Of a stretch of 64,000 nucleotides of DNA, positions 1-64,000 are shown piece by piece; the stretch's first letter is position 1; each line of letters begins with the position of its first letter. Source of the DNA: Halovivax limisalsi (GTDB taxonomy: Archaea; Halobacteriota; Halobacteria; Halobacteriales; Natrialbaceae); the NCBI RefSeq assembly GCF_023093535.1, contig NZ_CP095757.1:3410001-3474000 (forward strand), written 5' to 3'. A model generated the notes under the pieces. That model was not told the origin of the DNA, ran no database searches, and saw only the letters and a list, made by a program, of their open reading frames with translations. The translations under genes were made by a program, and so were the position numbers.

Positions 1-906
1 CTCAGCTACACGGTAACGTCCAACCCGCTCGATACCGTCACCGGTCTCACGAGCTGTCAGATGATGTGCTTCGTCGAATACGACGACATCCCAGTGTTCG
101 TCGAGTCTTCGCAGGTCGTCAAGCAATCCATCCTGCTTTGCGAAATCGATGGAGACGACAATTTTGTCGTCGTGTGTCCAGACATTAGTTCCGGGATGAG
201 CGTTGCGTAGTGTGTCGACATACCCCCGATCGTAGGTTACATACTCACGGCCGAACTTGGTCTTCATCTCCCGCTGCCACTGATCCCGAAGCGAGGCAGG
301 AGTAATAATTAAAACGCGGTCAGCTCGATCGCGAGCAATCAATTCCTCGATGACGATTCCCGCCTCGATCGTCTTCCCGAGCCCAACTTCATCGGCAATC
401 ATGAACCGCGGCTCATATGAAGTCAGTATCTGATGGGCAGCGTCGACCTGATAGGGCTCGATCCGAATCCGGTTTCCAGATAAAGAGAGGAACCGGTTCG
501 ATCGATATGCCAGACTCAGCCGAACTGCCCGCTCACGAAGGCTGAATCGTACTGGATCATCGAATTCACCGGAAGCTAGTCGGTCCGGAACCGACCGTCC
601 AGGTTCGATGCCCGCAAGATCACCGGGAACTTTCTTCAGTTCGCCGCCCTCAGTACGCAGGTACAGGAGATCGGAGCGGCCCTCCCGTTCCTGGACCGAC
701 ACTACACATGCTCGACCGCCGGGAAACTGGACAAAGTCTCCTTCACCTGCTTCCTCCAGTTTCCGCACCATCGGGAGATCCGAAGAAATCTCACGGACTG
801 TACCATCGGATGTGAGTATCTGTAGATTTGGACCTTTAACATCGATTATGTTACCCTTTCCACCGTAGAAAGCCACTTGATCCCCTATATCAAATGCAGA
901 TGACAT
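1..906 (-). CDS. SNF2/RapA-like helicase, N-terminal part (runs off window)
   Basis: The frame is open from an ATG at 906 to the window edge (302 codons) and was read directly from the reverse strand. About 160 residues of beta-rich N-terminal sequence resemble the RapA/HepA entry region. A Walker A motif, DEVGLGKTIEAG, follows near residue 172, and a DEAH box, FDEAHH, near residue 285. These are helicase motifs I and II of the SNF2 ATPase superfamily, which translocates on double-stranded DNA. The C-terminal helicase lobe lies outside the window. In haloarchaea such proteins often sit in defence islands, for example as DrmD of DISARM. No partner gene is visible here, so that role is only a suggestion. 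Confidence 0.85.
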   Translation of the reverse strand, partial: MSSAFDIGDQVAFYGGKGNIIDVKGPNLQILTSDGTVREISSDLPMVRKLEEAGEGDFVQFPGGRACVVSVQEREGRSDLLYLRTEGGELKKVPGDLAGIEPGRSVPDRLASGEFDDPVRFSLRERAVRLSLAYRSNRFLSLSGNRIRIEPYQVDAAHQILTSYEPRFMIADEVGLGKTIEAGIVIEELIARDRADRVLIITPASLRDQWQREMKTKFGREYVTYDRGYVDTLRNAHPGTNVWTHDDKIVVSIDFAKQDGLLDDLRRLDEHWDVVVFDEAHHLTARETGDGIERVGRYRVAE

Positions 907-1315
907 CCAGGTATCATTCTAACTTTGGGGTAAGAGTACTTGAATTTGGGGTGTGTTAATACTCGTCGGTGTCATAGGTGAATTATGATAACGAGGCCTG
1001 CATTGCCGAAAGGACCATCTGTTCCAGAAGGGAAAGGAATGGGTTTCAGAAATGATACGATGATGGACGGTGCTAAATAACAGATTATAATTGACAATTC
1101 CTGGTTTACGGATAATCTCCTGGGACGTTCAGATCGTCTTTCCTAGGCGCACCTGTTGATAGCAAATTCAGAAGGTTTGATAGTAGCCAGCGTTCTATCG
1201 TAATGCCGTCATATTTTAGACCAGTCGTCATCGACTACTGTGGCCAGAATGCACCAAAGTGCGGCGCGACTCACATACTAAAATGGAAGTTGAAAAACAC
1301 ACAGTACGAGACGAT
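907..1315. other. Gene-less stretch upstream of the helicase
   Basis: These 409 bases are more AT-rich than the core genome and contain no convincing reading frame. They hold the presumed promoter of the leftward helicase gene and the 3' flank of the next leftward gene. No repeat or RNA gene was recognised. Confidence 0.5.
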
Positions 1316-2032
1316 TCAGCAGTCGGGGGAACCATTAGTTGACTTGTGAAGGAACTCGCGGGGTTCAGAAACCATCTCTTCAGGGGGAGTGCCGTCTCCA
1401 CGGAATCCGCTCGCGTCGATACCGAATACCTCGCTGAATATCCGCTGGTAGGCAACCATGGCGTTCAAGATTGCGTCGAACTGTTCTTCTCGATCAGTAC
1501 TCCACGCACCCATATCTCGCTCGACGAATTGGTGAATCGTCTCTCGAAGTGCTTCGTTTTCCTCACGCATCGCCTCAAATCCCGCTTCGAGCTCGGCCAG
1601 TCGGTCCTCTAGATCCTCGTCGGGTTTGAATGAGCCCGAAGCAGCTCCGGCGAGGACGTCCGACAGCGCCTCCTCACCCTTCTCTGTGAGTTCCGCACAC
1701 TTCGCTGACAGTGCACCATTAGGGAGTAATTCGGAGCCGTAAACACGGATGTATCCGAGGCCGTCTGTATCGAATCCGCGCTGGTTGAACCGGTAGTTGA
1801 CCTCGTTCTTGTTGAGATCTGCTGCGGATGCGATTTTCCCAGTCGTTGCCGGCGGTCGCTCATCAGTACCGGGCTTGTATCCCGCTCGTCCGTTCACCTC
1901 CTGAATCGCCTGTAGAAATCTGATGTCCTTCCCTCCGAGGTGGGGATTAATCGATGCTACCGACGCACCGTTTCCGACTTCACCAGAGTTGTCGCCATCC
2001 ATGTGAATAGTACCCGTATTTTGAAAATTCAT
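1316..2032 (-). CDS. Conserved haloarchaeal hypothetical, winged-helix-like with coiled coil
   Basis: A 238-residue acidic protein I do not recognise by name. Residues 35-120 read like a winged helix: a helical stretch (KDIRFLQAIQEVNG), a turn-helix (GKIASAADLNKNEVNYRFN), a beta-wing (LGYIRVY) and LTEKGEEAL, as in MarR-like regulators. Residues 140-175 (EDRLAELEAGFEAMREENEA) form a probable coiled coil for dimerisation. The C-terminus is polar. There is no membrane segment or signal. A DNA-binding role is inferred from this layout. The first ATG was chosen; a second in-frame ATG is ten codons later. It stands alone between two gaps in the accessory region. Confidence 0.6.
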   Translation of the reverse strand: MNFQNTGTIHMDGDNSGEVGNGASVASINPHLGGKDIRFLQAIQEVNGRAGYKPGTDERPPATTGKIASAADLNKNEVNYRFNQRGFDTDGLGYIRVYGSELLPNGALSAKCAELTEKGEEALSDVLAGAASGSFKPDEDLEDRLAELEAGFEAMREENEALRETIHQFVERDMGAWSTDREEQFDAILNAMVAYQRIFSEVFGIDASGFRGDGTPPEEMVSEPREFLHKSTNGSPDC

Positions 2033-2560
2033 CGATCGGTGTAATAAAACTACAGATGATGTAACACCGTGCCACGCTCAATAGCCGACAGGACTCGAGA
2101 GGGGTCGAAACCGGCTACCGATCCAGAGGTTGTGGCTTAATCAGCCCTGTGACACGCTCTGGTCCAGTTGACTGTGAACCCAGCACCCTCATAAGACCAT
2201 ACGAACACAACGGGCACAAATAGTCCACCACCCCAATAGACCCTGTTCCACCCCCTTGCCGTCTACCCATGAAAGGGTTGAGCCCGGTAGCGACCTCTGA
2301 AGCGGGGGAGCCCGATAACTGCAGGAGGCAGAGAAAGAACGAGGACCACATACTGCAAAGAGTTCCTGGATCCGTCGAGTGTGGGGAGATCAAGGAAAGC
2401 GGCTGACTACTCGGACACCGTGTTACCCAGATTTGAAGGAAATCACCACTCGTGACAGCGATAATTCCAGAGTGACGAGTCGAGGATAGGTCATTGATAA
2501 GCTTATAAAGGAGCTTCAACGGCTGGAACTCTCACATATCGATATCGACCTCAGTCTATT
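2033..2560. other. Gene-less stretch
   Basis: These 528 bases contain no reading frame with haloarchaeal codon use or acidic composition. The one longer leftward frame here is rich in Ser, Cys and Leu and looks random. No tRNA, repeat array or clear terminator was seen. A small RNA cannot be excluded. Confidence 0.45.
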
Positions 2561-2776
2561 CTACTGGCGCCTCTGCGATTGTCTCTCAAGCGGTTCCCGC
2601 TGCTTGATCGCATCAACGAGGGTAAGGCCGTGTGCGTGTGCAATTTCGTCGGCCATCGCCCAGCAATGGTACCACATTTTACTGCCTTCGGCATACTGAC
2701 GTGCCATCCAGGTGAGCGCTTCCACTATGATCAAGTCGTCCTGTGGATGCCGGTGCATCAGTTCGTCACGTCGCAT
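2561..2776 (-). CDS. Small haloarchaeal hypothetical (71 aa)
   Basis: A short helical, His- and Trp-containing soluble protein (key stretches HPQDDLIIVEALTWMAR and MWYHCWAMADEIAHAHG). The composition and the amphipathic helices look genuine, and the gene follows the DUF7692-type gene on the same strand with a 25-base gap, suggesting one transcript. The function is unknown; I recognise no catalytic motif. The single Cys and three His residues in the middle do not form a standard zinc motif. Confidence 0.5.
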   Translation of the reverse strand: MRRDELMHRHPQDDLIIVEALTWMARQYAEGSKMWYHCWAMADEIAHAHGLTLVDAIKQREPLERQSQRRQ

Positions 2777-2801
2777 TATGCCTTAAAAACCTCAGGACGA
2801 G

Positions 2802-3083
2802 CTACCCTTTCATGGTTTCAATTTCAGTCTCGATTTCGAACGTGACTGCTCTCGTTGATAGTGTCTCGGCCATCTCCTGGCGTTGCTCGGCTGTCAGGTC
2901 GTCCCGTTCGAGAATCTTCTTGGCCGCAGCAACCTGCGAAACAAGATCTTCGCAGGCGTAAGCAACGGCGTCGCTCCGGTTACAATCGTAGAAGTCAGCG
3001 GCCTTCTCGATCGATCGAAACCGCCACTCGTTGCCATCGTCGGTGCGGATTCGGACGCTTGCTGGGGTCGTGCTTTTGCCCAT
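2802..3083 (-). CDS. DUF7692-like small protein
   Basis: A 93-residue protein beginning MGKSTTPASVRIRTDDG. Its layout matches a haloarchaeal family I recall as DUF7692: an N-terminal strand (VRIRTDDGNEWRF), a helix-turn-helix-like middle (IEKAADFYDCNRSDAVAYACED) and a conserved tail (LTAEQRQEMAETLSTRAVTFE). The middle part resembles a ribbon-helix-helix or short HTH fold, so a plasmid- or element-type DNA-binding role is possible. An ATG four codons upstream (3095) is the alternative start. Two perfect inverted repeats lie 60-160 bases upstream and could be its operator. Confidence 0.65.
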   Translation of the reverse strand: MGKSTTPASVRIRTDDGNEWRFRSIEKAADFYDCNRSDAVAYACEDLVSQVAAAKKILERDDLTAEQRQEMAETLSTRAVTFEIETEIETMKG

Positions 3084-3144
3084 ACTCGTGAACACGGTCC
3101 GTGAATCCTAGATTTTTGCGGTCACTGAAACGGGTCTGATTTAA

Positions 3145-3160
3145 GTGACCCATAGGTCAC
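3145..3160. promoter_or_regulatory. Perfect 6-bp dyad, candidate operator
   Basis: GTGACC and GGTCAC flank a 4-base spacer (CATA). The dyad lies about 60 bases before the DUF7692-like gene, where an autoregulator could bind. It was seen directly; function is inferred from position. Confidence 0.4.
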
Positions 3161-3209
3161 AGCCGCGAGCGGCCCGGCTGCGGTCTCGTTTGTCGGCCAG
3201 ATCGCCGCG

Positions 3210-3244
3210 ATATGAACACGGTCGGATCGTGCTCGTGTTCATAT
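3210..3244. repeat. Perfect 11-bp inverted repeat
   Basis: ATATGAACACG at 3210-3220 is the exact reverse complement of CGTGTTCATAT at 3234-3244, with 13 bases between. It lies in the gene-less stretch 3096-3442, which holds no gene. It could be a regulator site or a transcript hairpin. Confidence 0.55.
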
Positions 3245-3442
3245 TCGGGAAACGGATTCTCTCGACGCGTGACCCCATGGGGAACGACAGCATCCAATAG
3301 ATGACAATTGGATTCTGGCTGAGTTGGAGATCAATGAGTGCTGAGAGCCTATACTTCTGTAGTCTTTAGATTGATCAAGAGATAGGACGTTATTTTATTC
3401 ACATCTTTATAATTCTGCTTCTATCAAATTTACTATACAAAT

Positions 3443-3994
3443 TCAATTATTGATGTGATCCTCCATGGATTCTCCTAGTTTTATTATATCCTCCCGGAGA
3501 TTGAAGTTGGAATTATCTATATAGTTTTTGAATTTCATTGTTTCAGCATATTCGCTTTTGCTGTAGAGATCTGTTTTTTTACTCCATTTACCCAAATCCT
3601 CACTTCCAATTCCTGACGTCGCTTCAACCACTGATTCGACAATATCTTCTATTTCACTATCAACTTTGATTTCCTCGCCATCAGATTGGTATTTTGTAAC
3701 AATTTTCCCTCTCTTCATTTCGGGCATTGTCGGTAGAGACCCCTCTAAATCCTCAAGAGTATTACTCAATTCTTCTGAATAGCACCCATACATATATGGG
3801 ACATACTCGGTATTAGTGATCCTTTCCCCCCTCTTTGCGAGAGAGAGCAGCTCAGCAAGGTAGACCAACTTCTGTAGTCTAAACTCATACAAACCATGAG
3901 GGTGCTTCTGGAGGAATACCCGAATTAGCTCCTCTAGAGAGATATCTTCTGCTTCCGAAGAGGGCGTAGTTTCATCAGGTACTTCCCCACTCAT
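3443..3994 (-). CDS. Panacea/SocA-like antitoxin-domain protein
   Basis: Residues 18-75 (LEELIRVFLQ, then LQKLVYLAELLSLAKRGERI, then YVPYMYGCYSEEL) carry the signature of the Panacea domain (DUF4065), known from the SocA proteolytic adaptor antitoxin and from PanA antitoxins that neutralise many unrelated toxins. The C-terminal half is Lys/Glu-rich and helical. The 183-residue length is normal for the family. The gene is AT-rich, with AUA and AAU codons unlike the core genes, which points to recent transfer. It lies 84 bases behind the membrane-protein gene at 4079-5182 on the same strand, in the usual position for a paired antitoxin. Family assignment is confident; the pairing is inferred. 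Confidence 0.75.
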   Translation of the reverse strand: MSGEVPDETTPSSEAEDISLEELIRVFLQKHPHGLYEFRLQKLVYLAELLSLAKRGERITNTEYVPYMYGCYSEELSNTLEDLEGSLPTMPEMKRGKIVTKYQSDGEEIKVDSEIEDIVESVVEATSGIGSEDLGKWSKKTDLYSKSEYAETMKFKNYIDNSNFNLREDIIKLGESMEDHINN

Positions 3995-4078
3995 GGTTAT
4001 CGATTACCGCTTACCACATATGGGTAGTCGGCATCCAGCGGAAGTAAAATCTTCCTTTTGATTCCCAACATTGGTATA

Positions 4079-5182
4079 TTACGAATGTTCCTCGAGTAGT
4101 GACTGTCGATATGTCATGGCTAGATCGTCATTGAACTCTTCAAGTATTGAAAACTCAGCTATCATATATTCAATATAGTGCCTTTTGTACGTTCCTGATG
4201 CGTCCAAAAACATTGCGGAAGTAGCTAAGAGTATTAGGGGTAGGTATAGTTCGTAACCACTAAGAGCATAAAAAGATAGAGGTAGGGAATTAAGGGAAAT
4301 CGTTCCAAATTGGAAAAGTGCAAGATACATAGCCAAATGTGCCAACCCTAGTAAAAGGAACACTACCCACATACTTCGGCAAAACGAATACAATGATTGA
4401 AAATGCCGGTACTGTGCGTCACCTCTATGAGTCAAACGAGCAGTGATTAGAGGGTATCTGTTAGCATTTTCATATGGCACTTTTCTCCTCATGTCCACAT
4501 CATAGGCATTCAGGTATGCAAGGATGAATCTGTCATATAATTCTTCTTTTTCTTTTTCTTCCCATCTTTCTGGATTATCGCCAGCGTAATTCCACTCAAT
4601 TGATTTTCCAAACAAATATCGATGGCCGATTAACGAGTCGTAAAGACCCCAATATCTATTTTTCCACCAAATACCCCATCCCAACCTTATAGTATCGTAT
4701 ATATCAAACCATCTTTCTGGGAATATACAGATCATAGCTGCTAGTAATAAATCCATGATAAACTTTAATAGCAGATTTAGAAGTACGATAAAAGTCAATG
4801 GGAAAAATGATACCATAAATAATATCAGAATTATGCGTTTTCCTCCATTCCAATATTTTTTAGCTGAGCGGCGATACCAATTCATCAGGCGGGCGCCCTC
4901 CACATAGAGCGTACGAGAAATCCGGGTAAGCCAAATTCCTAACTTTAGAAATACCTTCTCAAAGTTATCCGCTAATGTGTGAACCCCCTGACCTATCATT
5001 AAACCTAAAAGAAGGAGGACAACAAGTAAGGAAATAATGTCAACAAACCGACCCCCTGATTGAGGGATTACGATCTGATCCCTCGGAAAAAGGGAGTAAA
5101 ATCCGATTAGGAATATTGCACCAGGCACCGATTTACCGAAGAGATCGTATGAACCTAGGAATTCTAGATGATGAGAAGGCAT
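4079..5182 (-). CDS. Multi-pass membrane protein, candidate partner/toxin of Panacea protein
   Basis: A 367-residue protein with hydrophobic segments near residues 18-33, 48-66, 112-150 (two spans), 268-292 and 308-330. A soluble loop between 165 and 265 is rich in aromatic and charged residues (motifs RFILAYLNAYD and LTHRGDAQYRHFQSLYSFCR). The second motif resembles uncharacterised bacterial and archaeal membrane proteins of accessory regions; I know no function for them. Codon use is AT-rich like the downstream Panacea gene, so the two probably arrived together. Membrane toxins are among the partners known for Panacea antitoxins. A toxic or abortive-infection role is inference only. Confidence 0.65.
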   Translation of the reverse strand: MPSHHLEFLGSYDLFGKSVPGAIFLIGFYSLFPRDQIVIPQSGGRFVDIISLLVVLLLLGLMIGQGVHTLADNFEKVFLKLGIWLTRISRTLYVEGARLMNWYRRSAKKYWNGGKRIILILFMVSFFPLTFIVLLNLLLKFIMDLLLAAMICIFPERWFDIYDTIRLGWGIWWKNRYWGLYDSLIGHRYLFGKSIEWNYAGDNPERWEEKEKEELYDRFILAYLNAYDVDMRRKVPYENANRYPLITARLTHRGDAQYRHFQSLYSFCRSMWVVFLLLGLAHLAMYLALFQFGTISLNSLPLSFYALSGYELYLPLILLATSAMFLDASGTYKRHYIEYMIAEFSILEEFNDDLAMTYRQSLLEEHS

Positions 5183-5538
5183 ATGAGCCAGATGGGAATG
5201 GATCTGTATCAGAGAATTTCTTCACTGGTTATTAGAACTTGTGGTGAATGACAGAGAAATAACGACCAACACCCCTATTTCAAGTATTTCAACTGGAGAT
5301 TGCGGCGAAGAGGTGGGGCGGGTGCGTTGTAATTTTTGACTCTGTCCCCTTGGGGACACCCCCCAAGGGGGCGTTCGCGCGCAGCGCGAAACGACCCCGC
5401 AGCGGTCGCGGTGCGGTCGGCGCGGTCGAGCCCATGACCGCCACCCGAACACAACTGAACTTGTGACTGTCGGAACCTAGTGAAAGTATACTTGCTGAAA
5501 ATAAGCACCGGGATAGCGTTGCCACTACGTTAGCGGCT
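5183..5538. repeat. Gap with three consecutive GC-rich hairpins
   Basis: No gene is seen in these 356 bases. From 5344 they contain GTCCCC-TT-GGGGAC (5344-5357), CCCCC-AA-GGGGG (5360-5371) and TTCGCG-CGCAG-CGCGAA (5374-5390), followed by a shorter GACC/GGTC pair. Three back-to-back stems could end transcription between the AT-rich pair on the left and the operon on the right, or mark an element boundary. Base composition changes sharply here. Confidence 0.5.
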
Positions 5539-7161
5539 TCAGCGGTCGGCGATCGCCCCGACGTACGCCGTCTCGGTTCCACCGCCAGGCGTCTTCCAGG
5601 CCATCAACGTCCGCCGCAGCGGGAGCGGATCGTTTCCCGAGCGTGTCCACTTGTACAGGGCCTCCTCGGCGATCGTCTGCGCGGTCTCGAAGCTGTCGGA
5701 CTTCAGCCTCGAGAGAATCGTATCGATCCGCATTCGCTCCGGCTCGCCGTTCTCGTCGTACTCGATCTCGGCGCCGTTCTTTGCCAGCCACTCCTGAAAC
5801 GGCGAGCAGTCGGCGATGTGATCGGCCATCCCCATGATCGACTGCATTCGGTCGGCGTAGCTGTCGATCGCGTACTCGGCGCTCTCGACGAGCGCTCGAA
5901 TCTCCTCGCGATACTTCCGGGCGCGGTAGCTCACCTGGCCGTCATCGAGCTGGACGATCTCCCCGAGGTCCTTGATCGCGCGGTAGATCGTCGCCGGATG
6001 CTTGCCGAGTTGGTCGGCCAGGTCGTCGACGCGTCGGCCGCCGTCCGTCGCGACGGTACCCGCGACCTCCTCGGCGGTCTCGCCCATGTCGCGAAGCGTC
6101 GTCAGTAGCAGGTGGTCGCTCTTTGCTTCCAGGCGCGGCGTCGGGTCGGGGTAGATCTCGACGGACTCCTCGCGCGTCGTCGCCTCGAAATGGTCGTCTT
6201 CGACGTACACGCCGCTCGCGTCGGGCGCGAGCGGAATATCGTCCCACGCCAGGAAGTTCAGCAGCGTCTCCTCGATCTCCTCGACGACCTGGCGGCGTTC
6301 GCCCCAGGACCACGCCTCGCCGCCGTTCATCGCCTTGTTCACCAGCACCTCGACCTTCGGATGGTACGACGGGTGATCGCTGTCGACGGCGTCGGCGTCG
6401 CGCAGCTGGTAGATCTCGAACTTCTGTCCGTAGGTGTGGCCGGGTAGGAGTTCGCCCACCGCGGACGGCTCGAGGACCAGCCGGTTCTGGTGGTTGATAA
6501 TCTCCTCGTTGTCGATCTTCAGCTCCGCCTTCACCCCTTCGAGGTCCGTCAGGTGATGCATCACCTTCTGGAGCACTCCCGACTTCGCCAGGCGCTCGGC
6601 CCACTCTCGTCGAACACGTACGTAGCGCTCGTGCGCCCACTCGCGACTGTACTCGGGGTGTGGCGGCTTCCGGAAGTACTCGCGATAGATCGGCTCGCCG
6701 GCCTCCTCGAAGATCGCGTGGAAGAATTCGGGGAGCAGTTCGAGCGCACGCTCGGGCTCGATGTTCGACGGGGAGTACTCGACGTCGATGCCCTCGACCT
6801 CGCCGAACTGGCTCTCCCACGGAAGTCTGATCGGCTCGCCAGTCTCCCAATGGCGCATATCGGGGAATCGCGGCGAGATGTTGAACGACGCTTTCGACTC
6901 GCCCGTCCCTCGACCCACGATATCCCACTCGTAGAGCCGCGGCGCGTCGATCGGGTCGGTCTCGGCAGGGGCGAATCCCGACTTCGAATAGCTCACCTGG
7001 ACGTGCCAGGGCTCGCCGTCGACCGAGATGTCCAGCTCCAGGTAGCCCTCGAACGGCGGCCCGAGCATCACTTTCGACAGTGCCTGATACGGTCCACGGC
7101 CCCACTCGGCCCACTTCCAACGGCCGTGGCTCTCGTGTGGGGCATCCGCGACCTGCGACAT
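5539..7161 (-). CDS. DUF7845-like protein with C-terminal winged helix (element-associated)
   Basis: A 540-residue soluble protein matching the haloarchaeal family I recall as DUF7845. Landmarks are PYQALSKVM near residue 23, the NISPRFPDMR stretch, YSREWAHERYVRVRREWAE near 170, LLPGHTYGQKFEIYQLRD near 235 and SWGERRQVVEEIEETLLNFL near 285. Residues 375-425 form a winged helix (DDLADQLGKHPATIYRAIKDLG). Members are frequent on haloarchaeal plasmids, proviruses and integrated elements; a replication or regulation role is plausible but unproven. It is the last and largest gene of a seven-gene coupled operon. The ATG at 7161 has a GGAG ribosome site just upstream. Confidence 0.7.
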   Translation of the reverse strand: MSQVADAPHESHGRWKWAEWGRGPYQALSKVMLGPPFEGYLELDISVDGEPWHVQVSYSKSGFAPAETDPIDAPRLYEWDIVGRGTGESKASFNISPRFPDMRHWETGEPIRLPWESQFGEVEGIDVEYSPSNIEPERALELLPEFFHAIFEEAGEPIYREYFRKPPHPEYSREWAHERYVRVRREWAERLAKSGVLQKVMHHLTDLEGVKAELKIDNEEIINHQNRLVLEPSAVGELLPGHTYGQKFEIYQLRDADAVDSDHPSYHPKVEVLVNKAMNGGEAWSWGERRQVVEEIEETLLNFLAWDDIPLAPDASGVYVEDDHFEATTREESVEIYPDPTPRLEAKSDHLLLTTLRDMGETAEEVAGTVATDGGRRVDDLADQLGKHPATIYRAIKDLGEIVQLDDGQVSYRARKYREEIRALVESAEYAIDSYADRMQSIMGMADHIADCSPFQEWLAKNGAEIEYDENGEPERMRIDTILSRLKSDSFETAQTIAEEALYKWTRSGNDPLPLRRTLMAWKTPGGGTETAYVGAIADR

Positions 7162-7164
7162 CGG

Positions 7165-7452
7165 TCACTCCTCCGCGGACCGCTTCGCCTCGATCAGGCC
7201 GGACAGCACTGCCCTCGGATTCCACCAAGTCACCGTCCCACACCGGTGGCAGACGTGCCTGAACGAGGTGATCGTTTTCGCGTCGAGCGTCACCGGGTCG
7301 ATGTCGATCGACTGGCCGACGTCTTCTGGCCGGGCCTGCTTGACGTGCACGCGCTGGCAGCCAGTGCAGATCGCGTCGACGGGAAACCCCTGCAGCCCCG
7401 ACTTGGGGCTCGCGAGTTCGGCTCTGTAGTTTCGATCCGCGTCGACACTCAA
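7165..7452 (-). CDS. Zinc-ribbon protein of element operon
   Basis: A 95-residue protein with two CxxC knuckles, CTGCQ near residue 29 and CHRCG near 68, which should bind one zinc. The start is a TTG at 7452 that overlaps the stop of the preceding gene (TTGA). A strong AGGAGGTGA ribosome site six bases upstream supports this start. The function is unknown; such ribbons in haloviral and element operons are usually thought to bind nucleic acid or proteins. It ends three bases before the DUF7845-like gene. Confidence 0.6.
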   Translation of the reverse strand: MSVDADRNYRAELASPKSGLQGFPVDAICTGCQRVHVKQARPEDVGQSIDIDPVTLDAKTITSFRHVCHRCGTVTWWNPRAVLSGLIEAKRSAEE

Positions 7453-7640
7453 GGCAACTCACCTCCTCTGAGTGGTGTGCATGACAGGTTCGGGAGACGT
7501 CGCGGTTTGTACTGCCGACCACGCGGATACGTCGCCTGGCAATCAACGCAGAGAGTGAGACCGACGGACTCGTCCGGCGGGACGTAGACCCTCGCGAGTC
7601 GCGGATTGACAAGCTCAGAACACTCATAGCACTCCGTCAC
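7449..7640 (-). CDS. Small zinc-finger protein
   Basis: A 63-residue protein beginning with GTG at 7640. CYEC near residue 4 and a second pair around CVDC near residue 32 suggest one treble-clef or ribbon zinc site. The C-terminal third is basic (RGRQYKPRRLP), consistent with nucleic-acid binding. It overlaps both neighbours by four bases, so translation is coupled across the operon. No named family was recognised. Confidence 0.55.
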   Translation of the reverse strand: MTECYECSELVNPRLARVYVPPDESVGLTLCVDCQATYPRGRQYKPRRLPNLSCTPLRGGELP

Positions 7641-8101
7641 CGCTGCTCACCTCCCGGCCCGACGAGATCTTCGAACACCACCGTCCAGGGCACCTGCCGG
7701 TACTCCTCCGCGTTTGGTCCGCCGTCGCCCGTCTCCCACCAGGTCGAACACAGACAGTCGACCGTCTCAGCGCTCAACAGCGACATGCGGACGATCCCGG
7801 TTCGATCGGTCACCGCGAGTACGTACTCGCCCGCCGCGTCGACCAATCGATCGTGGCTTTCGCGCTTGATCCACCACCGGCCGTACCGCCCGCAATAGCG
7901 GCGCCGACACGATTTTACCTCGACCGGCGTCCCGGCCTCTACGATTGGCTCCGGAGTAGACTCCGCCTCGAGCGGAGCGACGAATCTCGCGTCGAACCAG
8001 TCGGGTTTGTCATTGTCAGCAGCGACGTGCTCGAGCGGCCAGCGCTCACACGCAGCTGTCTCGACCGTCCGCCCCCAGTCCGCGTTGTCCGCGACGCTCA
8101 C
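7637..8101 (-). CDS. PD-(D/E)XK-like nuclease-fold protein
   Basis: A 154-residue protein. WFDARFV near residue 34 supplies an Asp, and VEVKSCRRRY near residue 62 supplies the E-x-K pair, giving the D...ExK metal-binding core of the PD-(D/E)XK superfamily. GRYGRWWIKRESHDRL follows, as in haloarchaeal resolvase- and restriction-like proteins carried by plasmids and proviruses. Trp-rich C-terminal sequence completes the domain. It may cut or process element DNA; the substrate is unknown. The GTG at 8101 overlaps the upstream stop (GTGA), so it is translationally coupled. Confidence 0.6.
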   Translation of the reverse strand: MSVADNADWGRTVETAACERWPLEHVAADNDKPDWFDARFVAPLEAESTPEPIVEAGTPVEVKSCRRRYCGRYGRWWIKRESHDRLVDAAGEYVLAVTDRTGIVRMSLLSAETVDCLCSTWWETGDGGPNAEEYRQVPWTVVFEDLVGPGGEQR

Positions 8102-8217
8102 AGCATCTCACCCCGGACCTGGTTGAGTTCACGCGAGCAGTCGGGACACAGCGGTCGCGTCGCAGGCACCGAGTCACCGCAAAGCGGACATTCCTCGCGA
8201 TCGACGAGACGGCTCAA
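8098..8217 (-). CDS. 39-residue zinc-ribbon miniprotein
   Basis: Read directly from the reverse strand because it is very short: MSRLVDREECPLCGDS followed by VPATRPLCPDCSRELNQ and a short tail. The two knuckles, CPLC and CPDC, are 11 residues apart and make a compact zinc ribbon. The start is TTG at 8217, overlapping the upstream stop, with GGAGGTGG just upstream as ribosome site. It overlaps the nuclease-like gene by four bases. The position inside a fully overlapping operon argues that this is a real gene. Confidence 0.6.
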   Translation of the reverse strand: MSRLVDREECPLCGDSVPATRPLCPDCSRELNQVRGEML

Positions 8218-8375
8218 ACCAGACCACCTCCGTACGCTACTACGCCCCCATCCGACCGGATGTCTCGATCCGGCCCCTGACCATCGCTCTCACTCGCGAG
8301 TGTCGCAGGATGAGGAATCGACGTCCCCGTCTCGACGTCGTACAGCCGGTTCGCGCGGACGAACCCGGACGTCAT
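8214..8375 (-). CDS. Small hypothetical of element operon (53 aa)
   Basis: A 53-residue frame from ATG at 8375 (MTSGFVRANRLYDVETGTS...) to a TGA at 8214. It overlaps the upstream gene by ATGA and the downstream TTG start by four bases. It has no motif, is rich in Gly, Asp and Ser, and is probably disordered or partner-dependent. It is supported mainly by exact overlap at both ends and haloarchaeal composition. Confidence 0.45.
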   Translation of the reverse strand: MTSGFVRANRLYDVETGTSIPHPATLASESDGQGPDRDIRSDGGVVAYGGGLV

Positions 8376-8605
8376 CGCTCCTCACCCCCGTCCGTTTCAG
8401 GCTGACCCGGGCTTCCAGGTGCCAGATGGCGCCGCTGGCAGTCGAATGCGTGGCCCGCCTCGTGCGTGCCGTCAGTGAGCCGCGTACACCGTCTCGTACA
8501 ATTTGGACACCGGAACTCCCGGCTCTTCTCGACGGACGGCCGCGTGTAGCGTCGCCTACGCAGTTCGTCGGAGTCGATTGCGTCGAGTAGGGCTGCTCGA
8601 CTCAC
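8372..8605 (-). CDS. Zinc-finger protein, first gene of element operon
   Basis: A 77-residue protein (MSRAALLDAIDSDELRRRRY...) with CPNCTRRC near residue 33 and a CysHis-containing stretch (HEAGHAFDC) further on, giving a probable Cys/His zinc site. The GTG at 8605 is chosen because AGGAGG lies eight bases before it; a GTG three codons earlier would overlap that site. Its stop overlaps the next ATG. The basic stretch RRRRYTR suggests nucleic-acid contact. An AT-rich promoter-like tract lies 100 bases upstream. Confidence 0.55.
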   Translation of the reverse strand: MSRAALLDAIDSDELRRRRYTRPSVEKSREFRCPNCTRRCTRLTDGTHEAGHAFDCQRRHLAPGSPGQPETDGGEER

Positions 8606-8698
8606 GCTGACCACCTCCTTTCACTCGGTACAATCGCCCGACTGCATCGGGGTGGAACCGATCCCCTCACTTCCTTCGCAAAATCGCGACTTCCTTTC

Positions 8699-8724
8699 CC
8701 TTCTAATATATAGAAATATATCAG
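8699..8724 (-). promoter_or_regulatory. AT-rich promoter-like tract
   Basis: Overlapping TATATA and ATATAT motifs in an otherwise GC-rich region, between the operon start (8605) and the tRNA gene. This is the most likely TATA box of the leftward operon and implies a leader of about 70 bases, consistent with the Shine-Dalgarno sites in that operon. Confidence 0.4.
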
Positions 8725-8779
8725 TAGGGGCCCTACAGACCCGTCTAACGGGACACTTCGAAACGTATAAGGAAAGCGA

Positions 8780-8851
8780 TGGACTCGCTGGGATTTGAAC
8801 CCAGGGCCTCTTCCTTGCGAAGGAAGCGATCTGCCACTGATCTACGAGCCC
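8780..8851 (-). tRNA. tRNA-Ala (anticodon CGC)
   Basis: The reverse strand folds as a 72-base cloverleaf. The acceptor stem pairs GGGCTCG with CGAGTCC with one G-U pair. The anticodon stem CTTCC/GGAAG encloses loop TTCGCAA, so the anticodon is CGC (GCG codons). The T-arm contains GTTCAAATC. The discriminator base is A, and CCA is not encoded. No intron is seen. The 3' end faces the element operon on the left, the usual attachment site for haloarchaeal integrases. Confidence 0.95.
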
Positions 8852-8902
8852 GCGACCGATTCTAGAGTGAGTCGGTATTTGAGGCTTGTGTTTCGTCGAG
8901 AG

Positions 8903-9505
8903 TCACGGCCGAAGCACGCGTCGCGAGCCGGCGACGAGTCCGATCAGCAGGCCGGTGAAGTGCGCGACGAGTGCGACGCCCGGTGCCCCGGTCGCCACGG
9001 TGAGGACGATCGCCACCGCCACGAACAGCACGGCAACCATCCACCGCGGTACGTCGACCAGCCCGGCGACACCCGCGGAGAGGCGATTCGACGCCAGCAA
9101 GTAGCCCATGAGGGCGAACACGGCACCGCTCGCGCCGACGACGCCGGCGGTCGGGGTCGCCGGGATCAACGGGGCCGACGCGAGCACGTCCGTCAGGACG
9201 ATCTGCGAGACGCCCGCGACCGCGCCGGTCGCGACGAAGAAGGCGTGAAACCGGGCGCGCGTCGTCGACCGGGCGACCGGCCAGCCGAACAGCACGAGCG
9301 CGATCGCGTTCGAGAGCAGGTGAGACAGGTTCTTGTGGGCGTACACGCTCGTCACGACCGTCCACGGGTTCACGTCGATCGGCGGTGCGAGGACGAACAG
9401 CCCGACCGCAAGCGCGAGGCTGAACGTGGCGACGACGAACTTGACGCAAGCGACGATCACGAAAAGCGCGAGCGTCTCGACGATCGGGCTACTCGAACGA
9501 GTCAT
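8903..9505 (-). CDS. Rhomboid family intramembrane serine protease
   Basis: A 200-residue membrane protein with about six spans. The rhomboid signature is clear: an early HKNLSHLLSN segment (HxxxN type), the catalytic serine in GASGAVFALMGYL, and the catalytic histidine in VAHFTGLLIGLVAG. Rhomboids cleave membrane proteins inside the bilayer; the substrate here is unknown. The ATG at 9505 (MTRSSSPIVE) is preferred over an upstream start that would add an Arg-rich tail without hydrophobic character. It lies between tRNA-Ala and the S10 gene. Confidence 0.85.
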   Translation of the reverse strand: MTRSSSPIVETLALFVIVACVKFVVATFSLALAVGLFVLAPPIDVNPWTVVTSVYAHKNLSHLLSNAIALVLFGWPVARSTTRARFHAFFVATGAVAGVSQIVLTDVLASAPLIPATPTAGVVGASGAVFALMGYLLASNRLSAGVAGLVDVPRWMVAVLFVAVAIVLTVATGAPGVALVAHFTGLLIGLVAGSRRVLRP

Positions 9506-9595
9506 GCGTTGGGCGGACCGGACTGTGCGTCGACGACGTCGATCGGTCACAGGATGCGACCGGACAAAATTCACTCGATCGAACGCGTGCGGCGG

Positions 9596-9904
9596 TCAGT
9601 CCTCGAGGACGATCTCGATCGAGACGTCATTCGGGACCTGAATGCGCATGAGCTGACGGAGCGCACGTTCGTCCGCGTCGAGGTCGATCAGGCGCTTGTG
9701 AACGCGCATCTCCCAGTGCTCCCACGTCGCCGTCCCCTCGCCGTCGGGGGACTTGCGAGCCGGCACTTCGAGCGTCTTCGTGGGGAGCGGAATCGGGCCG
9801 CTCAGGTTGACGCCCGTGTTGTTCGCGATCTCGCGGACGTCGTCGCAGATGTCGTCCAGATCCTGCGGACTCGTCCCGGCGAGACGGACACGTGCTTGCT
9901 GCAT
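9596..9904 (-). CDS. rps10: 30S ribosomal protein S10
   Basis: A 102-residue protein with the full S10 family pattern: [21 protein letters not shown] at the start, [20 protein letters not shown] (the loop contacting 16S rRNA) and [20 protein letters not shown]. It belongs to the head of the small ribosomal subunit. Its ATG directly follows the stop of tuf with no intergenic base, the conserved archaeal order tuf-rps10, so both are made from one transcript. Confidence 0.97.
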
Positions 9905-11170
9905 TTATTTCTCGTTGACGCTGAGGACCTGTCCGGCCGCGATGGTCTGACCCATGTCGCGGATGGCGAAGCTGCCGAGTTCCGGAATGTCGCTGGCCGC
10001 CTCGATCGAGAGGGGCTTTTGCGGCCGGATCGTGATCTTCGCGGCGTCGCCCGACTGGATGAAGTCGGGGTTCTCCTCGGTGACCTCGCCGGTCGAGGAG
10101 TCGATCTTCGCGTCGATGGACTCGATCGTACACGCGACCTGGGCGGTGTGGGCGTGGAAGACCGGGGTGTAGCCGGCCGTGATGACCGAGGGGTGCTGCA
10201 TGACGACGACCTGGGCCTGGAAGGTCTCGGCGACCGTCGGCGGGTCGTCGGCGGGGCCGCAGACGTCACCGCGGCGGATGTCGTCCTTGCCGATGCCGCG
10301 AACGTTGAAACCGACGTTGTCGCCAGGTTCGGCCTTCGGCACTTCCTCGTGGTGCATCTCGATCGTCTTCACTTCGCCGCCCACGTCGCTGGGCTGGAAG
10401 GAGACGTTGTCGCCGGTGTTCATGACGCCGGTCTCGATGCGGCCGACCGGGACGGTCCCGATACCGGAGATCGTGTAGACGTCCTGAATCGGCAGGCGCA
10501 GCGGTGCGTCCGTCGGCTCCTCGGTCTCGGGCAGGTCGTTGAGCGTCTCGAGGAGGGTGCGACCGTCGTACCACGGCGTGTTGTCCGAGGACTCGGCAAC
10601 GTTGTCGCCCTCGAAGGCCGAGATCGGGATGAACGAGTTGTCGTCGACCTGGAAGTTGACCTGGTTGAGGAGCTGGTTGACCTCCTCGACGACCTCGTTG
10701 TAGGTGTCCTCCGAGTAGTCGACGACGTCCATCTTGTTCACCGCGATGATCAGCTTCTCGATGCCCAGGGTGCGCGACAGGAAGACGTGCTCCTGGGTCT
10801 GGGGCGCGACGCCGTCGTCGGCGGCGACGACGAGGACCGCGTGGTCCGCCTGCGACGCGCCGGTGATCATGTTCTTGACGAAGTCGCGGTGGCCGGGCGT
10901 GTCGACGATGGTGAAGTAGTACTTGTCCGTGTCGAACTCCTGGTGGGCGATGTCGATGGTGACGCCTCGCTCTCGCTCCTCGGCGAGGTTGTCCATGACG
11001 TAGGCGAACTCGAAGCCGCCCTTCCCCTTCTCCTCGGCTGTTTCGCGGTGCTGTTCGATGACGTGCTCCGGGACGCTCCCCGTCTCGTAGAGGAGCCGAC
11101 CCACGAGCGTGCTCTTTCCGTGGTCAACGTGGCCGATGATGGCCAGGTTCTGGTGCGGTTTGTCGCTCAT
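9905..11170 (-). CDS. tuf: Translation elongation factor EF-1 alpha
   Basis: A 421-residue GTPase that delivers aminoacyl-tRNA to the ribosome. All G motifs are present: GHVDHGKST (G1) near residue 13, RGVTIDIAH (G2), DTPGHRDF (G3), NKMD (G4) and a SAFEGDN stretch (G5). Domains 2 and 3 follow, with GVAPQTQEH and [10 protein letters not shown]. Length matches archaeal aEF-1 alpha. A TATA-like box lies about 27 bases upstream of the ATG, so the message is probably leaderless or nearly so. It is cotranscribed with rps10. Confidence 0.97.
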
Positions 11171-11191
11171 TGTTGTAGCTCACGCGCAAAG

Positions 11192-11202
11192 GCGCTTATA
11201 CC
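11192..11202 (-). promoter_or_regulatory. TATA box of tuf-rps10
   Basis: GGTATAAGCGC on the reverse strand, centred about 27 bases before the tuf ATG. The spacing fits an archaeal promoter with transcription starting at or near the start codon. Confidence 0.6.
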
Positions 11203-11635
11203 GGGTTTGTTGGCCGGAGCCAGTTAAAACCATTTCGAAAGTCGTATCAGTATACCCCGACGCCGCCTTGCGGTTTGCCAGGAAGTCACACGAAGTGGTA
11301 CGTTCCGATGCGGTGTGAACCCGTCGGCGCACGGGACCTGCGCGCGTGAGGACGGTTCTCCAGTAGCCCACCAACGATGATGGGATGCACGGACTGGTAA
11401 TACCGACTAGGGTGGCGGGTGCGCATACAGACGATTCGGTCGAGCGAATCGTGACGTTCAGGCGGAACGGATCGACTGGCAACCTCGATGGCAGTGGCTC
11501 GTCCGTTCCCGACAGCGGAATGCCAAGTCCTCGCGGATTCGGGGCGAGTCGGACTACGAACTCGAGGACGAGGCGCCGTACTCGGCGCGGAAAACCGACA
11601 GTCGGGGCCTCCAATCGACTCGATCGAACGGAACG
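11203..11635. other. Gene-less stretch between tuf and the cysteine-rich protein
   Basis: The frames here on both strands are Arg/Ser/Pro-rich and do not overlap any domain I recognise. Apart from the tuf promoter at its left edge I see nothing functional. Confidence 0.45.
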
Positions 11636-12316
11636 CTACCAGCCACACTCGCCGGAGGCGCAACCGTCGTAACAGTCGGATGCCGTCGTATCACAGATAC
11701 AACCGAACTGCGGTTCGTAGAAGCATTCGACCGTCATTTCCTTCTTGTACCCGTAGGTGCCCTCACTGGCACAGCAGTCCTCGGCACAGTAGGTCTCTCC
11801 GTCCTCGGGACACGGCGACGATTCCAGTTTGACACTATCGGTGTCGGGATTGATCGCGAATCGGTCGTCGGTCCGGGTATCTTCGACGACCGCGTAGCTC
11901 CGATCGACACCTGGTCGCACATACACGGCGATGTCGTATCGATCGGTGTTCTTCGAAACCGAAATGTGAGCGGTCGGCGTTCCCTCCTCGATGTCCGCAG
12001 CGACGTCGAACCCCTCCGTCTCGGCATCCGTCGAGAGCGTCACCTCGGGATCGAATTGCGGTTCGAACGTGAACTGATCGATAGACGCGGAATCGAGAAT
12101 CCCGCGTCGAGCGAGCTCGGACCGCAACTCGACAGTTTCCGCTTCGACCACCGTTCGAGCGCGGTCGGGATCGAGTAGCTCCTGCTTTTGTTGTCGGGCC
12201 TGCTCCGCAGCCCCGGTACCGCTGATCGCACCCAGGCCACCCATGACTGCGGCGGATCCGGCGACTCCGCGAAGTATCGATCGACGTCTAACCTCGGTCG
12301 GTGTGTCTCGTGACAT
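11636..12316 (-). CDS. Tat-exported protein with ten-cysteine C-terminus, halocin-like precursor
   Basis: A 226-residue protein starting MSRDTPTEVRRRSILRG. RRRSILRG followed by a Gly/Ala-rich stretch to about residue 35 is a twin-arginine signal. Residues 40-165 are an acidic, cysteine-free domain. The last 60 residues contain ten cysteines in the pattern C-x7-C-x3-CC-x14-C-x7-C-x-C-x6-C-x3-C-x4-C. The layout (Tat signal, acidic domain, compact ten-Cys tail) copies the halocin C8 precursor, where the middle part gives immunity and the tail is the released peptide, but I see no sequence match to that tail. An in-frame TTG five codons earlier is an alternative start. Disulfides are likely outside the cell. 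Confidence 0.6.
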   Translation of the reverse strand: MSRDTPTEVRRRSILRGVAGSAAVMGGLGAISGTGAAEQARQQKQELLDPDRARTVVEAETVELRSELARRGILDSASIDQFTFEPQFDPEVTLSTDAETEGFDVAADIEEGTPTAHISVSKNTDRYDIAVYVRPGVDRSYAVVEDTRTDDRFAINPDTDSVKLESSPCPEDGETYCAEDCCASEGTYGYKKEMTVECFYEPQFGCICDTTASDCYDGCASGECGW

Positions 12317-12680
12317 CGAACTGTAATACAAGATCTCCTTGAATAAATTTTCGTTCCGGTATCATAGAATGAGATTATAAATTCGACGATTCTAAACAAG
12401 GGGAACGGACGTCAATGATCGTCGAGCGCGAGAAGATTCGAAAGATATGGCCACCAACATATCGAAGACAAAACCGACGTGCCGAATCAGCGTCGAGAAC
12501 GGGAGCCGGACGATTCGACAAAGTGAGTGGGACGGAGGACCGTCCCGCCGGACGGGCCGTTTCGTCACTCGAATCACGGAGCCGATTCGTAGCCGATCGG
12601 TCCACCAGACCGAACACATCCAGCCGTCGGTGAAATCGTCGGGCTCGCGGCCCGCGATCGGCGCGGGGGATGGCCAACGA
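12317..12680. other. Gene-less stretch with promoter of the cysteine-rich gene
   Basis: The AT-rich part near 12335-12400, just above the cysteine-rich gene, holds TATA-like AAATTTATT on the reverse strand and an AGGAG about 20 bases before the ATG. The rest, to the end of hom, contains no supported gene. Confidence 0.4.
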
Positions 12681-13637
12681 TCAACGCCCGGCGAGGCGCT
12701 CGACGTCCGCCAGTACGGCCGTCGCCGTCTCCGGGCCGCCGGCGCCGGCGCCGCTGTTGTGTAACGTGCCCGCGTACTCTGTCTCGAACTGGACGATGTT
12801 TCGCGTGCCGTCGACGGCCAGCGGGCTGTGTGCGCCGACCAGTCGCGGACCGACGCGGACGCCCTCCCGCGTCGCCTCGCCGACGAGTCTGATCGTCTGG
12901 CCGTCCTCGCTCGCCAGTTCGAGCGCGCTCTGTGGGATGCCCTCGATGCCCTCGACGGCGGCGTCCGAAAGCGAGAAGCCGCCGTCCGCGAGGACGTTCG
13001 CGAGGATGACGAACTTCAGCGCCGCGTCGGTCCCGTCCACGTCGAACGTCGGGTCCGCTTCCGCGACGCCGAGATCCTGGGCCTCGGCCAGGACGTGGTC
13101 GTAATCCAGTCCCTCGCTCTCCATCCGGCTGAGGATGAAGTTCGCCGTCCCGTTGAGGACGCCCCGGACCGCCGTGACGTGCTCGGGCATCCGGTCCTCG
13201 ATCGTCGAGTACACCGGAATCGCCCCGCCCACTGTCGCCTCGAAGCGGACCGAGCCCTCGCTCCGGGCTTCCAGCGCTCGCAACTCGTCGTAGCGTTCGG
13301 CGACCGGTCCCTTGTTCGCGAGGACCGCGTGCCGATCGGCCGCGAGGGCTCGTTCGACGTGGCCGAATCCCGGTTGGGCGTCCTCGAGCGTCGTCGGCGT
13401 CGCCTCGACCAGGACGTCGTACGGCGTCTCGAAGACCACCTCGTGGGCGGCGTCGCCGACGGGGTCGCCGCGTCGCTTTCGCTCCAGAGCCGACGCCACG
13501 TCGACGCCCGACTCGTCGACGACCGCGCCGCGCGAATCGGCGATCGCGACGACCTCGTGGCCGTACTCGCCGGCCAGGTCGGCGACGGATCGGCCGACGG
13601 CCCCGGCGCCGACGATCGCCAGTCGACGACCACCCAT
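12681..13637 (-). CDS. hom: Homoserine dehydrogenase
   Basis: A 318-residue NAD(P)-dependent enzyme reducing aspartate semialdehyde to homoserine, the branch point to threonine and methionine. The Rossmann start is LAIVGAGAVGRSVADL, and VLANKGPVAERYDEL gives the family's NK-P motif. GAIPVYSTI and GVLNGTANFILSRM are the catalytic-domain signatures. The lysine in DAALKFVILANV matches the proposed catalytic Lys. There is no C-terminal ACT domain; a separate ACT protein is encoded immediately upstream, overlapping by one base (TGATG), and probably supplies regulation. Confidence 0.95.
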   Translation of the reverse strand: MGGRRLAIVGAGAVGRSVADLAGEYGHEVVAIADSRGAVVDESGVDVASALERKRRGDPVGDAAHEVVFETPYDVLVEATPTTLEDAQPGFGHVERALAADRHAVLANKGPVAERYDELRALEARSEGSVRFEATVGGAIPVYSTIEDRMPEHVTAVRGVLNGTANFILSRMESEGLDYDHVLAEAQDLGVAEADPTFDVDGTDAALKFVILANVLADGGFSLSDAAVEGIEGIPQSALELASEDGQTIRLVGEATREGVRVGPRLVGAHSPLAVDGTRNIVQFETEYAGTLHNSGAGAGGPETATAVLADVERLAGR

Positions 13638-14203
13638 CAGCGCTCACCTCCGGAGAGCGGTTCGACGACCGTGAGTTCCTTCTCCTCGCCGACCGTGCGA
13701 ACGGCGTCGAGGGCTCGATCGACCTGCCCGTCGTCGACGGCCAGGCGGAGCAGTGCCGCGGAGACGCCCTCGGTCCCCTCCGGCGCGTCGATCGTGGCGT
13801 CGACCACGGACGCGTGATCGAACGCCTCGATCCGCGAGAGCGTATCCGAGAAGTCGGTGTCGACGAGGTGACCGACGAGGAGAACGGTCACCTCGGACTC
13901 GTAGCGGTGGGATCCGGCCTCGATGATCGACACGTCGGCGGATCGCAGACCCTCGACGATGGCCTCGAACTGCGACGGCGTACACACCAGTTCGATCTCG
14001 ACCGGAATCGTCCCGCGCGGCGTTCGGTTGCCCCGTTCGTGGTGGATCGACCGGAGGTTGCCGCCGTGGTCGGTGATCGGCCCGAGCGCGTGGTGTAACC
14101 GACCGGGTTCGTCCTCGAGTTCCAGTCGAATCGTGTGCGCCGTGTCCCCCTGGCCGTCGATACCCGGTGCAGCGGCCGATCCGTCGCCGGGTTCCTCACT
14201 CAT
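13637..14203 (-). CDS. ACT-domain regulatory protein paired with homoserine dehydrogenase
   Basis: A 188-residue protein with two ACT-like repeats: residues 22-90 (TIRLELEDEPGRLHHALGPI, with SIHHERG following) and about 103-180 (VTVLLVGHLVDTDFSDTLSRI). ACT domains bind amino acids. Since it is translationally coupled to hom, which lacks its own ACT domain, it probably senses threonine or another pathway product. The N-terminal 20 residues are a disordered acidic tail. The pairing is conserved in haloarchaea to my knowledge. Confidence 0.85.
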   Translation of the reverse strand: MSEEPGDGSAAAPGIDGQGDTAHTIRLELEDEPGRLHHALGPITDHGGNLRSIHHERGNRTPRGTIPVEIELVCTPSQFEAIVEGLRSADVSIIEAGSHRYESEVTVLLVGHLVDTDFSDTLSRIEAFDHASVVDATIDAPEGTEGVSAALLRLAVDDGQVDRALDAVRTVGEEKELTVVEPLSGGER

Positions 14204-14432
14204 CGCACACCACCATCGTTCGCCAGATCGCCGCGCACCTGCATGGGTGTCGGAACGGGAGTGGGTCCTAAAAGCCTATAGCCCGGTTCAAATATCACCG
14301 TCGTCGCTCGCAGCCCTCGGTCGTGAGGACCGCCGGGCCGCGAGCGGAACGGGAGGCGCGACTCGGGACACACGAACGGACGATACCGAACCGCGAACTG
14401 ACGCGAGCGGGGAAATCGTGACGACCGGCCGT

Positions 14433-14795
14433 TCACAGGTGGTCCTTGCCGGGGTTCGAGGAGCCCCAGTCGCCGCGGCCGCCCTCGGTCCGGTCGATCC
14501 CCATGATCGATTCGGCCTGCTCCGGGCCGCCGAGTTGCTCGCGCGCGTCCGGGACCCGGACGGTGACGTCTTCGATCTCGTCCCACGTGAGCAGTTCCGC
14601 CTGGATGTTGCCGGTCGTCACGTCGCTGACGCTGCAGCCGCGACAGCCGCCGCCGAGCTCGATGATCACCTCGCCGGTCTCGGGGTCGGCCTCCCGGACC
14701 GCGCTCGTCCCGCCGTGCATCTGGATGATGGGCATCTGACTCGCGAGCCAGCGCTCGACGCGCTCGCGAAGCGGCTCCGATTCGGGGGTGCTCAT
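14433..14795 (-). CDS. NifU C-terminal-domain iron-sulfur scaffold protein
   Basis: A 120-residue protein. Residues 5-85 match the NifU C-terminal domain, with QMHGGTSAV and the Fe-S-binding motif GGGCRGCSVSD (C-x2-C near residues 51 and 54). Such proteins carry a transient 4Fe-4S cluster and hand it to targets. Residues 90-120 are an extra, probably flexible tail (GGRGDWGSSNPGKDHL). The ATG at 14795 fits the domain start. It stands alone and is read leftward. Confidence 0.9.
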   Translation of the reverse strand: MSTPESEPLRERVERWLASQMPIIQMHGGTSAVREADPETGEVIIELGGGCRGCSVSDVTTGNIQAELLTWDEIEDVTVRVPDAREQLGGPEQAESIMGIDRTEGGRGDWGSSNPGKDHL

Positions 14796-14866
14796 TGGCG
14801 TGACTTGGGGCCGACGGGGGGAATACGTTGGGGTTCGCGGCGATTCCGTCGGTGCGAGGCCGACGG

Positions 14867-15844
14867 TCACCCGACGAGTTGCGTTCGATCGCCGGTGCCG
14901 CCTGTCAGCGCGCTCGCGACGGCGCCGTCCAGCACGACGTCGTCGCCCCGCGTGGTGAGGCGAACGTCGGGGACGTTCGAGACGACGAGCTCGGGCAGGC
15001 GGTCGCGAATCGGATCCAGGACGAGCGAGGGGTTGTTCGTCGCCACGGCGCCGCCGATCGAGACCACCATCGGCGCGACGGCGTGGACCAGGTTCGCGAC
15101 CCCGATCGCGTTCCAGTGTCCGACGCGCTCGATCACGCGATCCGCGAGCGGGTCGGCGCCGGCCGCGGCGAAGACGTCGGCCGCGTCGAACGACGGCTCC
15201 TCGAGGGCGAGATCGGTTTCGAGGTCCGGGTTCTCGGCCGCGAGGAACTCGGCGTAGTCCGGGATGGCGCTGCCGGCGCAGTAGGCCTCCCAGTGGCCGT
15301 CGCGACCGCAGCCGCAGGTGAGCCGTCCCGCCGGATCCACGACTCCGTGGCCGACCTCGCCCGCGTTGCCGTCCCAGCCGGCGAGGATGGTCCCGTCGCA
15401 GCAGATGCCGGCGCCGATGCCCGAGGAGATCGTCACGTAACACATGTCGTCGGGGTTGCGCTCGGCGTAAAATCGCTCCGCGATGACGCCCGCGGTCGCG
15501 TCGTTGTGAAGGAAGACGTCGTCGGTCTCGAGGAGGCGAGCCACCGGACCAGAAAGCGGGACGCGATCCACCGAATCCGGGAGGTTCGCCGGGTCGACGA
15601 CGGTTCCCTCGGCCAGGTCGAACGGCCCGAACGAGCCGACGGCGGCGGCCTCGATCGCCGACGGGTCGACCCCGGCGTCGCCGCAAACGGCGCGGAGGCT
15701 GTCGAGGACGGCCTCCGTGACGTCGACGCCGCTCGGGCCCTGCGGCGTGGCCCGGCGCCGGGTCGCCAGTCGCTCGCCGGAGTGGTGGACGACGACGGCG
15801 CGGAGGTTCGTCGCGCCCAGGTCGACGCCCGCGACGTAGGTCAC
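14867..15844 (-). CDS. ROK-family sugar kinase (glucokinase-like)
   Basis: A 325-residue kinase. GVDLGATNLRAVVV at the start is the phosphate-1 motif, and FLHNDATAGVIAERF the sugar-binding and catalytic Asp region. NAGEVGHGVVD and CGCGRDGHWEAYC form the ROK zinc signature (His plus three Cys; the usual GC after CGCGR is GH here). SIGGAVATNN is the adenosine motif. Haloarchaeal relatives phosphorylate glucose or related hexoses; the substrate cannot be fixed from sequence. The GTG at 15844 (VTYVAGVDLG) is chosen; the upstream extension is Arg/Ser-rich and unrelated. Confidence 0.85.
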   Translation of the reverse strand: MTYVAGVDLGATNLRAVVVHHSGERLATRRRATPQGPSGVDVTEAVLDSLRAVCGDAGVDPSAIEAAAVGSFGPFDLAEGTVVDPANLPDSVDRVPLSGPVARLLETDDVFLHNDATAGVIAERFYAERNPDDMCYVTISSGIGAGICCDGTILAGWDGNAGEVGHGVVDPAGRLTCGCGRDGHWEAYCAGSAIPDYAEFLAAENPDLETDLALEEPSFDAADVFAAAGADPLADRVIERVGHWNAIGVANLVHAVAPMVVSIGGAVATNNPSLVLDPIRDRLPELVVSNVPDVRLTTRGDDVVLDGAVASALTGGTGDRTQLVG

Positions 15845-15987
15845 GTCGCGGACGGACGGGACCCAGCCACTTAATCGGGGCCGCTCGGACCCGGCCGATT
15901 TCGATCCCGATTCCGCCCGACGGCGAGTTGGTTCACCGTCGGGTACCGCCAAAAGCTATAGGTTCCTGTCGGTTCTCTACTTGGTCG

Positions 15988-17679
15988 ATGTCCGTGGGAT
16001 ACTGGGCCGCCGGAATCGTCGACCGCCTGGCGATCCTGCTGGCCGGCGGCTTCGACGCCGAGGGCGTCGACGACGGCCCGGAGACCGACGACAACGTGGC
16101 GGCCGACGATTCCGGGGACCCCGCGGATGCGTCAGCCGAGAGCGAAAACGAGTCGTCGAACGAATCCGGGCGGGCCGCGGACGGGGCCGGTGCGGACGGT
16201 GACGGATCGTCGAGCGATTCCGGGGCCCCCGCAGGCGACTCGCAGACGGAGGAGGACGGACCGTCGGGCGAGGACGAGCCCGCGGCCGAATCCGACCGCC
16301 CCAACATCGACCACCCGGACGGGTTACTCGTCGTCGAGGGGGGCGAGATCGTCGCGGCCAACGAACTCGCAGAGCGGCTCCTCTCGACCGGGGACGGATC
16401 GATCGTCGGCAGCCAGCTCGACCGAGTCCTCCCGCCGCCGGTCGAGTCCCACGACCTCGAGTGCGTCATCGACGGCCAGCGCCGGCGCTACGAACCGTAC
16501 GTCCTTTCCTGCGACGCGGCCCGCTCGACGATCGACCACGGCTGGATCCACCTCCGCGAAACCAGTCGCCGAACGTTGCCCTACGGCGAGGCGGCGGACG
16601 CGGAGGAGTCGCTCGCGGGGCCGAACCAGTTCGAGCAGTACGAGACGATCATGGACGTCGTTCCCGATCCGGTCTACGCGACCGACGAGACGGGGACGTT
16701 CACCTTCGTCAACCGCGCGTTCGAAGAACAGTTCGGGATCGACCGGACCACCGTGGCGGAATCCGACGTCCACTTCTCGGCCGTGACGACCGAGGCGGGC
16801 GCCGAGCGAATCGCCGAGGCGATTCGGGACCTCCACGCGAGCGACGAGACGCCGGCCAGGACCACGGTCGAGAGCGTCGCCGTCACGGAGCGGGGCCGGA
16901 CGCTGACGGTCGAGAACTCGCTCGCCCTCCAGCCCTCGGACGGCTCGTTCGCGGGGACGGCCGGCGTCCTGCGCGACGTGACCGACCGCCAGCGCCGCGA
17001 GGAGATCCTCTCGGTGATGGATCGCGCGCTGCGGCACAACCTCCGGACGAACGTCAACATCATCGCCGGCTACGCCGAGACGCTCGAACCGGCCGTCGAC
17101 GAGGACCACCTCGAGGCCCTCCAGACCATCCGGCGGGCCGCCGACTGGCTGGGCAAACTCGGCGAGACGATCCGGACGCTCGAACGCTCGATCGACGAGA
17201 CGGGCGATCCACACCGGGCGGTCGACGTCGAAGCACTGCTCGACGAGACCGCCGACTGGGCGGCCGAGCGCTACCCGTCCGCGACCGTCGACGTCACGGT
17301 GGGCGCGCGGGGTGCGATCGACGCCGGCGAGCCGCTCGACATCGCGCTCCAGAACGTCGTCGAGAACGCGATCGTCCACAACGATCGCGATACGCCGTCG
17401 GTCGAGATCTGGGTCGCGGACGCGCCGCGCGAGGGCTGGCTCGAGCTGTCGGTCGCCGACGACGGTCCCGGCATCCCCGCCGACGAACGGCGGGTCGTCC
17501 AGGGCTCTGCGACCCCGACCCAGCTCACCCACGGGAGCGGACTCGGCCTCTGGCTCGCCAGCTGGATCGTCCAGGTGTTCGACGGCGAGTTCGAGATCCG
17601 CGACAACGACCCGCGCGGTACCGTCGTCACCTTCCGCCTCCGACGGCTGGTGAGCGAGGAGTCGGTCGACGACGAGTAA
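15988..17679 (+). CDS. PAS-domain sensor histidine kinase (soluble)
   Basis: A 563-residue protein. Residues 25-110 are a Glu/Asp/Ser-rich low-complexity linker. Residues 115-200 are a degenerate PAS-like unit (GLLVVEGGEIVAANELAERLL), and residues 215-335 a PAS domain (DVVPDPVYATDETGTFTFVN to VLRDVTDRQ). The histidine box is ALRHNLRTNVNIIAGYAETL near 348, followed by the HATPase domain with N box (NVVENAIVHND), G1 (DDGPGIP) and G2 (GSGLGLWL). There is no receiver and no membrane segment, so it senses a cytosolic signal. No response regulator is adjacent. The start is the ATG at 15988. Confidence 0.88.
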   Translation: MSVGYWAAGIVDRLAILLAGGFDAEGVDDGPETDDNVAADDSGDPADASAESENESSNESGRAADGAGADGDGSSSDSGAPAGDSQTEEDGPSGEDEPAAESDRPNIDHPDGLLVVEGGEIVAANELAERLLSTGDGSIVGSQLDRVLPPPVESHDLECVIDGQRRRYEPYVLSCDAARSTIDHGWIHLRETSRRTLPYGEAADAEESLAGPNQFEQYETIMDVVPDPVYATDETGTFTFVNRAFEEQFGIDRTTVAESDVHFSAVTTEAGAERIAEAIRDLHASDETPARTTVESVAVTERGRTLTVENSLALQPSDGSFAGTAGVLRDVTDRQRREEILSVMDRALRHNLRTNVNIIAGYAETLEPAVDEDHLEALQTIRRAADWLGKLGETIRTLERSIDETGDPHRAVDVEALLDETADWAAERYPSATVDVTVGARGAIDAGEPLDIALQNVVENAIVHNDRDTPSVEIWVADAPREGWLELSVADDGPGIPADERRVVQGSATPTQLTHGSGLGLWLASWIVQVFDGEFEIRDNDPRGTVVTFRLRRLVSEESVDDE

Positions 17680-17727
17680 AGCCGGTGGACGGGACCGGCC
17701 GTTTCCGACCGCAGTACGAACAACCGG

Positions 17728-18060
17728 TCAGCGGCCGTCGCGGCGGCGCACGAACGTCCGCAGCTCGGCGAGCGCCGCGTCCGGCGCGTCGCGAAACACG
17801 TAGTGACCCGCGTTCGGAACGTTGGACGAGCCGGCCGTCGGCCAGCCGGTCGGCCGCGGCCAGATCCGCCGCCCGATCCGCGACGTCGAGGTCGCGACGC
17901 AGGACCAGCGTCGGCGCCTCGATCTCGTCGAACGCGTCTCGGACGAGCTCGTGTTCCCGGGCGAGCGCCGCCACGTTGGGACTACAATCCGTCGCCGCGC
18001 TGGCGACCCGGCGGGCCTGGGCCCGGTCGGTGACGCCGTTCTCCAGGGCTCCCGTCGACC
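17728..18060 (-). pseudogene. Alpha/beta hydrolase C-terminal remnant, frameshifted
   Basis: On the reverse strand one frame reads ENGVTDRAQARRV... FDEIEAPTLVLRRDLDVADR... RLADGRLV, a typical hydrolase C-terminal stretch including the acid region. The sequence then continues in another frame as NVPNAGHYVFRDAPD... LRTFVRR, whose NAGHY gives the catalytic-histidine motif. One extra base near 17814-17818 separates the two. The N-terminal half with the nucleophile elbow is absent. This is either a decayed gene or a truncated gene with a sequencing error. Confidence 0.6.
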
Positions 18061-18098
18061 GACCTCGGTCCGTTCGCGTTTCGACCGGCCGATCACGG

Positions 18099-21000
18099 TC
18101 ACTCGTCGAGCGTCGCTCGGAGGGCTCGTGCCGGTCCCTCGAACAGACCGAGGCCGTACTCCGAAACCAGCCCGGAGGCGGCGTCGAGTCGATCCGTCGC
18201 GTCGTCGACGGCCCCGCTCGCAGCGGCCACGCGACAGCGATCGAGCAGCGATTCGACCCGGTCGACCGTCGCGCCGCAGGATTCCTGGACCCCGATCGCC
18301 GCCTCCAGTTCCCGTTCGGCCCGATCGAACGACTCGAGCGCGAGGCAGCAGGCGCCGAGTCGCGACCGGGCGCGGGCTTCGAGCAATTGCTCGTCGGTTG
18401 CCCCGGCCGCCGTCACCGTCTCGGTCGCGAGGTCGAGCGCCCGGTCGAGCTCGCCCGCCTCGCGGAGGTCCGCGACCAGTTCGACGCGATAGCGGGTGAC
18501 GTCGACGTCGTTGGCGCCGTCGCCGGCGAGTTCGACGGCGGCCTCGTGGTGATCCCGGGCGGTCTCGGGGTCGCCGTCGATCCGGCGGACCCAGCCGAGG
18601 ACGTCGCGGGCCGCGGCGACGCGATCGTCGTTGCCGAGCTCGCGCGCCAGCGACAGCGCCCGGCGGGCGTCCTCGCCGGCCCGGTCGACGGCGCCGGCGT
18701 AGCCGTTCGTTCGCGCGCGCGTAACGTAAGCCACGACGAGTCCGTCGGTCCCGTCGAGGTCCTCGAAGGTCGCGATCGCCTCGCGACAGCGCGCCGCGGC
18801 CAGGTCGAGCCGGCCGCGGTGGACATGCACCTGCGCCAGTTGCACCCGGGCCTTGGCGACCCGCTCGGTGCGGCCGATGTCGGCGCCGACCTCGATCGCC
18901 GACTCGTACTCGTCGACCGCCTGCGAGAGGTTGCCCCGGGCTCGGTAGAGGAGCGCCTGGTTCAGCAGGGCGTCGGGCAACGTCTCGCGCAGTCCGTGGT
19001 CGCGCTGGATCGAGAGGGCCCGCTCGTTCGCATCGATGGCCGCCTCGAGATCGCCGCTCTGGCGGTGGACGAGCGCGAGGTTGGTCAGCGACTTCGCACA
19101 GTAGTGGGCCTCGTCCAGGCGCTCGAACGACGACACCGCATCGGTGAGTCGGCGCTCCGCCCGTTCGAACAGCCCCGTCTTCCCGTCGAGCGTCCCGAGA
19201 TCGTGCGTCGCGAGCGCGTACAGGGTGGGATCCTCCGCGTCCTCGGCGACGTCGAGACAGGCCTCGAACGCACCGCGCGCGCCGTCGAAGTCGCCGCGCT
19301 GAACCAGTCCCCAGCCGGTCACCCGGTGGAGGCGACACCGATCCGCCGGCGGAACGGCGTCGGTCGCCAGCTCGAGGGCGTCCCGGGCGACGTCGAGGCC
19401 GCGCTCGACCGAGCCGGCTTTGATCCGGAGCTCGGCCAGGCGGTGAGCGGCGCGACAGGCGACGGCGTCGTCGCTCGCCAGGGAGAGGGCTCGTTCGTAC
19501 TGGGACTCGGCGCGGTCGGGTTCGCCCCGGACGAACCGGGTGCGACCGATTTCGAGGCGGATCGAAGCGGCGCGATCGGGCTCGCCGAGGCGGTCGGCCA
19601 GTCGGAGTGCGCGCTCGTAGGCGTCCACGGCGGCCTCCCCGGCGTACGTGGCCCGGGCTCGGTCGGCCGCCCGCTCGTAGTACTCGATCGCCCGGGCGAG
19701 CTGGCCGGCGGCCTCGCACTGGCCCGCGATCGCCGACGGCGGTGCGTCGGCGGCGATCAGGCGCTCCGCGGCGCGTTCGTGGAGGGCCTGCCGGCGATCG
19801 TCCGCGAGACCGGCCAGGATCGTCTCGCGAACGAGGCCGCTCGCGAACTGGATCGGGTCGGCCTCGGGTTCGCCGGTCCACTCCAGGAGGCGGGCGTCGA
19901 CGAGCACTGAGAGGTACGCGCCCAGTCGCGCCTCGGGGATCGAGACGGTCGAGGCGAGCGTCTCGAGGTCGACCGTCCGGCCGATTATCGAGGCCGTCTC
20001 GAGGATGTCGGTCGCCGTCTCGTCCAGCGCGCGGATGCGTCGTTCGACGGCCCCTTCCGCACCGCCGGGGACGTCGAGTTCCTCGAGCGATCGCGGATAC
20101 CGGCCCTGGGCCGGGTCGATCTCGTCCCGTTCGAGCATCCCCGCGACGGCCTCTTCGACGATGAGCGGATTGCCGCCCGTCGCCTCCTGAACGAGGTCCA
20201 CGAACGCCGCCGGGACGGTCGCGTCCCCGACGAGTCGTCGGACGAACCGGGCCGTATCGTCCCGGTCGAACGGCGCCACCGCCAGCGACGCGACGCGATC
20301 CGAGGCGTCGAGGCGTTCGCGCATCTCACCCAGCGGCGCGTCGGCCGCGACGGCACCCGGGCGGTAGGCGCCGACGAGCAACAGCGGGTAGATCCAGGCG
20401 CCGCACTCGTCGGCCAGGCGTTCGAACAGTGCGAGCGTGGCGGGGCCGGCCCACTGCAGGTCGTCGACGAACAGCAGCGTCGGCTGGTCAGTCGACCGAT
20501 CGCAGACGGCAGTCGAGACGTCGCCGAGGAGGGCGCTCTGGCGCGTCGAGAGCGGGGCGTCCGCCAGGTCCTCGCTCGTCGCCCGGGCGAGCGGGTCGAG
20601 CACCGAGGAATCGAACGCCCGTTCGATCGCGCGCCGAAGCGGGCCGTAGGGCGCGTCGTTCCCGCGCTGGCAGGCGGCCCGACCGACGGTCACGCCGTCG
20701 CTGGCGGCTCGATCGAGCAGCCGTTCGACCAGCGCCGACTTGCCGACGCCCGCCTCGCCGGTGACGAACAGCGTCTGCCCGCCGCGACTGTCGATCGAGT
20801 CCAGGGCCTCGACCAGCGTTTCGAGTTCGACGGCCCGGCCGACGAACACCTCGCCGGAGACGTACCCCGAGGACGTCGCGACCGGCTCGCTCGACAGTCC
20901 GGCCAGAACGGACGACAGCGGCGTCTCCGGCGTGGCGTTGATCACGTCCCAGAGCGGTCGATCGTCCGCGACCGTCGACGGATCGAACGCCTCGGATTGC

Positions 21001-21311
21001 TCCAGGAGCCGGCGGCGACACGCCAGCGCGCGCTCCCACCCCGCCTCGGTGAGCGCGTAGACGCTCCGTTCGATCCCGGCGTCGGTGGTCCGGATCGACT
21101 CCGTCAGCTCCCCCTCGTCGGTGAGGCGCATCGTCGTCTGGAAGACGTCGAGGCGACCCGGAACGTCAGTCGGGTCGATACCGACCCCGCTCGCGAGATC
21201 GGTCGGCGTCAGGGCGACCGTCGAGCGCCCGTTCGACGGGCCGTCCCCCTCCCCGCTGGCCGTCCGTTCGTATAGCACCAGACAGACCAGATCTCCCAGT
21301 GCGACGTCCAT
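18099..21311 (-). CDS. Large AAA/STAND-type ATPase with N-terminal winged helix and TPR repeats
   Basis: A 1070-residue protein. Residues 1-110 look like a winged helix (LTPTDLASGVGI... VYALTEAGWERAL). Residues 160-420 are an ATPase: FVGRAVELETL, then Walker A TGEAGVGKSALVERL near 180 and Walker B TLLFVDDLQWAG near 275. The following 600 residues are a solenoid of TPR-like helical pairs (for example AIEYYERAADRARATY and ALLYRARGNLSQAVDEYESA). The layout resembles MalT/AfsR-type signal-transduction ATPases, which oligomerise on ligand binding. The DNA or protein target is unknown. The ATG at 21311 is used; an ATG three codons earlier also exists. Confidence 0.82.
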   Translation of the reverse strand: MDVALGDLVCLVLYERTASGEGDGPSNGRSTVALTPTDLASGVGIDPTDVPGRLDVFQTTMRLTDEGELTESIRTTDAGIERSVYALTEAGWERALACRRRLLEQSEAFDPSTVADDRPLWDVINATPETPLSSVLAGLSSEPVATSSGYVSGEVFVGRAVELETLVEALDSIDSRGGQTLFVTGEAGVGKSALVERLLDRAASDGVTVGRAACQRGNDAPYGPLRRAIERAFDSSVLDPLARATSEDLADAPLSTRQSALLGDVSTAVCDRSTDQPTLLFVDDLQWAGPATLALFERLADECGAWIYPLLLVGAYRPGAVAADAPLGEMRERLDASDRVASLAVAPFDRDDTARFVRRLVGDATVPAAFVDLVQEATGGNPLIVEEAVAGMLERDEIDPAQGRYPRSLEELDVPGGAEGAVERRIRALDETATDILETASIIGRTVDLETLASTVSIPEARLGAYLSVLVDARLLEWTGEPEADPIQFASGLVRETILAGLADDRRQALHERAAERLIAADAPPSAIAGQCEAAGQLARAIEYYERAADRARATYAGEAAVDAYERALRLADRLGEPDRAASIRLEIGRTRFVRGEPDRAESQYERALSLASDDAVACRAAHRLAELRIKAGSVERGLDVARDALELATDAVPPADRCRLHRVTGWGLVQRGDFDGARGAFEACLDVAEDAEDPTLYALATHDLGTLDGKTGLFERAERRLTDAVSSFERLDEAHYCAKSLTNLALVHRQSGDLEAAIDANERALSIQRDHGLRETLPDALLNQALLYRARGNLSQAVDEYESAIEVGADIGRTERVAKARVQLAQVHVHRGRLDLAAARCREAIATFEDLDGTDGLVVAYVTRARTNGYAGAVDRAGEDARRALSLARELGNDDRVAAARDVLGWVRRIDGDPETARDHHEAAVELAGDGANDVDVTRYRVELVADLREAGELDRALDLATETVTAAGATDEQLLEARARSRLGACCLALESFDRAERELEAAIGVQESCGATVDRVESLLDRCRVAAASGAVDDATDRLDAASGLVSEYGLGLFEGPARALRATLDE

Positions 21312-21617
21312 GGCGAGCACATTCCGCGCCCTCGTAATGAAATTAACTGACAGATCGTCTCGACGGATCGGCCCGCGATCGACGGCGGGCGTGGATCCGT
21401 CGGTGGAGATCTGATCGACGGTTCCGGCGGTGAAGAGCCTAATCGGCGACTCCGTCGGAGTGGGGACGTGATCGTCGGATGCGCCACGAACACCGCCGTC
21501 GAACGTCGTCGGAGGCTACCGCGCAGAGGTACGATTCCCGACGGACGGTCTGTCCGTACCGACGATCTCGACGGCCGTGGGCCCGCCTTTTGGGGCTGGG
21601 GAGCGTCTAGAGACAGC
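21312..21617. other. Divergent intergenic region
   Basis: These 306 bases separate the leftward AAA/TPR gene from the rightward gene at 21618. Both promoters should be here. AATGAAATTAACTGA near 21337 is the most AT-rich tract and may hold the leftward TATA box. No gene is seen. Confidence 0.35.
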
Positions 21618-22019
21618 ATGGCACCCGACGACCCCATCGAGTCGTTGAGCGAGGACGAACGCGACGCACTCCACGAGGTCGAACTCGGACTCGAGTGGCT
21701 GCAGCGGGCACAGGGCGTCCTGCTGGAATTTCACCACGCGACCGGGCACGCGATGGACCACCTCGACCGGGCCGAACGGCGGCTCCGGACGGCCGGGCAC
21801 GACGAACTCGCCGACGAGCTGCGCGTGTCCGTGCTTCCCCACGGCGTCGTCGACGGCGATCGGTGGTCCTACGACGTCGTCGAAGACTTCCAGGGGACGA
21901 TCCTCGCGGAGATCGACGGCTTCGAGAGCCGAGTTCGCCACGAACTGGCCGACGGGAGCCGGCACGTCGCCGAACGACGACAGGAACGACGCTGGAAGGA
22001 ACGGGCGGACGAGAAGTGA
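21618..22019 (+). CDS. Conserved haloarchaeal hypothetical, helical
   Basis: A 133-residue acidic, Arg/Glu/His-rich soluble protein, almost entirely helical (LHEVELGLEWLQRAQGVLLE, FHHATGHAMDHLDRAERRL). The helix with regularly spaced His residues (FHHATGHAMDH) might bind metal or haem but has no known motif. I recall it as a widespread haloarchaeal protein of unknown function. The ATG at 21618 was chosen because the upstream extension is Arg-rich and not acidic. Confidence 0.6.
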   Translation: MAPDDPIESLSEDERDALHEVELGLEWLQRAQGVLLEFHHATGHAMDHLDRAERRLRTAGHDELADELRVSVLPHGVVDGDRWSYDVVEDFQGTILAEIDGFESRVRHELADGSRHVAERRQERRWKERADEK

Positions 22020-22139
22020 CGACGGGCCCCGCACGAGTGGCAAATCTGTAGAAGCGACGGACCGCGAAGCGGGGTTCGGGCAAGGGAAGTGACGGCGGCC
22101 GGGCGGTACAGCTAACCCGCCGGCGACGGACCGTCGCGT

Positions 22140-22880
22140 ATGGACGGACCCGATCTGACCGACCGAACGGTCCTCGTCACCGGGAGCGCGAAGGGACTGG
22201 GACGCGCGCTCGTCCTCGACGCGGCGGCCTGCGGGGCTCGCGTCGCGGTCAACTACCACACGAGCGCCGAGGCGGCGGCCGACGTGGCCGCGACCGCCAG
22301 CGACCGCGGCGCAGCAGCAGCGATCACCGTGCAGGCCGACGTGACCGATCCCGAGAGCGTCGACGGGCTCTTCAGCACCGTCGAGGCCGAGCTTGGCGAC
22401 GTCGACTGTCTGGTGAACAACGTCGGCGACTTCGCGCCCGTCCGCTGGGACGAGATGGACCTCGCCACCTGGCAGCGCGTGATGGACACCAACCTGACCG
22501 GCACGTACCTCTGCTCGAAGCGCGCCCTACCGACCATGCGAGCGGCCGAATTCGGTCGCATCGTCAACGTCGGCTACGCCGGCGCCGAGAAAGGGCTGGT
22601 CGATCCGAAGAACTTCCCCTACTTCGTCGCTAAGGCGGGCGTCCTCATGTTCACGCGAATGCTCGCGAACGACACGCAGGACGACGGCATCGCCGTCAAC
22701 GCCGTCTCGCCGTACGTCGTGGAGAACTCCGAGGAGTTTCCGGACGACCTGCCGCGCGATCGGCCGGCGAGTTTCGAGGACGTCACGCAGGTGGTCCGCT
22801 TCTTCCTCGATCCCGATCTCGACTACGTCAGCGGCGAGAACGTGGAGGTCGACGGCGGCTGGTTGCCCGAGGACGTGTGA
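22140..22880 (+). CDS. Short-chain dehydrogenase/reductase (FabG-like), atypical active site
   Basis: A 246-residue SDR with NAD(P)-binding TGSAKGLGRAL near residue 14, the VNNVGDF motif near 92 and the C-terminal SGENVEVDGGW. The catalytic pair YFVAK is present near residue 162. The position 13 residues before that Tyr, normally Ser, is Gly in the VNVGYAGAEKG stretch, so the usual triad is incomplete unless a neighbouring residue substitutes. The substrate is unknown. The last codon and stop lie inside the first copy of the 65-bp tandem repeat. Confidence 0.85.
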   Translation: MDGPDLTDRTVLVTGSAKGLGRALVLDAAACGARVAVNYHTSAEAAADVAATASDRGAAAAITVQADVTDPESVDGLFSTVEAELGDVDCLVNNVGDFAPVRWDEMDLATWQRVMDTNLTGTYLCSKRALPTMRAAEFGRIVNVGYAGAEKGLVDPKNFPYFVAKAGVLMFTRMLANDTQDDGIAVNAVSPYVVENSEEFPDDLPRDRPASFEDVTQVVRFFLDPDLDYVSGENVEVDGGWLPEDV

Positions 22881-23302
22881 GCCGCGAGGGCCGAGCGTCA
22901 GCGAGGCCCTCGAGATTGCGAGCGGGGAGCGCAAGCGACCCGTGAGCCGCGAGGGCCGAGCGTCAGCGAGGCCCTCGAGATTGCGAGCGGGGAGCGCAAG
23001 CGACCCGTGAGCCGCGAGGGCCGAGCGTCAGCGAGGCCCTCGAGATTGCGAGCGGGGAGCGCAAGCGACCCGTGAGCCGCGAGGGCCGAGCGTCAGCGAG
23101 GCCCTCGAGATTGCGAGCGGGGAGCGCAAGCGACCCGTGAGCCGCGAGGGCCGAGCGTCAGCGAGGCCCTCGAGATTGCGAGCGGGGAGCGCAAGCGACC
23201 CGTGAGCCGCGAGGGCCGAGCGTCAGCGAGGCCCTCGAGATTGCGAGCGGGGAGCGCAAGCGACCCGTGAGCCGCGAGGGCCGAGCGTCAGCGAGGCCCT
23301 CG
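22877..23302. repeat. 65-bp tandem repeat, six full copies plus 36 bases
   Basis: Copies start at 22877, 22942, 23007, 23072, 23137 and 23202, with a partial copy at 23267. The copies appear identical. Each unit carries two stem-loops. In the first, CGAGGGCC and GGCCCTCG enclose the 12-base loop GAGCGTCAGCGA. In the second, CGGG and CCCG enclose GAGCGCAAGCGA. The loops share the consensus GAGCGYMAGCGA. The period is not a multiple of three, so it is not translated as a repeat. The first unit begins within the last codon of the SDR gene, so the array forms its 3' end and may terminate or stabilise the transcript. Confidence 0.95.
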
Positions 23303-23602
23303 GCGAGACGATTCGGATCCGTCGCTGGAGATTCGGCAAACGGGTTCGTTCGTCGCTCTCGGGGCCTGCGCTACCGAAATCGGGGAGACGAAACGACGTC
23401 ACGTGGTTTCGGAAAAGCGGAACGGGGGCGGAAGAAACGTACTACCGGCCAGCGAGGTGACGGGTTCGGGATGGAGTGGGGACACGCCATCACCGCAGGA
23501 GAGAACGCAGAGCCGGTTCATCGTCCCATAACGGGCCGACGGGACCGACCGGCTCCCCAGCACCACGCGACGGCCGGGTGGACCGGCAGCGTTCCCGTCA
23601 CC
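23303..23602. other. Gene-less stretch after the repeat array
   Basis: These 300 bases carry no supported gene. The array lies between an SDR gene read rightward and the BtrH-like gene read leftward, so this is the convergent 3' region of both. Confidence 0.4.
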
Positions 23603-24649
23603 TCAGTTCGACACCGCTTCGAGGAGGTCGCGAGCCAGGCGCTCCTCCCGATCGGCGACGCCGCGAATCGCGTCGCTCGCGTCGGCGAGCAGCTCGGGAA
23701 ATTCGGAGTCCGTCGCGCGATCCAGTTCGCTCGCCGTCTTCAGCGTCTCCCCGATCGACGTCCAGTCGTCCGCGATCGCGGCCGTCCGCTCGGCCAGCGC
23801 GGGATCGAGTTCCGGGAGTTCCGCGATCATCCGGTGCAGGAAGCGGGCGTAGAGGCTGCGAAACGCGCCGCCGCCTGTGCCGCGGCGTTCGACGTTCTGG
23901 TAGGCAAAGCGGGCGGTCCACTGCGGGTCGGGAAGGTCGGTCCACGCGGGAAGATCGTCGGCGAACGCGCGGATGCCGTCGAGGCCGTGGGACCCCCGAC
24001 CCAGCGGTCGGTCCCTTCGGTTCGGATCGAGCATGGCGTCGGCGGTCGTCTCGATGGCCGCCCGTGCGGCCGTGGCCAGGTCGACAGTCGGCTCCGGATC
24101 GGTGACGACGAGGTGGCGATAGCCCAGGTCGAAGACGGCGTCCGATCCCATCGCGGCTCGAAGATCCGGGATCGGGACGCGCTGGACGGCGTCGAACTCG
24201 CTGTCCGAGAGGACGACCTCGTCACCGTCGACGTCGACGACGAGGATCGTGTGCGGCGCGAAGTGCGTCCCCGTGTCGAAGTACTCGAGGTGGAAGATGT
24301 CCGTAAAGACCATCACCGGATCGCCCGCAGCGGTTCGGTCGCGCAGGCGATCGACGACGGCGGCCCAGCGCTCGTCGTCCGTATCCGGCTCCGCAGCGAT
24401 ACCCGGCTGCCACCGCTCGTACCCGATTCCGAGGTGCTCGAAGAACGCGTCCTCGATCCACAGCGGCCGGCCGAAGAACCCGCGGTGGGGAGCGCGCGCC
24501 AGTTCGAAGTAGGTAAAGCCCAGGCCCGCCGCCAGGCCGAAGCAGGTGGGCTCGTCGACCCCCCAGTCGTAGCGGCCGGCGAGGTTTCGCAGCGAGGTCG
24601 ACCCGCAGTGATCGCCGGTGTGGTGGACGTAGCCGTCGACGCGAACCAT
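23603..24649 (-). CDS. BtrH-like N-terminal domain / DUF4872 protein
   Basis: A 348-residue soluble protein. Residues 8-140 match the BtrH N-terminal domain, a papain-like fold: HHTGDHCGSTSLRNLAG with the putative nucleophile Cys near 15, the GLAAGLGFTYFEL helix, then HFAPHTILVVDVDGDEV with the His region near 130. The rest corresponds to DUF4872 (FRSLYARFLHRMIAELPEL). BtrH itself moves an aminoacyl side chain from a carrier protein onto the aminoglycoside butirosin. The haloarchaeal role is unknown. It follows the acyl-CoA-ligase-like gene on the same strand with a 127-base gap. Confidence 0.75.
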   Translation of the reverse strand: MVRVDGYVHHTGDHCGSTSLRNLAGRYDWGVDEPTCFGLAAGLGFTYFELARAPHRGFFGRPLWIEDAFFEHLGIGYERWQPGIAAEPDTDDERWAAVVDRLRDRTAAGDPVMVFTDIFHLEYFDTGTHFAPHTILVVDVDGDEVVLSDSEFDAVQRVPIPDLRAAMGSDAVFDLGYRHLVVTDPEPTVDLATAARAAIETTADAMLDPNRRDRPLGRGSHGLDGIRAFADDLPAWTDLPDPQWTARFAYQNVERRGTGGGAFRSLYARFLHRMIAELPELDPALAERTAAIADDWTSIGETLKTASELDRATDSEFPELLADASDAIRGVADREERLARDLLEAVSN

Positions 24650-24776
24650 ACCGACCGGTCGGCGACGGATTCCGAAAACGGTTCTGAAACGAGGGGATCC
24701 ACGCCCGGGACGAGCGGGGTTCGTTCGACCCGAAGACGTTCGGGCGACCGCACCGTCGAAGCGCCGACGGCGGGCG

Positions 24777-26060
24777 TCAGCGGTGGTCGAAGACGCGCCG
24801 GACCTTGCCGGTCTCCTGGCGGTCGATCTCGCCGGACGGGACGACCGAGAGATCGTCGACCGTGACGTTGAGGATCTCGGTCAGTCGCCGCTCGATCAGG
24901 TCGTGGAGGGCCTCGCGTGATCGGTCGGCGTCCGCGTGGCGTTCGACGGTGAGCTCCATGGTATCGAGGGAGCCATCGCGGTAGAGGTCGATGCGGTAGT
25001 GCGGCGCGACGTCGTCGATCTCGACCAGGACCTCCTCGATGCTGCTCGCGTAGACGTTGACGCCGCGGACGATGAGCAGGTCGTCGACGCGCCCGCGAAT
25101 GTTCTCGATGCGAGCCGACGTCCGCCCGCACTCGCAGGCCTCGTACGTGAGACTGGTGACGTCGCCCGTCCGGTACCGGAGGACGGGGAGGGCCTCCTTC
25201 GTCAGCGAGGTGAGGACGAGTTCCCCGCGTTCTCCCTCGGGGAGAGGCTCGCCCGTCTCCGGATCGACGATCTCGGGGTAGAAGTGATCCTCCCAGAGGT
25301 GCAATCCGTCCTGGGCTTCGGCGCACTCGACGGCGACGCCGGGCCCGATGAGTTCCGAGAGGCCGTACATGTCGACGGCGGTGACGTCCAGCGCGTCTTC
25401 GATCTCCGCGCGCATCGGATCGGTGAACGGTTCGGCGCCGATGACGACCGTCGACAGCGGAAGGCCGCGGACGTCGATGTCGCGTTCGTCGGCCGCCTCG
25501 GCGAGATAGAGGCAGTACGAGGGGGTACAGCCGAGCGCGTCCACGTCGAGGTCCCGGAGGAGCTCGAGCTGGAGGGCGGTGTTGCCGCCGCCCGTCGGGA
25601 CGACCGTCGCGCCGAGTTCCTCGACGCCGTCGTGAAAGCCCAGTCCGCCCGTGAAGAGGCCGTACCCGTAGGCGTTCTGGAACGTATCGGCGGGCTCGAT
25701 ACCCGCCGCCGCGAGCGAGCGCGCCATCACCTCGCGCCAGACGCGCAGGTCGTCGTCGGTGTAGGCGACGAGTTTCTGTTTGCCCGTCGTCCCCGAGGAG
25801 GCCTGGATCCGCGTCAGATCCTCGTCCGACCCGGCGAAGAGCCCGTCCGGGTACTGCGATTCGAAGTGTTCTTTTCCAGTGAACGGCAGTGTCGTGATAT
25901 CCGAGATCGTCTCGATATCGGCCGGCGAGACGCCGGCGTCGTCGAGTCGATCGCGATAGAAGTCCACGGAGTCGTAGACGTGGCGGACCGTCTCGCGCAA
26001 TCGATCTCGCTGGATCCGTTCGAGTTCGGCTCGTGGAGCGGATTCGATGTCCTGGTACAT
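24777..26060 (-). CDS. Phenylacetate-CoA ligase-like adenylate-forming enzyme
   Basis: A 427-residue ANL-superfamily enzyme starting MYQDIESAPRAEL. IQASSGTTGKQKLVAYTDDD near residue 87 is the P-loop. A conserved AYGYGLFTGGLGFH stretch near 138 and DMYGLSELIGPGVA near 236 follow, then YRTGDVTSL and the hinge and C-terminal domain with DDLLIVRGVNVYASSIEEVL. The CECGRTSARI stretch is typical of the PaaK branch. It should join an aryl or alkyl acid to CoA through an acyl-AMP. No other phenylacetate genes are near; the neighbour is BtrH-like. The ATG at 26060 is used because the upstream extension is Arg/Pro-rich. Confidence 0.88.
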   Translation of the reverse strand: MYQDIESAPRAELERIQRDRLRETVRHVYDSVDFYRDRLDDAGVSPADIETISDITTLPFTGKEHFESQYPDGLFAGSDEDLTRIQASSGTTGKQKLVAYTDDDLRVWREVMARSLAAAGIEPADTFQNAYGYGLFTGGLGFHDGVEELGATVVPTGGGNTALQLELLRDLDVDALGCTPSYCLYLAEAADERDIDVRGLPLSTVVIGAEPFTDPMRAEIEDALDVTAVDMYGLSELIGPGVAVECAEAQDGLHLWEDHFYPEIVDPETGEPLPEGERGELVLTSLTKEALPVLRYRTGDVTSLTYEACECGRTSARIENIRGRVDDLLIVRGVNVYASSIEEVLVEIDDVAPHYRIDLYRDGSLDTMELTVERHADADRSREALHDLIERRLTEILNVTVDDLSVVPSGEIDRQETGKVRRVFDHR

Positions 26061-26412
26061 TGTCGGATTCGTCGGTCGAGGGTTCCGGCGGCGTCGGGAG
26101 TGGTGCGGTGCGTGGGCGGTTGTGGGCGGATCCGCGTCGGCTGCAGCCGGGCCCGGACGCGTTGCCGGACGCGCCCGCAACCGGGTTCTCGACGGCCGCT
26201 GGCGCCCTCGCGCAGTCGGCCGCTCGTCCGGTCGTCGACCGGTTTTCACGGACTCGAGCCGCCCCGGAGAGCGGGGGACCGGCCGCTTGGCTGGCGATAC
26301 CCACTAAATTGCGGGGGCAAATAATCGTACCGAACGGACGGCCGCGATCGTTCGTCGCGAGCGACCGGCTGTGCAAAGAACCTTGGCGGTGGTCTCCGAA
26401 CGAGACGGTACA
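26061..26412. other. Divergent intergenic region
   Basis: These 352 bases lie between the leftward ligase gene and the rightward PAC2 gene. They should hold both promoters. An AAATTGCGGGGGCAAATAAT tract near 26305 is the most AT-rich part. No supported gene. Confidence 0.4.
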
Positions 26413-27189
26413 ATGGCGTCCGATCCATCCACGTCGTACGAGCGACTCGCGGAGATGACCAGCGAGGAACCGACGCTCATCGAGGGGTTGCCGGGACACG
26501 GGCTGGTGGCCTCGATCGCCGTCGACCTGCTGAACGACCAGCTCGATCTCTCCCACTGCGGGAACATCACCTCGGAGGCGTTCCCGCCGGTGGCGACGTT
26601 CGACGACGGCCTGGTGCAGGATCTCGTCCGAGTCTACGGCTGCGCCGATCCGGCGGTGATGACCCTCCAGAGCGACCTGACGATCCCCGAACGAGCGTAC
26701 GAGCCGCTCAGTCGGTGCGTCATCGAGGACATCGCGGGCGACATCGGACGGGCGATCTTCCTCGCCGCGGCGCCCGCGAGTTCCGAGGAGCAACTCGGAC
26801 AGGTCACCGGCATCGCGACGACCGAGGACGTGCGCGCCGACCTGGAGGCGGCCGACATCCCGATCGGCGACGAGCGCGGCGTCGTCGGCGGCGTGACGGG
26901 CGCGCTCGTTCGCGAGTGCTATCAGGCCGACGTACCGGCCGCCCTGTTGGTCGTCCGCGCGCACCCGCGCCTGCCGGATCCGGGCTCAGCGAAGGCCGTC
27001 ATCGAAAACGCGCTCGAACCGCTCGTCGAGTTCGAGGTCGACACGACGCCGCTCGACGAACAGGCCGAGGAGATCCAACAGCGGATGCAACAGGTCGCGA
27101 GCCAGTTCCAGCAAGCCCAGCAGGAAGGGGCCAGGGGCGGCGACGAAGAGCAGAGCTTCCGCTCGAAGGGCTCGGGCATGTATCAGTAA
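26413..27189 (+). CDS. PAC2-family protein (proteasome assembly chaperone-like)
   Basis: A 258-residue protein. LIEGLPGHGLVASIAVDLL near residue 20 and the GVVGGVTGALVRECYQ stretch near 165 are PAC2/COG2047 signatures. In eukaryotes PAC2 helps assemble the 20S proteasome; archaeal members are conserved but little studied. The C-terminus is a Gln-rich coiled coil (EEIQQRMQQVASQFQQAQQE). The ATG at 26413 matches the family start. It stands alone, read rightward. Confidence 0.85.
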   Translation: MASDPSTSYERLAEMTSEEPTLIEGLPGHGLVASIAVDLLNDQLDLSHCGNITSEAFPPVATFDDGLVQDLVRVYGCADPAVMTLQSDLTIPERAYEPLSRCVIEDIAGDIGRAIFLAAAPASSEEQLGQVTGIATTEDVRADLEAADIPIGDERGVVGGVTGALVRECYQADVPAALLVVRAHPRLPDPGSAKAVIENALEPLVEFEVDTTPLDEQAEEIQQRMQQVASQFQQAQQEGARGGDEEQSFRSKGSGMYQ

Positions 27190-27251
27190 CAGCCACCCAA
27201 AGCGATCGCATCCTGGGCGACGCGTCTCCGCCCGTCGGCGACACCGATCCG

Positions 27252-28367
27252 TCAGGCCGAGTCGGAAGAATCGCTCGATTCCGGCACTTCGGGGCCGTCG
27301 GTCGCGCCGAGATCCTGGCCCTCCTTGATCGCCTGGGCCTCTTGTTCCATCGCCTCGACGTCCACTGCGGCCTCCGCGTCGATCTCGCCGATGATCTCGG
27401 CGATGTCGTCGAGGCCGATCAGTTCGCGGGTCTCCTCGTCGAAGTCGAGACTCTCGAGCGTGCCGTCGCCCTCGGCGACGTCGCTGCCGGTGAGGTGCTT
27501 GCCGTAGCGTCCGACGAGGGAGGTCAGTTCCTGCGGGAGGACGAACGTCGTCGACTCGCCCTGGCCGATCTCGGAAAGCGTCTCCATCCCCTTGTCGACG
27601 ATGGCGCGCTCGCCCATCGATTCGGCGGATTTGGCCCGGAGGACGGTCGAGATGGCGTCACCCTGCGCTTCGAGGATCTGGCTCTGTTTCTCACCCTGTG
27701 CGCGAATGATATTGCTCTGTTTGTCACCCTCGGCTCGCTCGACCGCGCTGCGACGTTCACCCTGCGCTTCGAGGATCATCGCGCGGCGGGTTCGCTCGGC
27801 GGAGGTCTGTTGCTCCATGGCTCGCTTGACGTCCGGCGAGGGGGTGACCTCGCGGACCTCGACGCTCTCGACGCGGATCCCCCACTCGTCGGTCGGTTCG
27901 TCGAGTTCCTCGCGGATGCGGGCGTTGATCATCTCGCGCCGGCTCAGCGTGTCGTCGAGTTCCATGTCGCCGAGGACGGCCCGCAGCGTCGTCTGGGCGA
28001 GGTTCGAAACCGCGGGCATGTAGTCGTCGACCTCCAGGAAGGCCCGTTTGGCGTCCATGACCCGGATGTAGACCACCGCGTCGGCCGTCACCGGCGAGTT
28101 GTCCCGCGTGATCGCCTCCTGTTGGGGGACGTCGATCGTCTGGGTCCGCATGTCGAAGCGGTAGGTGCGCGAGACGAACGGCGGGATGACGTTCAACCCC
28201 GGTTCCAGGAGTTTGCGGTACTCGCCGAAGACCGTCAGCGCCTCGCGGTCGTAAGCGTCGACGAACCTGACCGACTGCCAGAGCGTGACGACGACAACGA
28301 GGAGGACCAGCGCGCCGATACCGAGGAGCATCGCCGAGCCGGTCGTCGCCGGAACGAGAGCGTCCAT
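27252..28367 (-). CDS. SPFH/stomatin-prohibitin-like membrane protein
   Basis: A 371-residue protein. One N-terminal membrane segment (MLLGIGALVLLVVVVTLW) is followed by the SPFH domain (VDAYDREALTVFGEYRKLL, FDMRTQTIDVPQQEAITRDN, VYIRVMDAKRAFLEV). A long Ala/Glu/Gln coiled coil follows (RRAMILEAQGERRSAVERAE and related repeats of QGEKQSQ and QGDAIS type), and then an acidic tail. Such proteins form large membrane-associated rings that organise lipids or control proteases. The usual NfeD-like partner is not adjacent. Length is normal for haloarchaeal stomatins. Confidence 0.92.
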   Translation of the reverse strand: MDALVPATTGSAMLLGIGALVLLVVVVTLWQSVRFVDAYDREALTVFGEYRKLLEPGLNVIPPFVSRTYRFDMRTQTIDVPQQEAITRDNSPVTADAVVYIRVMDAKRAFLEVDDYMPAVSNLAQTTLRAVLGDMELDDTLSRREMINARIREELDEPTDEWGIRVESVEVREVTPSPDVKRAMEQQTSAERTRRAMILEAQGERRSAVERAEGDKQSNIIRAQGEKQSQILEAQGDAISTVLRAKSAESMGERAIVDKGMETLSEIGQGESTTFVLPQELTSLVGRYGKHLTGSDVAEGDGTLESLDFDEETRELIGLDDIAEIIGEIDAEAAVDVEAMEQEAQAIKEGQDLGATDGPEVPESSDSSDSA

Positions 28368-28531
28368 CTGTCACGGTACGAGCCCGGCGGGGAAAGGACT
28401 GTCGTCCGGTCGGAACGGAGACAGGTCGGTTCGGCGGATGGTCGCGGTCGGTGCGTGTTCGAACGGAACGTCGCCGAATGGGGCCGATTCCGAGCGTCAG
28501 TCCCTTCCGGTTCGCCGTCGAATAGCCGCCC

Positions 28532-28951
28532 ATGTACGACGCGATACTCGTCGGCCTCGACGACAGCGAGGAAGCCGAACGCGCACTCGAGGAGGCCATC
28601 TCGCTGGCCGAGCCGATGGGAGCGACCGTCCACGTGGCGACGGTCGTCGAGACGGGCGCCAGCCCGATGCGGTTCGGAATCGCGGAGGTCGAGGAACTGA
28701 ACGAGGCTGCCGAGGCGCTCGTCGACGACGTGGTCGACGCGTACGACGGCCAGGACGTCGACATCCGCGGCGCCGTGCGCCGGGGAACGCCGTCCGATGC
28801 ACTCGCCGCGTACGCCGACGAGATCGGCGCCGATTGCATCGTCGTCGGGCAGCGCGGGGCCGAGGGCGTCGCCGGCGCCATCCTCGGAAGCACCGCGGAC
28901 CGGCTGGCGCGAACGGCCGAGGTGCCCGTGACGATCGTGCCGAACGAGTGA
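28532..28951 (+). CDS. Universal stress protein (UspA family)
   Basis: A 139-residue single-domain protein. The start MYDAILVGLDDSEEAERALE is the family N-terminus. The C-terminal ATP-binding motif is present as VGQRGAEGVAGAILGSTADR (G-x2-G-x9-G-S/T), so it is of the nucleotide-binding type. It is cytosolic, dimeric and stress-associated by family; the specific role is unknown. It is divergent from the SPFH gene. Confidence 0.93.
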   Translation: MYDAILVGLDDSEEAERALEEAISLAEPMGATVHVATVVETGASPMRFGIAEVEELNEAAEALVDDVVDAYDGQDVDIRGAVRRGTPSDALAAYADEIGADCIVVGQRGAEGVAGAILGSTADRLARTAEVPVTIVPNE

Positions 28952-29074
28952 GTGAGAACCGAGGGGCTCGCTCGCGTCGATCGACCACGTCGATAGTCGG
29001 CGCCGATCGTTCACCGGAGAAGAAGTAGACAATAATATACGTCGGGGCGCGCATGCTGGTGGTAGACACTGACG

Positions 29075-30007
29075 GTGACCGTTCAACTCCCCGATCAGTC
29101 GGTCCCCCGGCTGGTGCTCGATCGATCCGTCCTCCGGCGGCTCCGGCACACGGTCGGTCGAGAGACCGCGGCGTACCGCGTCGACGTCGAACCCGACCCG
29201 GCTCGGAGAGCGCTGCTCGGGGCGCCGTTCGAGTCGATCGACGACGTGCGCCGACGACTGAACCGGCTCGAATCGCACTTTCTGGAACGCGACGATCGGC
29301 GGGCCGTGTTCGCGACGATCTACGCGGAGATGACCGACCGGACCGTCCGGGCCATCGACGCGGGCGCGTTTCGCGACGCCGCGTGGATGGAACGGTACCT
29401 CGTCCGCTTCGCCGAGTACTATCGACGGGCACTGCGGAACTACGACCGCGGGGCGTTCGGGGACGTCCCCGATCCGTGGGTCGTCGCGTTCGGAACGGCG
29501 CTCGGCGGGGACGCGCTCGTCATGCAGGATGCGTTTCTCGGGATCAACGCCCACGTCAACTACGACCTCGCGTTGACGCTTTCGGCCGTCGGTATCGACC
29601 CGCGACGCGAGGAAAAGTACGCCGATCACAACGAGATCAACGAGCTCCTCCGTCGCCTGGTTTCGGTCCTGCAGGAGGTGCTGGCCGAGCGGTACGCGCC
29701 CGGCCTCGAACAACTCGGCGAGGACCTCGGCACACTCGACGACGTGGCCACGACGCTCGGGATCGCCGCGGGACGAGAGCGCGCCTGGCGCGTCGCCGCG
29801 ATCCGGACCGCCGCAGAGTGGGCGCCGATCGACCGGTTGACGACCTGGCTCCTGAGCCGAACGGCGACGGGAACGGCGTTTTTGCTGCTCGAACCGCCGA
29901 TCCCGCCGTCGGCGATGGAAACGCTCCGGTCGATCGAGGCCGGCGAGGTCGACGTCGGCTCGTTCGCCGCGGAATTTCACGATCGCGTCGACCTCGACTG
30001 GAACTGA
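29075..30007 (+). CDS. DUF5995 family protein
   Basis: A 310-residue soluble, helical protein. Key stretches are FATIYAEMTDRTVRAIDAGAF, WMERYLVRFAEYYRRALRNY, LVMQDAFLGINAHVNYDLAL and KYADHNEINELLRRLV. The HVNYDL and DHNEINELL pair of motifs is characteristic of DUF5995, an actinobacterial and haloarchaeal family without known function. Conserved His, Asp and Asn residues could bind a metal. The GTG at 29075 is taken as start; an AATAATATAC box 35-48 bases upstream is a plausible promoter. Confidence 0.75.
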   Translation: MTVQLPDQSVPRLVLDRSVLRRLRHTVGRETAAYRVDVEPDPARRALLGAPFESIDDVRRRLNRLESHFLERDDRRAVFATIYAEMTDRTVRAIDAGAFRDAAWMERYLVRFAEYYRRALRNYDRGAFGDVPDPWVVAFGTALGGDALVMQDAFLGINAHVNYDLALTLSAVGIDPRREEKYADHNEINELLRRLVSVLQEVLAERYAPGLEQLGEDLGTLDDVATTLGIAAGRERAWRVAAIRTAAEWAPIDRLTTWLLSRTATGTAFLLLEPPIPPSAMETLRSIEAGEVDVGSFAAEFHDRVDLDWN

Positions 30008-30146
30008 GTCGCTTCGGAGCGGATCGGCGATTCGATGGATCCGTGTCTCACACCGACGCCGGTTCGGAGGTCGACCCCTTCACTTTCACTCCGCTAGCGT
30101 TCCGAACCGACAGCCCTTACCTACTCCGGGCGCTGACGACCGGTAG

Positions 30147-33155
<3,009 letters not shown>

Positions 33156-33265
33156 GGCGGTTTCGAAGGTTCTCGTCGCGTCGTCGGTCGTTCGCCGGCA
33201 CTACCGTAGCGGAAGCGGCCGCTTCGCACCCAAGAGCCATCACGTCGGCGAGCGGAGTCACAGCC

Positions 33266-34264
33266 ATGGACATCGTTCACCTCGCCCTCGAGGATCGACT
33301 GCTGACGGTGACGGGAACGGGTGCCGACGCCGAACTGGCGACGACGCCCCTCGACGCCGGCCGACTGCAGTGCCTCGCCGGCGATCCGGCAGCTCCCGAT
33401 CGCCTGCTCGTCGGGACGTTCGACCGCGGCTGTCTGCGCGTGACCGACGGGGATCCGGAGCGCCTCGACGTCGGCGACGGCGATCCGGTGACGGCGCTCG
33501 CCCGCTCGCCCCACGACGAGGAGACGGTCTACGCCGGGACCGAACCGAGCCGACTCTACCGCTCGCGCGACGGCGGGGACTCGTGGACGCACCTCGAGGG
33601 CATCGCCGACCTCCCGTCGGAGCCGGAGTGGTTCTTCCCGCCGCGGCCGACCACCCACCACGTGCGCTGGATCGAGGTCGACCCGTTCGACCCCGACCGC
33701 CTCTACGTGGGGATCGAGGCCGGCGCCTTCCTGCTGAGTACGGACGGCGGAGCGACCTGGCAGGAACGCCCGCCGGGCGCGCGCCGGGACAACCACAGCC
33801 TGGCGACCCACCCCGATCGTGAGGGCCTCGTCTACGCGGCCGCGGGCGACGGCTTCGCGCGCTCGACCGACGGCGGGGAAACCTGGGACCAACCGCAGGT
33901 CGGGCTCGACCACCGCTACTGCTGGTCGGTCGTCGCCGACCCCGGCGACCCGGAGACGGTGCTCGTCTCGAGCGCGTCGGGCGCGACCAGTGCGCACACG
34001 CCCGACTCGGCCGAGTCCTACGTCTACCGCCTTCGCGGCGACGACGCCTGGGAACTGCTCGAGGACACCGGCCTGCCGACCGGCGACGGCGTCGTCAGGA
34101 CCGTCTTCGCGACCACCGGCGAGCCCGGCGTCGTCTACGGCGCGACCAATCGCGGCCTCTACCGGTCGAGCGACTTCGGCGCACACTGGCGTGCGGTCCC
34201 GATCGAGTGGGACGAGGCCTTCGGGTCGCAGGTTCCCCGCGGGATGGTCGTCCGCAGCGACTAA
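33266..34264 (+). CDS. BNR/sortilin-like beta-propeller protein
   Basis: A 332-residue protein made of repeated blades. BNR (Asp-box) motifs occur several times: RSRDGGDSWTHLEG, STDGGATWQERP, STDGGETWDQPQ and RSSDFGAHWRAVP, between strands such as VYAGTEPSRLYR and LYVGIEAGAFLL. It has no signal peptide, so it is cytosolic as read. Function is unknown; similar propellers occur in glycosidase- and VPS10-like proteins. It lies 110 bases after uvrA and overlaps the stop of the opposing gene by four bases. Confidence 0.8.
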   Translation: MDIVHLALEDRLLTVTGTGADAELATTPLDAGRLQCLAGDPAAPDRLLVGTFDRGCLRVTDGDPERLDVGDGDPVTALARSPHDEETVYAGTEPSRLYRSRDGGDSWTHLEGIADLPSEPEWFFPPRPTTHHVRWIEVDPFDPDRLYVGIEAGAFLLSTDGGATWQERPPGARRDNHSLATHPDREGLVYAAAGDGFARSTDGGETWDQPQVGLDHRYCWSVVADPGDPETVLVSSASGATSAHTPDSAESYVYRLRGDDAWELLEDTGLPTGDGVVRTVFATTGEPGVVYGATNRGLYRSSDFGAHWRAVPIEWDEAFGSQVPRGMVVRSD

Positions 34265-35103
34265 GAAGCCGGACTGGCGGCCCGATTCTCTCCGCGTGAG
34301 AGTCGCCCGTAGATCGCGACCAGGGTGACGGCTTGCAGCGGAGCGATCACCAGGCCCGTGAGGAACGTTCCGACGATCGGCACGCTCGCGAGGAGCCAGG
34401 TCCCCAGTCCGAAGATGAGAATCACTCCGAGACAGGACCAGCCGTGCCCGCGTGCGAGTCGGTTACTCCGTCGGATCGCAAACGGAAGGGATCGACCGGC
34501 GACCAGCAGGATCGGAACGAGAAGGAGTCTGATACTGACCACGAGCAGCGCGATCAGTACCGGCACTCCCAGAACGAGCCCCATCTCGTCTAACGCACCG
34601 ATGCCGCCGAGCATCCGACCGACAAGGTCGACGGCGACGACGAACCCGATATAGGCGCCGAGTCGGCGGCGAACGGGCGGCGAATCGATTCCCGCGTCGG
34701 CGAGCGCCCGGTGTATCACGATCACACCGGCGACCGCAACCGCCCCGATCGTCAGGAGTTCCAGCCCGATCGCCCACAACAGGTACGGGACTTCGAGATC
34801 GATCAGCGCCTCGAGCCGACGGATCGTTCGCGACCTGGGGGCCGGATAGAGCGGATACTCGACGTGGATCGTACTGTCGGCCACCGATTCCCACGCGACC
34901 GATGGGATCGGATCCCGGTGCCGAAGCCTATCGATCCCAGTAATAAGCGCGGCGACGGCGGCGAACGGAACGAGGAGGGTCGGAATACTCGCCAGGCGAG
35001 AGACGGCACTCCGTATGGACCCGGTTACCAGCCCCGATCGGCCCCAGGGCGCCGCGACATCGCCAGTCTCGTCGCGGGGTTCGTCCGGATACGCGTCGGT
35101 CAT
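34261..35103 (-). CDS. Multi-pass membrane protein, function unknown
   Basis: A 280-residue protein starting MTDAYPDEPRDETG, with a soluble acidic N-terminus of about 30 residues. About six hydrophobic spans follow, near residues 40-57, 105-130, 150-165, 175-205 and 230-265 (for example IALLVVSIRLLLVPILLVAG and CLGVILIFGLGTWLL). No transport signature was recognised. Its ATG overlaps the stop of the upstream PQQ-propeller gene (ATGA), so the two are translationally coupled and may work together at the membrane. Confidence 0.65.
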   Translation of the reverse strand: MTDAYPDEPRDETGDVAAPWGRSGLVTGSIRSAVSRLASIPTLLVPFAAVAALITGIDRLRHRDPIPSVAWESVADSTIHVEYPLYPAPRSRTIRRLEALIDLEVPYLLWAIGLELLTIGAVAVAGVIVIHRALADAGIDSPPVRRRLGAYIGFVVAVDLVGRMLGGIGALDEMGLVLGVPVLIALLVVSIRLLLVPILLVAGRSLPFAIRRSNRLARGHGWSCLGVILIFGLGTWLLASVPIVGTFLTGLVIAPLQAVTLVAIYGRLSRGENRAASPAS

Positions 35104-36308
35104 GCTTCCTCCAGGGCGACGGTTCGGTCGTACCCCGCGACGAAGAGGACACCGTCGCCGACGATCGGTTGGGAGGGACCCACCGGGCCGTCCCGCGTCC
35201 ACAGCCGGTCGCCGGATCCGACGTCGAACGCGGAGATCGTCGCCTCACCGAGCGTGGAGATGTAAACGACGCCGTCCGCGACGACGGGCGCGCTCTGGCG
35301 ACTGGTTTCGGTCGACCAGACCTCGTCGCCGCTCGCAAGGTCGATCGCGTGCAGGAATCCGTCACCATCCGTCAGAAAGACGGTATCGTTCGCGACCGCG
35401 GCGCTCCAGTCAGTTGCGTTGCCGTCGTAGTCGTATGTCCACCGGGTGTGCCCGTCCTCCGGATCGACGAGTAAGACGGCGTTCCAGTCGGGGACGACGA
35501 TCCCCTCGCTCGTCGCCGTCGGCGAGAGAATCTCGTCGGCGTCGAGTTCGACCTCCCACAGGGAGTCGCCCGATTCGACCTCGACCGCGTGGAGATCGTT
35601 CGGCCAGCTCGCGAGGTACGCGACGCCGTCGCGGACGACCGGCCGGAGCAGCGGATCACCGCCCGTGTCGCCGACCTCGTGTCGCCACTCGATGCGACCG
35701 CTGTCGCCGTCGAGGGCGACGAACCGGCGCGTCCCAGGAACGGCCGCGATGACCGTGCCGCCGACGGCAACCGGCGCACGGCCGGTCGCCGCACCGAACA
35801 GCCCACCCGCTGAATCCAGCCTGGGCGCGTGCCAGCGTTCGGCGCCAACCGACCAGCCGGCCAGGTCGTAGCCACCGCCGGCGTTCAGCCCGAAGACACC
35901 CTCCGGACCGGTCACCGCGAGGGTCCCGGTTCGGTAGATGTCACTGCCAACCCACGCCGGGGCCGAACTGTACGACACCGACCGCTCGAAGCGTTTCTCG
36001 CCGGTCTCCGCGTCGAACGCGGCGAACGAACCCCCGCCGGCGGTAATGAGCGTTCCGTCCACCAGGATTGGCGTTGGGGAACCGAATACGGCTCCGTTCG
36101 CCGACTGTTCCCAGCGAACCGCCGCGTCGTCGGCCGGGCCCGATCCGGCGGGATTGTGTCCGGTGCCGGCGGCGTCGTACCTCGGCATCGGCCAGTCGGA
36201 CGCGGCGAGTTGTAGTCCGTCCGAGCTGACGGTCCGGACACCGGCGACAGCGGCCCCAAACCCACCGGCCCCGACAGCCCCGGCGAGAATCTGGCGTCTG
36301 GAGGGCAT
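35100..36308 (-). CDS. Exported PQQ-like beta-propeller protein
   Basis: A 402-residue protein with an N-terminal MPSRRQILAGAVGAGGFG, a twin-arginine-like signal, so it is probably exported. The rest consists of PQQ-like propeller blades with repeated A-x-D-x2-T/S-G-x2-x-W/F motifs: FAAFDAETGEKRFER, FVALDGDSGRIEWRHE, LHAVEVESGDSLWEVE, LHAIDLASGDEVWSTE and ISAFDVGSGDRLWTRD. It has no catalytic residues of quinoprotein dehydrogenases, so it is more likely a binding or assembly protein like BamB. It is coupled to the membrane protein downstream. Confidence 0.85.
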   Translation of the reverse strand: MPSRRQILAGAVGAGGFGAAVAGVRTVSSDGLQLAASDWPMPRYDAAGTGHNPAGSGPADDAAVRWEQSANGAVFGSPTPILVDGTLITAGGGSFAAFDAETGEKRFERSVSYSSAPAWVGSDIYRTGTLAVTGPEGVFGLNAGGGYDLAGWSVGAERWHAPRLDSAGGLFGAATGRAPVAVGGTVIAAVPGTRRFVALDGDSGRIEWRHEVGDTGGDPLLRPVVRDGVAYLASWPNDLHAVEVESGDSLWEVELDADEILSPTATSEGIVVPDWNAVLLVDPEDGHTRWTYDYDGNATDWSAAVANDTVFLTDGDGFLHAIDLASGDEVWSTETSRQSAPVVADGVVYISTLGEATISAFDVGSGDRLWTRDGPVGPSQPIVGDGVLFVAGYDRTVALEEA

Positions 36309-36498
36309 TTTCTGTGGGTTGTTTGGTGGCCGTAATAATTCTTGTTATACCACAATCACGTTCGGACGGAGCCCCCTCGCGACGAGCAGCGTGGGTGAGA
36401 GCGGCCCGGGAATCGGGTCGAGCGCGCGGCGGGTGGGGTGACGGGTTCGAAATCCTTTTAGCGACGACCGGGGGATAGTAGGGTAACTGAGTGATATC

Positions 36499-36822
36499 AT
36501 GGACGTCGCCATCGTCGAAGAGACGGACAATCCGATGTTGCATCGTACGGACGTCACGTTCGAACTGACCCACGACGACGCCACGCCCTCGCGACTGCAG
36601 GTGCGTGACAGTCTCGCGGCCACGCTCAACAAGGACGCGAACGAGGTCGTCGTCCGGAACCTCGATACGAAGTTCGGCATGCGAAAGACCGTCGGCGAAG
36701 CGAAGGTCTACGAGACCGCCGACGCCGCGACCGAAGTCGAACAGGACCACATGCTCGACCGCAACAAGATCGGCGTCGACGCCGAGGAGTCGGGCGAGGA
36801 AGCCGAAGCGGAGGAGGCCTGA
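36499..36822 (+). CDS. rps24e: 30S ribosomal protein S24e
   Basis: A 107-residue protein with the archaeal/eukaryal S24e pattern: an N-terminal strand ([21 protein letters not shown]), [16 protein letters not shown], then [23 protein letters not shown] and an acidic tail. It is part of the small subunit and has no bacterial counterpart. Its stop is followed after one base by the S27ae ATG, so both are cotranslated. Confidence 0.97.
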
Positions 36823-36823
36823 A

Positions 36824-36958
36824 ATGAGCCGACACGAACTCTACGGCGAGGACGGCACCGTCGAGCGCGAGGAGTGCCCGCGCTGTGGCGACGCCTACCT
36901 CGCGGAGCACGGCGACCGCCAGCACTGCGGCAAGTGCGGCTACACCGAGTGGGAGTAG
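36824..36958 (+). CDS. rps27ae: 30S ribosomal protein S27ae
   Basis: A 44-residue zinc protein, too short for most gene finders. [21 protein letters not shown] is a four-cysteine zinc ribbon (CxxC...CxxC). The tail ends in TEWE. It sits one base after rps24e, the conserved archaeal arrangement. It is the archaeal counterpart of the ribosomal part of the eukaryotic ubiquitin-S27a fusion. Confidence 0.95.
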
Positions 36959-36987
36959 CGATGGCCCGAGCGCAGCGAGGGGCATCG
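36959..36987. repeat. Hairpin with the same loop type as the 65-bp array
   Basis: CGATGGCCC (36959-36967) pairs 8 of 9 bases with GGGGCATCG (36979-36987), enclosing GAGCGCAGCGA. It begins at the stop of S27ae and could act as a terminator or 3' stabiliser. The loop nearly matches the two loops of the repeat array at 22877 while the stem differs. Confidence 0.55.
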
Positions 36988-37062
36988 ACTATCGCGAACG
37001 GCGCACCGCGCCGTGAGCGGTCGGTGGTCGCCGCCCCATAGCGGTCGGGAGCGCGATCAACC

Positions 37063-38772
37063 GTGAATTCCTACCGGCGCGTCCTCGGAATCGAGGGCAC
37101 GGCCTGGGCCGCCAGCGCCGCCGTCTACGATTCCGAGGCCGATTCGACGGTCATCGAGAGCGACCCGTATCAGCCCGAGAGCGGCGGCATTCACCCGCGC
37201 GAGGCCGCCGAACACATGCACGCGGCCATCCCGCGGGTCGTCGAGACGGCCCTCGATCACGCCCGCGAGCTGGCCGCGGCGAACGGCGGGAAGGATTCTG
37301 ACGGCGATCCCGTCGAGCCGCCGATCGACGCCGTCGCCTTCTCGCGGGGTCCGGGGCTCGGGCCGTGTCTGCGCATCGTCGCGACGGCCGCCCGCGCGCT
37401 CGCGCAAACGCTCGACGTCCCGCTCGTGGGCGTCAATCACATGGTCGCCCACCTCGAGATCGGCCGGCACACCGCGAACTTCGACGATCCGGTCTGCCTG
37501 AACGCGAGCGGCGCGAACGCCCACCTGCTGGCCTACCGGAACGGGCGCTACCGCGTCCTCGGCGAAACGATGGACACCGGCGTCGGCAACGCGATCGACA
37601 AGTTCACCCGCCACGTCGGCTGGTCGCACCCGGGCGGCCCGAAGGTCGAGCGGGCGGCCGCGGACGGCGAGTACGTCGATCTGCCGTACGTCGTCAAGGG
37701 GATGGACTTCTCGTTCTCGGGGATCATGTCCGCGGCCAAGGCCGAGTACGACGAGGGGACGCCCGTCGAGGACGTCTGCGTCGGCCTCCAGGAGACGATC
37801 TTCGCGATGCTGACGGAGGTCTCGGAACGGGCGCTGTCGCTGACGGGCAGCGCCGAACTCGTCCTCGGCGGCGGCGTCGGGCAGAACGCCCGCCTGCGCG
37901 AGATGCTCTCCGAGATGTGTGCGGCCCGCGGCGCGTCGTTTCACGCGCCGGAACCCCGGTTCCTCCGGGACAACGCCGGGATGATCGCCGTCCTCGGCGC
38001 GAAGATGGCCGAGGCGGGCCAGACCCTGCCCGTCGCGGACTCCCGCATCGATCCCGACTTTCGGCCGGACGAGGTGGTCGTCGGGTGGCGCGAGGACGCG
38101 GGACGCTCGATCGCCGCGACGGAGCCACCAGAGCGGATCGTCGACGGCGCGGAGGCGGTCGTCACCGTCGACCGCGAGGCCGGCGTGGTCACCAAGCGCC
38201 GCCAGCCCAAGTCCTACCGGCACCCGGCACTCGACGAGAGGCTGCGCCGCGAGCGGACGGCGATCGAGGCGCGACTCACCAGCCAGGCGCGACGGGTCGG
38301 GGTCCCCACGCCCGTACTTTGCGACGTCGACCCCTTCGAATCGACGATCACCTTCGCGTCCGTCGGCGACCGGGACCTCCGCGACGCCCTCTCCGTCGAT
38401 CGGGTCCGCGCGGTGGGGCGGCACCTGGCGGCGATACACGACGCCGGCTTCGTCCACGGCGATCCGACGACGCGCAACGTCCGGGTGCGCGGGCCGGGAC
38501 CGGAACGGTCGACGGACGGCGAGGGAAGCGATTCGACCGCGTCGACGCCCGGTCCGACCTACCTCATCGACTTCGGGCTGGGCTATCACACCGATCACGT
38601 CGAGGATTACGCGATGGACCTCCACGTCTTCGACCAGAGTCTCGTCGGAACGGCGAATGAACCGGAGCCGCTCCGGGACGCGTTTCTCGAGGCGTACGAG
38701 GAAGCCGGCGACGAGCGCGTGCTGGATCGACTCGCGGACATCGAGGGCCGCGGGCGCTACGTCGGCGAGTGA
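37063..38772 (+). CDS. Kae1-Bud32 fusion: tRNA threonylcarbamoyladenosine synthase and kinase
   Basis: A 569-residue fusion. Residues 1-325 are Kae1/TsaD, which transfers threonylcarbamoyl to A37 of ANN-decoding tRNAs: VLGIEGTAWAASAAVY, the metal-binding HMVAHLEIGRH near 126, and VLGGGVGQNARLREML. Residues 360-569 are the small kinase Bud32: HPALDERLRRERTAIEARL, the HGDPTTRNVRV catalytic loop near 465 and the DFGLGY metal site. Both belong to the KEOPS complex; fusion is common in euryarchaea. The GTG at 37063 gives the expected N-terminus. It follows the ribosomal pair by 104 bases. Confidence 0.96.
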   Translation: MNSYRRVLGIEGTAWAASAAVYDSEADSTVIESDPYQPESGGIHPREAAEHMHAAIPRVVETALDHARELAAANGGKDSDGDPVEPPIDAVAFSRGPGLGPCLRIVATAARALAQTLDVPLVGVNHMVAHLEIGRHTANFDDPVCLNASGANAHLLAYRNGRYRVLGETMDTGVGNAIDKFTRHVGWSHPGGPKVERAAADGEYVDLPYVVKGMDFSFSGIMSAAKAEYDEGTPVEDVCVGLQETIFAMLTEVSERALSLTGSAELVLGGGVGQNARLREMLSEMCAARGASFHAPEPRFLRDNAGMIAVLGAKMAEAGQTLPVADSRIDPDFRPDEVVVGWREDAGRSIAATEPPERIVDGAEAVVTVDREAGVVTKRRQPKSYRHPALDERLRRERTAIEARLTSQARRVGVPTPVLCDVDPFESTITFASVGDRDLRDALSVDRVRAVGRHLAAIHDAGFVHGDPTTRNVRVRGPGPERSTDGEGSDSTASTPGPTYLIDFGLGYHTDHVEDYAMDLHVFDQSLVGTANEPEPLRDAFLEAYEEAGDERVLDRLADIEGRGRYVGE

Positions 38773-38812
38773 CCGGCGAGAGCGGTCGCGCGGGGCGTGC
38801 CGGAGTTCCGCA

Positions 38813-39034
38813 TCACCCGCGATCGCAGTTATCGCCGGTCGTGTCGATGCCAAGCAGGTAGTTCCCCCCGCAAAACCGGGTCAGGGCGTTCCAGCAGAGA
38901 CCGGCTCCCGCGACGGCTGCAATCGTCGCCCGTCCGCGAGCCCCGACGGCGAGGGCCGCGACGGCGACGACGAGTAGCCAGATTCCGACGACACCACGGA
39001 CGATGCGATCGAGTCCGCCAACGTTTCGGTCCAT
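38813..39034 (-). CDS. DUF2892 (YgaP-type) small membrane protein
   Basis: A 73-residue protein starting MDRNVGGLDRIVRGVVG. It has two membrane segments, the second around TIAAVAGAGLCWNALTRFCG, and ends with NYLLGIDT. This is the DUF2892 layout, as in the membrane part of the rhodanese YgaP. No rhodanese domain is attached or adjacent. The ATG at 39034 matches the family start. It is convergent with the Kae1-Bud32 gene. Confidence 0.75.
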   Translation of the reverse strand: MDRNVGGLDRIVRGVVGIWLLVVAVAALAVGARGRATIAAVAGAGLCWNALTRFCGGNYLLGIDTTGDNCDRG

Positions 39035-39125
39035 CGGCGTTCGAACGGATGCGGCGAACGCACAGAACGTTTGAGCCGAATATTTCACCCCCCTTCAAGT
39101 GACCGGCGCCGGTACTGTGCGTTCC

Positions 39126-39782
39126 ATGAAACGCGTCCGGTTGACGCTGCACCCGACCGATTCCTACGCGCCGGCGCTGTACGAGCGGCTGGCGGGCGGC
39201 GCCGCGTTCCTCGATCGGGTGCGCATCGAAAACTGGAACGTCGCGAAGCCGCCGACGGCGTTTTTACTCCGGCTCACGGGGGACTATCGGCGGTTCGAGG
39301 CCGAACTCGCCGCCGCCGAGATGGTGGACGCGTACGAACTCCTCCCGATCGCCGAACGGGAGTGTCACTGCTTTCTCGAGGGGCGGGTCGACCCGGCCGC
39401 GCGATCGCTGTTCGAAACCTTCACCCGGGGGAGCCTGCTGACGATTCCGCCGGTCGTCTGTCACGACGACGGGTCGAACTCGTTCACGATCGTCGGGACC
39501 GACGCCGACATCCAGCGGGCCGTCGAGGCGGTGCCGGACGACGTCGGCCTCGTGATCGACGCGGTCGGCGGGGAGACCGTCGCCCCGGCGGACGCCCGCG
39601 CCGCGCTCTCGCCGCGACAGCGAACCGCCGTCGAAACCGCCCTCGAGCTGGGCTATTACGAGGTTCCCCGGACGGCGACGACCGCCGACGTCGCGGCCGA
39701 GCTGGATTGCGCGACGGCGACGGCCGCGGAGCACCTCCAGCGAGCCGAGGCGCGGGTCCTCGAGACGCTGTTTCGGCGGTGA
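39126..39782 (+). CDS. Bat-type helix-turn-helix regulator
   Basis: A 218-residue cytosolic protein. The C-terminal 55 residues are the bat/HTH_10 domain (LSPRQRTAVETALELGYYEVP, DVAAELDCATATAAEHLQRAE). The first 150 residues resemble the sensory half of Bat-like regulators. Such proteins regulate gas vesicle, opsin or unknown genes in haloarchaea; the target is not visible here. The ATG at 39126 is used; a GTG nine codons earlier is an alternative. Confidence 0.82.
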   Translation: MKRVRLTLHPTDSYAPALYERLAGGAAFLDRVRIENWNVAKPPTAFLLRLTGDYRRFEAELAAAEMVDAYELLPIAERECHCFLEGRVDPAARSLFETFTRGSLLTIPPVVCHDDGSNSFTIVGTDADIQRAVEAVPDDVGLVIDAVGGETVAPADARAALSPRQRTAVETALELGYYEVPRTATTADVAAELDCATATAAEHLQRAEARVLETLFRR

Positions 39783-39892
39783 CCGCGCGGTGGCCGGCAG
39801 TGAGACACCGGCCCGCATCGCGATCCGACGGACGCTCGCGGCCCTCGTGCCGGCACACAATACTCTTCACACCCCGGGTCGTATCGTCCGGT

Positions 39893-40174
39893 ATGGCAGA
39901 CAAACCGACGTCCGGAGAGATTCTGGGGGTTCCGTACAACTTCGACCGACCGAGCATCGGCCGCATGCTGTCGGCGTACTGGAAACCGGGCGAGGGCATG
40001 CTCGTCGAGAAACCCTTCGGCATCGGCTACACCCTGAACCTCGCGAACTGGCGCTCGTGGCTCGTCGTCGGCGTCGCCGCCGCGCTCCTCTGGCAGGAGA
40101 GTACGGGCCCGGGCGAGGACGAGCGAGACGACGAGAACTCCGAACCGGTCGAGGTCCTCGTCGACGACGAGTAA
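39893..40174 (+). CDS. DUF5808 family membrane protein
   Basis: A 93-residue protein. DRPSIGRMLSAYWKPGEGML, then PFGIGYTLNLANWRSWL and one membrane segment (WLVVGVAAALLW) with an acidic tail match the DUF5808 family, also found at the end of larger bacterial membrane proteins. The function is unknown. The tail (EDERDDENSEP) is typical of haloarchaeal adaptation. Confidence 0.75.
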   Translation: MADKPTSGEILGVPYNFDRPSIGRMLSAYWKPGEGMLVEKPFGIGYTLNLANWRSWLVVGVAAALLWQESTGPGEDERDDENSEPVEVLVDDE

Positions 40175-40338
40175 CGGTCACGCCGACGCTACCGCAACTT
40201 TCGGTCCCGATAGCGCGGACGTTTTGAGCGCGGTCGATCGGTGACGGCGGTACCGCCCTCGCGATCGATCGGCGACGCCGAACTCGTAGCCGCAGTTGGA
40301 TCGGTTCCCTTTTCGATCAGCCGCGCGAGGGTCGAGCC

Positions 40339-40902
40339 ATGCACCTGCAGTTCGTGACGGGCAACGAGGGGAAGGTTCGCGAGGCGCGCGAGTACTTCGA
40401 CGGGATCGCCGAGATCGAACAGGTGACATACGACTACGCCGAGATCCAGGCGGACTCGATCGAGGCCATCGCCCGACGCGGCGCCGCCGAGGCCTACCGC
40501 GAACGCGGCGGCGACGAGCCGGTGTTCGTCGAGGACTCGGGCCTCTCGATCGACGCGCTCGGGGGCTTTCCGGGCCCCTACTCCGCGTACGTCGAGGACA
40601 CGCTGGGTATCGAGCGCGTCTGGAGCCTGGCGGCCGACGAGGAGAACCGCCGGGCTCGCTTCCGGTCGGTGATCGCCTCCGCGTCGGGCGATCCGGCCGA
40701 TCCCGACGTCGAGACGTTCACCGGGTCTGTGGCGGGGACGATCGTCGCCCCGCGCGGCGACGGCGGGTTCGGCTACGATCCCATCTTCGCGTACAACGGG
40801 ACGACGATGGCCGAGATGGAACCCGCCGAGAAGAACGCCATCTCCCACCGCGGGCGGGCGCTGGCCGCGTTCGCCGAGTGGGTGGCCGAGGACGAACGGT
40901 GA
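40339..40902 (+). CDS. XTP/dITP diphosphatase (HAM1/RdgB-like)
   Basis: A 187-residue house-cleaning enzyme hydrolysing ITP, dITP and XTP to monophosphates. The family start FVTGNEGKVREAREYF binds the triphosphate. VFVEDSGLSIDALGGFPGPYS carries the metal-binding Asp. GGFGYDPIF and the AEKNAISHRGRAL stretch complete the site with Lys, Ser, His and Arg. Length and order fit archaeal members. It stands alone, read rightward. Confidence 0.95.
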   Translation: MHLQFVTGNEGKVREAREYFDGIAEIEQVTYDYAEIQADSIEAIARRGAAEAYRERGGDEPVFVEDSGLSIDALGGFPGPYSAYVEDTLGIERVWSLAADEENRRARFRSVIASASGDPADPDVETFTGSVAGTIVAPRGDGGFGYDPIFAYNGTTMAEMEPAEKNAISHRGRALAAFAEWVAEDER

Positions 40903-40971
40903 CGCGGGTGGCGATCCAAACTCGCAAATGGGTGACGATACCTGCGCTCGAGCACGCCGCCGGCAGTTCGA

Positions 40972-41445
40972 TCACGCTCGCGGATCGCGATCCGGACCGG
41001 GATAGTCGCCGCCGACGACGTGCTCGTACAGGCTCTCGGGATCGAAGAGGGTCGCGAACGCGTCCGGCTGGCGGACGCTCACGTCGACGCGCGGTTTGAT
41101 CGTCAGTCCCGCGGCGGCCGAGGTGAGCCGGTCGTCGAACGAGAGGAGGTGGGCCGCCTCGCCCGCGTACGCCGACGCCAATCCGGGGTGATCCCCGTCG
41201 GGGTGGTCGACAGCCACGCGCGCGTCGTCCAGCCGCGCCCGGTGGTCGGCGGCGAGGTCGGCATCCGCGAGGTTGGCGACGACCCGCTCGGTTTCGGCGA
41301 GGAGGGCGTCGCTCGCGACCAGCTCGACCCAGTCGTGTCGCCGGACGTGATCGAGCGCCTCGCGGGCCGATTCGCCGACGAGCAGGTCGGCCGCCAGCAC
41401 GTCGGCGTCGGCGACGACGCGGGCCGGGTTCGGCCGGTCAGGCAT
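40972..41445 (-). CDS. PIN-like domain protein
   Basis: A 157-residue protein starting MPDRPNPARVVADADVLAADL. The first acidic residues (VVADADVLAADLL), Glu near 48 (LLAETERVVANL) and Asp near 117 (LLSFDDRLTSAAAGL) fit the PIN ribonuclease fold. The TSAAAGLTIKPRVDV ending is typical of haloarchaeal PIN-like proteins of the DUF7384 type. The preceding small gene overlaps it by eight bases, so the pair may be a toxin-antitoxin-like unit. RNase activity is inferred only. Confidence 0.7.
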   Translation of the reverse strand: MPDRPNPARVVADADVLAADLLVGESAREALDHVRRHDWVELVASDALLAETERVVANLADADLAADHRARLDDARVAVDHPDGDHPGLASAYAGEAAHLLSFDDRLTSAAAGLTIKPRVDVSVRQPDAFATLFDPESLYEHVVGGDYPGPDRDPRA

Positions 41446-41599
41446 CGTCCCCTCCGGCGTCGGTCGGCGACGCGTCGGCGCCGTCGGACGTACCGCTCCC
41501 ACCCTCCTCACGAATCGCGTCCAGACGCGTTCGAACGTCGTCCGTCGAAACGTCGTAGTCGCTCGCCCGGTCGAAGAGCGTCTGCCACCGATCGGTCAT
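41438..41599 (-). CDS. Small acidic partner of PIN-like protein (53 aa)
   Basis: A 53-residue protein, MTDRWQTLFDRASDYDVS..., with one amphipathic helix followed by VRTRLDAIREEGG and a disordered Asp/Gly/Ser tail. It overlaps the start of the PIN-like gene by eight bases. The size, acidity and coupling fit an antitoxin or regulatory subunit, but I recognise no DNA-binding motif. The ATG at 41599 was chosen over an upstream start with a basic extension. Confidence 0.55.
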   Translation of the reverse strand: MTDRWQTLFDRASDYDVSTDDVRTRLDAIREEGGSGTSDGADASPTDAGGDDA

Positions 41600-41687
41600 C
41601 GTCCGAATTTCGGGCCGGAGGCGCAAAACGCCATGGGGTTTCCGACCGGACCGGATCGACACAGTGACGTTCACCGGCGTCGATCGG

Positions 41688-42497
41688 TCACGAGTCGGCT
41701 TCGGTGTCGTCGACCGGCGTCGCAGATCGTGCTGCTTCGGGGAGCGTGACGTCGATATCGCCGTTGTGGTTCGCGAATTTGATTTCGACCGAGGTGGTGG
41801 TGCGAACTTCGTCGACAGCGGCCGACGTGTTCAACTCGATCTTGTGGACGAAACTGGTGGATTCGTTTACGTAAATACTGTAGGACACGTCCTCCAGATT
41901 AGCCGGGTCATCCATTACGAATTCCGCCACGGCATCGGTCTGGTTCTCGGAAAGCGAGGCGACCATTTCGGTCGTCTCGACGCCATCGACGGTCTCCGTT
42001 CCGAACTGTCCATACGTCCCGTTCTCGATAAGCGTGGTGTGAGCGGAGAGGTTGGCAAGCTTCTGGCGGACGATATCCGAATCGGATTCGGTGACTGGCT
42101 GTCTCACCCACCCGTCGGCGGAATCGAACGCATCACCGGTTGCGTACATCGTCTCGTCGACGACGTAGTACGTCGAGGACTGGACGGTACCGAAGAGATC
42201 GTATTCCTGCTCGCTTCGGTAGCTGTTGGCGGCTCGGTCGACCGCACCCGCAGCCGAAATGGAGAGATTACGGGCGGAATCCACCTCGTATCGGAACGTC
42301 AGATCGTACTCGTAGCGTTCGACGGAATCGATGGCGTCGAGCAGCGCCCCCTCACTGAGCGGATCGACCGTCTTCTCCGGTGACTCGGTCTCGGTCGGGT
42401 TCTCGGGGCCGGAATCCGATCCGTCACCGAGTCCGATGCAACCTGCAGAGAGCAGCATCATCGATGCGAGCAGAACGATCAGTAGCAGTCGTTTCAC
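41688..42497 (-). CDS. Haloarchaeal lipoprotein (DUF7537-like)
   Basis: A 269-residue protein with an N-terminal hydrophobic signal ending in the lipobox LLSAGC near residue 15-20, so the mature protein should be lipid-anchored outside the cell. A Thr/Glu-rich linker follows (residues 25-50), then a beta-rich domain (ALLDAIDSVERYEYDLTFRY, SSTYYVVDETMYATGDAFDS, VSYSIYVNESTSFVHKIEL). It resembles LolA/LppX-like lipoproteins that haloarchaea encode in many copies. The function is unknown. An AT-rich promoter tract lies upstream at 42505-42540. Confidence 0.75.
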   Translation of the reverse strand: MKRLLLIVLLASMMLLSAGCIGLGDGSDSGPENPTETESPEKTVDPLSEGALLDAIDSVERYEYDLTFRYEVDSARNLSISAAGAVDRAANSYRSEQEYDLFGTVQSSTYYVVDETMYATGDAFDSADGWVRQPVTESDSDIVRQKLANLSAHTTLIENGTYGQFGTETVDGVETTEMVASLSENQTDAVAEFVMDDPANLEDVSYSIYVNESTSFVHKIELNTSAAVDEVRTTTSVEIKFANHNGDIDVTLPEAARSATPVDDTEADS

Positions 42498-42613
42498 ACC
42501 ACGCAGTTCAACTAAATTGTATTAAATTTTTATTAATACACCTGTTGGGTCAGATTCCCCACTGTGCTAATTGCTCGTTGGATCACAGCCGGTCTGCGGC
42601 GTCGTTGCCCTCG

Positions 42614-42638
42614 CTGTACCGGACACCTGCAGGTACAG
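42614..42638. repeat. 7-bp inverted repeat in intergenic region
   Basis: CTGTACC at 42614-42620 and GGTACAG at 42632-42638 flank 11 bases. It lies in the gene-less gap 42498-42794 between the lipoprotein and MFS genes, which otherwise holds no gene. Possible operator or hairpin. Confidence 0.35.
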
Positions 42639-42794
42639 GCCTGTTCGAAGATGCGTGAACGACCGCGGGGGCGGATCGACACCCGTTACGCTAGTGGACG
42701 CGTTCGAAATTCGAATGCGGGTAGTTGGCGGCGACCGGCCGCAACGACGAGCGCGATACGAACGCGGTCGAACGAAGCGACGCCGGTTCTCGGC

Positions 42795-44087
42795 TCACTC
42801 GGCGTCGGAGATCGTCACGTCGAAGTCCGCCGGCGCGGCCGCGTCCACCGACGGCAGCGTCCGAAGCGGTCGCCGGACGGCGACGTAGACGCCGACGAAC
42901 GCGAAGCCGAACGCGGCCAGCCCCATCGTCGTCGCGAGGCCGAGCGCCGACGCGAGCAGTCCGCCGACGAGCGAGCCGAGCGGGAGCGTCGCGGTGGCCG
43001 CCGTCCCCTTGATCGCCGCGACGCGACCGAGGCGATCGGCGGGGAAGATCGACTGGTTCAGCGTCTCGGTCAGGACGCCGTTGATCCCGGCCGGAATCCA
43101 GGCGATCCCGAACAGGAGGACCGTGGAGAGCGGCGACGCGAATGCGACCGAGGCGAGCCAGCACCCCGCCGCCAGCGGGAAGGTTGTGGCGACGAGGCGG
43201 CCGTACGCCAGGCCCGAACAGGCGGGTGCGACGAGCGAGCCGAGCAGTCGCCCGACGCCGAGGGCGCCGAGCAACAGCCCGTAGATCGCCGGCCCGCCGA
43301 GCGAATCGCCGAAGGCGGGCAGGATCGCGAGCGTGATCCCGACGGCGAAGTTGGCCACCGCCGACGTCAACAGGAGGTCGACGAACAGCGTCCCGCGGAG
43401 GACGTCGATCCCCGCGCGAAGATCCGCGACGTACGTCTCGACCGGCGACTCGGCGGACCCGTCATCGTCCGGTTCGACGGCGGGGACGGCGATGCCGGCG
43501 AACAGGACGCTGGCGACGGCGAAGGTGACCGAGTCGACGAGAAAGAGCGTCGTCACGCCCAGGAGGGCCACGAAGATGCCACCGAGGGCGTCGAAGATCA
43601 TGTCCAGCCCCAGCGTGACGGTCGCGAGCGCCGAGTTGCTCCGCGAGAGCTGGCCGTCGGCGACGATCCGCGGAACCAGCGTCGACCGGATGGGAGACGT
43701 GACGAGCGTCATCAGCGCCAGCGCCGGAATCATCGCGATGGCGAACCAGACCGTCAGGTGCCCGGTGTAGGCCGCGAGCGGAAGTGCGAGGACGACGACG
43801 CCCTGGATCACCTGCGAGCCCACGAGGAGCGGTTTGATCGGGAACCGATCCACGATCGGCCCGGCGACGATCTGGAGCAGGTACGGCAGGAGCAACAGCG
43901 AACTCGCGACGCCGGTCAGGACCGTCGACCCGCCAAGTTCGTGGACGAGCCAGAGGATCGCGACGTTGTAGAGGCTGTCGCCGGCGTTCGAGACGAACGT
44001 CCCGAGGAAGTACCTGACGAAGTTCGGGTTTCGCCGGAGCGGCGGGTACTCGTCGGCGTCGGCCGTCGAACTGGTCGCTCCGCTCAT
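42795..44087 (-). CDS. MFS transporter (MdfA/enterobactin-exporter-like)
   Basis: A 430-residue protein with about 12 membrane segments. The N-terminal half begins FVRYFLGTFVSNAGDSLYNVAI and includes GPIVDRFPIKPLLVGSQVIQG, the loop 2-3 region of MFS_3-type exporters. A central acidic loop (EPDDDGSAESP) lies near residue 195. Many relatives export drugs or siderophores; the substrate is not predictable. The ATG at 44087 gives MSGATSSTADADEYPPL; the upstream extension has no membrane character. Confidence 0.85.
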   Translation of the reverse strand: MSGATSSTADADEYPPLRRNPNFVRYFLGTFVSNAGDSLYNVAILWLVHELGGSTVLTGVASSLLLLPYLLQIVAGPIVDRFPIKPLLVGSQVIQGVVVLALPLAAYTGHLTVWFAIAMIPALALMTLVTSPIRSTLVPRIVADGQLSRSNSALATVTLGLDMIFDALGGIFVALLGVTTLFLVDSVTFAVASVLFAGIAVPAVEPDDDGSAESPVETYVADLRAGIDVLRGTLFVDLLLTSAVANFAVGITLAILPAFGDSLGGPAIYGLLLGALGVGRLLGSLVAPACSGLAYGRLVATTFPLAAGCWLASVAFASPLSTVLLFGIAWIPAGINGVLTETLNQSIFPADRLGRVAAIKGTAATATLPLGSLVGGLLASALGLATTMGLAAFGFAFVGVYVAVRRPLRTLPSVDAAAPADFDVTISDAE

Positions 44088-44615
44088 CGGCCCACCCCCC
44101 GTCGCGTGGTCGTCGGTCCGCTCCGGTCCGGCGAGCGTACCGGTCGCGGACGGATCCGACGTGGCCGCCCGAAAGAGGGCAGCGTCCGGCTGGATTCTGT
44201 GCGATGCGATCGACGACTGCGGTCCGGGCGGACCGAGCCGTCCTCGCGGCTGTCCGACCCGTGCTGGGCCGGGCGATCGGTCGAAGGCTGCATTGACTGG
44301 TGTGTTCACTGGATCGAGTGCAACTACGGAACGCGACGCGGACGTCGCGTGCGTGAAACGTAGCGAAGCGAGGCGAGCGAATGCTGCAGCTACTCGACCG
44401 ATCGCGCGGCCGGACGCGTCCGCGGCGAAAAGAACGGACGGTGAGAGGGTTCGCCTCGCATGACGACTCACCGGAAAGTGGACGGATCTCGTACTTATTC
44501 GTATCGATCGCTACGGGTCGATAGGTTCGATCCGCACCACAAATCGGGACGACAAACCGTCCGGAGAGCGCCGACGCGGTGACCAGTCCGATTCCGGCTT
44601 GCCGGAGCGGACGCC
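44088..44615. other. Gene-less stretch
   Basis: These 528 bases between the MFS and DUF2270 genes contain only Arg-rich frames with no recognisable domain. A TATTCGTATCG tract near 44495 is the only AT-rich patch. I see no RNA gene or repeat. Confidence 0.4.
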
Positions 44616-45326
44616 TCACTCCTCCTTCCACGCTCCCGGTTCCTCGCCGTAAATTTCGCCCTTCGCGCTGCGACGCTGGGGCCAGAGCGCGACGGCGAGT
44701 ACGCCGAGGAAAAAGGCGCCCAGGAGCGACGCCACGACGATCCCGTGAACGCCCGGCAGCTCCGCGGCCTCGGTCCACCGGGTCTCCGGCGTGAACAGCG
44801 TCACTTTCGCCGTCCAGGCGACGCCGACCACGACGAACAGCAGCCCGTAGATGCGGCGGAGCCGCCGGGAGAGGGCTTCCCAGGCCGTCACCTTGAACGT
44901 CGGCCGGCGCAGGTCGTCGCTCAGCTCCTCGCGCCACCGCGGGTGTTCGACGCCGGACGGCGCGAGGGCGTCCGCGAAGACGTTCTCCTGGAAAAACCGG
45001 ACCCGGGCCCGGTAGAGGTCGTAGAAGCGATAGCGTCGGATCTCGTACCACAGGAAGATCAGGAGGACGAGGAGGCCGATCAGGAGCAAGTACGCCGGCA
45101 TGTCCGCGCTCGAGAAGACGACGGAGAGTAGCGCGGCCAGCACCGTGATCGCCCAGTTGGTGGTCTGGTCGATCCGGTTCTGGGCGCTGTTGGCCTGGGA
45201 TACCTCGCCGCGATAGTAGTGCGGGAGCGCGTCGAGGAGGGCGTCGGGATCGTCGGCGATCGACGCGCCGAGGTCCTGATCGGAGCGGTCGAGCGAATCG
45301 TGGCGCCGGTCGTCCTCGGAAGTCAT
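44616..45326 (-). CDS. DUF2270 membrane protein
   Basis: A 236-residue protein. YYRGEVSQANSAQNRIDQTTNWAI near residue 38 is the DUF2270 start, followed by membrane spans near 65-85 and 85-100 (LLLIGLLVLLIFLWYEIRRYR). The YDLYRARVRFFQENVFADAL motif and two C-terminal spans (YGLLFVVVGVAWTAKV, VVASLLGAFFLGVLAVALW) follow. The family is widespread in haloarchaea and some bacteria; its function is unknown. The ATG at 45326 is chosen (MTSEDDRRHD). Confidence 0.82.
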   Translation of the reverse strand: MTSEDDRRHDSLDRSDQDLGASIADDPDALLDALPHYYRGEVSQANSAQNRIDQTTNWAITVLAALLSVVFSSADMPAYLLLIGLLVLLIFLWYEIRRYRFYDLYRARVRFFQENVFADALAPSGVEHPRWREELSDDLRRPTFKVTAWEALSRRLRRIYGLLFVVVGVAWTAKVTLFTPETRWTEAAELPGVHGIVVASLLGAFFLGVLAVALWPQRRSAKGEIYGEEPGAWKEE

Positions 45327-45470
45327 GGTCGACGGTACGCGGAGGACGGCCATCAAACCGTCTCGGCCGGCCCGTTCGGTCGAGTCGGGTCCGCCGTGAT
45401 CGACACCGGTTCAGCCGCTCGTACGCTCCGGGCGGCGGGAACGCGTATCGGGGATCGGCGGGCGGTCGAA

Positions 45471-45776
45471 TCAGACGGACCGGGCCGTTTCGTCCCCCGG
45501 GGACTCGTTCGCCGGCGTCTCTTCGACGGCGACCTCCCCGTCGCTGTCGACCGTCACCTCGTATCCGCAGTATTCGAACGTGACGATCCCGGCGCCTGAC
45601 GCCGCGTCCGTCGTCGGTGACGCGAACAGCCCCGTCAGCGCGTCCGGGTCGATGACGTCGGCAAGCGGCGGTGTGAGGGACAGCGGATCGACGGCCTCGC
45701 GCGCCGAAATTTGCTGGACGATCTCGTAGACGAGCGGTTCGCGGTCGACCGGCTCGCCAGTGTGGGGTGACTGCAT
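45471..45776 (-). CDS. HalOD1 output-domain protein
   Basis: A 101-residue protein. PLVYEIVQQISAREAVDPLSL, then PLADVIDPDALTGLF and IVTFEYCGYEVTVDSDGEV match the HalOD1 domain, a haloarchaeal output module of signalling proteins, usually about 75 residues. Here it stands alone. An effector role downstream of a phosphorelay is the family expectation. A short acidic tail ends the protein. Confidence 0.85.
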   Translation of the reverse strand: MQSPHTGEPVDREPLVYEIVQQISAREAVDPLSLTPPLADVIDPDALTGLFASPTTDAASGAGIVTFEYCGYEVTVDSDGEVAVEETPANESPGDETARSV

Positions 45777-45902
45777 TCGGCCAATCGGTGGCGGTGAATG
45801 CAGTTAAAGCCCCGGCCCAGTATCGGGCACAACCGAACAAATCGAAAATAGATTGCTGATTCCGCAGTTTCGGGGAGAAAAGTTACCCGCGTCCGGAATG
45901 CA

Positions 45903-46388
45903 TCATTCGTCCGCTTCGGAGCCCTCCGTCCCGAAGTGATTGAACGGCTGGACGACTTCCGCGTCGAGAACGTCGGCCCGGACGATCTCGAGGCCGCACT
46001 CGCGGATCGAATCGGCGATGGACGAGACGTCGTCCGTATCCGTGCCGACGACGGTCACGTGGTAATTTTCGGTGCCGGCCAGGAGCGTCCGCACCGTTAC
46101 GACGCCGTGTTTGTCGAGGATTGTTTCGGTGAGTTCCGCTGACGGGGCCGACGCCGTGCAGGTAAAGAGGATCGTGAGCTGGTAGCCGGCCCGCTCGTAG
46201 TCGATGTCCGGAAGGTACCCCCGGATGATCCCGGCGGACTCCAGCTTCTCGATGCGGTTTCGAACCGTCCCCGCGGAGACCCCGACCGCCGTGGCGATCT
46301 CTCGGGCCGACTCGTTTCGGGCGTCCTGCTGGAGCCTGTGCAGGATGCCGCGGTCGACGTCGTCGATATCGTCGTCGGTGCCGGTCAT
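45903..46388 (-). CDS. Lrp/AsnC family transcriptional regulator
   Basis: A 161-residue protein. The N-terminal HTH is DVDRGILHRLQQDARNESAREIATAVGVSAGT in outline, with VRNRIEKLESAGIIRGYLPDI. The C-terminal half is the RAM/AsnC ligand domain (AGTENYHVTVVGTDTDDVSSI). It should form dimers or octamers and sense an amino acid or similar effector. The next leftward gene is 127 bases away, so its target is not obvious; the upstream neighbour is an RCK_C-type membrane protein. Confidence 0.9.
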   Translation of the reverse strand: MTGTDDDIDDVDRGILHRLQQDARNESAREIATAVGVSAGTVRNRIEKLESAGIIRGYLPDIDYERAGYQLTILFTCTASAPSAELTETILDKHGVVTVRTLLAGTENYHVTVVGTDTDDVSSIADSIRECGLEIVRADVLDAEVVQPFNHFGTEGSEADE

Positions 46389-46499
46389 GCACACTCGTTC
46401 GCCGGACGCGCGGTTGTACCTTTGGTACGTCACGGCCCGCGGCCGCGGCGAGAGCCGGAGTCGGGCGACGGCAGAACGGTCCAGCCGACGGATCGAAGC

Positions 46500-47273
46500 T
46501 CAGTCCGGGCGCACGGGCTGGCGCTCGGGGTCGAGCCGGCGTTCCAGCGCCAGGAGCCGCCGGTGGGCGGCCTTCGCGTCTTGGTGTGCGTCGGTATCGC
46601 TCGCGGGTCGATCGGCAAGTTCTTCCAGTCGCTCGCGCTGGCCGTACGCGATGACGGTGTCGCCGGGGGTCACCTCGTGCTCGCCCGACGGCGCGCCGAG
46701 GTATGTGCCGTCCTCGCGCCGGATTCCGAGGACGTCGATCCCCTCCGTCGACCGAAGTTCGAGATCGGCCAGCCGCTCGTTCGCCAGCCACGAGTCCGCG
46801 TCGACTTCGAAGTCGGCGACGCAGTACTCCCGGTCGAGGTTCAACAGCCCGACGTAATCCCTGAGCTCGAACGTCGCCGTCCGATCCAGGGTGCGCCGGA
46901 TCAACGGCGTGAGCAGCTCGTTGAACGTCCGGCTCCGCGAGAGGGCCGCCAGCACGAGCGCCGCCGCGAGGAGGATCACCAGTCGTCTGAGTCGCGTCGT
47001 CGGGTCGGTAAACGAGAGGATCAGCGTCGCGATCGACGTCACGAGCCCGACGCTCCCCAGTCTGATCAGCGTCTTCACCACCATCCGTCGCGCGGGGTAC
47101 GCGGTGGTTACCTCCGCCTCCTCGGTCGTGAACCCGGCGCCGGAGTACGCCGACAGCGACTGGAACGACGCGACCTCCTCCGACAGTCCCGTCATCGTGA
47201 GCGCGACCGTGCCGACGCGGACGATCAGCATCGACAGCGAGATGATGAGTATGAGCGAAACGAGCGCGTACAC
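46500..47273 (-). CDS. Membrane protein with TrkA-C/RCK_C domain
   Basis: A 257-residue protein. Three membrane segments lie in the first 120 residues (YALVSLILIISLSMLIVRVG, TLIRLGSVGLVTSIATLIL, LVILLAAALVLAAL). Residues 160-245 are an RCK_C domain (DVLGIRREDGTYLGAPSGEH, VTPGDTVIAYGQRERLEELA), which binds ions or nucleotides in K+ channels and transporters. There is no pore selectivity filter, so it is not itself a K+ channel. The GTG at 47273 is the chosen start. The exact role is unknown. Confidence 0.78.
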   Translation of the reverse strand: MYALVSLILIISLSMLIVRVGTVALTMTGLSEEVASFQSLSAYSGAGFTTEEAEVTTAYPARRMVVKTLIRLGSVGLVTSIATLILSFTDPTTRLRRLVILLAAALVLAALSRSRTFNELLTPLIRRTLDRTATFELRDYVGLLNLDREYCVADFEVDADSWLANERLADLELRSTEGIDVLGIRREDGTYLGAPSGEHEVTPGDTVIAYGQRERLEELADRPASDTDAHQDAKAAHRRLLALERRLDPERQPVRPD

Positions 47274-47513
47274 GGTTGCAGGGCGGCGATCGGCGCGGAA
47301 AAGGTGCCGGCAGTATACTGTAAGCGATCGCCGACGCGAGCGCAACGGGTGGAACCGCGCGGCTCGCGGACCGATCGGGCGCTCAGATTGCTCCCGGTAC
47401 CGGGCACAGTTCGACCCCGCGGACCGCACGGCGACGCGACCGAACGGCGCCGTGGACCCCGAGCGAGCGGTGATCGGCTGGAATTCTTTTGTCTTGCAGC
47501 GCGTATGGGGCGT

Positions 47514-48221
47514 ATGCCCGAAGAAGCGGTGGCGATCGTCACGGCGGCCGGGAGCGGCATCGGCGAGGCGTGCGCGCGACGGTTGAGCGAGGACGGCTAC
47601 ACGCCGGTCTTGCTGTCGAGATCGGGGGCCGCCGTCGACGTCGCGGACGAGCTCGCCGGCGTCGGGTTCGAGGGGGACGTCACCGATCCGGACGCCCTCG
47701 CTGCGCTCGTCGGCGCCGCGCGCGAGCGCTACGGCCGGATCGACGCCGTCGTCAACAACACGGGGCACCCGGCCAGCGGCGACCTGCTCGACATCGCCGA
47801 CGACGACTGGCACGAGGGACTCGACCTCGTGCTGTTGAACGTGGTCCGGATGGCCCGGCTCGTGACGCCGATCATGGAGTCCCAGGACGACGGCGGCGCG
47901 TTCGTGAACATCTCGACGTTCTCGGCGTTCGAACCGTCAACCGACTTCCCCGTCTCGTCGGTGCTGCGCGCCGGCCTCGGGAGTTTCACGAAACTGTACG
48001 CCGACCGGTACGCAGACGCGGGGATTCGAATGAACAGCGTCCAGCCCGGCTTCGTCGACAGCTTCGAGGTCGACGAGGAGACGCGGGCGGAGATTCCGAT
48101 GGGGCGGCCGGCCCGCACCGACGAGATCGCCGACGCGGTGGCGTACCTCTGCTCCGATCAGGCGAGCTACGTCACCGGGCAGAACGTCCGGGTCGACGGC
48201 GGCTTGACGGAGTCGGTGTAG
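47514..48221 (+). CDS. SDR-family protein lacking the catalytic tyrosine
   Basis: A 235-residue protein with TAAGSGIGEACARRL near residue 10 (dinucleotide binding), VNNTGHP near 79, and VTGQNVRVDGGL at the end, all standard SDR features. In place of YxxxK it has SSVLRAGLGSFTK: the Lys is not spaced from any Tyr, although an NISTFSAF stretch supplies Ser. A subgroup of SDRs with this S-x3-R type site is known, and whether they are enzymes is unclear. An ATG three codons earlier is an alternative start. Confidence 0.85.
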   Translation: MPEEAVAIVTAAGSGIGEACARRLSEDGYTPVLLSRSGAAVDVADELAGVGFEGDVTDPDALAALVGAARERYGRIDAVVNNTGHPASGDLLDIADDDWHEGLDLVLLNVVRMARLVTPIMESQDDGGAFVNISTFSAFEPSTDFPVSSVLRAGLGSFTKLYADRYADAGIRMNSVQPGFVDSFEVDEETRAEIPMGRPARTDEIADAVAYLCSDQASYVTGQNVRVDGGLTESV

Positions 48222-49020
48222 CGGGCGACCGGTCCGCCTCTCGAGCGCGTCGCCCCGACGGCCGCGGCTCGAGGACGCGGGCGGCTCCCATCCACGGGTT
48301 CGCGACAAAATGGAGCGTGGCGCCAGTTTCCACTATGGGATCGAAACATTATATAATTACTGGCCGATGTGAATATTAGATGTATATGTCCGCTGTAGCG
48401 CGGTGCGGTGACGGACTGGACGACCCCCCGATTACCGAGGCCGCGTGGACGGTCTGGCCGCCACACGCCCCTTGCGCCGCCCGGCTCCGTCTCCAAGACG
48501 CGAGCGAGTCAAACACGGCGGACTGACACGACTGTCGGCCGGGATCCGACGGCTCAGAGACCGAGTACGTTCGGACGCTCCTCGACGCGAACCTGTACGG
48601 ACCGCTCGCGCTGCTCCGAGACTCTGCAGTCTATGCCACTCGACCGGTAGATAACGCCGCGTCCATGAACGGGATGAGGATGATCGACACCCGCTGTCAC
48701 GAGCGCCGTTGGTGAGGTGGTCAGTCCCCCGAGCGTCGGTGCGGTAATCGGTGGCGGGCCCTGGGCGTGCTCTTCGAAGAGCCCCCGTCTCGTGGTACGA
48801 CCCGACCGCTCGGACGGGCGTGGCACCCAGCAGCGGCGGCACGAGCGCGAGGATGCGAACGGTTGAAGTTATGCGTCTCGTTGTGAATGGCGGGGGAAGT
48901 ACACAGGGCCTGCTGAGGATAGGCCAGGGAAACAATCCGGGAGCCGTTTTCGGATGGATATCGGTGACCCGGATCGACCGAACTGGTTTCGTGGTACAGT
49001 CGACTACACTCGGGTACACT
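48222..49020. other. Gene-less, decayed accessory stretch
   Basis: About 800 bases with mixed composition and no intact gene. An AT-rich TATA-like tract (ACATTATATAATTAC) occurs at about 48344-48360. A short segment at 48750-48840 is repeated at 50989-51080. The rest is likely decayed mobile or accessory DNA. Confidence 0.45.
48750..48840 (-). repeat. Diverged repeat, copy 1
   Basis: Read leftward this segment encodes RPSERSGRTTRRGLFEEHA then QGPPP. The copy at 50989-51080 encodes RPSERSGRIKKAAGLFEAHA then QGPPP, one codon longer. The length difference is a whole codon and the protein sequence is conserved, so both come from one former gene of unknown identity. Confidence 0.6.
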
Positions 49021-49433
49021 ATGCCAGTGCTTCTCGAGAACCACGACTCCGAGCTGTCCCTTCGCCCGGGGACCACGAAGTCGGATATCGTGGCCTACCT
49101 CTATCGAAACCCCGAATGGGGGTACGCTCCACAGGACGTCAAAGAAGCACTTTCCATCCCCCGAGGGACCGCCACGACCACCCTCAAACGCCTGTACGAC
49201 GATGACTACGTCGGAAAGACGGACGATGGCTATATCACGCACTCGGCGACCGAGAGGACATTCGGCGGTACGTCTCGAGGCTCGATCAAGTCCATCGGAT
49301 GTTCGGTCACCACCGCGACGGGGATACCGAGCCGGAAACGCCCGACACACAGATCGGTGCCGACCGTACCGACGAGGAGCTGGACGCAGAACTCGCCGCG
49401 TTGGAAGCCGACAGCGACGACCTGAATGAGTAA
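49021..49433 (+). pseudogene. Winged-helix (MarR-like) partner of MazF-type toxin, frameshifted
   Basis: From ATG 49021: MPVLLENHDSELSLRPGTTK, then SDIVAYLYRNPEWGYAPQDV, LSIPRGTATTTLKRLYDDDY and VGKTDDGY, a winged helix in its first 70 residues. Near 49231-49236 the frame breaks. One frame over it continues LGDREDIRRYVSRLDQVHRM, then a Glu/Asp-rich tail ending at TAA 49433, which overlaps the toxin ATG. Adding one T inside TATATCAC restores a Y-Y-H-A-L junction as I recall from homologues. As it stands the protein would lose its C-terminal third. A sequencing error is possible. Haloarchaeal homologues of this layout precede PemK/MazF toxins. Confidence 0.7.
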
Positions 49434-49767
49434 ACTACCCGCAGGAACCGTTTGCTGGCCGCAAGATCCGACCGACGCCCACCTACAACGGCCGGTAATC
49501 GTCCTCTCTCACGATACGCACCCGTTCAGTGCCACCGACTGTACGGTGATGTGCATCGGAACGAGCGCCGGGAAGTACCAACAAACGACACCGGAACTCG
49601 AAGACGAGCGTCTCGACGGAATCTCGTTCACCGACACCTCCGACCTGATGCCGTGGGCGTTGTACACGATCCCACCGGCATCGATTATGGACGGAAAAAT
49701 TACGGGCGAACTGACGGAGAGCGGACGAACACTGGTGAAGAAGTCACTCATCTCCCTTCTGCCGTAA
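49426..49767 (+). CDS. PemK/MazF-family toxin
   Basis: A 113-residue protein. GTVCWPQDPTDAHLQRPVIV is the family start (substrate-binding loop and RP motif), followed by CTVMCIGTSAGKYQQTTPEL and a SDLMPWALYTIPPASI core and a helical end. MazF-type toxins are usually ribonucleases cutting mRNA at short sequences. The size and order fit. Its ATG overlaps the last codons of the upstream regulator gene, so translation is normally coupled to the antitoxin-like partner, which is frameshifted here. Activity cannot be judged from sequence. Confidence 0.82.
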   Translation: MSKLPAGTVCWPQDPTDAHLQRPVIVLSHDTHPFSATDCTVMCIGTSAGKYQQTTPELEDERLDGISFTDTSDLMPWALYTIPPASIMDGKITGELTESGRTLVKKSLISLLP

Positions 49768-49979
49768 CTGAGCGGGGCTCGATCCCACTAGCGAGCAGAC
49801 GAAAGGCGCTGATACCGGGCGAGAATCTCATTCGAGATCGATTTCGACCACGTTCAGCGGATTTGCGCAGGTACCCACTGAAGCTACTGTCAGAGACATT
49901 ATCATTGAGAGAGCGATGCTGAATAAGACCCCCTATAGTACGACGAAGTGAGTAACCGATGAAGCATATACTCGGTTAA

Positions 49980-50672
49980 TCAATCACCTCGAAGGCGCCA
50001 TCCAGAGTACGCCAACAATCCGCCACCCAACGTATATAGCAACGCTCTGGCTCCCCAAAGCCCTCCATCTCCCGTCCAATGGCCGCCTCGAAAATGATAT
50101 CGGTGTTGCCAATAATAGCTCCCATCGTGTTCGATAATCAGGTTTTGTTCAAAATCATCGATATGTTCGCCGTATACTGTAACCGATCCAGTTTCAACCG
50201 CCTCACGAACTTCGGTAGACCGGTCCGCTGCATCCACACTGGCGTGTTCAATTGCCTCCATGCCGCTGACGTTTGAGAGCGTCAATATCGACCTATTATC
50301 CACGTATTCGCTCTCTGGGAGGTATAGATCACCTTCAATACTGACTACAGGGTACAACCGTGGGGCTTCACTTGTACGCGGGTCGGCACGAGCCGCCTCA
50401 TAATCCTCTATAAACCCATCGTATTCGACAGAACCCGTTTCGAGTATTTGCCTTTCCAAGGCACAGGGACGTTCACCGGGACAGTGCAATACTTGTTCCG
50501 ATTGCTGAAGAGCCGCTTCAGCACCAGATTCATTTCCAATCTCTACAACATGGTATGTGACTTTGAAATCTCCCCCTCCATCCGGATATAAATAGAAGGG
50601 ATTCAGCAGTAGGGCGAGACCGAGAACTGCGATACCCACAATAGTGACATATGGCAAATGGGGGCGGTTCAT
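49980..50672 (-). CDS. Membrane-anchored extracytoplasmic protein, haloarchaeal hypothetical
   Basis: A 230-residue protein with an N-terminal membrane segment (YVTIVGIAVLGLALLL) and a C-terminal one (ALLYTLGGGLLAYSGWRL). The 170-residue soluble part between is acidic, with HCPGERPC near residue 63 suggesting a disulfide outside the cell, and strands such as YPVVSIEGDLYLPESE. It resembles small haloarchaeal surface proteins of the DUF7979 type, but I am not sure. It is more AT-rich than its neighbours and lies in the accessory patch. Confidence 0.6.
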   Translation of the reverse strand: MNRPHLPYVTIVGIAVLGLALLLNPFYLYPDGGGDFKVTYHVVEIGNESGAEAALQQSEQVLHCPGERPCALERQILETGSVEYDGFIEDYEAARADPRTSEAPRLYPVVSIEGDLYLPESEYVDNRSILTLSNVSGMEAIEHASVDAADRSTEVREAVETGSVTVYGEHIDDFEQNLIIEHDGSYYWQHRYHFRGGHWTGDGGLWGARALLYTLGGGLLAYSGWRLRGD

Positions 50673-51540
50673 GAATAGACTTTTTAGTTATTATTTAAAT
50701 ATGTTACGGAGTTAGTGAATATAAAAATATAATAGGTCGAAATACGGTTGCAGAATGCGTTGATTGCCATCCAGTACCAGTTTGGCACATTTCGCCCGAT
50801 AGCGAGACCGGTCGAGGGCGAAAGTGAGGGAGGAAATGTGCGTATTTGGCGCCGATAGCCGCCTGAGCCGCCGAGCACGGCGCAGATTCAGCGGGCAGTA
50901 TCAATCAAGATCGATCTCGTCAGCGTCAATGTCGTCCAGCGAACCGCCGCCGATGGCAGATTCGCCCGCGGAGCGCTCCATCCCGAGCGGTGGCGGGCCC
51001 TGGGCGTGCGCTTCGAAGAGTCCCGCCGCCTTCTTGATACGACCCGACCGCTCGGACGGGCGTGGCGCCCAGCAGTGGTGCATTTCGCACTCGCATTGGT
51101 GCGCCGGGAGTGACACCCTAGACCCGCACCTTCCGACGGAACGTGATCTCGTACACGCCCTCGTCGGTCTTTTCGAGCCGCCAGTCTCCCTCTCTGCCAA
51201 CGACTCCCATGGACCTGATTTTTGTGTTCGATATGAAGAATTTGGGGCTAGAAGGGCGGGTGTTGGCTCCGCTACGCACGTGGTAAGTGAACTACAGAGA
51301 GTTCTACCGGGAGGAAAATTGTTCCACTTGGCGAGTTGCCACGGTGACAGAGGGGAAAGTACACTGACTCCGCCGTCGAAGATTGCCAGAGGAGACAGAC
51401 GAAACGATGGTTGGTCGGCCAGTGTCGAACGCTGTTGGGGGTCTTCAAATCGTGGTTGCTCCATCAATCACGCTGCATCCGGCGCGTGATTGGAGCGATC
51501 GAGTGCTCGCTTGGATGATCGGTGAGCCGTCAACAGGAGA
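50673..51540. other. Gene-less stretch with a decayed repeat
   Basis: About 870 bases. The left edge (50673-50720) is very AT-rich and carries the promoter of the leftward gene. A repeat copy lies at 50989-51080, inside a leftward open frame that ends with acidic SLDDIDADEIDLD at 50901. No intact gene is supported. Confidence 0.45.
50989..51080 (-). repeat. Diverged repeat, copy 2
   Basis: This is the partner of 48750-48840, sharing long runs of identical bases. Here the reading frame stays open to an acidic C-terminus at 50901, so this copy preserves more of the former gene. The parent family was not identified. Confidence 0.6.
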
Positions 51541-51900
51541 CTACCGGATCGGTTCGCCAGCAGTCATCCGTCTTCGAATAGCCTCGAGAGAAGTTCCGAG
51601 CGTAGCCACCGAACCGGTCAGAAGAAGTGAAACGGCTACGCGCTCATCCAGATTCCAACGCAGAGCTACTTCCTCCAGCCCTACTGGGACAACGGCCCCG
51701 GCCATGATTACGGCGAATGCACCAATCGTTCCGACGACGATGTGCTGACTCGATGATGTCGTTAGAGCTGCAGCACAACCGACCACTAGAACGGCACTAC
51801 TGCCAACGATGAGGGGTGAAACAAGTCCAACAACGGTCGTTGTAAACGTAAAGAGAGTCGCACCAAGACAACACAGGAGATATTTCGTTGTATGTTCCAT
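51541..51900 (-). CDS. Small membrane protein, function unknown
   Basis: A 119-residue protein starting MEHTTKYLLCCLGATLF. About four hydrophobic segments (YLLCCLGATLFTFTTTVVGL, SAVLVVGCAAALTT, GAFAVIMAGAVVPVGL, VAVSLLLTGSVATLG) are separated by short loops, one with WNLDERVA. No family was recognised. An upstream start (52077) would add 59 residues without clear character. It lies in the low-GC accessory patch and may be of foreign origin. Confidence 0.5.
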   Translation of the reverse strand: MEHTTKYLLCCLGATLFTFTTTVVGLVSPLIVGSSAVLVVGCAAALTTSSSQHIVVGTIGAFAVIMAGAVVPVGLEEVALRWNLDERVAVSLLLTGSVATLGTSLEAIRRRMTAGEPIR

Positions 51901-52164
51901 CGTTCTTGCAGTATCGTTACAGCTCACATAAGCGTTCACACTAGCAGTCACGGCACTGTCCGATGGACGGTTTCGCGACCCAATCAGTACCTCTGTCCAC
52001 TCGGAACAAGCGGGGTCCAATCTGCCAGTTATCGCCGCGATATTGAGAGATCGAATACGGCTTCGAACGTTCGTCAATCCAAATGCAATCGTAAAATCCG
52101 CTATCCAGCCACCTCGTAGTCACGAAAAAGAAAAGTCGTCGCATAGAAAATTACCATCCGATCC

Positions 52165-52416
52165 TCAACTACCGACAGAGTTCCGCACCGAGTCCGGTCG
52201 CTCTCCCTGCCGTCCGGCAGCCCACTTGCCAACGTCCAAATCCAGCATCCCTAGCGCGGCCAGACAGTCGGCGCAGATTCGCTTCTCCGACGCCGTGTAC
52301 CAATCCGCCAGCTGCCCTCGGTGCTCCGCCCGAAGGCACACCCAGTGTTCGGTGGTCAATCCGGTCCCACAGCGGTCGCAGCCACCCTCCGGCTCCTCAC
52401 TCGAAAACCTGGCCAT
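52165..52416 (-). CDS. Small zinc-finger protein (83 aa), intact copy
   Basis: The protein begins MARFSSEEPEGG, and CDRCGTG near residue 13 with RICADCLAALG near 48 forms a four-cysteine zinc site around the LRAEHRGQLADWYTASEK helix. Compared with the copy at 62 kb, half of the changes are at third codon positions, so the protein was under selection for some time. The ATG aligns with a GTG in the other copy and is therefore chosen over one 15 codons upstream. Function unknown; a nucleic-acid or protein-binding miniprotein is likely. Confidence 0.6.
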   Translation of the reverse strand: MARFSSEEPEGGCDRCGTGLTTEHWVCLRAEHRGQLADWYTASEKRICADCLAALGMLDLDVGKWAAGRQGERPDSVRNSVGS

Positions 52417-52684
52417 CGTCAGTTCCCCTCCACCGTGCCGAGTTGACACCGAGGCTCCCAACGCAGTTTAGAATCCCAGACGGAATCCACGAATAGCTGT
52501 CGCTGACTGTACCACAGGCGTGCGAGACCTTTTTGTCTCGGTAGTGTGTTCGCAAACATGGCAACCAAATCGCCTCGCGGTTTGGAAGCCACGTCTCGGG
52601 TGGACCTAGCACCCGGGACATTTCCTGCGCATGTCCCCGCGCGTTCGGTGGAGTCCGTGGCTTCCATTCTGACAGTGGTCGTGA

Positions 52685-52696
52685 AATATTATATAG
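52685..52696 (-). promoter_or_regulatory. TATA-like box at edge of duplicated segment
   Basis: AATATTATATAG, palindromic enough to serve either strand, is centred about 25 bases before the leftward ATG at 52667. The equivalent box is kept in the 62-kb copy at 62683-62694. This spacing fits leaderless transcription. Confidence 0.4.
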
Positions 52697-52777
52697 CTAC
52701 TGATTAGATCGAAGCGCGGTAGTCAGAGGCCCGCCCGACCCTCCAGACCTTTCACGAACGCCCCGAAACGAGCGCGC

Positions 52778-53377
52778 ATGGAGTACTACGAGGTCATCGA
52801 GCGCCGGCGGATGGTCCGGAACTTCCGCGAGGAGCCGATCGACGACGAGACGATCGAACGGATCGTCAGCGCTGGACTGCAGGGCCCCTCGGCCGGGTTC
52901 AGCCAGGGCTTTGCCTTTCTCGCGCTGGAGTCGCCCGCGGATCGCGAGTGCTTCTGGGCGACCAACGAGCACAACGCCCAGCCCGAGCGCGTCCGGCGGG
53001 CGCCGCTGGTGGTCGTCCCGCTGGCCTGCAAGGACGACTACCTCGATCGGTACGCCGAGCCGGACAAGGGCTGGACCGACCGCGACGAGTCGCGCTGGCC
53101 GGTGCCGTACTGGTACATCGACACCGGGATGGCCGCGCTGAACATCCTGCACGCCGCCGTCGACGAGGGCCTCGGCGCGCTGTTCTTCGGCCTCCCGGAC
53201 GCGGACTGGCCGGCGTTTCGCGAGGCCTTCGGCGTGCCCGAGGCGTACGATCCGATCGGCGCGATCGCGGTCGGCCACCCCGCCGAGGAGCGCGTCGAGA
53301 GTTCGGCGGACACGCGCGAACGCGCCGGCCTCGAAGAGGTAGTTCACGGCGGCGACTGGGGCGAGGCGTTGCGGTGA
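52778..53377 (+). CDS. Nitroreductase family protein
   Basis: A 199-residue flavoprotein. MEYYEVIERRRMVRNFREEPI is the family start with the FMN-binding RR-x-VR-x-F motif, AGLQGPSAGFSQGF is the second FMN contact, and AALNILHAAVDEGLGALFFGLP is the dimer helix and FMN site. Such enzymes reduce nitro groups, quinones or other acceptors with NAD(P)H. The substrate is unknown. It marks the return to core-like composition right of the accessory patch. Confidence 0.92.
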   Translation: MEYYEVIERRRMVRNFREEPIDDETIERIVSAGLQGPSAGFSQGFAFLALESPADRECFWATNEHNAQPERVRRAPLVVVPLACKDDYLDRYAEPDKGWTDRDESRWPVPYWYIDTGMAALNILHAAVDEGLGALFFGLPDADWPAFREAFGVPEAYDPIGAIAVGHPAEERVESSADTRERAGLEEVVHGGDWGEALR

Positions 53378-53491
53378 GACAGGGGCGACGATCACCGCTC
53401 GGTACGGGGATGGGCGGGCAACCGTCACGAGACGGTCTGTGCGTACGCCGCCATCGCCATTTACTTATGAAGTGTGTGAGTATACCGTTCA

Positions 53492-53725
53492 ATGGGAGTT
53501 CTTGATACGTTCGGGTCGTTGGCCAGCGCGCTCCTGGCCGGAATCGCCATGCTCGCGTTCGCAATCCTGAGTTTGTTCGTCACGGTGTTCGTCGTGGACG
53601 TCGCCGGATCGATCGCCGGTCTGAATCCGGACGACGGGTTCGTCGTCCTCGGGGCGACGATCCTCGCCGGGACTGCCATCCTCGCCGGTGGCGTGGGCTT
53701 CGCACGGCCCGAGGAACGACCGTAG
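53492..53725 (+). CDS. Small membrane protein (77 aa)
   Basis: Two membrane segments, ALLAGIAMLAFAILSLFVTVF and FVVLGATILAGTAILAGGVGF, separated by a short acidic loop (LNPDDG). The composition is typical of haloarchaeal small membrane proteins, but no family was recognised. The ATG follows an AT-rich tract at 53461-53490. Confidence 0.6.
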   Translation: MGVLDTFGSLASALLAGIAMLAFAILSLFVTVFVVDVAGSIAGLNPDDGFVVLGATILAGTAILAGGVGFARPEERP

Positions 53726-53882
53726 GGACGGGTCACGTTCTGACGCAGAAATCCCACTACCGTTCGACGGGAGCGACGGCCATCGCGAGTCGAGAGAGGT
53801 CCGGGATACCGCCGGCGGCCGCGCCGAACGTCCGTCACCCCGAGAACCGAGACGCGAAAGTCGAGACGCGGGGCCCGCGGAC

Positions 53883-54980
53883 TCAGAATCCGCGCTGGTA
53901 CTGGACGGGGACGTCGACGGCGTCCTCGCGACCGAGTTCGCGGGCGGCGTGCAGCGGGAAATAGGGGTCGTCGAGGAACTTCCGACCGACGATGGCGAGG
54001 TCCGCGCGGTCGTTACGGATGATGGCGTCCGCCTGTTGGGCCGTCGTGATGCCCCCGACGGTGCCGACGTTCACGTCGGCGTCGCTCTCGTTTCGGATGC
54101 GTTCGGCGAAACGTAGCTGGTAGTTCGGACCGACCGACTCGATGGCCTGGTCCGGGTTGATGCCGCCCGACGAGACGTCGATCAGATCGGCACCGGCGTC
54201 GGAGAGGTCGTCCGCGAGGCGAACGGACTGCTCGATATCCCAGGATGCGCGGTCGTCGAGCCAGTCGGTCGCGGAGATGCGCACGAAGACGGGCCGATCC
54301 GCACCCATCTCCTCGCGAACGGCCTCGGTGATCTCGCGGACGATCCGGGTTCGATTCCGGAAGCTGCCGCCGTAGGCGTCGTCGCGGCGATTCGTCACCG
54401 GCGAGAGGAACTCGTGGAGGAGATAGCCGTGGGCGGCGTGGACTTCCGCGATCTCGAAGCCGGCTTCGCGAGCCCGCCGTGCTCCCGCCCGGAACGACTC
54501 GACGACGTCGGCGATCTCGTCCGCCTCGAGTTTCGCCGTCGCGGGCGGCTCGTCGTCGTACGGATACGGAACGGCGCTCGGCGCGACCGTTTCCCAGCCG
54601 CCCTCGTCGGGCTGGAGCGGCTCGCCGCCGTCCCACGGGCGCGTCTTCGATGCCTTCCGACCCGCGTGTGCGAGCTGGATACCGGGTGTCCCGCCGTGAG
54701 AGTCGACGAATTCGACGACGGGAGCGAGCGCATCGCGGTGGGCGTCGCTCCAGATGCCGAGGTCTTCGGGCGTGATGCGGCCGCGCTTCTCGACGGCGGT
54801 GGCTTCGGTCAGGACGACGCCGGCGCCGCCGACGGCGCGCGAGCCGAGGTGGACGCGGTGCCAGTCGGTCGCGAGCCCGTCCCGGTCGTCGACGGAGTAC
54901 TGACACATCGGCGACATCGCGAACCGGTTTCGAATCGTCGTCTCTCGAATTTCGAGTGGGGAGAAGACATCGTCGGTCAT
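53883..54980 (-). CDS. Old-yellow-enzyme-like NADH:flavin oxidoreductase
   Basis: A 365-residue FMN enzyme of the YqjM/NamA class. IRNRFAMSPMCQYSVDD near residue 18 carries the Cys that tunes the flavin in this class. IQLAHAGRKAS near 100, EVHAAHGYLLHEFLSPVTN near 175 (substrate-binding His pair) and VNVGTVGGI near 305 complete the TIM barrel. It reduces activated alkenes with NAD(P)H; the physiological substrate is unknown. The ATG at 54980 gives the expected start; a longer frame upstream is not family-like. Confidence 0.92.
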   Translation of the reverse strand: MTDDVFSPLEIRETTIRNRFAMSPMCQYSVDDRDGLATDWHRVHLGSRAVGGAGVVLTEATAVEKRGRITPEDLGIWSDAHRDALAPVVEFVDSHGGTPGIQLAHAGRKASKTRPWDGGEPLQPDEGGWETVAPSAVPYPYDDEPPATAKLEADEIADVVESFRAGARRAREAGFEIAEVHAAHGYLLHEFLSPVTNRRDDAYGGSFRNRTRIVREITEAVREEMGADRPVFVRISATDWLDDRASWDIEQSVRLADDLSDAGADLIDVSSGGINPDQAIESVGPNYQLRFAERIRNESDADVNVGTVGGITTAQQADAIIRNDRADLAIVGRKFLDDPYFPLHAARELGREDAVDVPVQYQRGF

Positions 54981-55130
54981 CACCCCGGCTACCAGACGCG
55001 CCGCTATCGCGAGCCGGACAGCGGTGATATTCACCGGTTTCGGACGCCGATTCCGATCACGGAATCGGAATTCGTCCCCATCGCGTGCGAAACGTACAGT
55101 ATAAAGAGCTAGTAGCCGTTCCGTGAAACC

Positions 55131-55298
55131 GTGGCCTTGGACTGGCGGGTCATCGTCGCTGGTTTCGTCGTTAGTGTCGGTCTCGGCTTGGGCTGGAGAG
55201 AAACCGAGACGGTTACTGGTGCGGTCTTCACTGGAGTCTTTGGGTCCGTCCTCTTTGTTCTCGGCTGGGTTATCGATACATACCTCTACGGACTGTAA
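55131..55298 (+). CDS. Small membrane protein (55 aa)
   Basis: Read directly: GTG start at 55131, MALDWRVIVAGFVVSVG..., then GAVFTGVFGSVLFVLGWVID and stop at 55298. Two membrane segments surround a short polar turn (WRETETVTG). A TATAAAG box at 55100 is about 30 bases upstream, in the right place for a promoter. The layout is common in haloarchaea (DW-x-x-x-x-AGF starts), but no name can be given. Confidence 0.55.
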   Translation: MALDWRVIVAGFVVSVGLGLGWRETETVTGAVFTGVFGSVLFVLGWVIDTYLYGL

Positions 55299-55409
55299 CC
55301 GCCGCACGGATCCTACTGTACCGACGTACTCTGTGCGATTCGCAGGTTCGACCGCTCAGACGTCCCAGCATCGTTCGCTCGGATCAAACGCAGGTGGATC
55401 GGACCTCGA

Positions 55410-57152
55410 TCAGCCGCCGAGTGCGGCGAACGCGAACACGAGCGCGAGGTAGGCGACGACGATGACGATCGCGGTGACGGGAATCAGCGAGAGGAACGCG
55501 TACCTCCCGTTTCCGGGGGCAGCCTCCCCGCGTTCGGCGTCGACCGCGCCGGACTCGATGGCGGCGGCCGTCGGCATCACCTCGGGGAGTCCCTTGCGCC
55601 GCGCGTCGATCTTGTTGAGCGCGAGGACCGCGAGGGCCGTCAGGACGAACGCGAGCGGCAGCGCGACGATCGGGCTCTGGAGGCCCAGGCCGTACAGGAC
55701 GAGGACGATCACGGTGACGCCGGCGGCCGTCGCGGCGAAGGGGATCTGGGTGTTGACGTGGTCGATGTGGTCGGAGCCGGCGAAGATCGACGACATCACC
55801 GTGGTGTCGCTGATCGGCGAGCTGTGGTCGCCCCAGATGGCGCCGCCGAACAGCATCGCGATCACGACCGGGAGCACCGACGGGCCGACGAGTTCGAGGC
55901 CCAGCGGGATCGCCAGCGGCGTCAGGATGGACATCGTTCCCCAGGAGGTTCCCGTGGTGAAGGCGACGAACATCGCCGCGACGAAGACGATCAGCGGGAG
56001 GAAGCTCCCGGGCACGCCGCTGCCGACCATCACGTTCACGATGAAATCGGCCGTGCCGACGTTCTCGGCGGCGACGCCGATGGCCCACGCCAGGACGATG
56101 ATCGCCAGCGCGATCACCATCGTCTTGAACCCGTCGAGGATCGTCTCGCCGGCTTCCTCTAAGTCCATCGTCCGGTAGGCGAGCGAGCCGACGAACCCGG
56201 CGAGCATGAACGCGAACGCGCCGTGGAGCAACCCGAGCGCCACGTCGGTCTCCTGGAAGGCGGTCGCGATATCGACGCCGGGCTGGTGGCCACCGCCGAG
56301 GTACCACATCGAGACGAGGCCGACGACGAGCAGGACGAGGATCGGTCCGAAGAAGTTGACCAGTTTCGGGTTCTTCTCGCTCGGTTCGCCGACGTCGGTC
56401 GAGACGTCCGACAGCGGCGTCGCGTCCTCGCGGATCGTCCGGCCCGTCGAGCGGGCGCGCCACTCGGCGTCCAGCATCGGGCCGAAGAAGCGCTGGGTGA
56501 TCGCGACGTACCCCACCATGAAGAAGGCCATGAAGCAGTAGATGTTCCACGGGATCGACTGCAGGAACAGGCCGAACGCGGTGACGCCGAGTTCGTCCGT
56601 CGTGACCTCGGTCGCCTCGAACCCGACGATGATCATCGACACCTGGAACCCGATCCAGTTCGAAACGGGTCCGAACGTGGTGACCGGCGACGTCGTCGAG
56701 TCGAGGGCGTAGGCGTGCATCTCCCGCGAGGAGCGATTCTCCTGGGAGAGCTCCCGCGTCGCGTTGCCCGTCACGACGGTGCTCGTGTAGGAGTCGAAGA
56801 AGATGAAGACGCCGATCAGCCAGGTGAGGATCTGCGAGTCGCGGGCCGTGTTCACGCGGTCGCCGATCGCGCGCTCCAGCGCCAGGATGCCGCCCGACCG
56901 GTAGATGAACGCGGCGCCGGCGCCCATGAACAGGATCAGAATGATGAACTTGGTGTTGAAGGGCGACCGGACGACCTCGACCAGCCAGTCCATCGTCAGC
57001 GCCGAGGCCGCGATCGGGTTCCAGCCCGCGACGAGCAACGCCCCGACCCAGACGCCGGCGAACAGCGACACCAGCACCTGTCGTGTCGTCATCGCCAGCA
57101 CGATCGCCAGCAGCGGCGGCGCCAGGGCGAGGATGCCGAAATGGTCGGTCAT
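55410..57152 (-). CDS. Na+/H+ antiporter, NhaC family
   Basis: A 580-residue transporter with about 13 membrane segments. Landmarks are GVWVGALLVAGWNP near residue 35, FDSYTSTVVTGN near 118 and IIVGFEATEVTTDELG near 175, with FTTGTSWGTMSILTPLAIPL near 405 and LFGGAIWGDHSSPISDTTVM near 440. The last two are the conserved ion-binding repeats of the NhaC/ion-transporter superfamily. The C-terminus is a soluble tail followed by one more span. Role: sodium export or amino-acid/Na+ exchange by family. It stands alone. Confidence 0.9.
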   Translation of the reverse strand: MTDHFGILALAPPLLAIVLAMTTRQVLVSLFAGVWVGALLVAGWNPIAASALTMDWLVEVVRSPFNTKFIILILFMGAGAAFIYRSGGILALERAIGDRVNTARDSQILTWLIGVFIFFDSYTSTVVTGNATRELSQENRSSREMHAYALDSTTSPVTTFGPVSNWIGFQVSMIIVGFEATEVTTDELGVTAFGLFLQSIPWNIYCFMAFFMVGYVAITQRFFGPMLDAEWRARSTGRTIREDATPLSDVSTDVGEPSEKNPKLVNFFGPILVLLVVGLVSMWYLGGGHQPGVDIATAFQETDVALGLLHGAFAFMLAGFVGSLAYRTMDLEEAGETILDGFKTMVIALAIIVLAWAIGVAAENVGTADFIVNVMVGSGVPGSFLPLIVFVAAMFVAFTTGTSWGTMSILTPLAIPLGLELVGPSVLPVVIAMLFGGAIWGDHSSPISDTTVMSSIFAGSDHIDHVNTQIPFAATAAGVTVIVLVLYGLGLQSPIVALPLAFVLTALAVLALNKIDARRKGLPEVMPTAAAIESGAVDAERGEAAPGNGRYAFLSLIPVTAIVIVVAYLALVFAFAALGG

Positions 57153-57507
57153 ACGTCACCTCGCAGGGAGGACGTGAAAAGTAAGGGGCCGCTACGGGGC
57201 GTGGGTGGAGGCGTCGCACAGGACGTGGCTCTCGGATTGGAGACCGGTGACGGCGAGCCGACCACCGGTCCGTCCCCCCGCTGCAGTACTGGTGACAGCG
57301 CCGTGTCGGGGAGACAGTGCGAATGGCGACGTAGCGACCGCGATCCGAGATGGGAAGTCGCTCAACACAGGCCGGGGACAGACCGGAACCAAGGAGCGCC
57401 CAAGCGGCTGTCAGGAGGATGCCGGGAGCGACCGGGTGTTACGAATATTCTCACACTAAATACGGATGGCAAAATGCTATATAGCGACCGGTGTGCTAGA
57501 TGGTCGC
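57153..57507. other. Divergent intergenic region with UPF0058 promoter
   Basis: No gene is supported in these 355 bases. GCTATATAGC at about 57477-57486 lies 25 bases before the UPF0058 ATG and is a likely TATA box. The first part, next to NhaC, carries its promoter but no clear motif. Confidence 0.45.
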
Positions 57508-57744
57508 ATGAAAACCCAGGAGCTCATCCACCTTCACGCGCTACTGGTCGAATTACGTACGTACGTGGAAGCGGAAGAAAGCGCTCCGTCCGGCGCGTTC
57601 GCGTCCTACGATGCACAACCGGTTCGCCCGTCCCACATCCATCGCCAGAAAGAGGCCCACAAGAACGCAGTCGACCTGCTACTGGACGGCTTCGAACGGG
57701 TCGTTCAATCGAACCCGCCGCCGAACTACGCACTGGTCGCCTGA
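57508..57744 (+). CDS. UPF0058 family protein
   Basis: A 78-residue protein, MKTQELIHLHALLVELRTYV..., the exact start pattern of the archaeal UPF0058 family. Conserved His residues (LIHLHAL near 7-9, SHIHRQKEAHKNAV near 50) suggest a metal site. Archaea often have several paralogues; their function is unknown. The TATA box 25 bases before the ATG implies leaderless expression. Confidence 0.88.
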   Translation: MKTQELIHLHALLVELRTYVEAEESAPSGAFASYDAQPVRPSHIHRQKEAHKNAVDLLLDGFERVVQSNPPPNYALVA

Positions 57745-58000
57745 ATGCGCTCGGTTTCGTATTTTCTGCTGGTGACGGAGGGGCCGGCCCCGGAGACTCG
57801 AGCGCCGGTGTGAGCGACACCTCGAGCGCGGCCTCCGGGTGGGCGACGTTATCCGCCGGACGCTACGACCGAATAACTCGAACCGGCGAGGATTCGTCTC
57901 GAAGCGGGACGATTTCGTATCGGACGGATCGTCGATGAGTAATCCGGACAGCAGCTCGTGGGGTTCGCGCAGTCCCTCACGGTCACACGCGGTCGTCGGA

Positions 58001-58600
58001 CTATATCCCGAGCCACTCGTCGTTTCGGACCTGGTAGCCGTTCGCCCGGCAGAACCTCGCCGCCTCTCGACGTACCGCCCGGGACGTCGGGAGCGTCGCG
58101 GTGTCGCGGATTCGCTCGACGATCCAGTCGCTGACGGCCTGGATCCCGTCATCGTCGTCAATGGGATCGATCGCTTCGAGTTCCTCGAAGGTCTTCTCGT
58201 ACGCTTTGCGCTGCGCCCAGCCGAAATCCGTGTTCCGAAGCGTCGTGCTGGCTTCCACGACCCGCGTCATGGCCTCGGCGACCGTCGGGCGCTGTACCTG
58301 GACCCGGACGGCAGCCGGAGCGTCGAACGTCTCCGCGTCCGTCTCCGGGACCAGATCCGCGATCCTGTGGCGTCCCCGGACCGATTCGATCTCGCGATCG
58401 CCGATCGCCGCGACGACCTCGGTCCCCGTCGCCGGAAACGTGATCGCGTCGAGTTCCGCCTCGAAATCGGCGAGGGTCGTCGCTTCCACCGGCGGTTCTC
58501 GTTCGTCCCCGCGCTCCAGTTCCGTGGCGAGCTCGCGCTCTCGCTGGCGTCGGTCGGCGTCGTGGGCCTGCTTGTCTCGGCCGCGCTTATCGTCTGCCAT
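58001..58600 (-). CDS. DUF5789-like haloarchaeal protein
   Basis: A 199-residue acidic soluble protein. The start MADDKRGRDKQAHDADRRQR is a charged helix, followed by TFPATGTEVVAAIGDREIES and HRIADLVPETDAETF, which I associate with DUF5789. The C-terminal half is helical (WAQRKAYEKTFEELEAIDP, IQAVSDWIVERIRDTATLP) and ends with CRANGYQVRND. There is no catalytic motif. The ATG at 58600 is chosen; a longer start would add a non-acidic extension. Confidence 0.65.
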   Translation of the reverse strand: MADDKRGRDKQAHDADRRQRERELATELERGDEREPPVEATTLADFEAELDAITFPATGTEVVAAIGDREIESVRGRHRIADLVPETDAETFDAPAAVRVQVQRPTVAEAMTRVVEASTTLRNTDFGWAQRKAYEKTFEELEAIDPIDDDDGIQAVSDWIVERIRDTATLPTSRAVRREAARFCRANGYQVRNDEWLGI

Positions 58601-58923
58601 CCCGCAATGGTGGCCCTCCAGTCGGATAGCTCTGTGGTCGACCGCAGCGACGCCCACCCGCGTCCGCCAGCCGGTGACGTCGAGCGTGACGGTCGTCGCC
58701 CGACGGGTCACCGAGTTCAGTTACCCCCAGGAAGGCCGGCCGGGTTCGAGTGGTGCTGAAAGCCGCTGAATCGGTCGCGTATTCTCCCCAGACGGTTAGT
58801 AGTACGGCTCCTCTCCAGAGCTCGCAGCGGGCGGAGCGCGATCGGGGACTCGACCGAAGTCGACGTGATCGGCCAGTACAGGCCGTCGGAAGCGTCGGTT
58901 CGACACCTCGTAGCTATCGATGC
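58601..58923. other. Gene-less stretch
   Basis: These 323 bases separate two leftward genes. I see no coding sequence or repeat. A possible promoter of the DUF5789-like gene lies in the left half, without a strong TATA box. Confidence 0.35.
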
Positions 58924-59742
58924 TCACCCCTCGAACGGCAGATCGCCGAGGAAATCGTCGCTCTGATAATCGAGATGATCTATTCGTGACCCGAGCAGTT
59001 CGCGAGTAAGGACCACCAGGGGGTTGGTTTTCCCCTCACCGATCATCGCGATTTCCGTTTTCGTCCCACCCAGTCCTTCGTCCCAGAGACCGACGACGAC
59101 AGTTTCTCGATCGGCCATGATCAGGCGGCTCATCTCGGGGTAGCTCGACCGTTCGTACGTCCAGTCGAGCTGAGGGTCCCACACCGTCGCCTTTGGAAGG
59201 TGATTCCGAAAGAAATCCCGAGCCGATCGGCTCTTCGTCCCGGCGTGCAGCTCGACGCCCCGTTCTAGTGCTCGCTCTGCGTACGGGAGACACTCCTCGT
59301 CGAGCAGTTCGCCCGACGCGTATATCAAAAAGAGCTCGTCCTCGGCCCGGTCGGCTAACTCCCGGGAGAACGTGTATACGGCTTCTCGCCCCTCCAGTTG
59401 GCCGACGACCCGATCGGATTGCCCCCTCGATACAAACTGTGAGAGTACTTCGCCGAGCGTTTCGACGTCCATCCACTCGGCGTCGATCGCCGAGCCGTCC
59501 GCCACGGTGGCGACGCCCGTTTCCGATTCGTACTCGATCAATCCGGCCTGCTCGAGTCGAGGAAGGTAGTTGTGGTGGAGAGAAACGGGCGTCCGATCGG
59601 GGTCTCCCCCCTCCTCGGCAACGATTCGTTCGGCGATCTCGGTCACGGGGAGGCCGCCAGAGGCGTCGTCCAGAGTGCTCAAGACCGCCCGAGCGGTGCT
59701 ATCTGACAGCAGGCGAACGAGGGGCTCGTCACGCGATACCAT
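58924..59742 (-). CDS. Winged-helix regulator with TrmB-like sensor domain
   Basis: A 272-residue protein. Residues 5-85 are a winged helix (LVRLLSDSTARAVLSTLDD, VTEIAERIVAE, SLHHNYLPRLEQAGLIEYES) of the DUF7344/ArsR-like haloarchaeal kind. Residues 105-260 resemble the phospholipase-D-like effector domain of TrmB-type regulators (AVYTFSRELADRAEDELFLI, LERGVELHAGTKS, MSRLIMADRETVVVGLWDEG). It probably senses a small molecule or membrane state and regulates transcription. Targets are not visible. Confidence 0.75.
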   Translation of the reverse strand: MVSRDEPLVRLLSDSTARAVLSTLDDASGGLPVTEIAERIVAEEGGDPDRTPVSLHHNYLPRLEQAGLIEYESETGVATVADGSAIDAEWMDVETLGEVLSQFVSRGQSDRVVGQLEGREAVYTFSRELADRAEDELFLIYASGELLDEECLPYAERALERGVELHAGTKSRSARDFFRNHLPKATVWDPQLDWTYERSSYPEMSRLIMADRETVVVGLWDEGLGGTKTEIAMIGEGKTNPLVVLTRELLGSRIDHLDYQSDDFLGDLPFEG

Positions 59743-60128
59743 GAGTTACGTATTCTTGTCAGGCTCATAAATCGAAGGCCGCAATTCTCGGATGCCGTCG
59801 ATGGATACTAGTTCAGCGGGGATAGATCACAGTTCGTCATTTCACGAACAATACGTCCGCCTCGTACGCAGTCGGTTCGGCCCATCCACGTTCGAAGTGC
59901 CGGCACGGAATCGATCGGTTCAGTGGACGAACGTGGCGGGTGCTGCCGGACGTTCGACGGAGCAGCCAACCGCCCAGCACGGGGTACCAGGTTGCCGGAG
60001 GGAAATCTCGGCGCGTGGTTCGGATCGAAACGTAACCGCAGAGGGGGTCCGGTGATCGGCGGGACGCCCACGATCAGTAGCGCGTGAAAGGCCGACCTAT
60101 TTACCGCCGCCGGACGTGAACAATTCCC
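59743..60128. other. Gene-less stretch
   Basis: These 386 bases lie between divergent genes. GATTTATGA on the reverse strand near 59770 and CTATTTACC near 60098 are candidate promoters of the leftward regulator and the rightward zinc-finger gene. No gene seen. Confidence 0.4.
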
Positions 60129-60236
60129 ATGTCTGGGAATCACGAGTGCCCGATCTGCGGCGACACGTTCGACTCGAAAGCGGACCTCGAAGAACACTCT
60201 CTAGAGGAGCATCGCCAGGAACTCCATCTCGAGTAG
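60129..60236 (+). CDS. C2H2 zinc-finger miniprotein (35 aa)
   Basis: Read directly: MSGNHECPICGDTFDSKADL, then EEHSLEEHRQELHLE and stop. CPIC followed by the two His (EEHSLEEH) gives the C-x2-C-x12-H-x4-H pattern of a classical C2H2 finger. It is shorter than the usual detection limit. Such single-finger proteins are common and mostly uncharacterised in haloarchaea. It starts 30 bases after a TATA-like CTATTTACC, so expression is probably leaderless. Confidence 0.75.
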   Translation: MSGNHECPICGDTFDSKADLEEHSLEEHRQELHLE

Positions 60237-60378
60237 GTCGTCCGCTTCGTCGGCCGTCGCCTCTCGGTGGCCCGTTGCGCTCACGCACACCGTTTCTCGA
60301 CGTCGAACGCGTCCGATATCGTCCAGTTCAGGTGGAGCGCGTAGCGAACGTACCCCCTGTGAGATCCCCGGCCGATCG

Positions 60379-60774
60379 TTAGTCCTCGTCATCCCGGATA
60401 ACCATCACCTTGACCCGATTGACGCCGTCAAAGTCGCGGAGTCGGTAGGTGAGGGTACGAACCTGATCGGCCGGTCCGCGGCAAAACAGCGATTCGAGGC
60501 ACCACTCCCCTTGGTGGGTGTGACTCGTGTTGAGGATCACGTCTTGATACTCGTGTTGGACCGCGTGAAGCTCCTGAATCACCTCGTGGTGGCGATAATC
60601 GAACGCGACGAGCGCGACGATCTCCCCGCTTGTCGCTTCGAGGCGGGAGTGAGACTCGATGTACTCCAGCATCGCTTCTCGGACCGCTCGCGATCTGTTT
60701 TCGATATCCTGCTCTTGCCAGACCCGGTCGAACTCGTCGACGACTTCGTCTGGAATATTGAAACTCGTTCGCAT
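60379..60774 (-). CDS. nikR: NikR-family nickel-responsive regulator
   Basis: A 131-residue protein. MRTSFNIPDEVVDEFDRVWQ starts the ribbon-helix-helix domain. The C-terminal ACT-like domain has ATSGEIVALVAFDYRHHEVI, then ILNTSHTHQGEWCLESLFCRG, which carries the His-x-His and Cys ligands of NikR; here Cys is one residue closer to the second His than in the E. coli protein. NikR represses nickel uptake when nickel is plentiful. A nickel/cobalt transporter gene is divergent, 103 bases away. An ATG three codons earlier is an alternative start. Confidence 0.85.
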   Translation of the reverse strand: MRTSFNIPDEVVDEFDRVWQEQDIENRSRAVREAMLEYIESHSRLEATSGEIVALVAFDYRHHEVIQELHAVQHEYQDVILNTSHTHQGEWCLESLFCRGPADQVRTLTYRLRDFDGVNRVKVMVIRDDED

Positions 60775-60810
60775 AGCACCCATCTCGTCGTGAGTCTACA
60801 AGAGGCTCTC

Positions 60811-60843
60811 GTATGACGACTCCCCCATTCCGGTATTAACAAC
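60811..60843. promoter_or_regulatory. Candidate NikR operator between nikR and transporter
   Basis: GTATGAC at 60811 and GTATTAAC at 60833 form an imperfect direct repeat 22 bases apart, two helical turns. The first half matches the GTATGA half-site of the E. coli NikR operator, but the inverted partner TCATAC is missing. The placement in the divergent promoter supports a regulatory role; identity is uncertain. Confidence 0.35.
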
Positions 60844-60877
60844 CGTTATCCACGCCGATAGCAGATTCTCGATCAGC

Positions 60878-61711
60878 ATGTTACACGGCGAACCGCTCGG
60901 GCTGTTCATCGGAGCGATCGCTCTCGGTGCCGTTCATGGCGTCGAACCGGGTCACGGGTGGCCCATCGCCGCCTCGTACGCGCTCGACCGGACGAACAAG
61001 TGGGTGTATGGGTTCGCGGCGAGTCTCATCATCGGCGTCGGTCACCTTATCAGCAGTATCGCGATGGTGGGAGTGTTCTTCTACGCGAAGGACTACTTTA
61101 ACCTCACGCAGGTCAACGAGCCGATAGCGATAGTCGGTGGCATCGAGATTGGCGGGCCAGTCAGTCTCGTTGCTGGTGTCCTCCTCATCGCGCTCGGGAT
61201 CCGTGAATACGTCCACGGGCATTCCCACGGCAGTCACGACGATGCCGGCCACTCCGACCAGCTCAACCACGACCACCAACACGATCCGGACGGGCATTCA
61301 AGCCAGTCTCACGAGCGAGGCCACGCACACGACCACACCGACGACGGACTGGTCACCCGACTGAAGGGGTTCGTTCCCTTCGTCGATGGGGGCTCGCATT
61401 CGCACGATGACCCCGAAGAGACTGCCGACCGCGGACTCCTCGGAATCGCGTGGTTCGCGTTCGTGCTCGGGTTCGCCCACGAAGAGGAGTTCGAGATAAT
61501 CGCGCTCTGCGCCGGGTCCACCCACTGCCTCGAACTGATGGGTGCGTACGCCCTCACCGTCATCGTGGGTATCGTCGGACTGACGATGTTGTTGATTGCC
61601 GGGTACCAGCACTCCGAGGCGAAAGTCGAGCGGTACACGCCGTACCTCCCGGCGTTTTCCGCTGCCGTCCTCAGCATCATGGGACTCGGGTTCATAATCG
61701 GAGTGTTCTGA
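60878..61711 (+). CDS. Nickel/cobalt transporter, NicO/RcnA-like
   Basis: A 277-residue membrane protein. GAVHGVEPGHGWPIAASYAL near residue 18 is the family motif (H-x3-P-GH) in the first span. About six spans follow. The cytosolic loop of residues 115-175 is extremely His/Asp-rich (HGHSHGSHDDAGHSDQ and following), the metal-sensing or binding loop of RcnA-type exporters and some importers. LGFAHEEEFEIIALCAG near 205 is the second conserved motif. Beside nikR it may import nickel or remove excess; direction cannot be decided from sequence. Confidence 0.85.
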   Translation: MLHGEPLGLFIGAIALGAVHGVEPGHGWPIAASYALDRTNKWVYGFAASLIIGVGHLISSIAMVGVFFYAKDYFNLTQVNEPIAIVGGIEIGGPVSLVAGVLLIALGIREYVHGHSHGSHDDAGHSDQLNHDHQHDPDGHSSQSHERGHAHDHTDDGLVTRLKGFVPFVDGGSHSHDDPEETADRGLLGIAWFAFVLGFAHEEEFEIIALCAGSTHCLELMGAYALTVIVGIVGLTMLLIAGYQHSEAKVERYTPYLPAFSAAVLSIMGLGFIIGVF

Positions 61712-62155
61712 CGTCCCGGCCAACCCGCAGATCTACTGAACGGCGCCTCCAGTGGCTTCGGGATGAACCAACCGGTGGCCGAGTGCCACCGTTTCGTAAC
61801 CCGATCCTGGCGGTCCCGACGAACGGGGGAAAGATCAATCCTACCTCCCGGCCCCAGTTCGCGAGTTCGAAACCGGGTGGGTGATGTGACACCGCGCTCC
61901 GGCAGCAGCATCCGGGCCAGTCCGAGGGGCTATTCGATCAGGTTCGGAACTTCGCCGATGCCGGTGGAACGCAGACCCGTCAGAGGCGCGATGACGCGCA
62001 CCTCCCGAATCACGAACGTAATGGAATTCGTTGCTGCGGACGGAGTCAGTGATACAAGTCGGTAAAGAAAACCGGCTGTTTACAGCAGTAACATCCGCTA
62101 TTCTGCCATCTCAGGTTCACGAGATGAAACCCCAATACAGGGACAAAATCGCCGA
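61712..62155. other. Gene-less stretch
   Basis: These 444 bases follow the transporter gene and lead into the duplicated segment. Frames here have no recognisable domain. No repeats other than the segment at its right edge. Confidence 0.4.
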
Positions 62156-62698
62156 CCGATCCTCAACTACCGACAGAGTTCCGCGTCCTGTCCGGTCGTT
62201 CACCCCCTGTCCACATGTTCCCGTTGCCGGGTCACTCCAGCCTCCCAGGTGCGGCCACGCAATCCGCACAGATTCGCTTCTCCGACCCCGCGTACCGAGC
62301 CGCCAACTGCCCCCGATGCTCCGCCCGGAGCCGCACCCGGTGTTCGTCCGTCGATCCGATTCCGCAGCGCTCGCAGACCACCGCCGACTCGGACTGCTCA
62401 CTGGAATGCCTGACCACCGTCAGTTCACCGACGACGGTCTCGGTGGAGCCGAGGGCTCGCCGTCCAGTTCGAAAATCAAGCCTGAATTCGTCGACAGCTG
62501 CTGACCGTACGACCGGCGTGCGAGACCGTGTTGTCTCGGTAGTGTGTTCGCAACCGTGGCAACCAAATCGCTCCGCGGCGTGCAAGCCACGTCTCGGGTG
62601 CCGGTTCCACCCGGGACAATTGCTGCGCCCGTCCCCGCGCGGTCGGTGGGGTTCGTGGCTTCCATTCCGGTGGCAAACGCCAAATATTATATAACTAC
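62156..62698. repeat. 543-bp duplicated segment, copy 2
   Basis: This matches 52158-52700 with roughly four in five bases the same over the parts I compared by eye, and the same total length. It keeps the MEAT start (62665), the AATATTATATAAC box and the zinc-finger reading frame, but that frame is interrupted. Copies have diverged, so the duplication is old or the pieces arrived separately. Confidence 0.8.
62165..62417 (-). pseudogene. Zinc-finger gene copy with in-frame stop
   Basis: From GTG 62417: VVRHSSEQSESAVVCERCGI, then LRAEHRGQLAARYAGSEKR and ICADCVAAPGRLE, followed by TGA at 62232. Beyond the stop, in the same frame, comes GERPDRTRNSVGS, which matches the intact copy's end (GERPDSVRNSVGS). 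So this copy has lost its last 25 residues to one stop codon, with one codon missing nearby. The zinc-binding part (61 residues) could still fold. Confidence 0.6.
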
Positions 62699-63033
62699 CG
62701 ATGCGTGTGAACGGATGGGCAGGCCAACCCACTACGGACCCCCGCTATGCCCGTCGTCGGCGAACACGCCCTCCGAGGGACGGTCGTGATAGCGCCGGCC
62801 GTTTCCGAGCGACCGCCGCGAGACGGTCGACCGGGCGGATGGTCGGCCGTCGAAGCGGGATCAACGGACTCGCCGGGTTCGACGCCATCGAGGCCAGGGA
62901 ACGGACAGTTGACGGGCCGTCGAACGACGGATCGCCAGCCCGTCGCCGGGCCCGACGGAGGTCCCCGTTCGCAGGCACTCGCCAAGCTGGGGCTCGTCCC
63001 CACGACTAAGTACGAACGGTTCGATGGGTCTGT
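62699..63033. other. Gene-less stretch
   Basis: These 335 bases between the duplicated segment and the VOC gene carry no supported gene. A promoter for the VOC gene is expected close to 63005; GACTAAGTACG there is the only candidate tract. Confidence 0.35.
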
Positions 63034-63429
63034 ATGGAGACCAGAGCGATCGATTTCGTCCGGTACACCGTCAGCGACTTCGGGACTGCGCTGCCGTTCT
63101 ATCGCGACGCACTCGGACTGGAACTGGAACGACACGTCGAGGAGTACGGCTGGGCGGAGTTCGCCCTCCCGCCCACGACGCTCGCGCTGGACGAAACGGA
63201 CGACGCCGAACGGACCGAGCCGACCGACCGTGGCGGCGCCGTCGCCCTCGCCGTCGACGACGTCGAGCGAGCGGTCGAGGAACTCCGCGCGGACGGCACG
63301 ACGGTCCTGCAGGACCCCTTCGAGACCGACGTCTGCGACATCGCGACGGTCGCCGATCCCGACGGGAACCCGATCGTGCTCCACCGCCGTCACGACGGGA
63401 CGGCAGGCCGCACGGACCCGCTGCCGTAG
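63034..63429 (+). CDS. VOC (glyoxalase/bleomycin-resistance) family protein
   Basis: A 131-residue protein with two beta-alpha-beta-beta-beta units: IDFVRYTVSDFGTALPFYRD, LGLELERHVEEYGWAEFAL, then VALAVDDVERAVEELRADG and VADPDGNPIVLHRR. The metal-binding Glu is in the GNPIVLH-type end and in WAEF. Members act as isomerases, dioxygenases or binding proteins; no specific role can be assigned. An acidic insert (DETDDAERTEPTD) is a halophilic trait. Confidence 0.85.
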   Translation: METRAIDFVRYTVSDFGTALPFYRDALGLELERHVEEYGWAEFALPPTTLALDETDDAERTEPTDRGGAVALAVDDVERAVEELRADGTTVLQDPFETDVCDIATVADPDGNPIVLHRRHDGTAGRTDPLP

Positions 63430-63490
63430 TCCCCACTGACGCGCGGCCGGCCACCACCGGGCTTATCCGTCGACCGCCGAACGCACGCCT

Positions 63491-63817
63491 ATGGCCGAGG
63501 AGTTCGACAAACTCGTCCGCGACGAGGTTCCGACGATCATCGAGGCGAACGGCGAGACGCCGGTCACGCACGTCGCCGACGACGAGGCGTACCGCCGACG
63601 CCTCGCCGAGAAGCTGCAGGAGGAGGTCGACGAGTACGTCGAGAGCCGGGCGATCGACGAACTGGCGGACGTGCTGGAGGTCGTCCACGCGATCCGGGCC
63701 GATCGAGGAGTTTCGGCCGACGAACTGGAGGAGATTCGCGAGGAGAAAGCCGTCGATCGCGGGCGATTCGCCGAGCGGATCGTCCTGGAACGCGTCGAAC
63801 CCGGCGACCCCGCGTGA
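63491..63817 (+). CDS. MazG-like nucleotide pyrophosphohydrolase
   Basis: A 108-residue protein. EFDKLVRDEVPTIIEANGET is the start seen in small MazG-like/phosphoribosyl-ATP-pyrophosphatase-related proteins. KLQEEVDEYVES and IDELADVLEVVHAI supply the E-x2-E...E-x2-D metal ligands of the all-alpha NTP-pyrophosphatase fold. Probably a house-cleaning enzyme; the substrate is unknown. The ATG at 63491 fits homologues. Confidence 0.82.
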   Translation: MAEEFDKLVRDEVPTIIEANGETPVTHVADDEAYRRRLAEKLQEEVDEYVESRAIDELADVLEVVHAIRADRGVSADELEEIREEKAVDRGRFAERIVLERVEPGDPA

Positions 63818-63856
63818 CCGGGCCCGTCGAGGCCGCAGATTGCCGCTCGCCTCCGG

Positions 63857-64000
63857 TCAGCCGCGCCGTCGCTCGACGACCGACTCGACGCGCAGCGAGT
63901 CGTCGATCCGGAGCGTGAGCGAGTCGTCCTCGACTCGCAGCGTCACCTCGACGCGGAGCGGGTCCGTCTCGACGACGGTCAGCCCATCGTCCGCGAGCGC
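63857..64000 (-). CDS. C-terminal fragment of an unidentified protein (runs off window)
   Basis: The reverse strand is open for 48 codons from the window edge to TGA at 63857: ALADDGLTVVETDPLRVEVT..., then LRIDDSLRVESVVERRRG. Alternating strands (VEVTLRVEDDSLTLRID) suggest a beta-sheet domain. The codon use and acidity are typical. The family cannot be told from this fragment. Confidence 0.6.
   Translation of the reverse strand, partial: ALADDGLTVVETDPLRVEVTLRVEDDSLTLRIDDSLRVESVVERRRG

Follow-up and report, generated by a model that had tools for sequence, protein, structure and literature searches.

An exported protein with a ten-cysteine tail

The window, a 64,000-nucleotide stretch of the Halovivax limisalsi chromosome, carries on its minus strand an open reading frame that runs from an ATG at 12316 to a TAG stop codon at 11636 and encodes 226 residues (Table 1). 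The original prediction had seen in its product the order of a Tat signal, a cysteine-free acidic domain and a ten-cysteine tail that is characteristic of halocin C8, and this three-part layout was found as stated and is real. The Tat motif VRRRSIL occupies residues 9-15 and is followed by a hydrophobic stretch with an AxA-type end (GTGAAE). In database searches the N-terminus matched, weakly, Tat-signal models or known Tat substrates, and most of the top PDB profile hits were of the same kind. The middle domain (about residues 39-164) contains 28 D/E versus 14 K/R and no Cys, and in the AF2 model the pLDDT of residues 40-160 mostly exceeds 90. All ten cysteines of the protein lie in the tail (residues 169-226), and the chance of at least ten Cys in 58 residues is about 4e-11 at a Cys frequency of about 0.8%.

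Pfam and NCBIfam returned nothing for the protein beyond a weak Tat-signal match, and no relative of the middle domain was found in Pfam, NCBIfam or the PDB. Fold searches with the AF2 precursor model, in which the middle domain is confident, gave no convincing or meaningful match, PDB included. Searches with the window protein gave zero matches in plasmid, phage and IMG/VR data and in a scan of named genomes. The immediate neighbours, which by eye we take to be an EF-1A-like gene (9905-11170) and a homoserine-dehydrogenase-like gene (12681-13637), include no operon partner. Elsewhere in the window, a cluster of short ORFs (5539-8851; the ORF at 7449-7640 has several Cys) adjoins a tRNA-Ala gene with a CGC anticodon (8780-8851), and this cluster might be an integrated element.

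Table 1. Features of the precursor gene in the window, and enzyme-adjacent genes at other loci
Feature	Position	Strand	Basis
Whole gene, exported precursor, 226 aa	11636..12316	-	intact ORF; same-layout homologues in other haloarchaeal genomes
Tat signal peptide, residues 1-38, VRRRSIL motif	12203..12316	-	sequence; weak Tat-signal model matches
Acidic middle domain without Cys, residues 39-164, helices then beta strands	11825..12202	-	family alignment; AF2
Linker preceding the tail, residues 150-168, presumed cleavage region	11813..11869	-	post hoc motif analysis
Tail with ten Cys, 58 residues (169-226), presumed mature disulfide-rich peptide	11639..11812	-	family Cys parity
C-terminal Trp codon (protein end ...ECGW), proposed prenylation site	11639..11641	-	family Trp-enzyme association; GW ends rare
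TATA-like box TTTATAAT, upstream of start codon	12374..12381	-	sequence
34-aa peptide ending APW	L170:8215-8319	+	beside divergent ComQ/PalQ-like enzyme
34-aa peptide ending GVW	L171:8992-9096	-	beside divergent ComQ/PalQ-like enzyme; TATA-like element upstream
Tat-exported 232-aa protein, last residues NNSWI	L169:7048-7746	-	beside G051 enzyme copy

A haloarchaeal family with hypervariable tails

By its sequence, the window protein is a member of an unnamed haloarchaeal family with hypervariable Cys-rich tails. A protein search over 100 relatives found homologues in 8 genomes, including one paralogue in the window genome, and a profile search over 292 genomes of the class placed the family in 36 of them (12%) with up to six copies per genome. 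The member list was drawn from a further profile search, over the ORFs of the loci fetched. Members have in common a Tat signal, a domain of roughly 110-140 residues that can be recognised family-wide, and a tail that varies widely in both sequence and Cys number; tandem copies with unlike tails occur (L093, L071, L108 and L117). The original prediction had reasoned that in a new halocin type the middle domain should be conserved among homologues whose tails vary, and that it should involve neither tails fused to housekeeping domains nor conservation throughout the haloarchaea. Such varied tails were found in this patchily distributed family, no fusion of that kind was seen, and the great majority of sampled genomes lack the family.

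The window genome encodes two further precursors, one ending in GCC (L066, 1217241-1217867) and one ending in CSNW (L067, 1064479-1065132). In close pairs with computable dS, dN was below dS for domain and tail alike, and in 6 of 7 close pairs the tail was no less conserved than the domain (Cys included), so that by sequence comparison the family tails are under purifying selection. Given that the layout is kept in other genomes and that dN is below dS in close pairs, we take the window ORF to encode a protein under selection and not to have arisen by chance.

There is no conserved gene for a receptor, for immunity or for transport. ABC transporters were considered as immunity genes and set aside, given that they make up 4 of 94 near neighbours, which is about chance expectation. 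Proteins resembling the Hvo_1808 family adjoin family members in five loci (L073, L096, L115, L117 and L119), with an HExxH motif in four of the six copies there; elsewhere this protein family is ubiquitous, and most of its genes are not linked to precursors. As candidates for a maturation protease these HExxH surface proteins were rejected, since 280 of 292 genomes encode their family and the second His is missing from two of the six copies. PQQ beta-propeller genes adjoin precursors in a few loci and showed no clear link to them.

Relation to halocin C8

The halocin C8 precursor (ProC8, with the tail modelled by NCBIfam TIGR04449) resembles the window protein in Tat export, in a compact ten-Cys tail, in a middle domain with few or no cysteines and in a patchy distribution among haloarchaea; the Tat export and Cys-rich tail layout of the halocin C8 family is present in the window protein. 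By contrast, Cys number varies among tails of the present family, and a subset of its members carries a terminal Trp and a link to an enzyme. The claim that the tail is unlike halocin C8 in sequence held, with no TIGR04449 match to the window protein up to E 10 or to 13 family members up to E 1. TIGR04449 itself was detected in 30 of 194 class genomes, the window genome being without a match, and locus L049, which carries what we take to be halocin C8 itself, served as the positive control for these searches. A comparison by hhalign of 55 family middle domains with 16 halocin C8-type middle domains (the HalI part) gave a probability of 0.9% with an E value of 0.064 over 17 columns. On these sequence comparisons, the window protein is not a relative of halocin C8 in either tail or middle domain.

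Of 56 family members, 14 carry a VSTQ-like motif shortly before the first tail Cys, as do 8 of 16 halocin C8-like precursors, with 1.3 and 0.1 expected, respectively, from the middle domains. It may possibly represent a shared cleavage signal. We did not retain it as a feature common with TIGR04449 precursors, as it is enriched but was picked post hoc, and it is not evident in the linker of the window protein.

An isoprenyl-synthase-like enzyme adjoins precursor genes

Clustering of neighbouring genes in the discovery set revealed an enzyme family of about 287 aa adjoining precursor members at six loci in five genomes, and G390, found later, brings the genomes in which the enzyme adjoins a family member to six. 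Pfam gave no match for the one member queried, and NCBIfam matches were weak and to isoprenyl diphosphate synthases. An enzyme profile also hit isoprenyl diphosphate synthases (best a nonaprenyl diphosphate synthase, E 7.6e-7), and the AF2 model (pLDDT 86) matched FPP synthases (best E 7.6e-6, TM 0.68). The FARM (DDxxD) is invariant, while the SARM position reads (L/V/R)DxxQ and is preceded by an invariant Gln. PalQ itself retains the SARM aspartates. A Gln upstream of the SARM is usual in ordinary synthases too, making the degraded SARM more telling than the Gln. In Trp prenyltransferases the SARM is repurposed for Trp recognition, and ComQ is without a true SARM (PMC13290415 section 9; PMC10853753). 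Sequence and model together suggest a divergent, ComQ/PalQ-like homologue of trans-isoprenyl diphosphate synthases, in which the FARM is intact and the SARM degenerate, as in ComQ (PMC13290415, PMC10853753).

The enzyme is rare, being found in 9 of 292 and then in 11 of 392 genomes, among them G070, whose weak match probably represents an ordinary synthase; 6 of 125 genomes of the window's taxonomic family have it. The window genome's own enzyme gene (1063399-1064247) lies on the same chromosome beside paralogue L067 and is not adjacent to the window gene. Searches of IMG/VR and plasmid data with the enzyme gave zero matches.

The enzyme is associated with a C-terminal tryptophan

All enzyme-adjacent family members end in Trp or in Trp plus one residue, those of the discovery set ending in CSNW, GGGGW, CPGW, CGWW, DGW (two), CGWL and VGW. 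G390, the strongest of the later enzyme hits and outside the discovery set, has its enzyme directly beside a family gene ending in CCGTCGW. Trp is the last residue of 8 of 13 members in enzyme-bearing genomes versus 0 of 49 in other genomes (Fisher 3.8e-7), or, counted per genome, of members in 5 of 6 genomes with the enzyme versus 0 of 26 without it (p 3e-5). As a background, 461 confidently called neighbour genes included 2 with Trp as last residue, 8 with Trp in the last two and 0 with a GW end.

The association extends to enzyme loci with other kinds of neighbour. Divergent enzymes of G196 and G126 lie no more than 20 bp from genes for 34-aa peptides ending in EYAKLAPW and EYARLGVW; the two genomes belong to one genus and the loci are orthologous, and they were counted as one event. 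Other loci, 729 kb in all, contain no comparable ORF. The L169 protein, which has an Ala/Gly-rich C-terminal part, is bacteriocin-like, is unrelated to the precursor family and belongs to no NCBIfam family. With the enzyme loci of G384 and of a Haloarcula MAG contig left out of the judgement as lying near contig ends, the enzyme-adjacent precursor carries Trp at or next to its C-terminus in 9 of 9 distinct loci that could be judged.

Some members in enzyme-bearing genomes have no terminal Trp (L066, L108, L173 and L174), indicating that not every family member is served by the enzyme. In the family tree, Trp enders fall in several groups, with five to six changes under a looser definition and three under a strict one; a tree with all Trp enders in one clade was not rejected (AU p 0.086), and only one independent pair was supported. 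Because the tree cannot firmly show repeated origins of the Trp, the above counts are possibly inflated by shared ancestry. A DNA pattern of CGW followed by TAA or TGA occurred at background level, the pattern missing the TAG used by the window gene. The Trp-enzyme link is thus statistical and structural, not biochemical.

The window protein, with its ECGW end, has an acceptor-type Trp at the precursor C-terminus as in ComQ/PalQ-type systems, and the Gly before it agrees with PalQ, which requires a C-terminal Trp and prefers a preceding Gly (PMC13290415). As in ComX/ComQ of Bacillus and PalX/PalQ of Paenibacillus, an enzyme resembling trans-isoprenyl diphosphate synthases is encoded beside the precursor in related loci. 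By contrast with ComX and PalX, the present precursor is archaeal and Tat-exported, with a long unrelated leader and a disulfide-rich core, and its prenylation is a prediction.

A proposed prenylated peptide and its alternatives

The explanation that we favour, which we judge to have somewhat better than an even chance, is that the product of the window gene is the precursor of a halocin-like peptide that is secreted, disulfide-rich and prenylated on its C-terminal Trp, with prenylation, release and antagonism as the parts that we infer. The new-halocin reading of the original prediction keeps its layout, its lack of halocin C8 resemblance and its varied tails; it missed the terminal Trp and the link to a ComQ/PalQ-like enzyme. 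A rival explanation that leaves these two elements aside is the precursor of a plain microhalocin, exported by Tat and releasing an unmodified disulfide-rich antimicrobial tail, with a HalI-like immunity middle domain and an incidental Trp. The layout in common with halocin C8 and the patchy, multi-copy distribution fit such a precursor, as does the fact that most family members have no terminal Trp and come from genomes without the enzyme. However, the rarity of GW ends (0/461), the confinement of last-residue Trp within the family to genomes with the enzyme, and the absence of homology between the middle domain and halocin C8 precursors make this explanation unlikely.

If the prenylated Trp is accepted, the tail could instead be a ComX/PalX-like pheromone, a signal for a membrane receptor and not a toxin. 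Every characterised ComQ/PalQ-type enzyme acts on Trp (PMC13290415) and ComX is a pheromone; the wide tail differences between genomes are what signalling specificity would need. By contrast, neither a histidine kinase nor any other receptor recurs beside the enzyme among the neighbouring genes listed, a point on which the haloarchaeal loci differ from ComX/ComQ, and several copies with unlike tails per genome suit weapons better than one signal. We consider a pheromone quite improbable.

Among members with six or more tail Cys, the Cys count was even in 54 of 56 tails, and the two proteins with an odd count (L072 and L106) each have a single middle-domain Cys. A further six tails that we counted (L095, L107, L111, L167, L173 and L174) were all even, giving 60 of 62 overall with a range of mostly 6-22 Cys; the middle domain of L107 likewise contains one Cys. 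A coin-toss p value for parity would overstate the case, the sequences being related. Given that parity is kept across counts of 6 to 22, which is hard to explain otherwise, the even counts point to paired disulfides in the tails. That the tail stays attached and the exported protein functions undivided at the surface, perhaps in metal binding or redox, is very unlikely: the cleavage site is a presumed one and some tails are extremely Cys-rich (L086, 22 Cys in 57 residues), but even counts favour disulfides, and beyond a few shared Cys columns the family alignment contains no conserved ligand pattern, the tails being too variable for one ligand.

According to the favoured prenylated-peptide model, the window protein would be translated and its terminal Trp then prenylated in the cytoplasm by the ComQ/PalQ-like enzyme, the copy encoded beside L067 being assumed to act in trans. 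The middle domain would serve as leader and folding aid. The protein would next leave by Tat, the tail would fold with five disulfides and be cleaved off around residue 165, and it would be anchored by its prenyl group to membranes, where it would act. The most likely role of the tail is halocin-like antagonism between haloarchaea, with peptide signalling, by analogy with ComX, as second choice; antagonism is preferred on account of the patchy distribution, multiple copies and hypervariability of a family that is under purifying selection. Another haloarchaeal antagonist, HmHapP (HFX_0892) of Haloferax mediterranei, likewise comes from an exported precursor and is activated by proteolysis; it differs in that activity resides in the N-terminal 45 residues, with two helices, and the word cysteine is absent from the paper describing it (PMC12893001).

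No description of Trp prenylation in Archaea was found in the open-access library searched, and a paper on archaeal RiPPs mentions neither prenyl nor tryptophan (PMC12144867). We lean slightly towards the view that haloarchaea make ribosomal, Tat-exported, hypervariable cystine-rich peptides whose C-terminal Trp is prenylated by an archaeal PalQ-like enzyme, which would be a first in Archaea. This view predicts that each precursor adjoining the enzyme carries Trp at or next to its C-terminus. If it is true, Trp prenylation, described from bacteria in the papers cited, would be extended to Archaea, and the window protein would open the way to a large pool of disulfide-rich peptides that archaea secrete.
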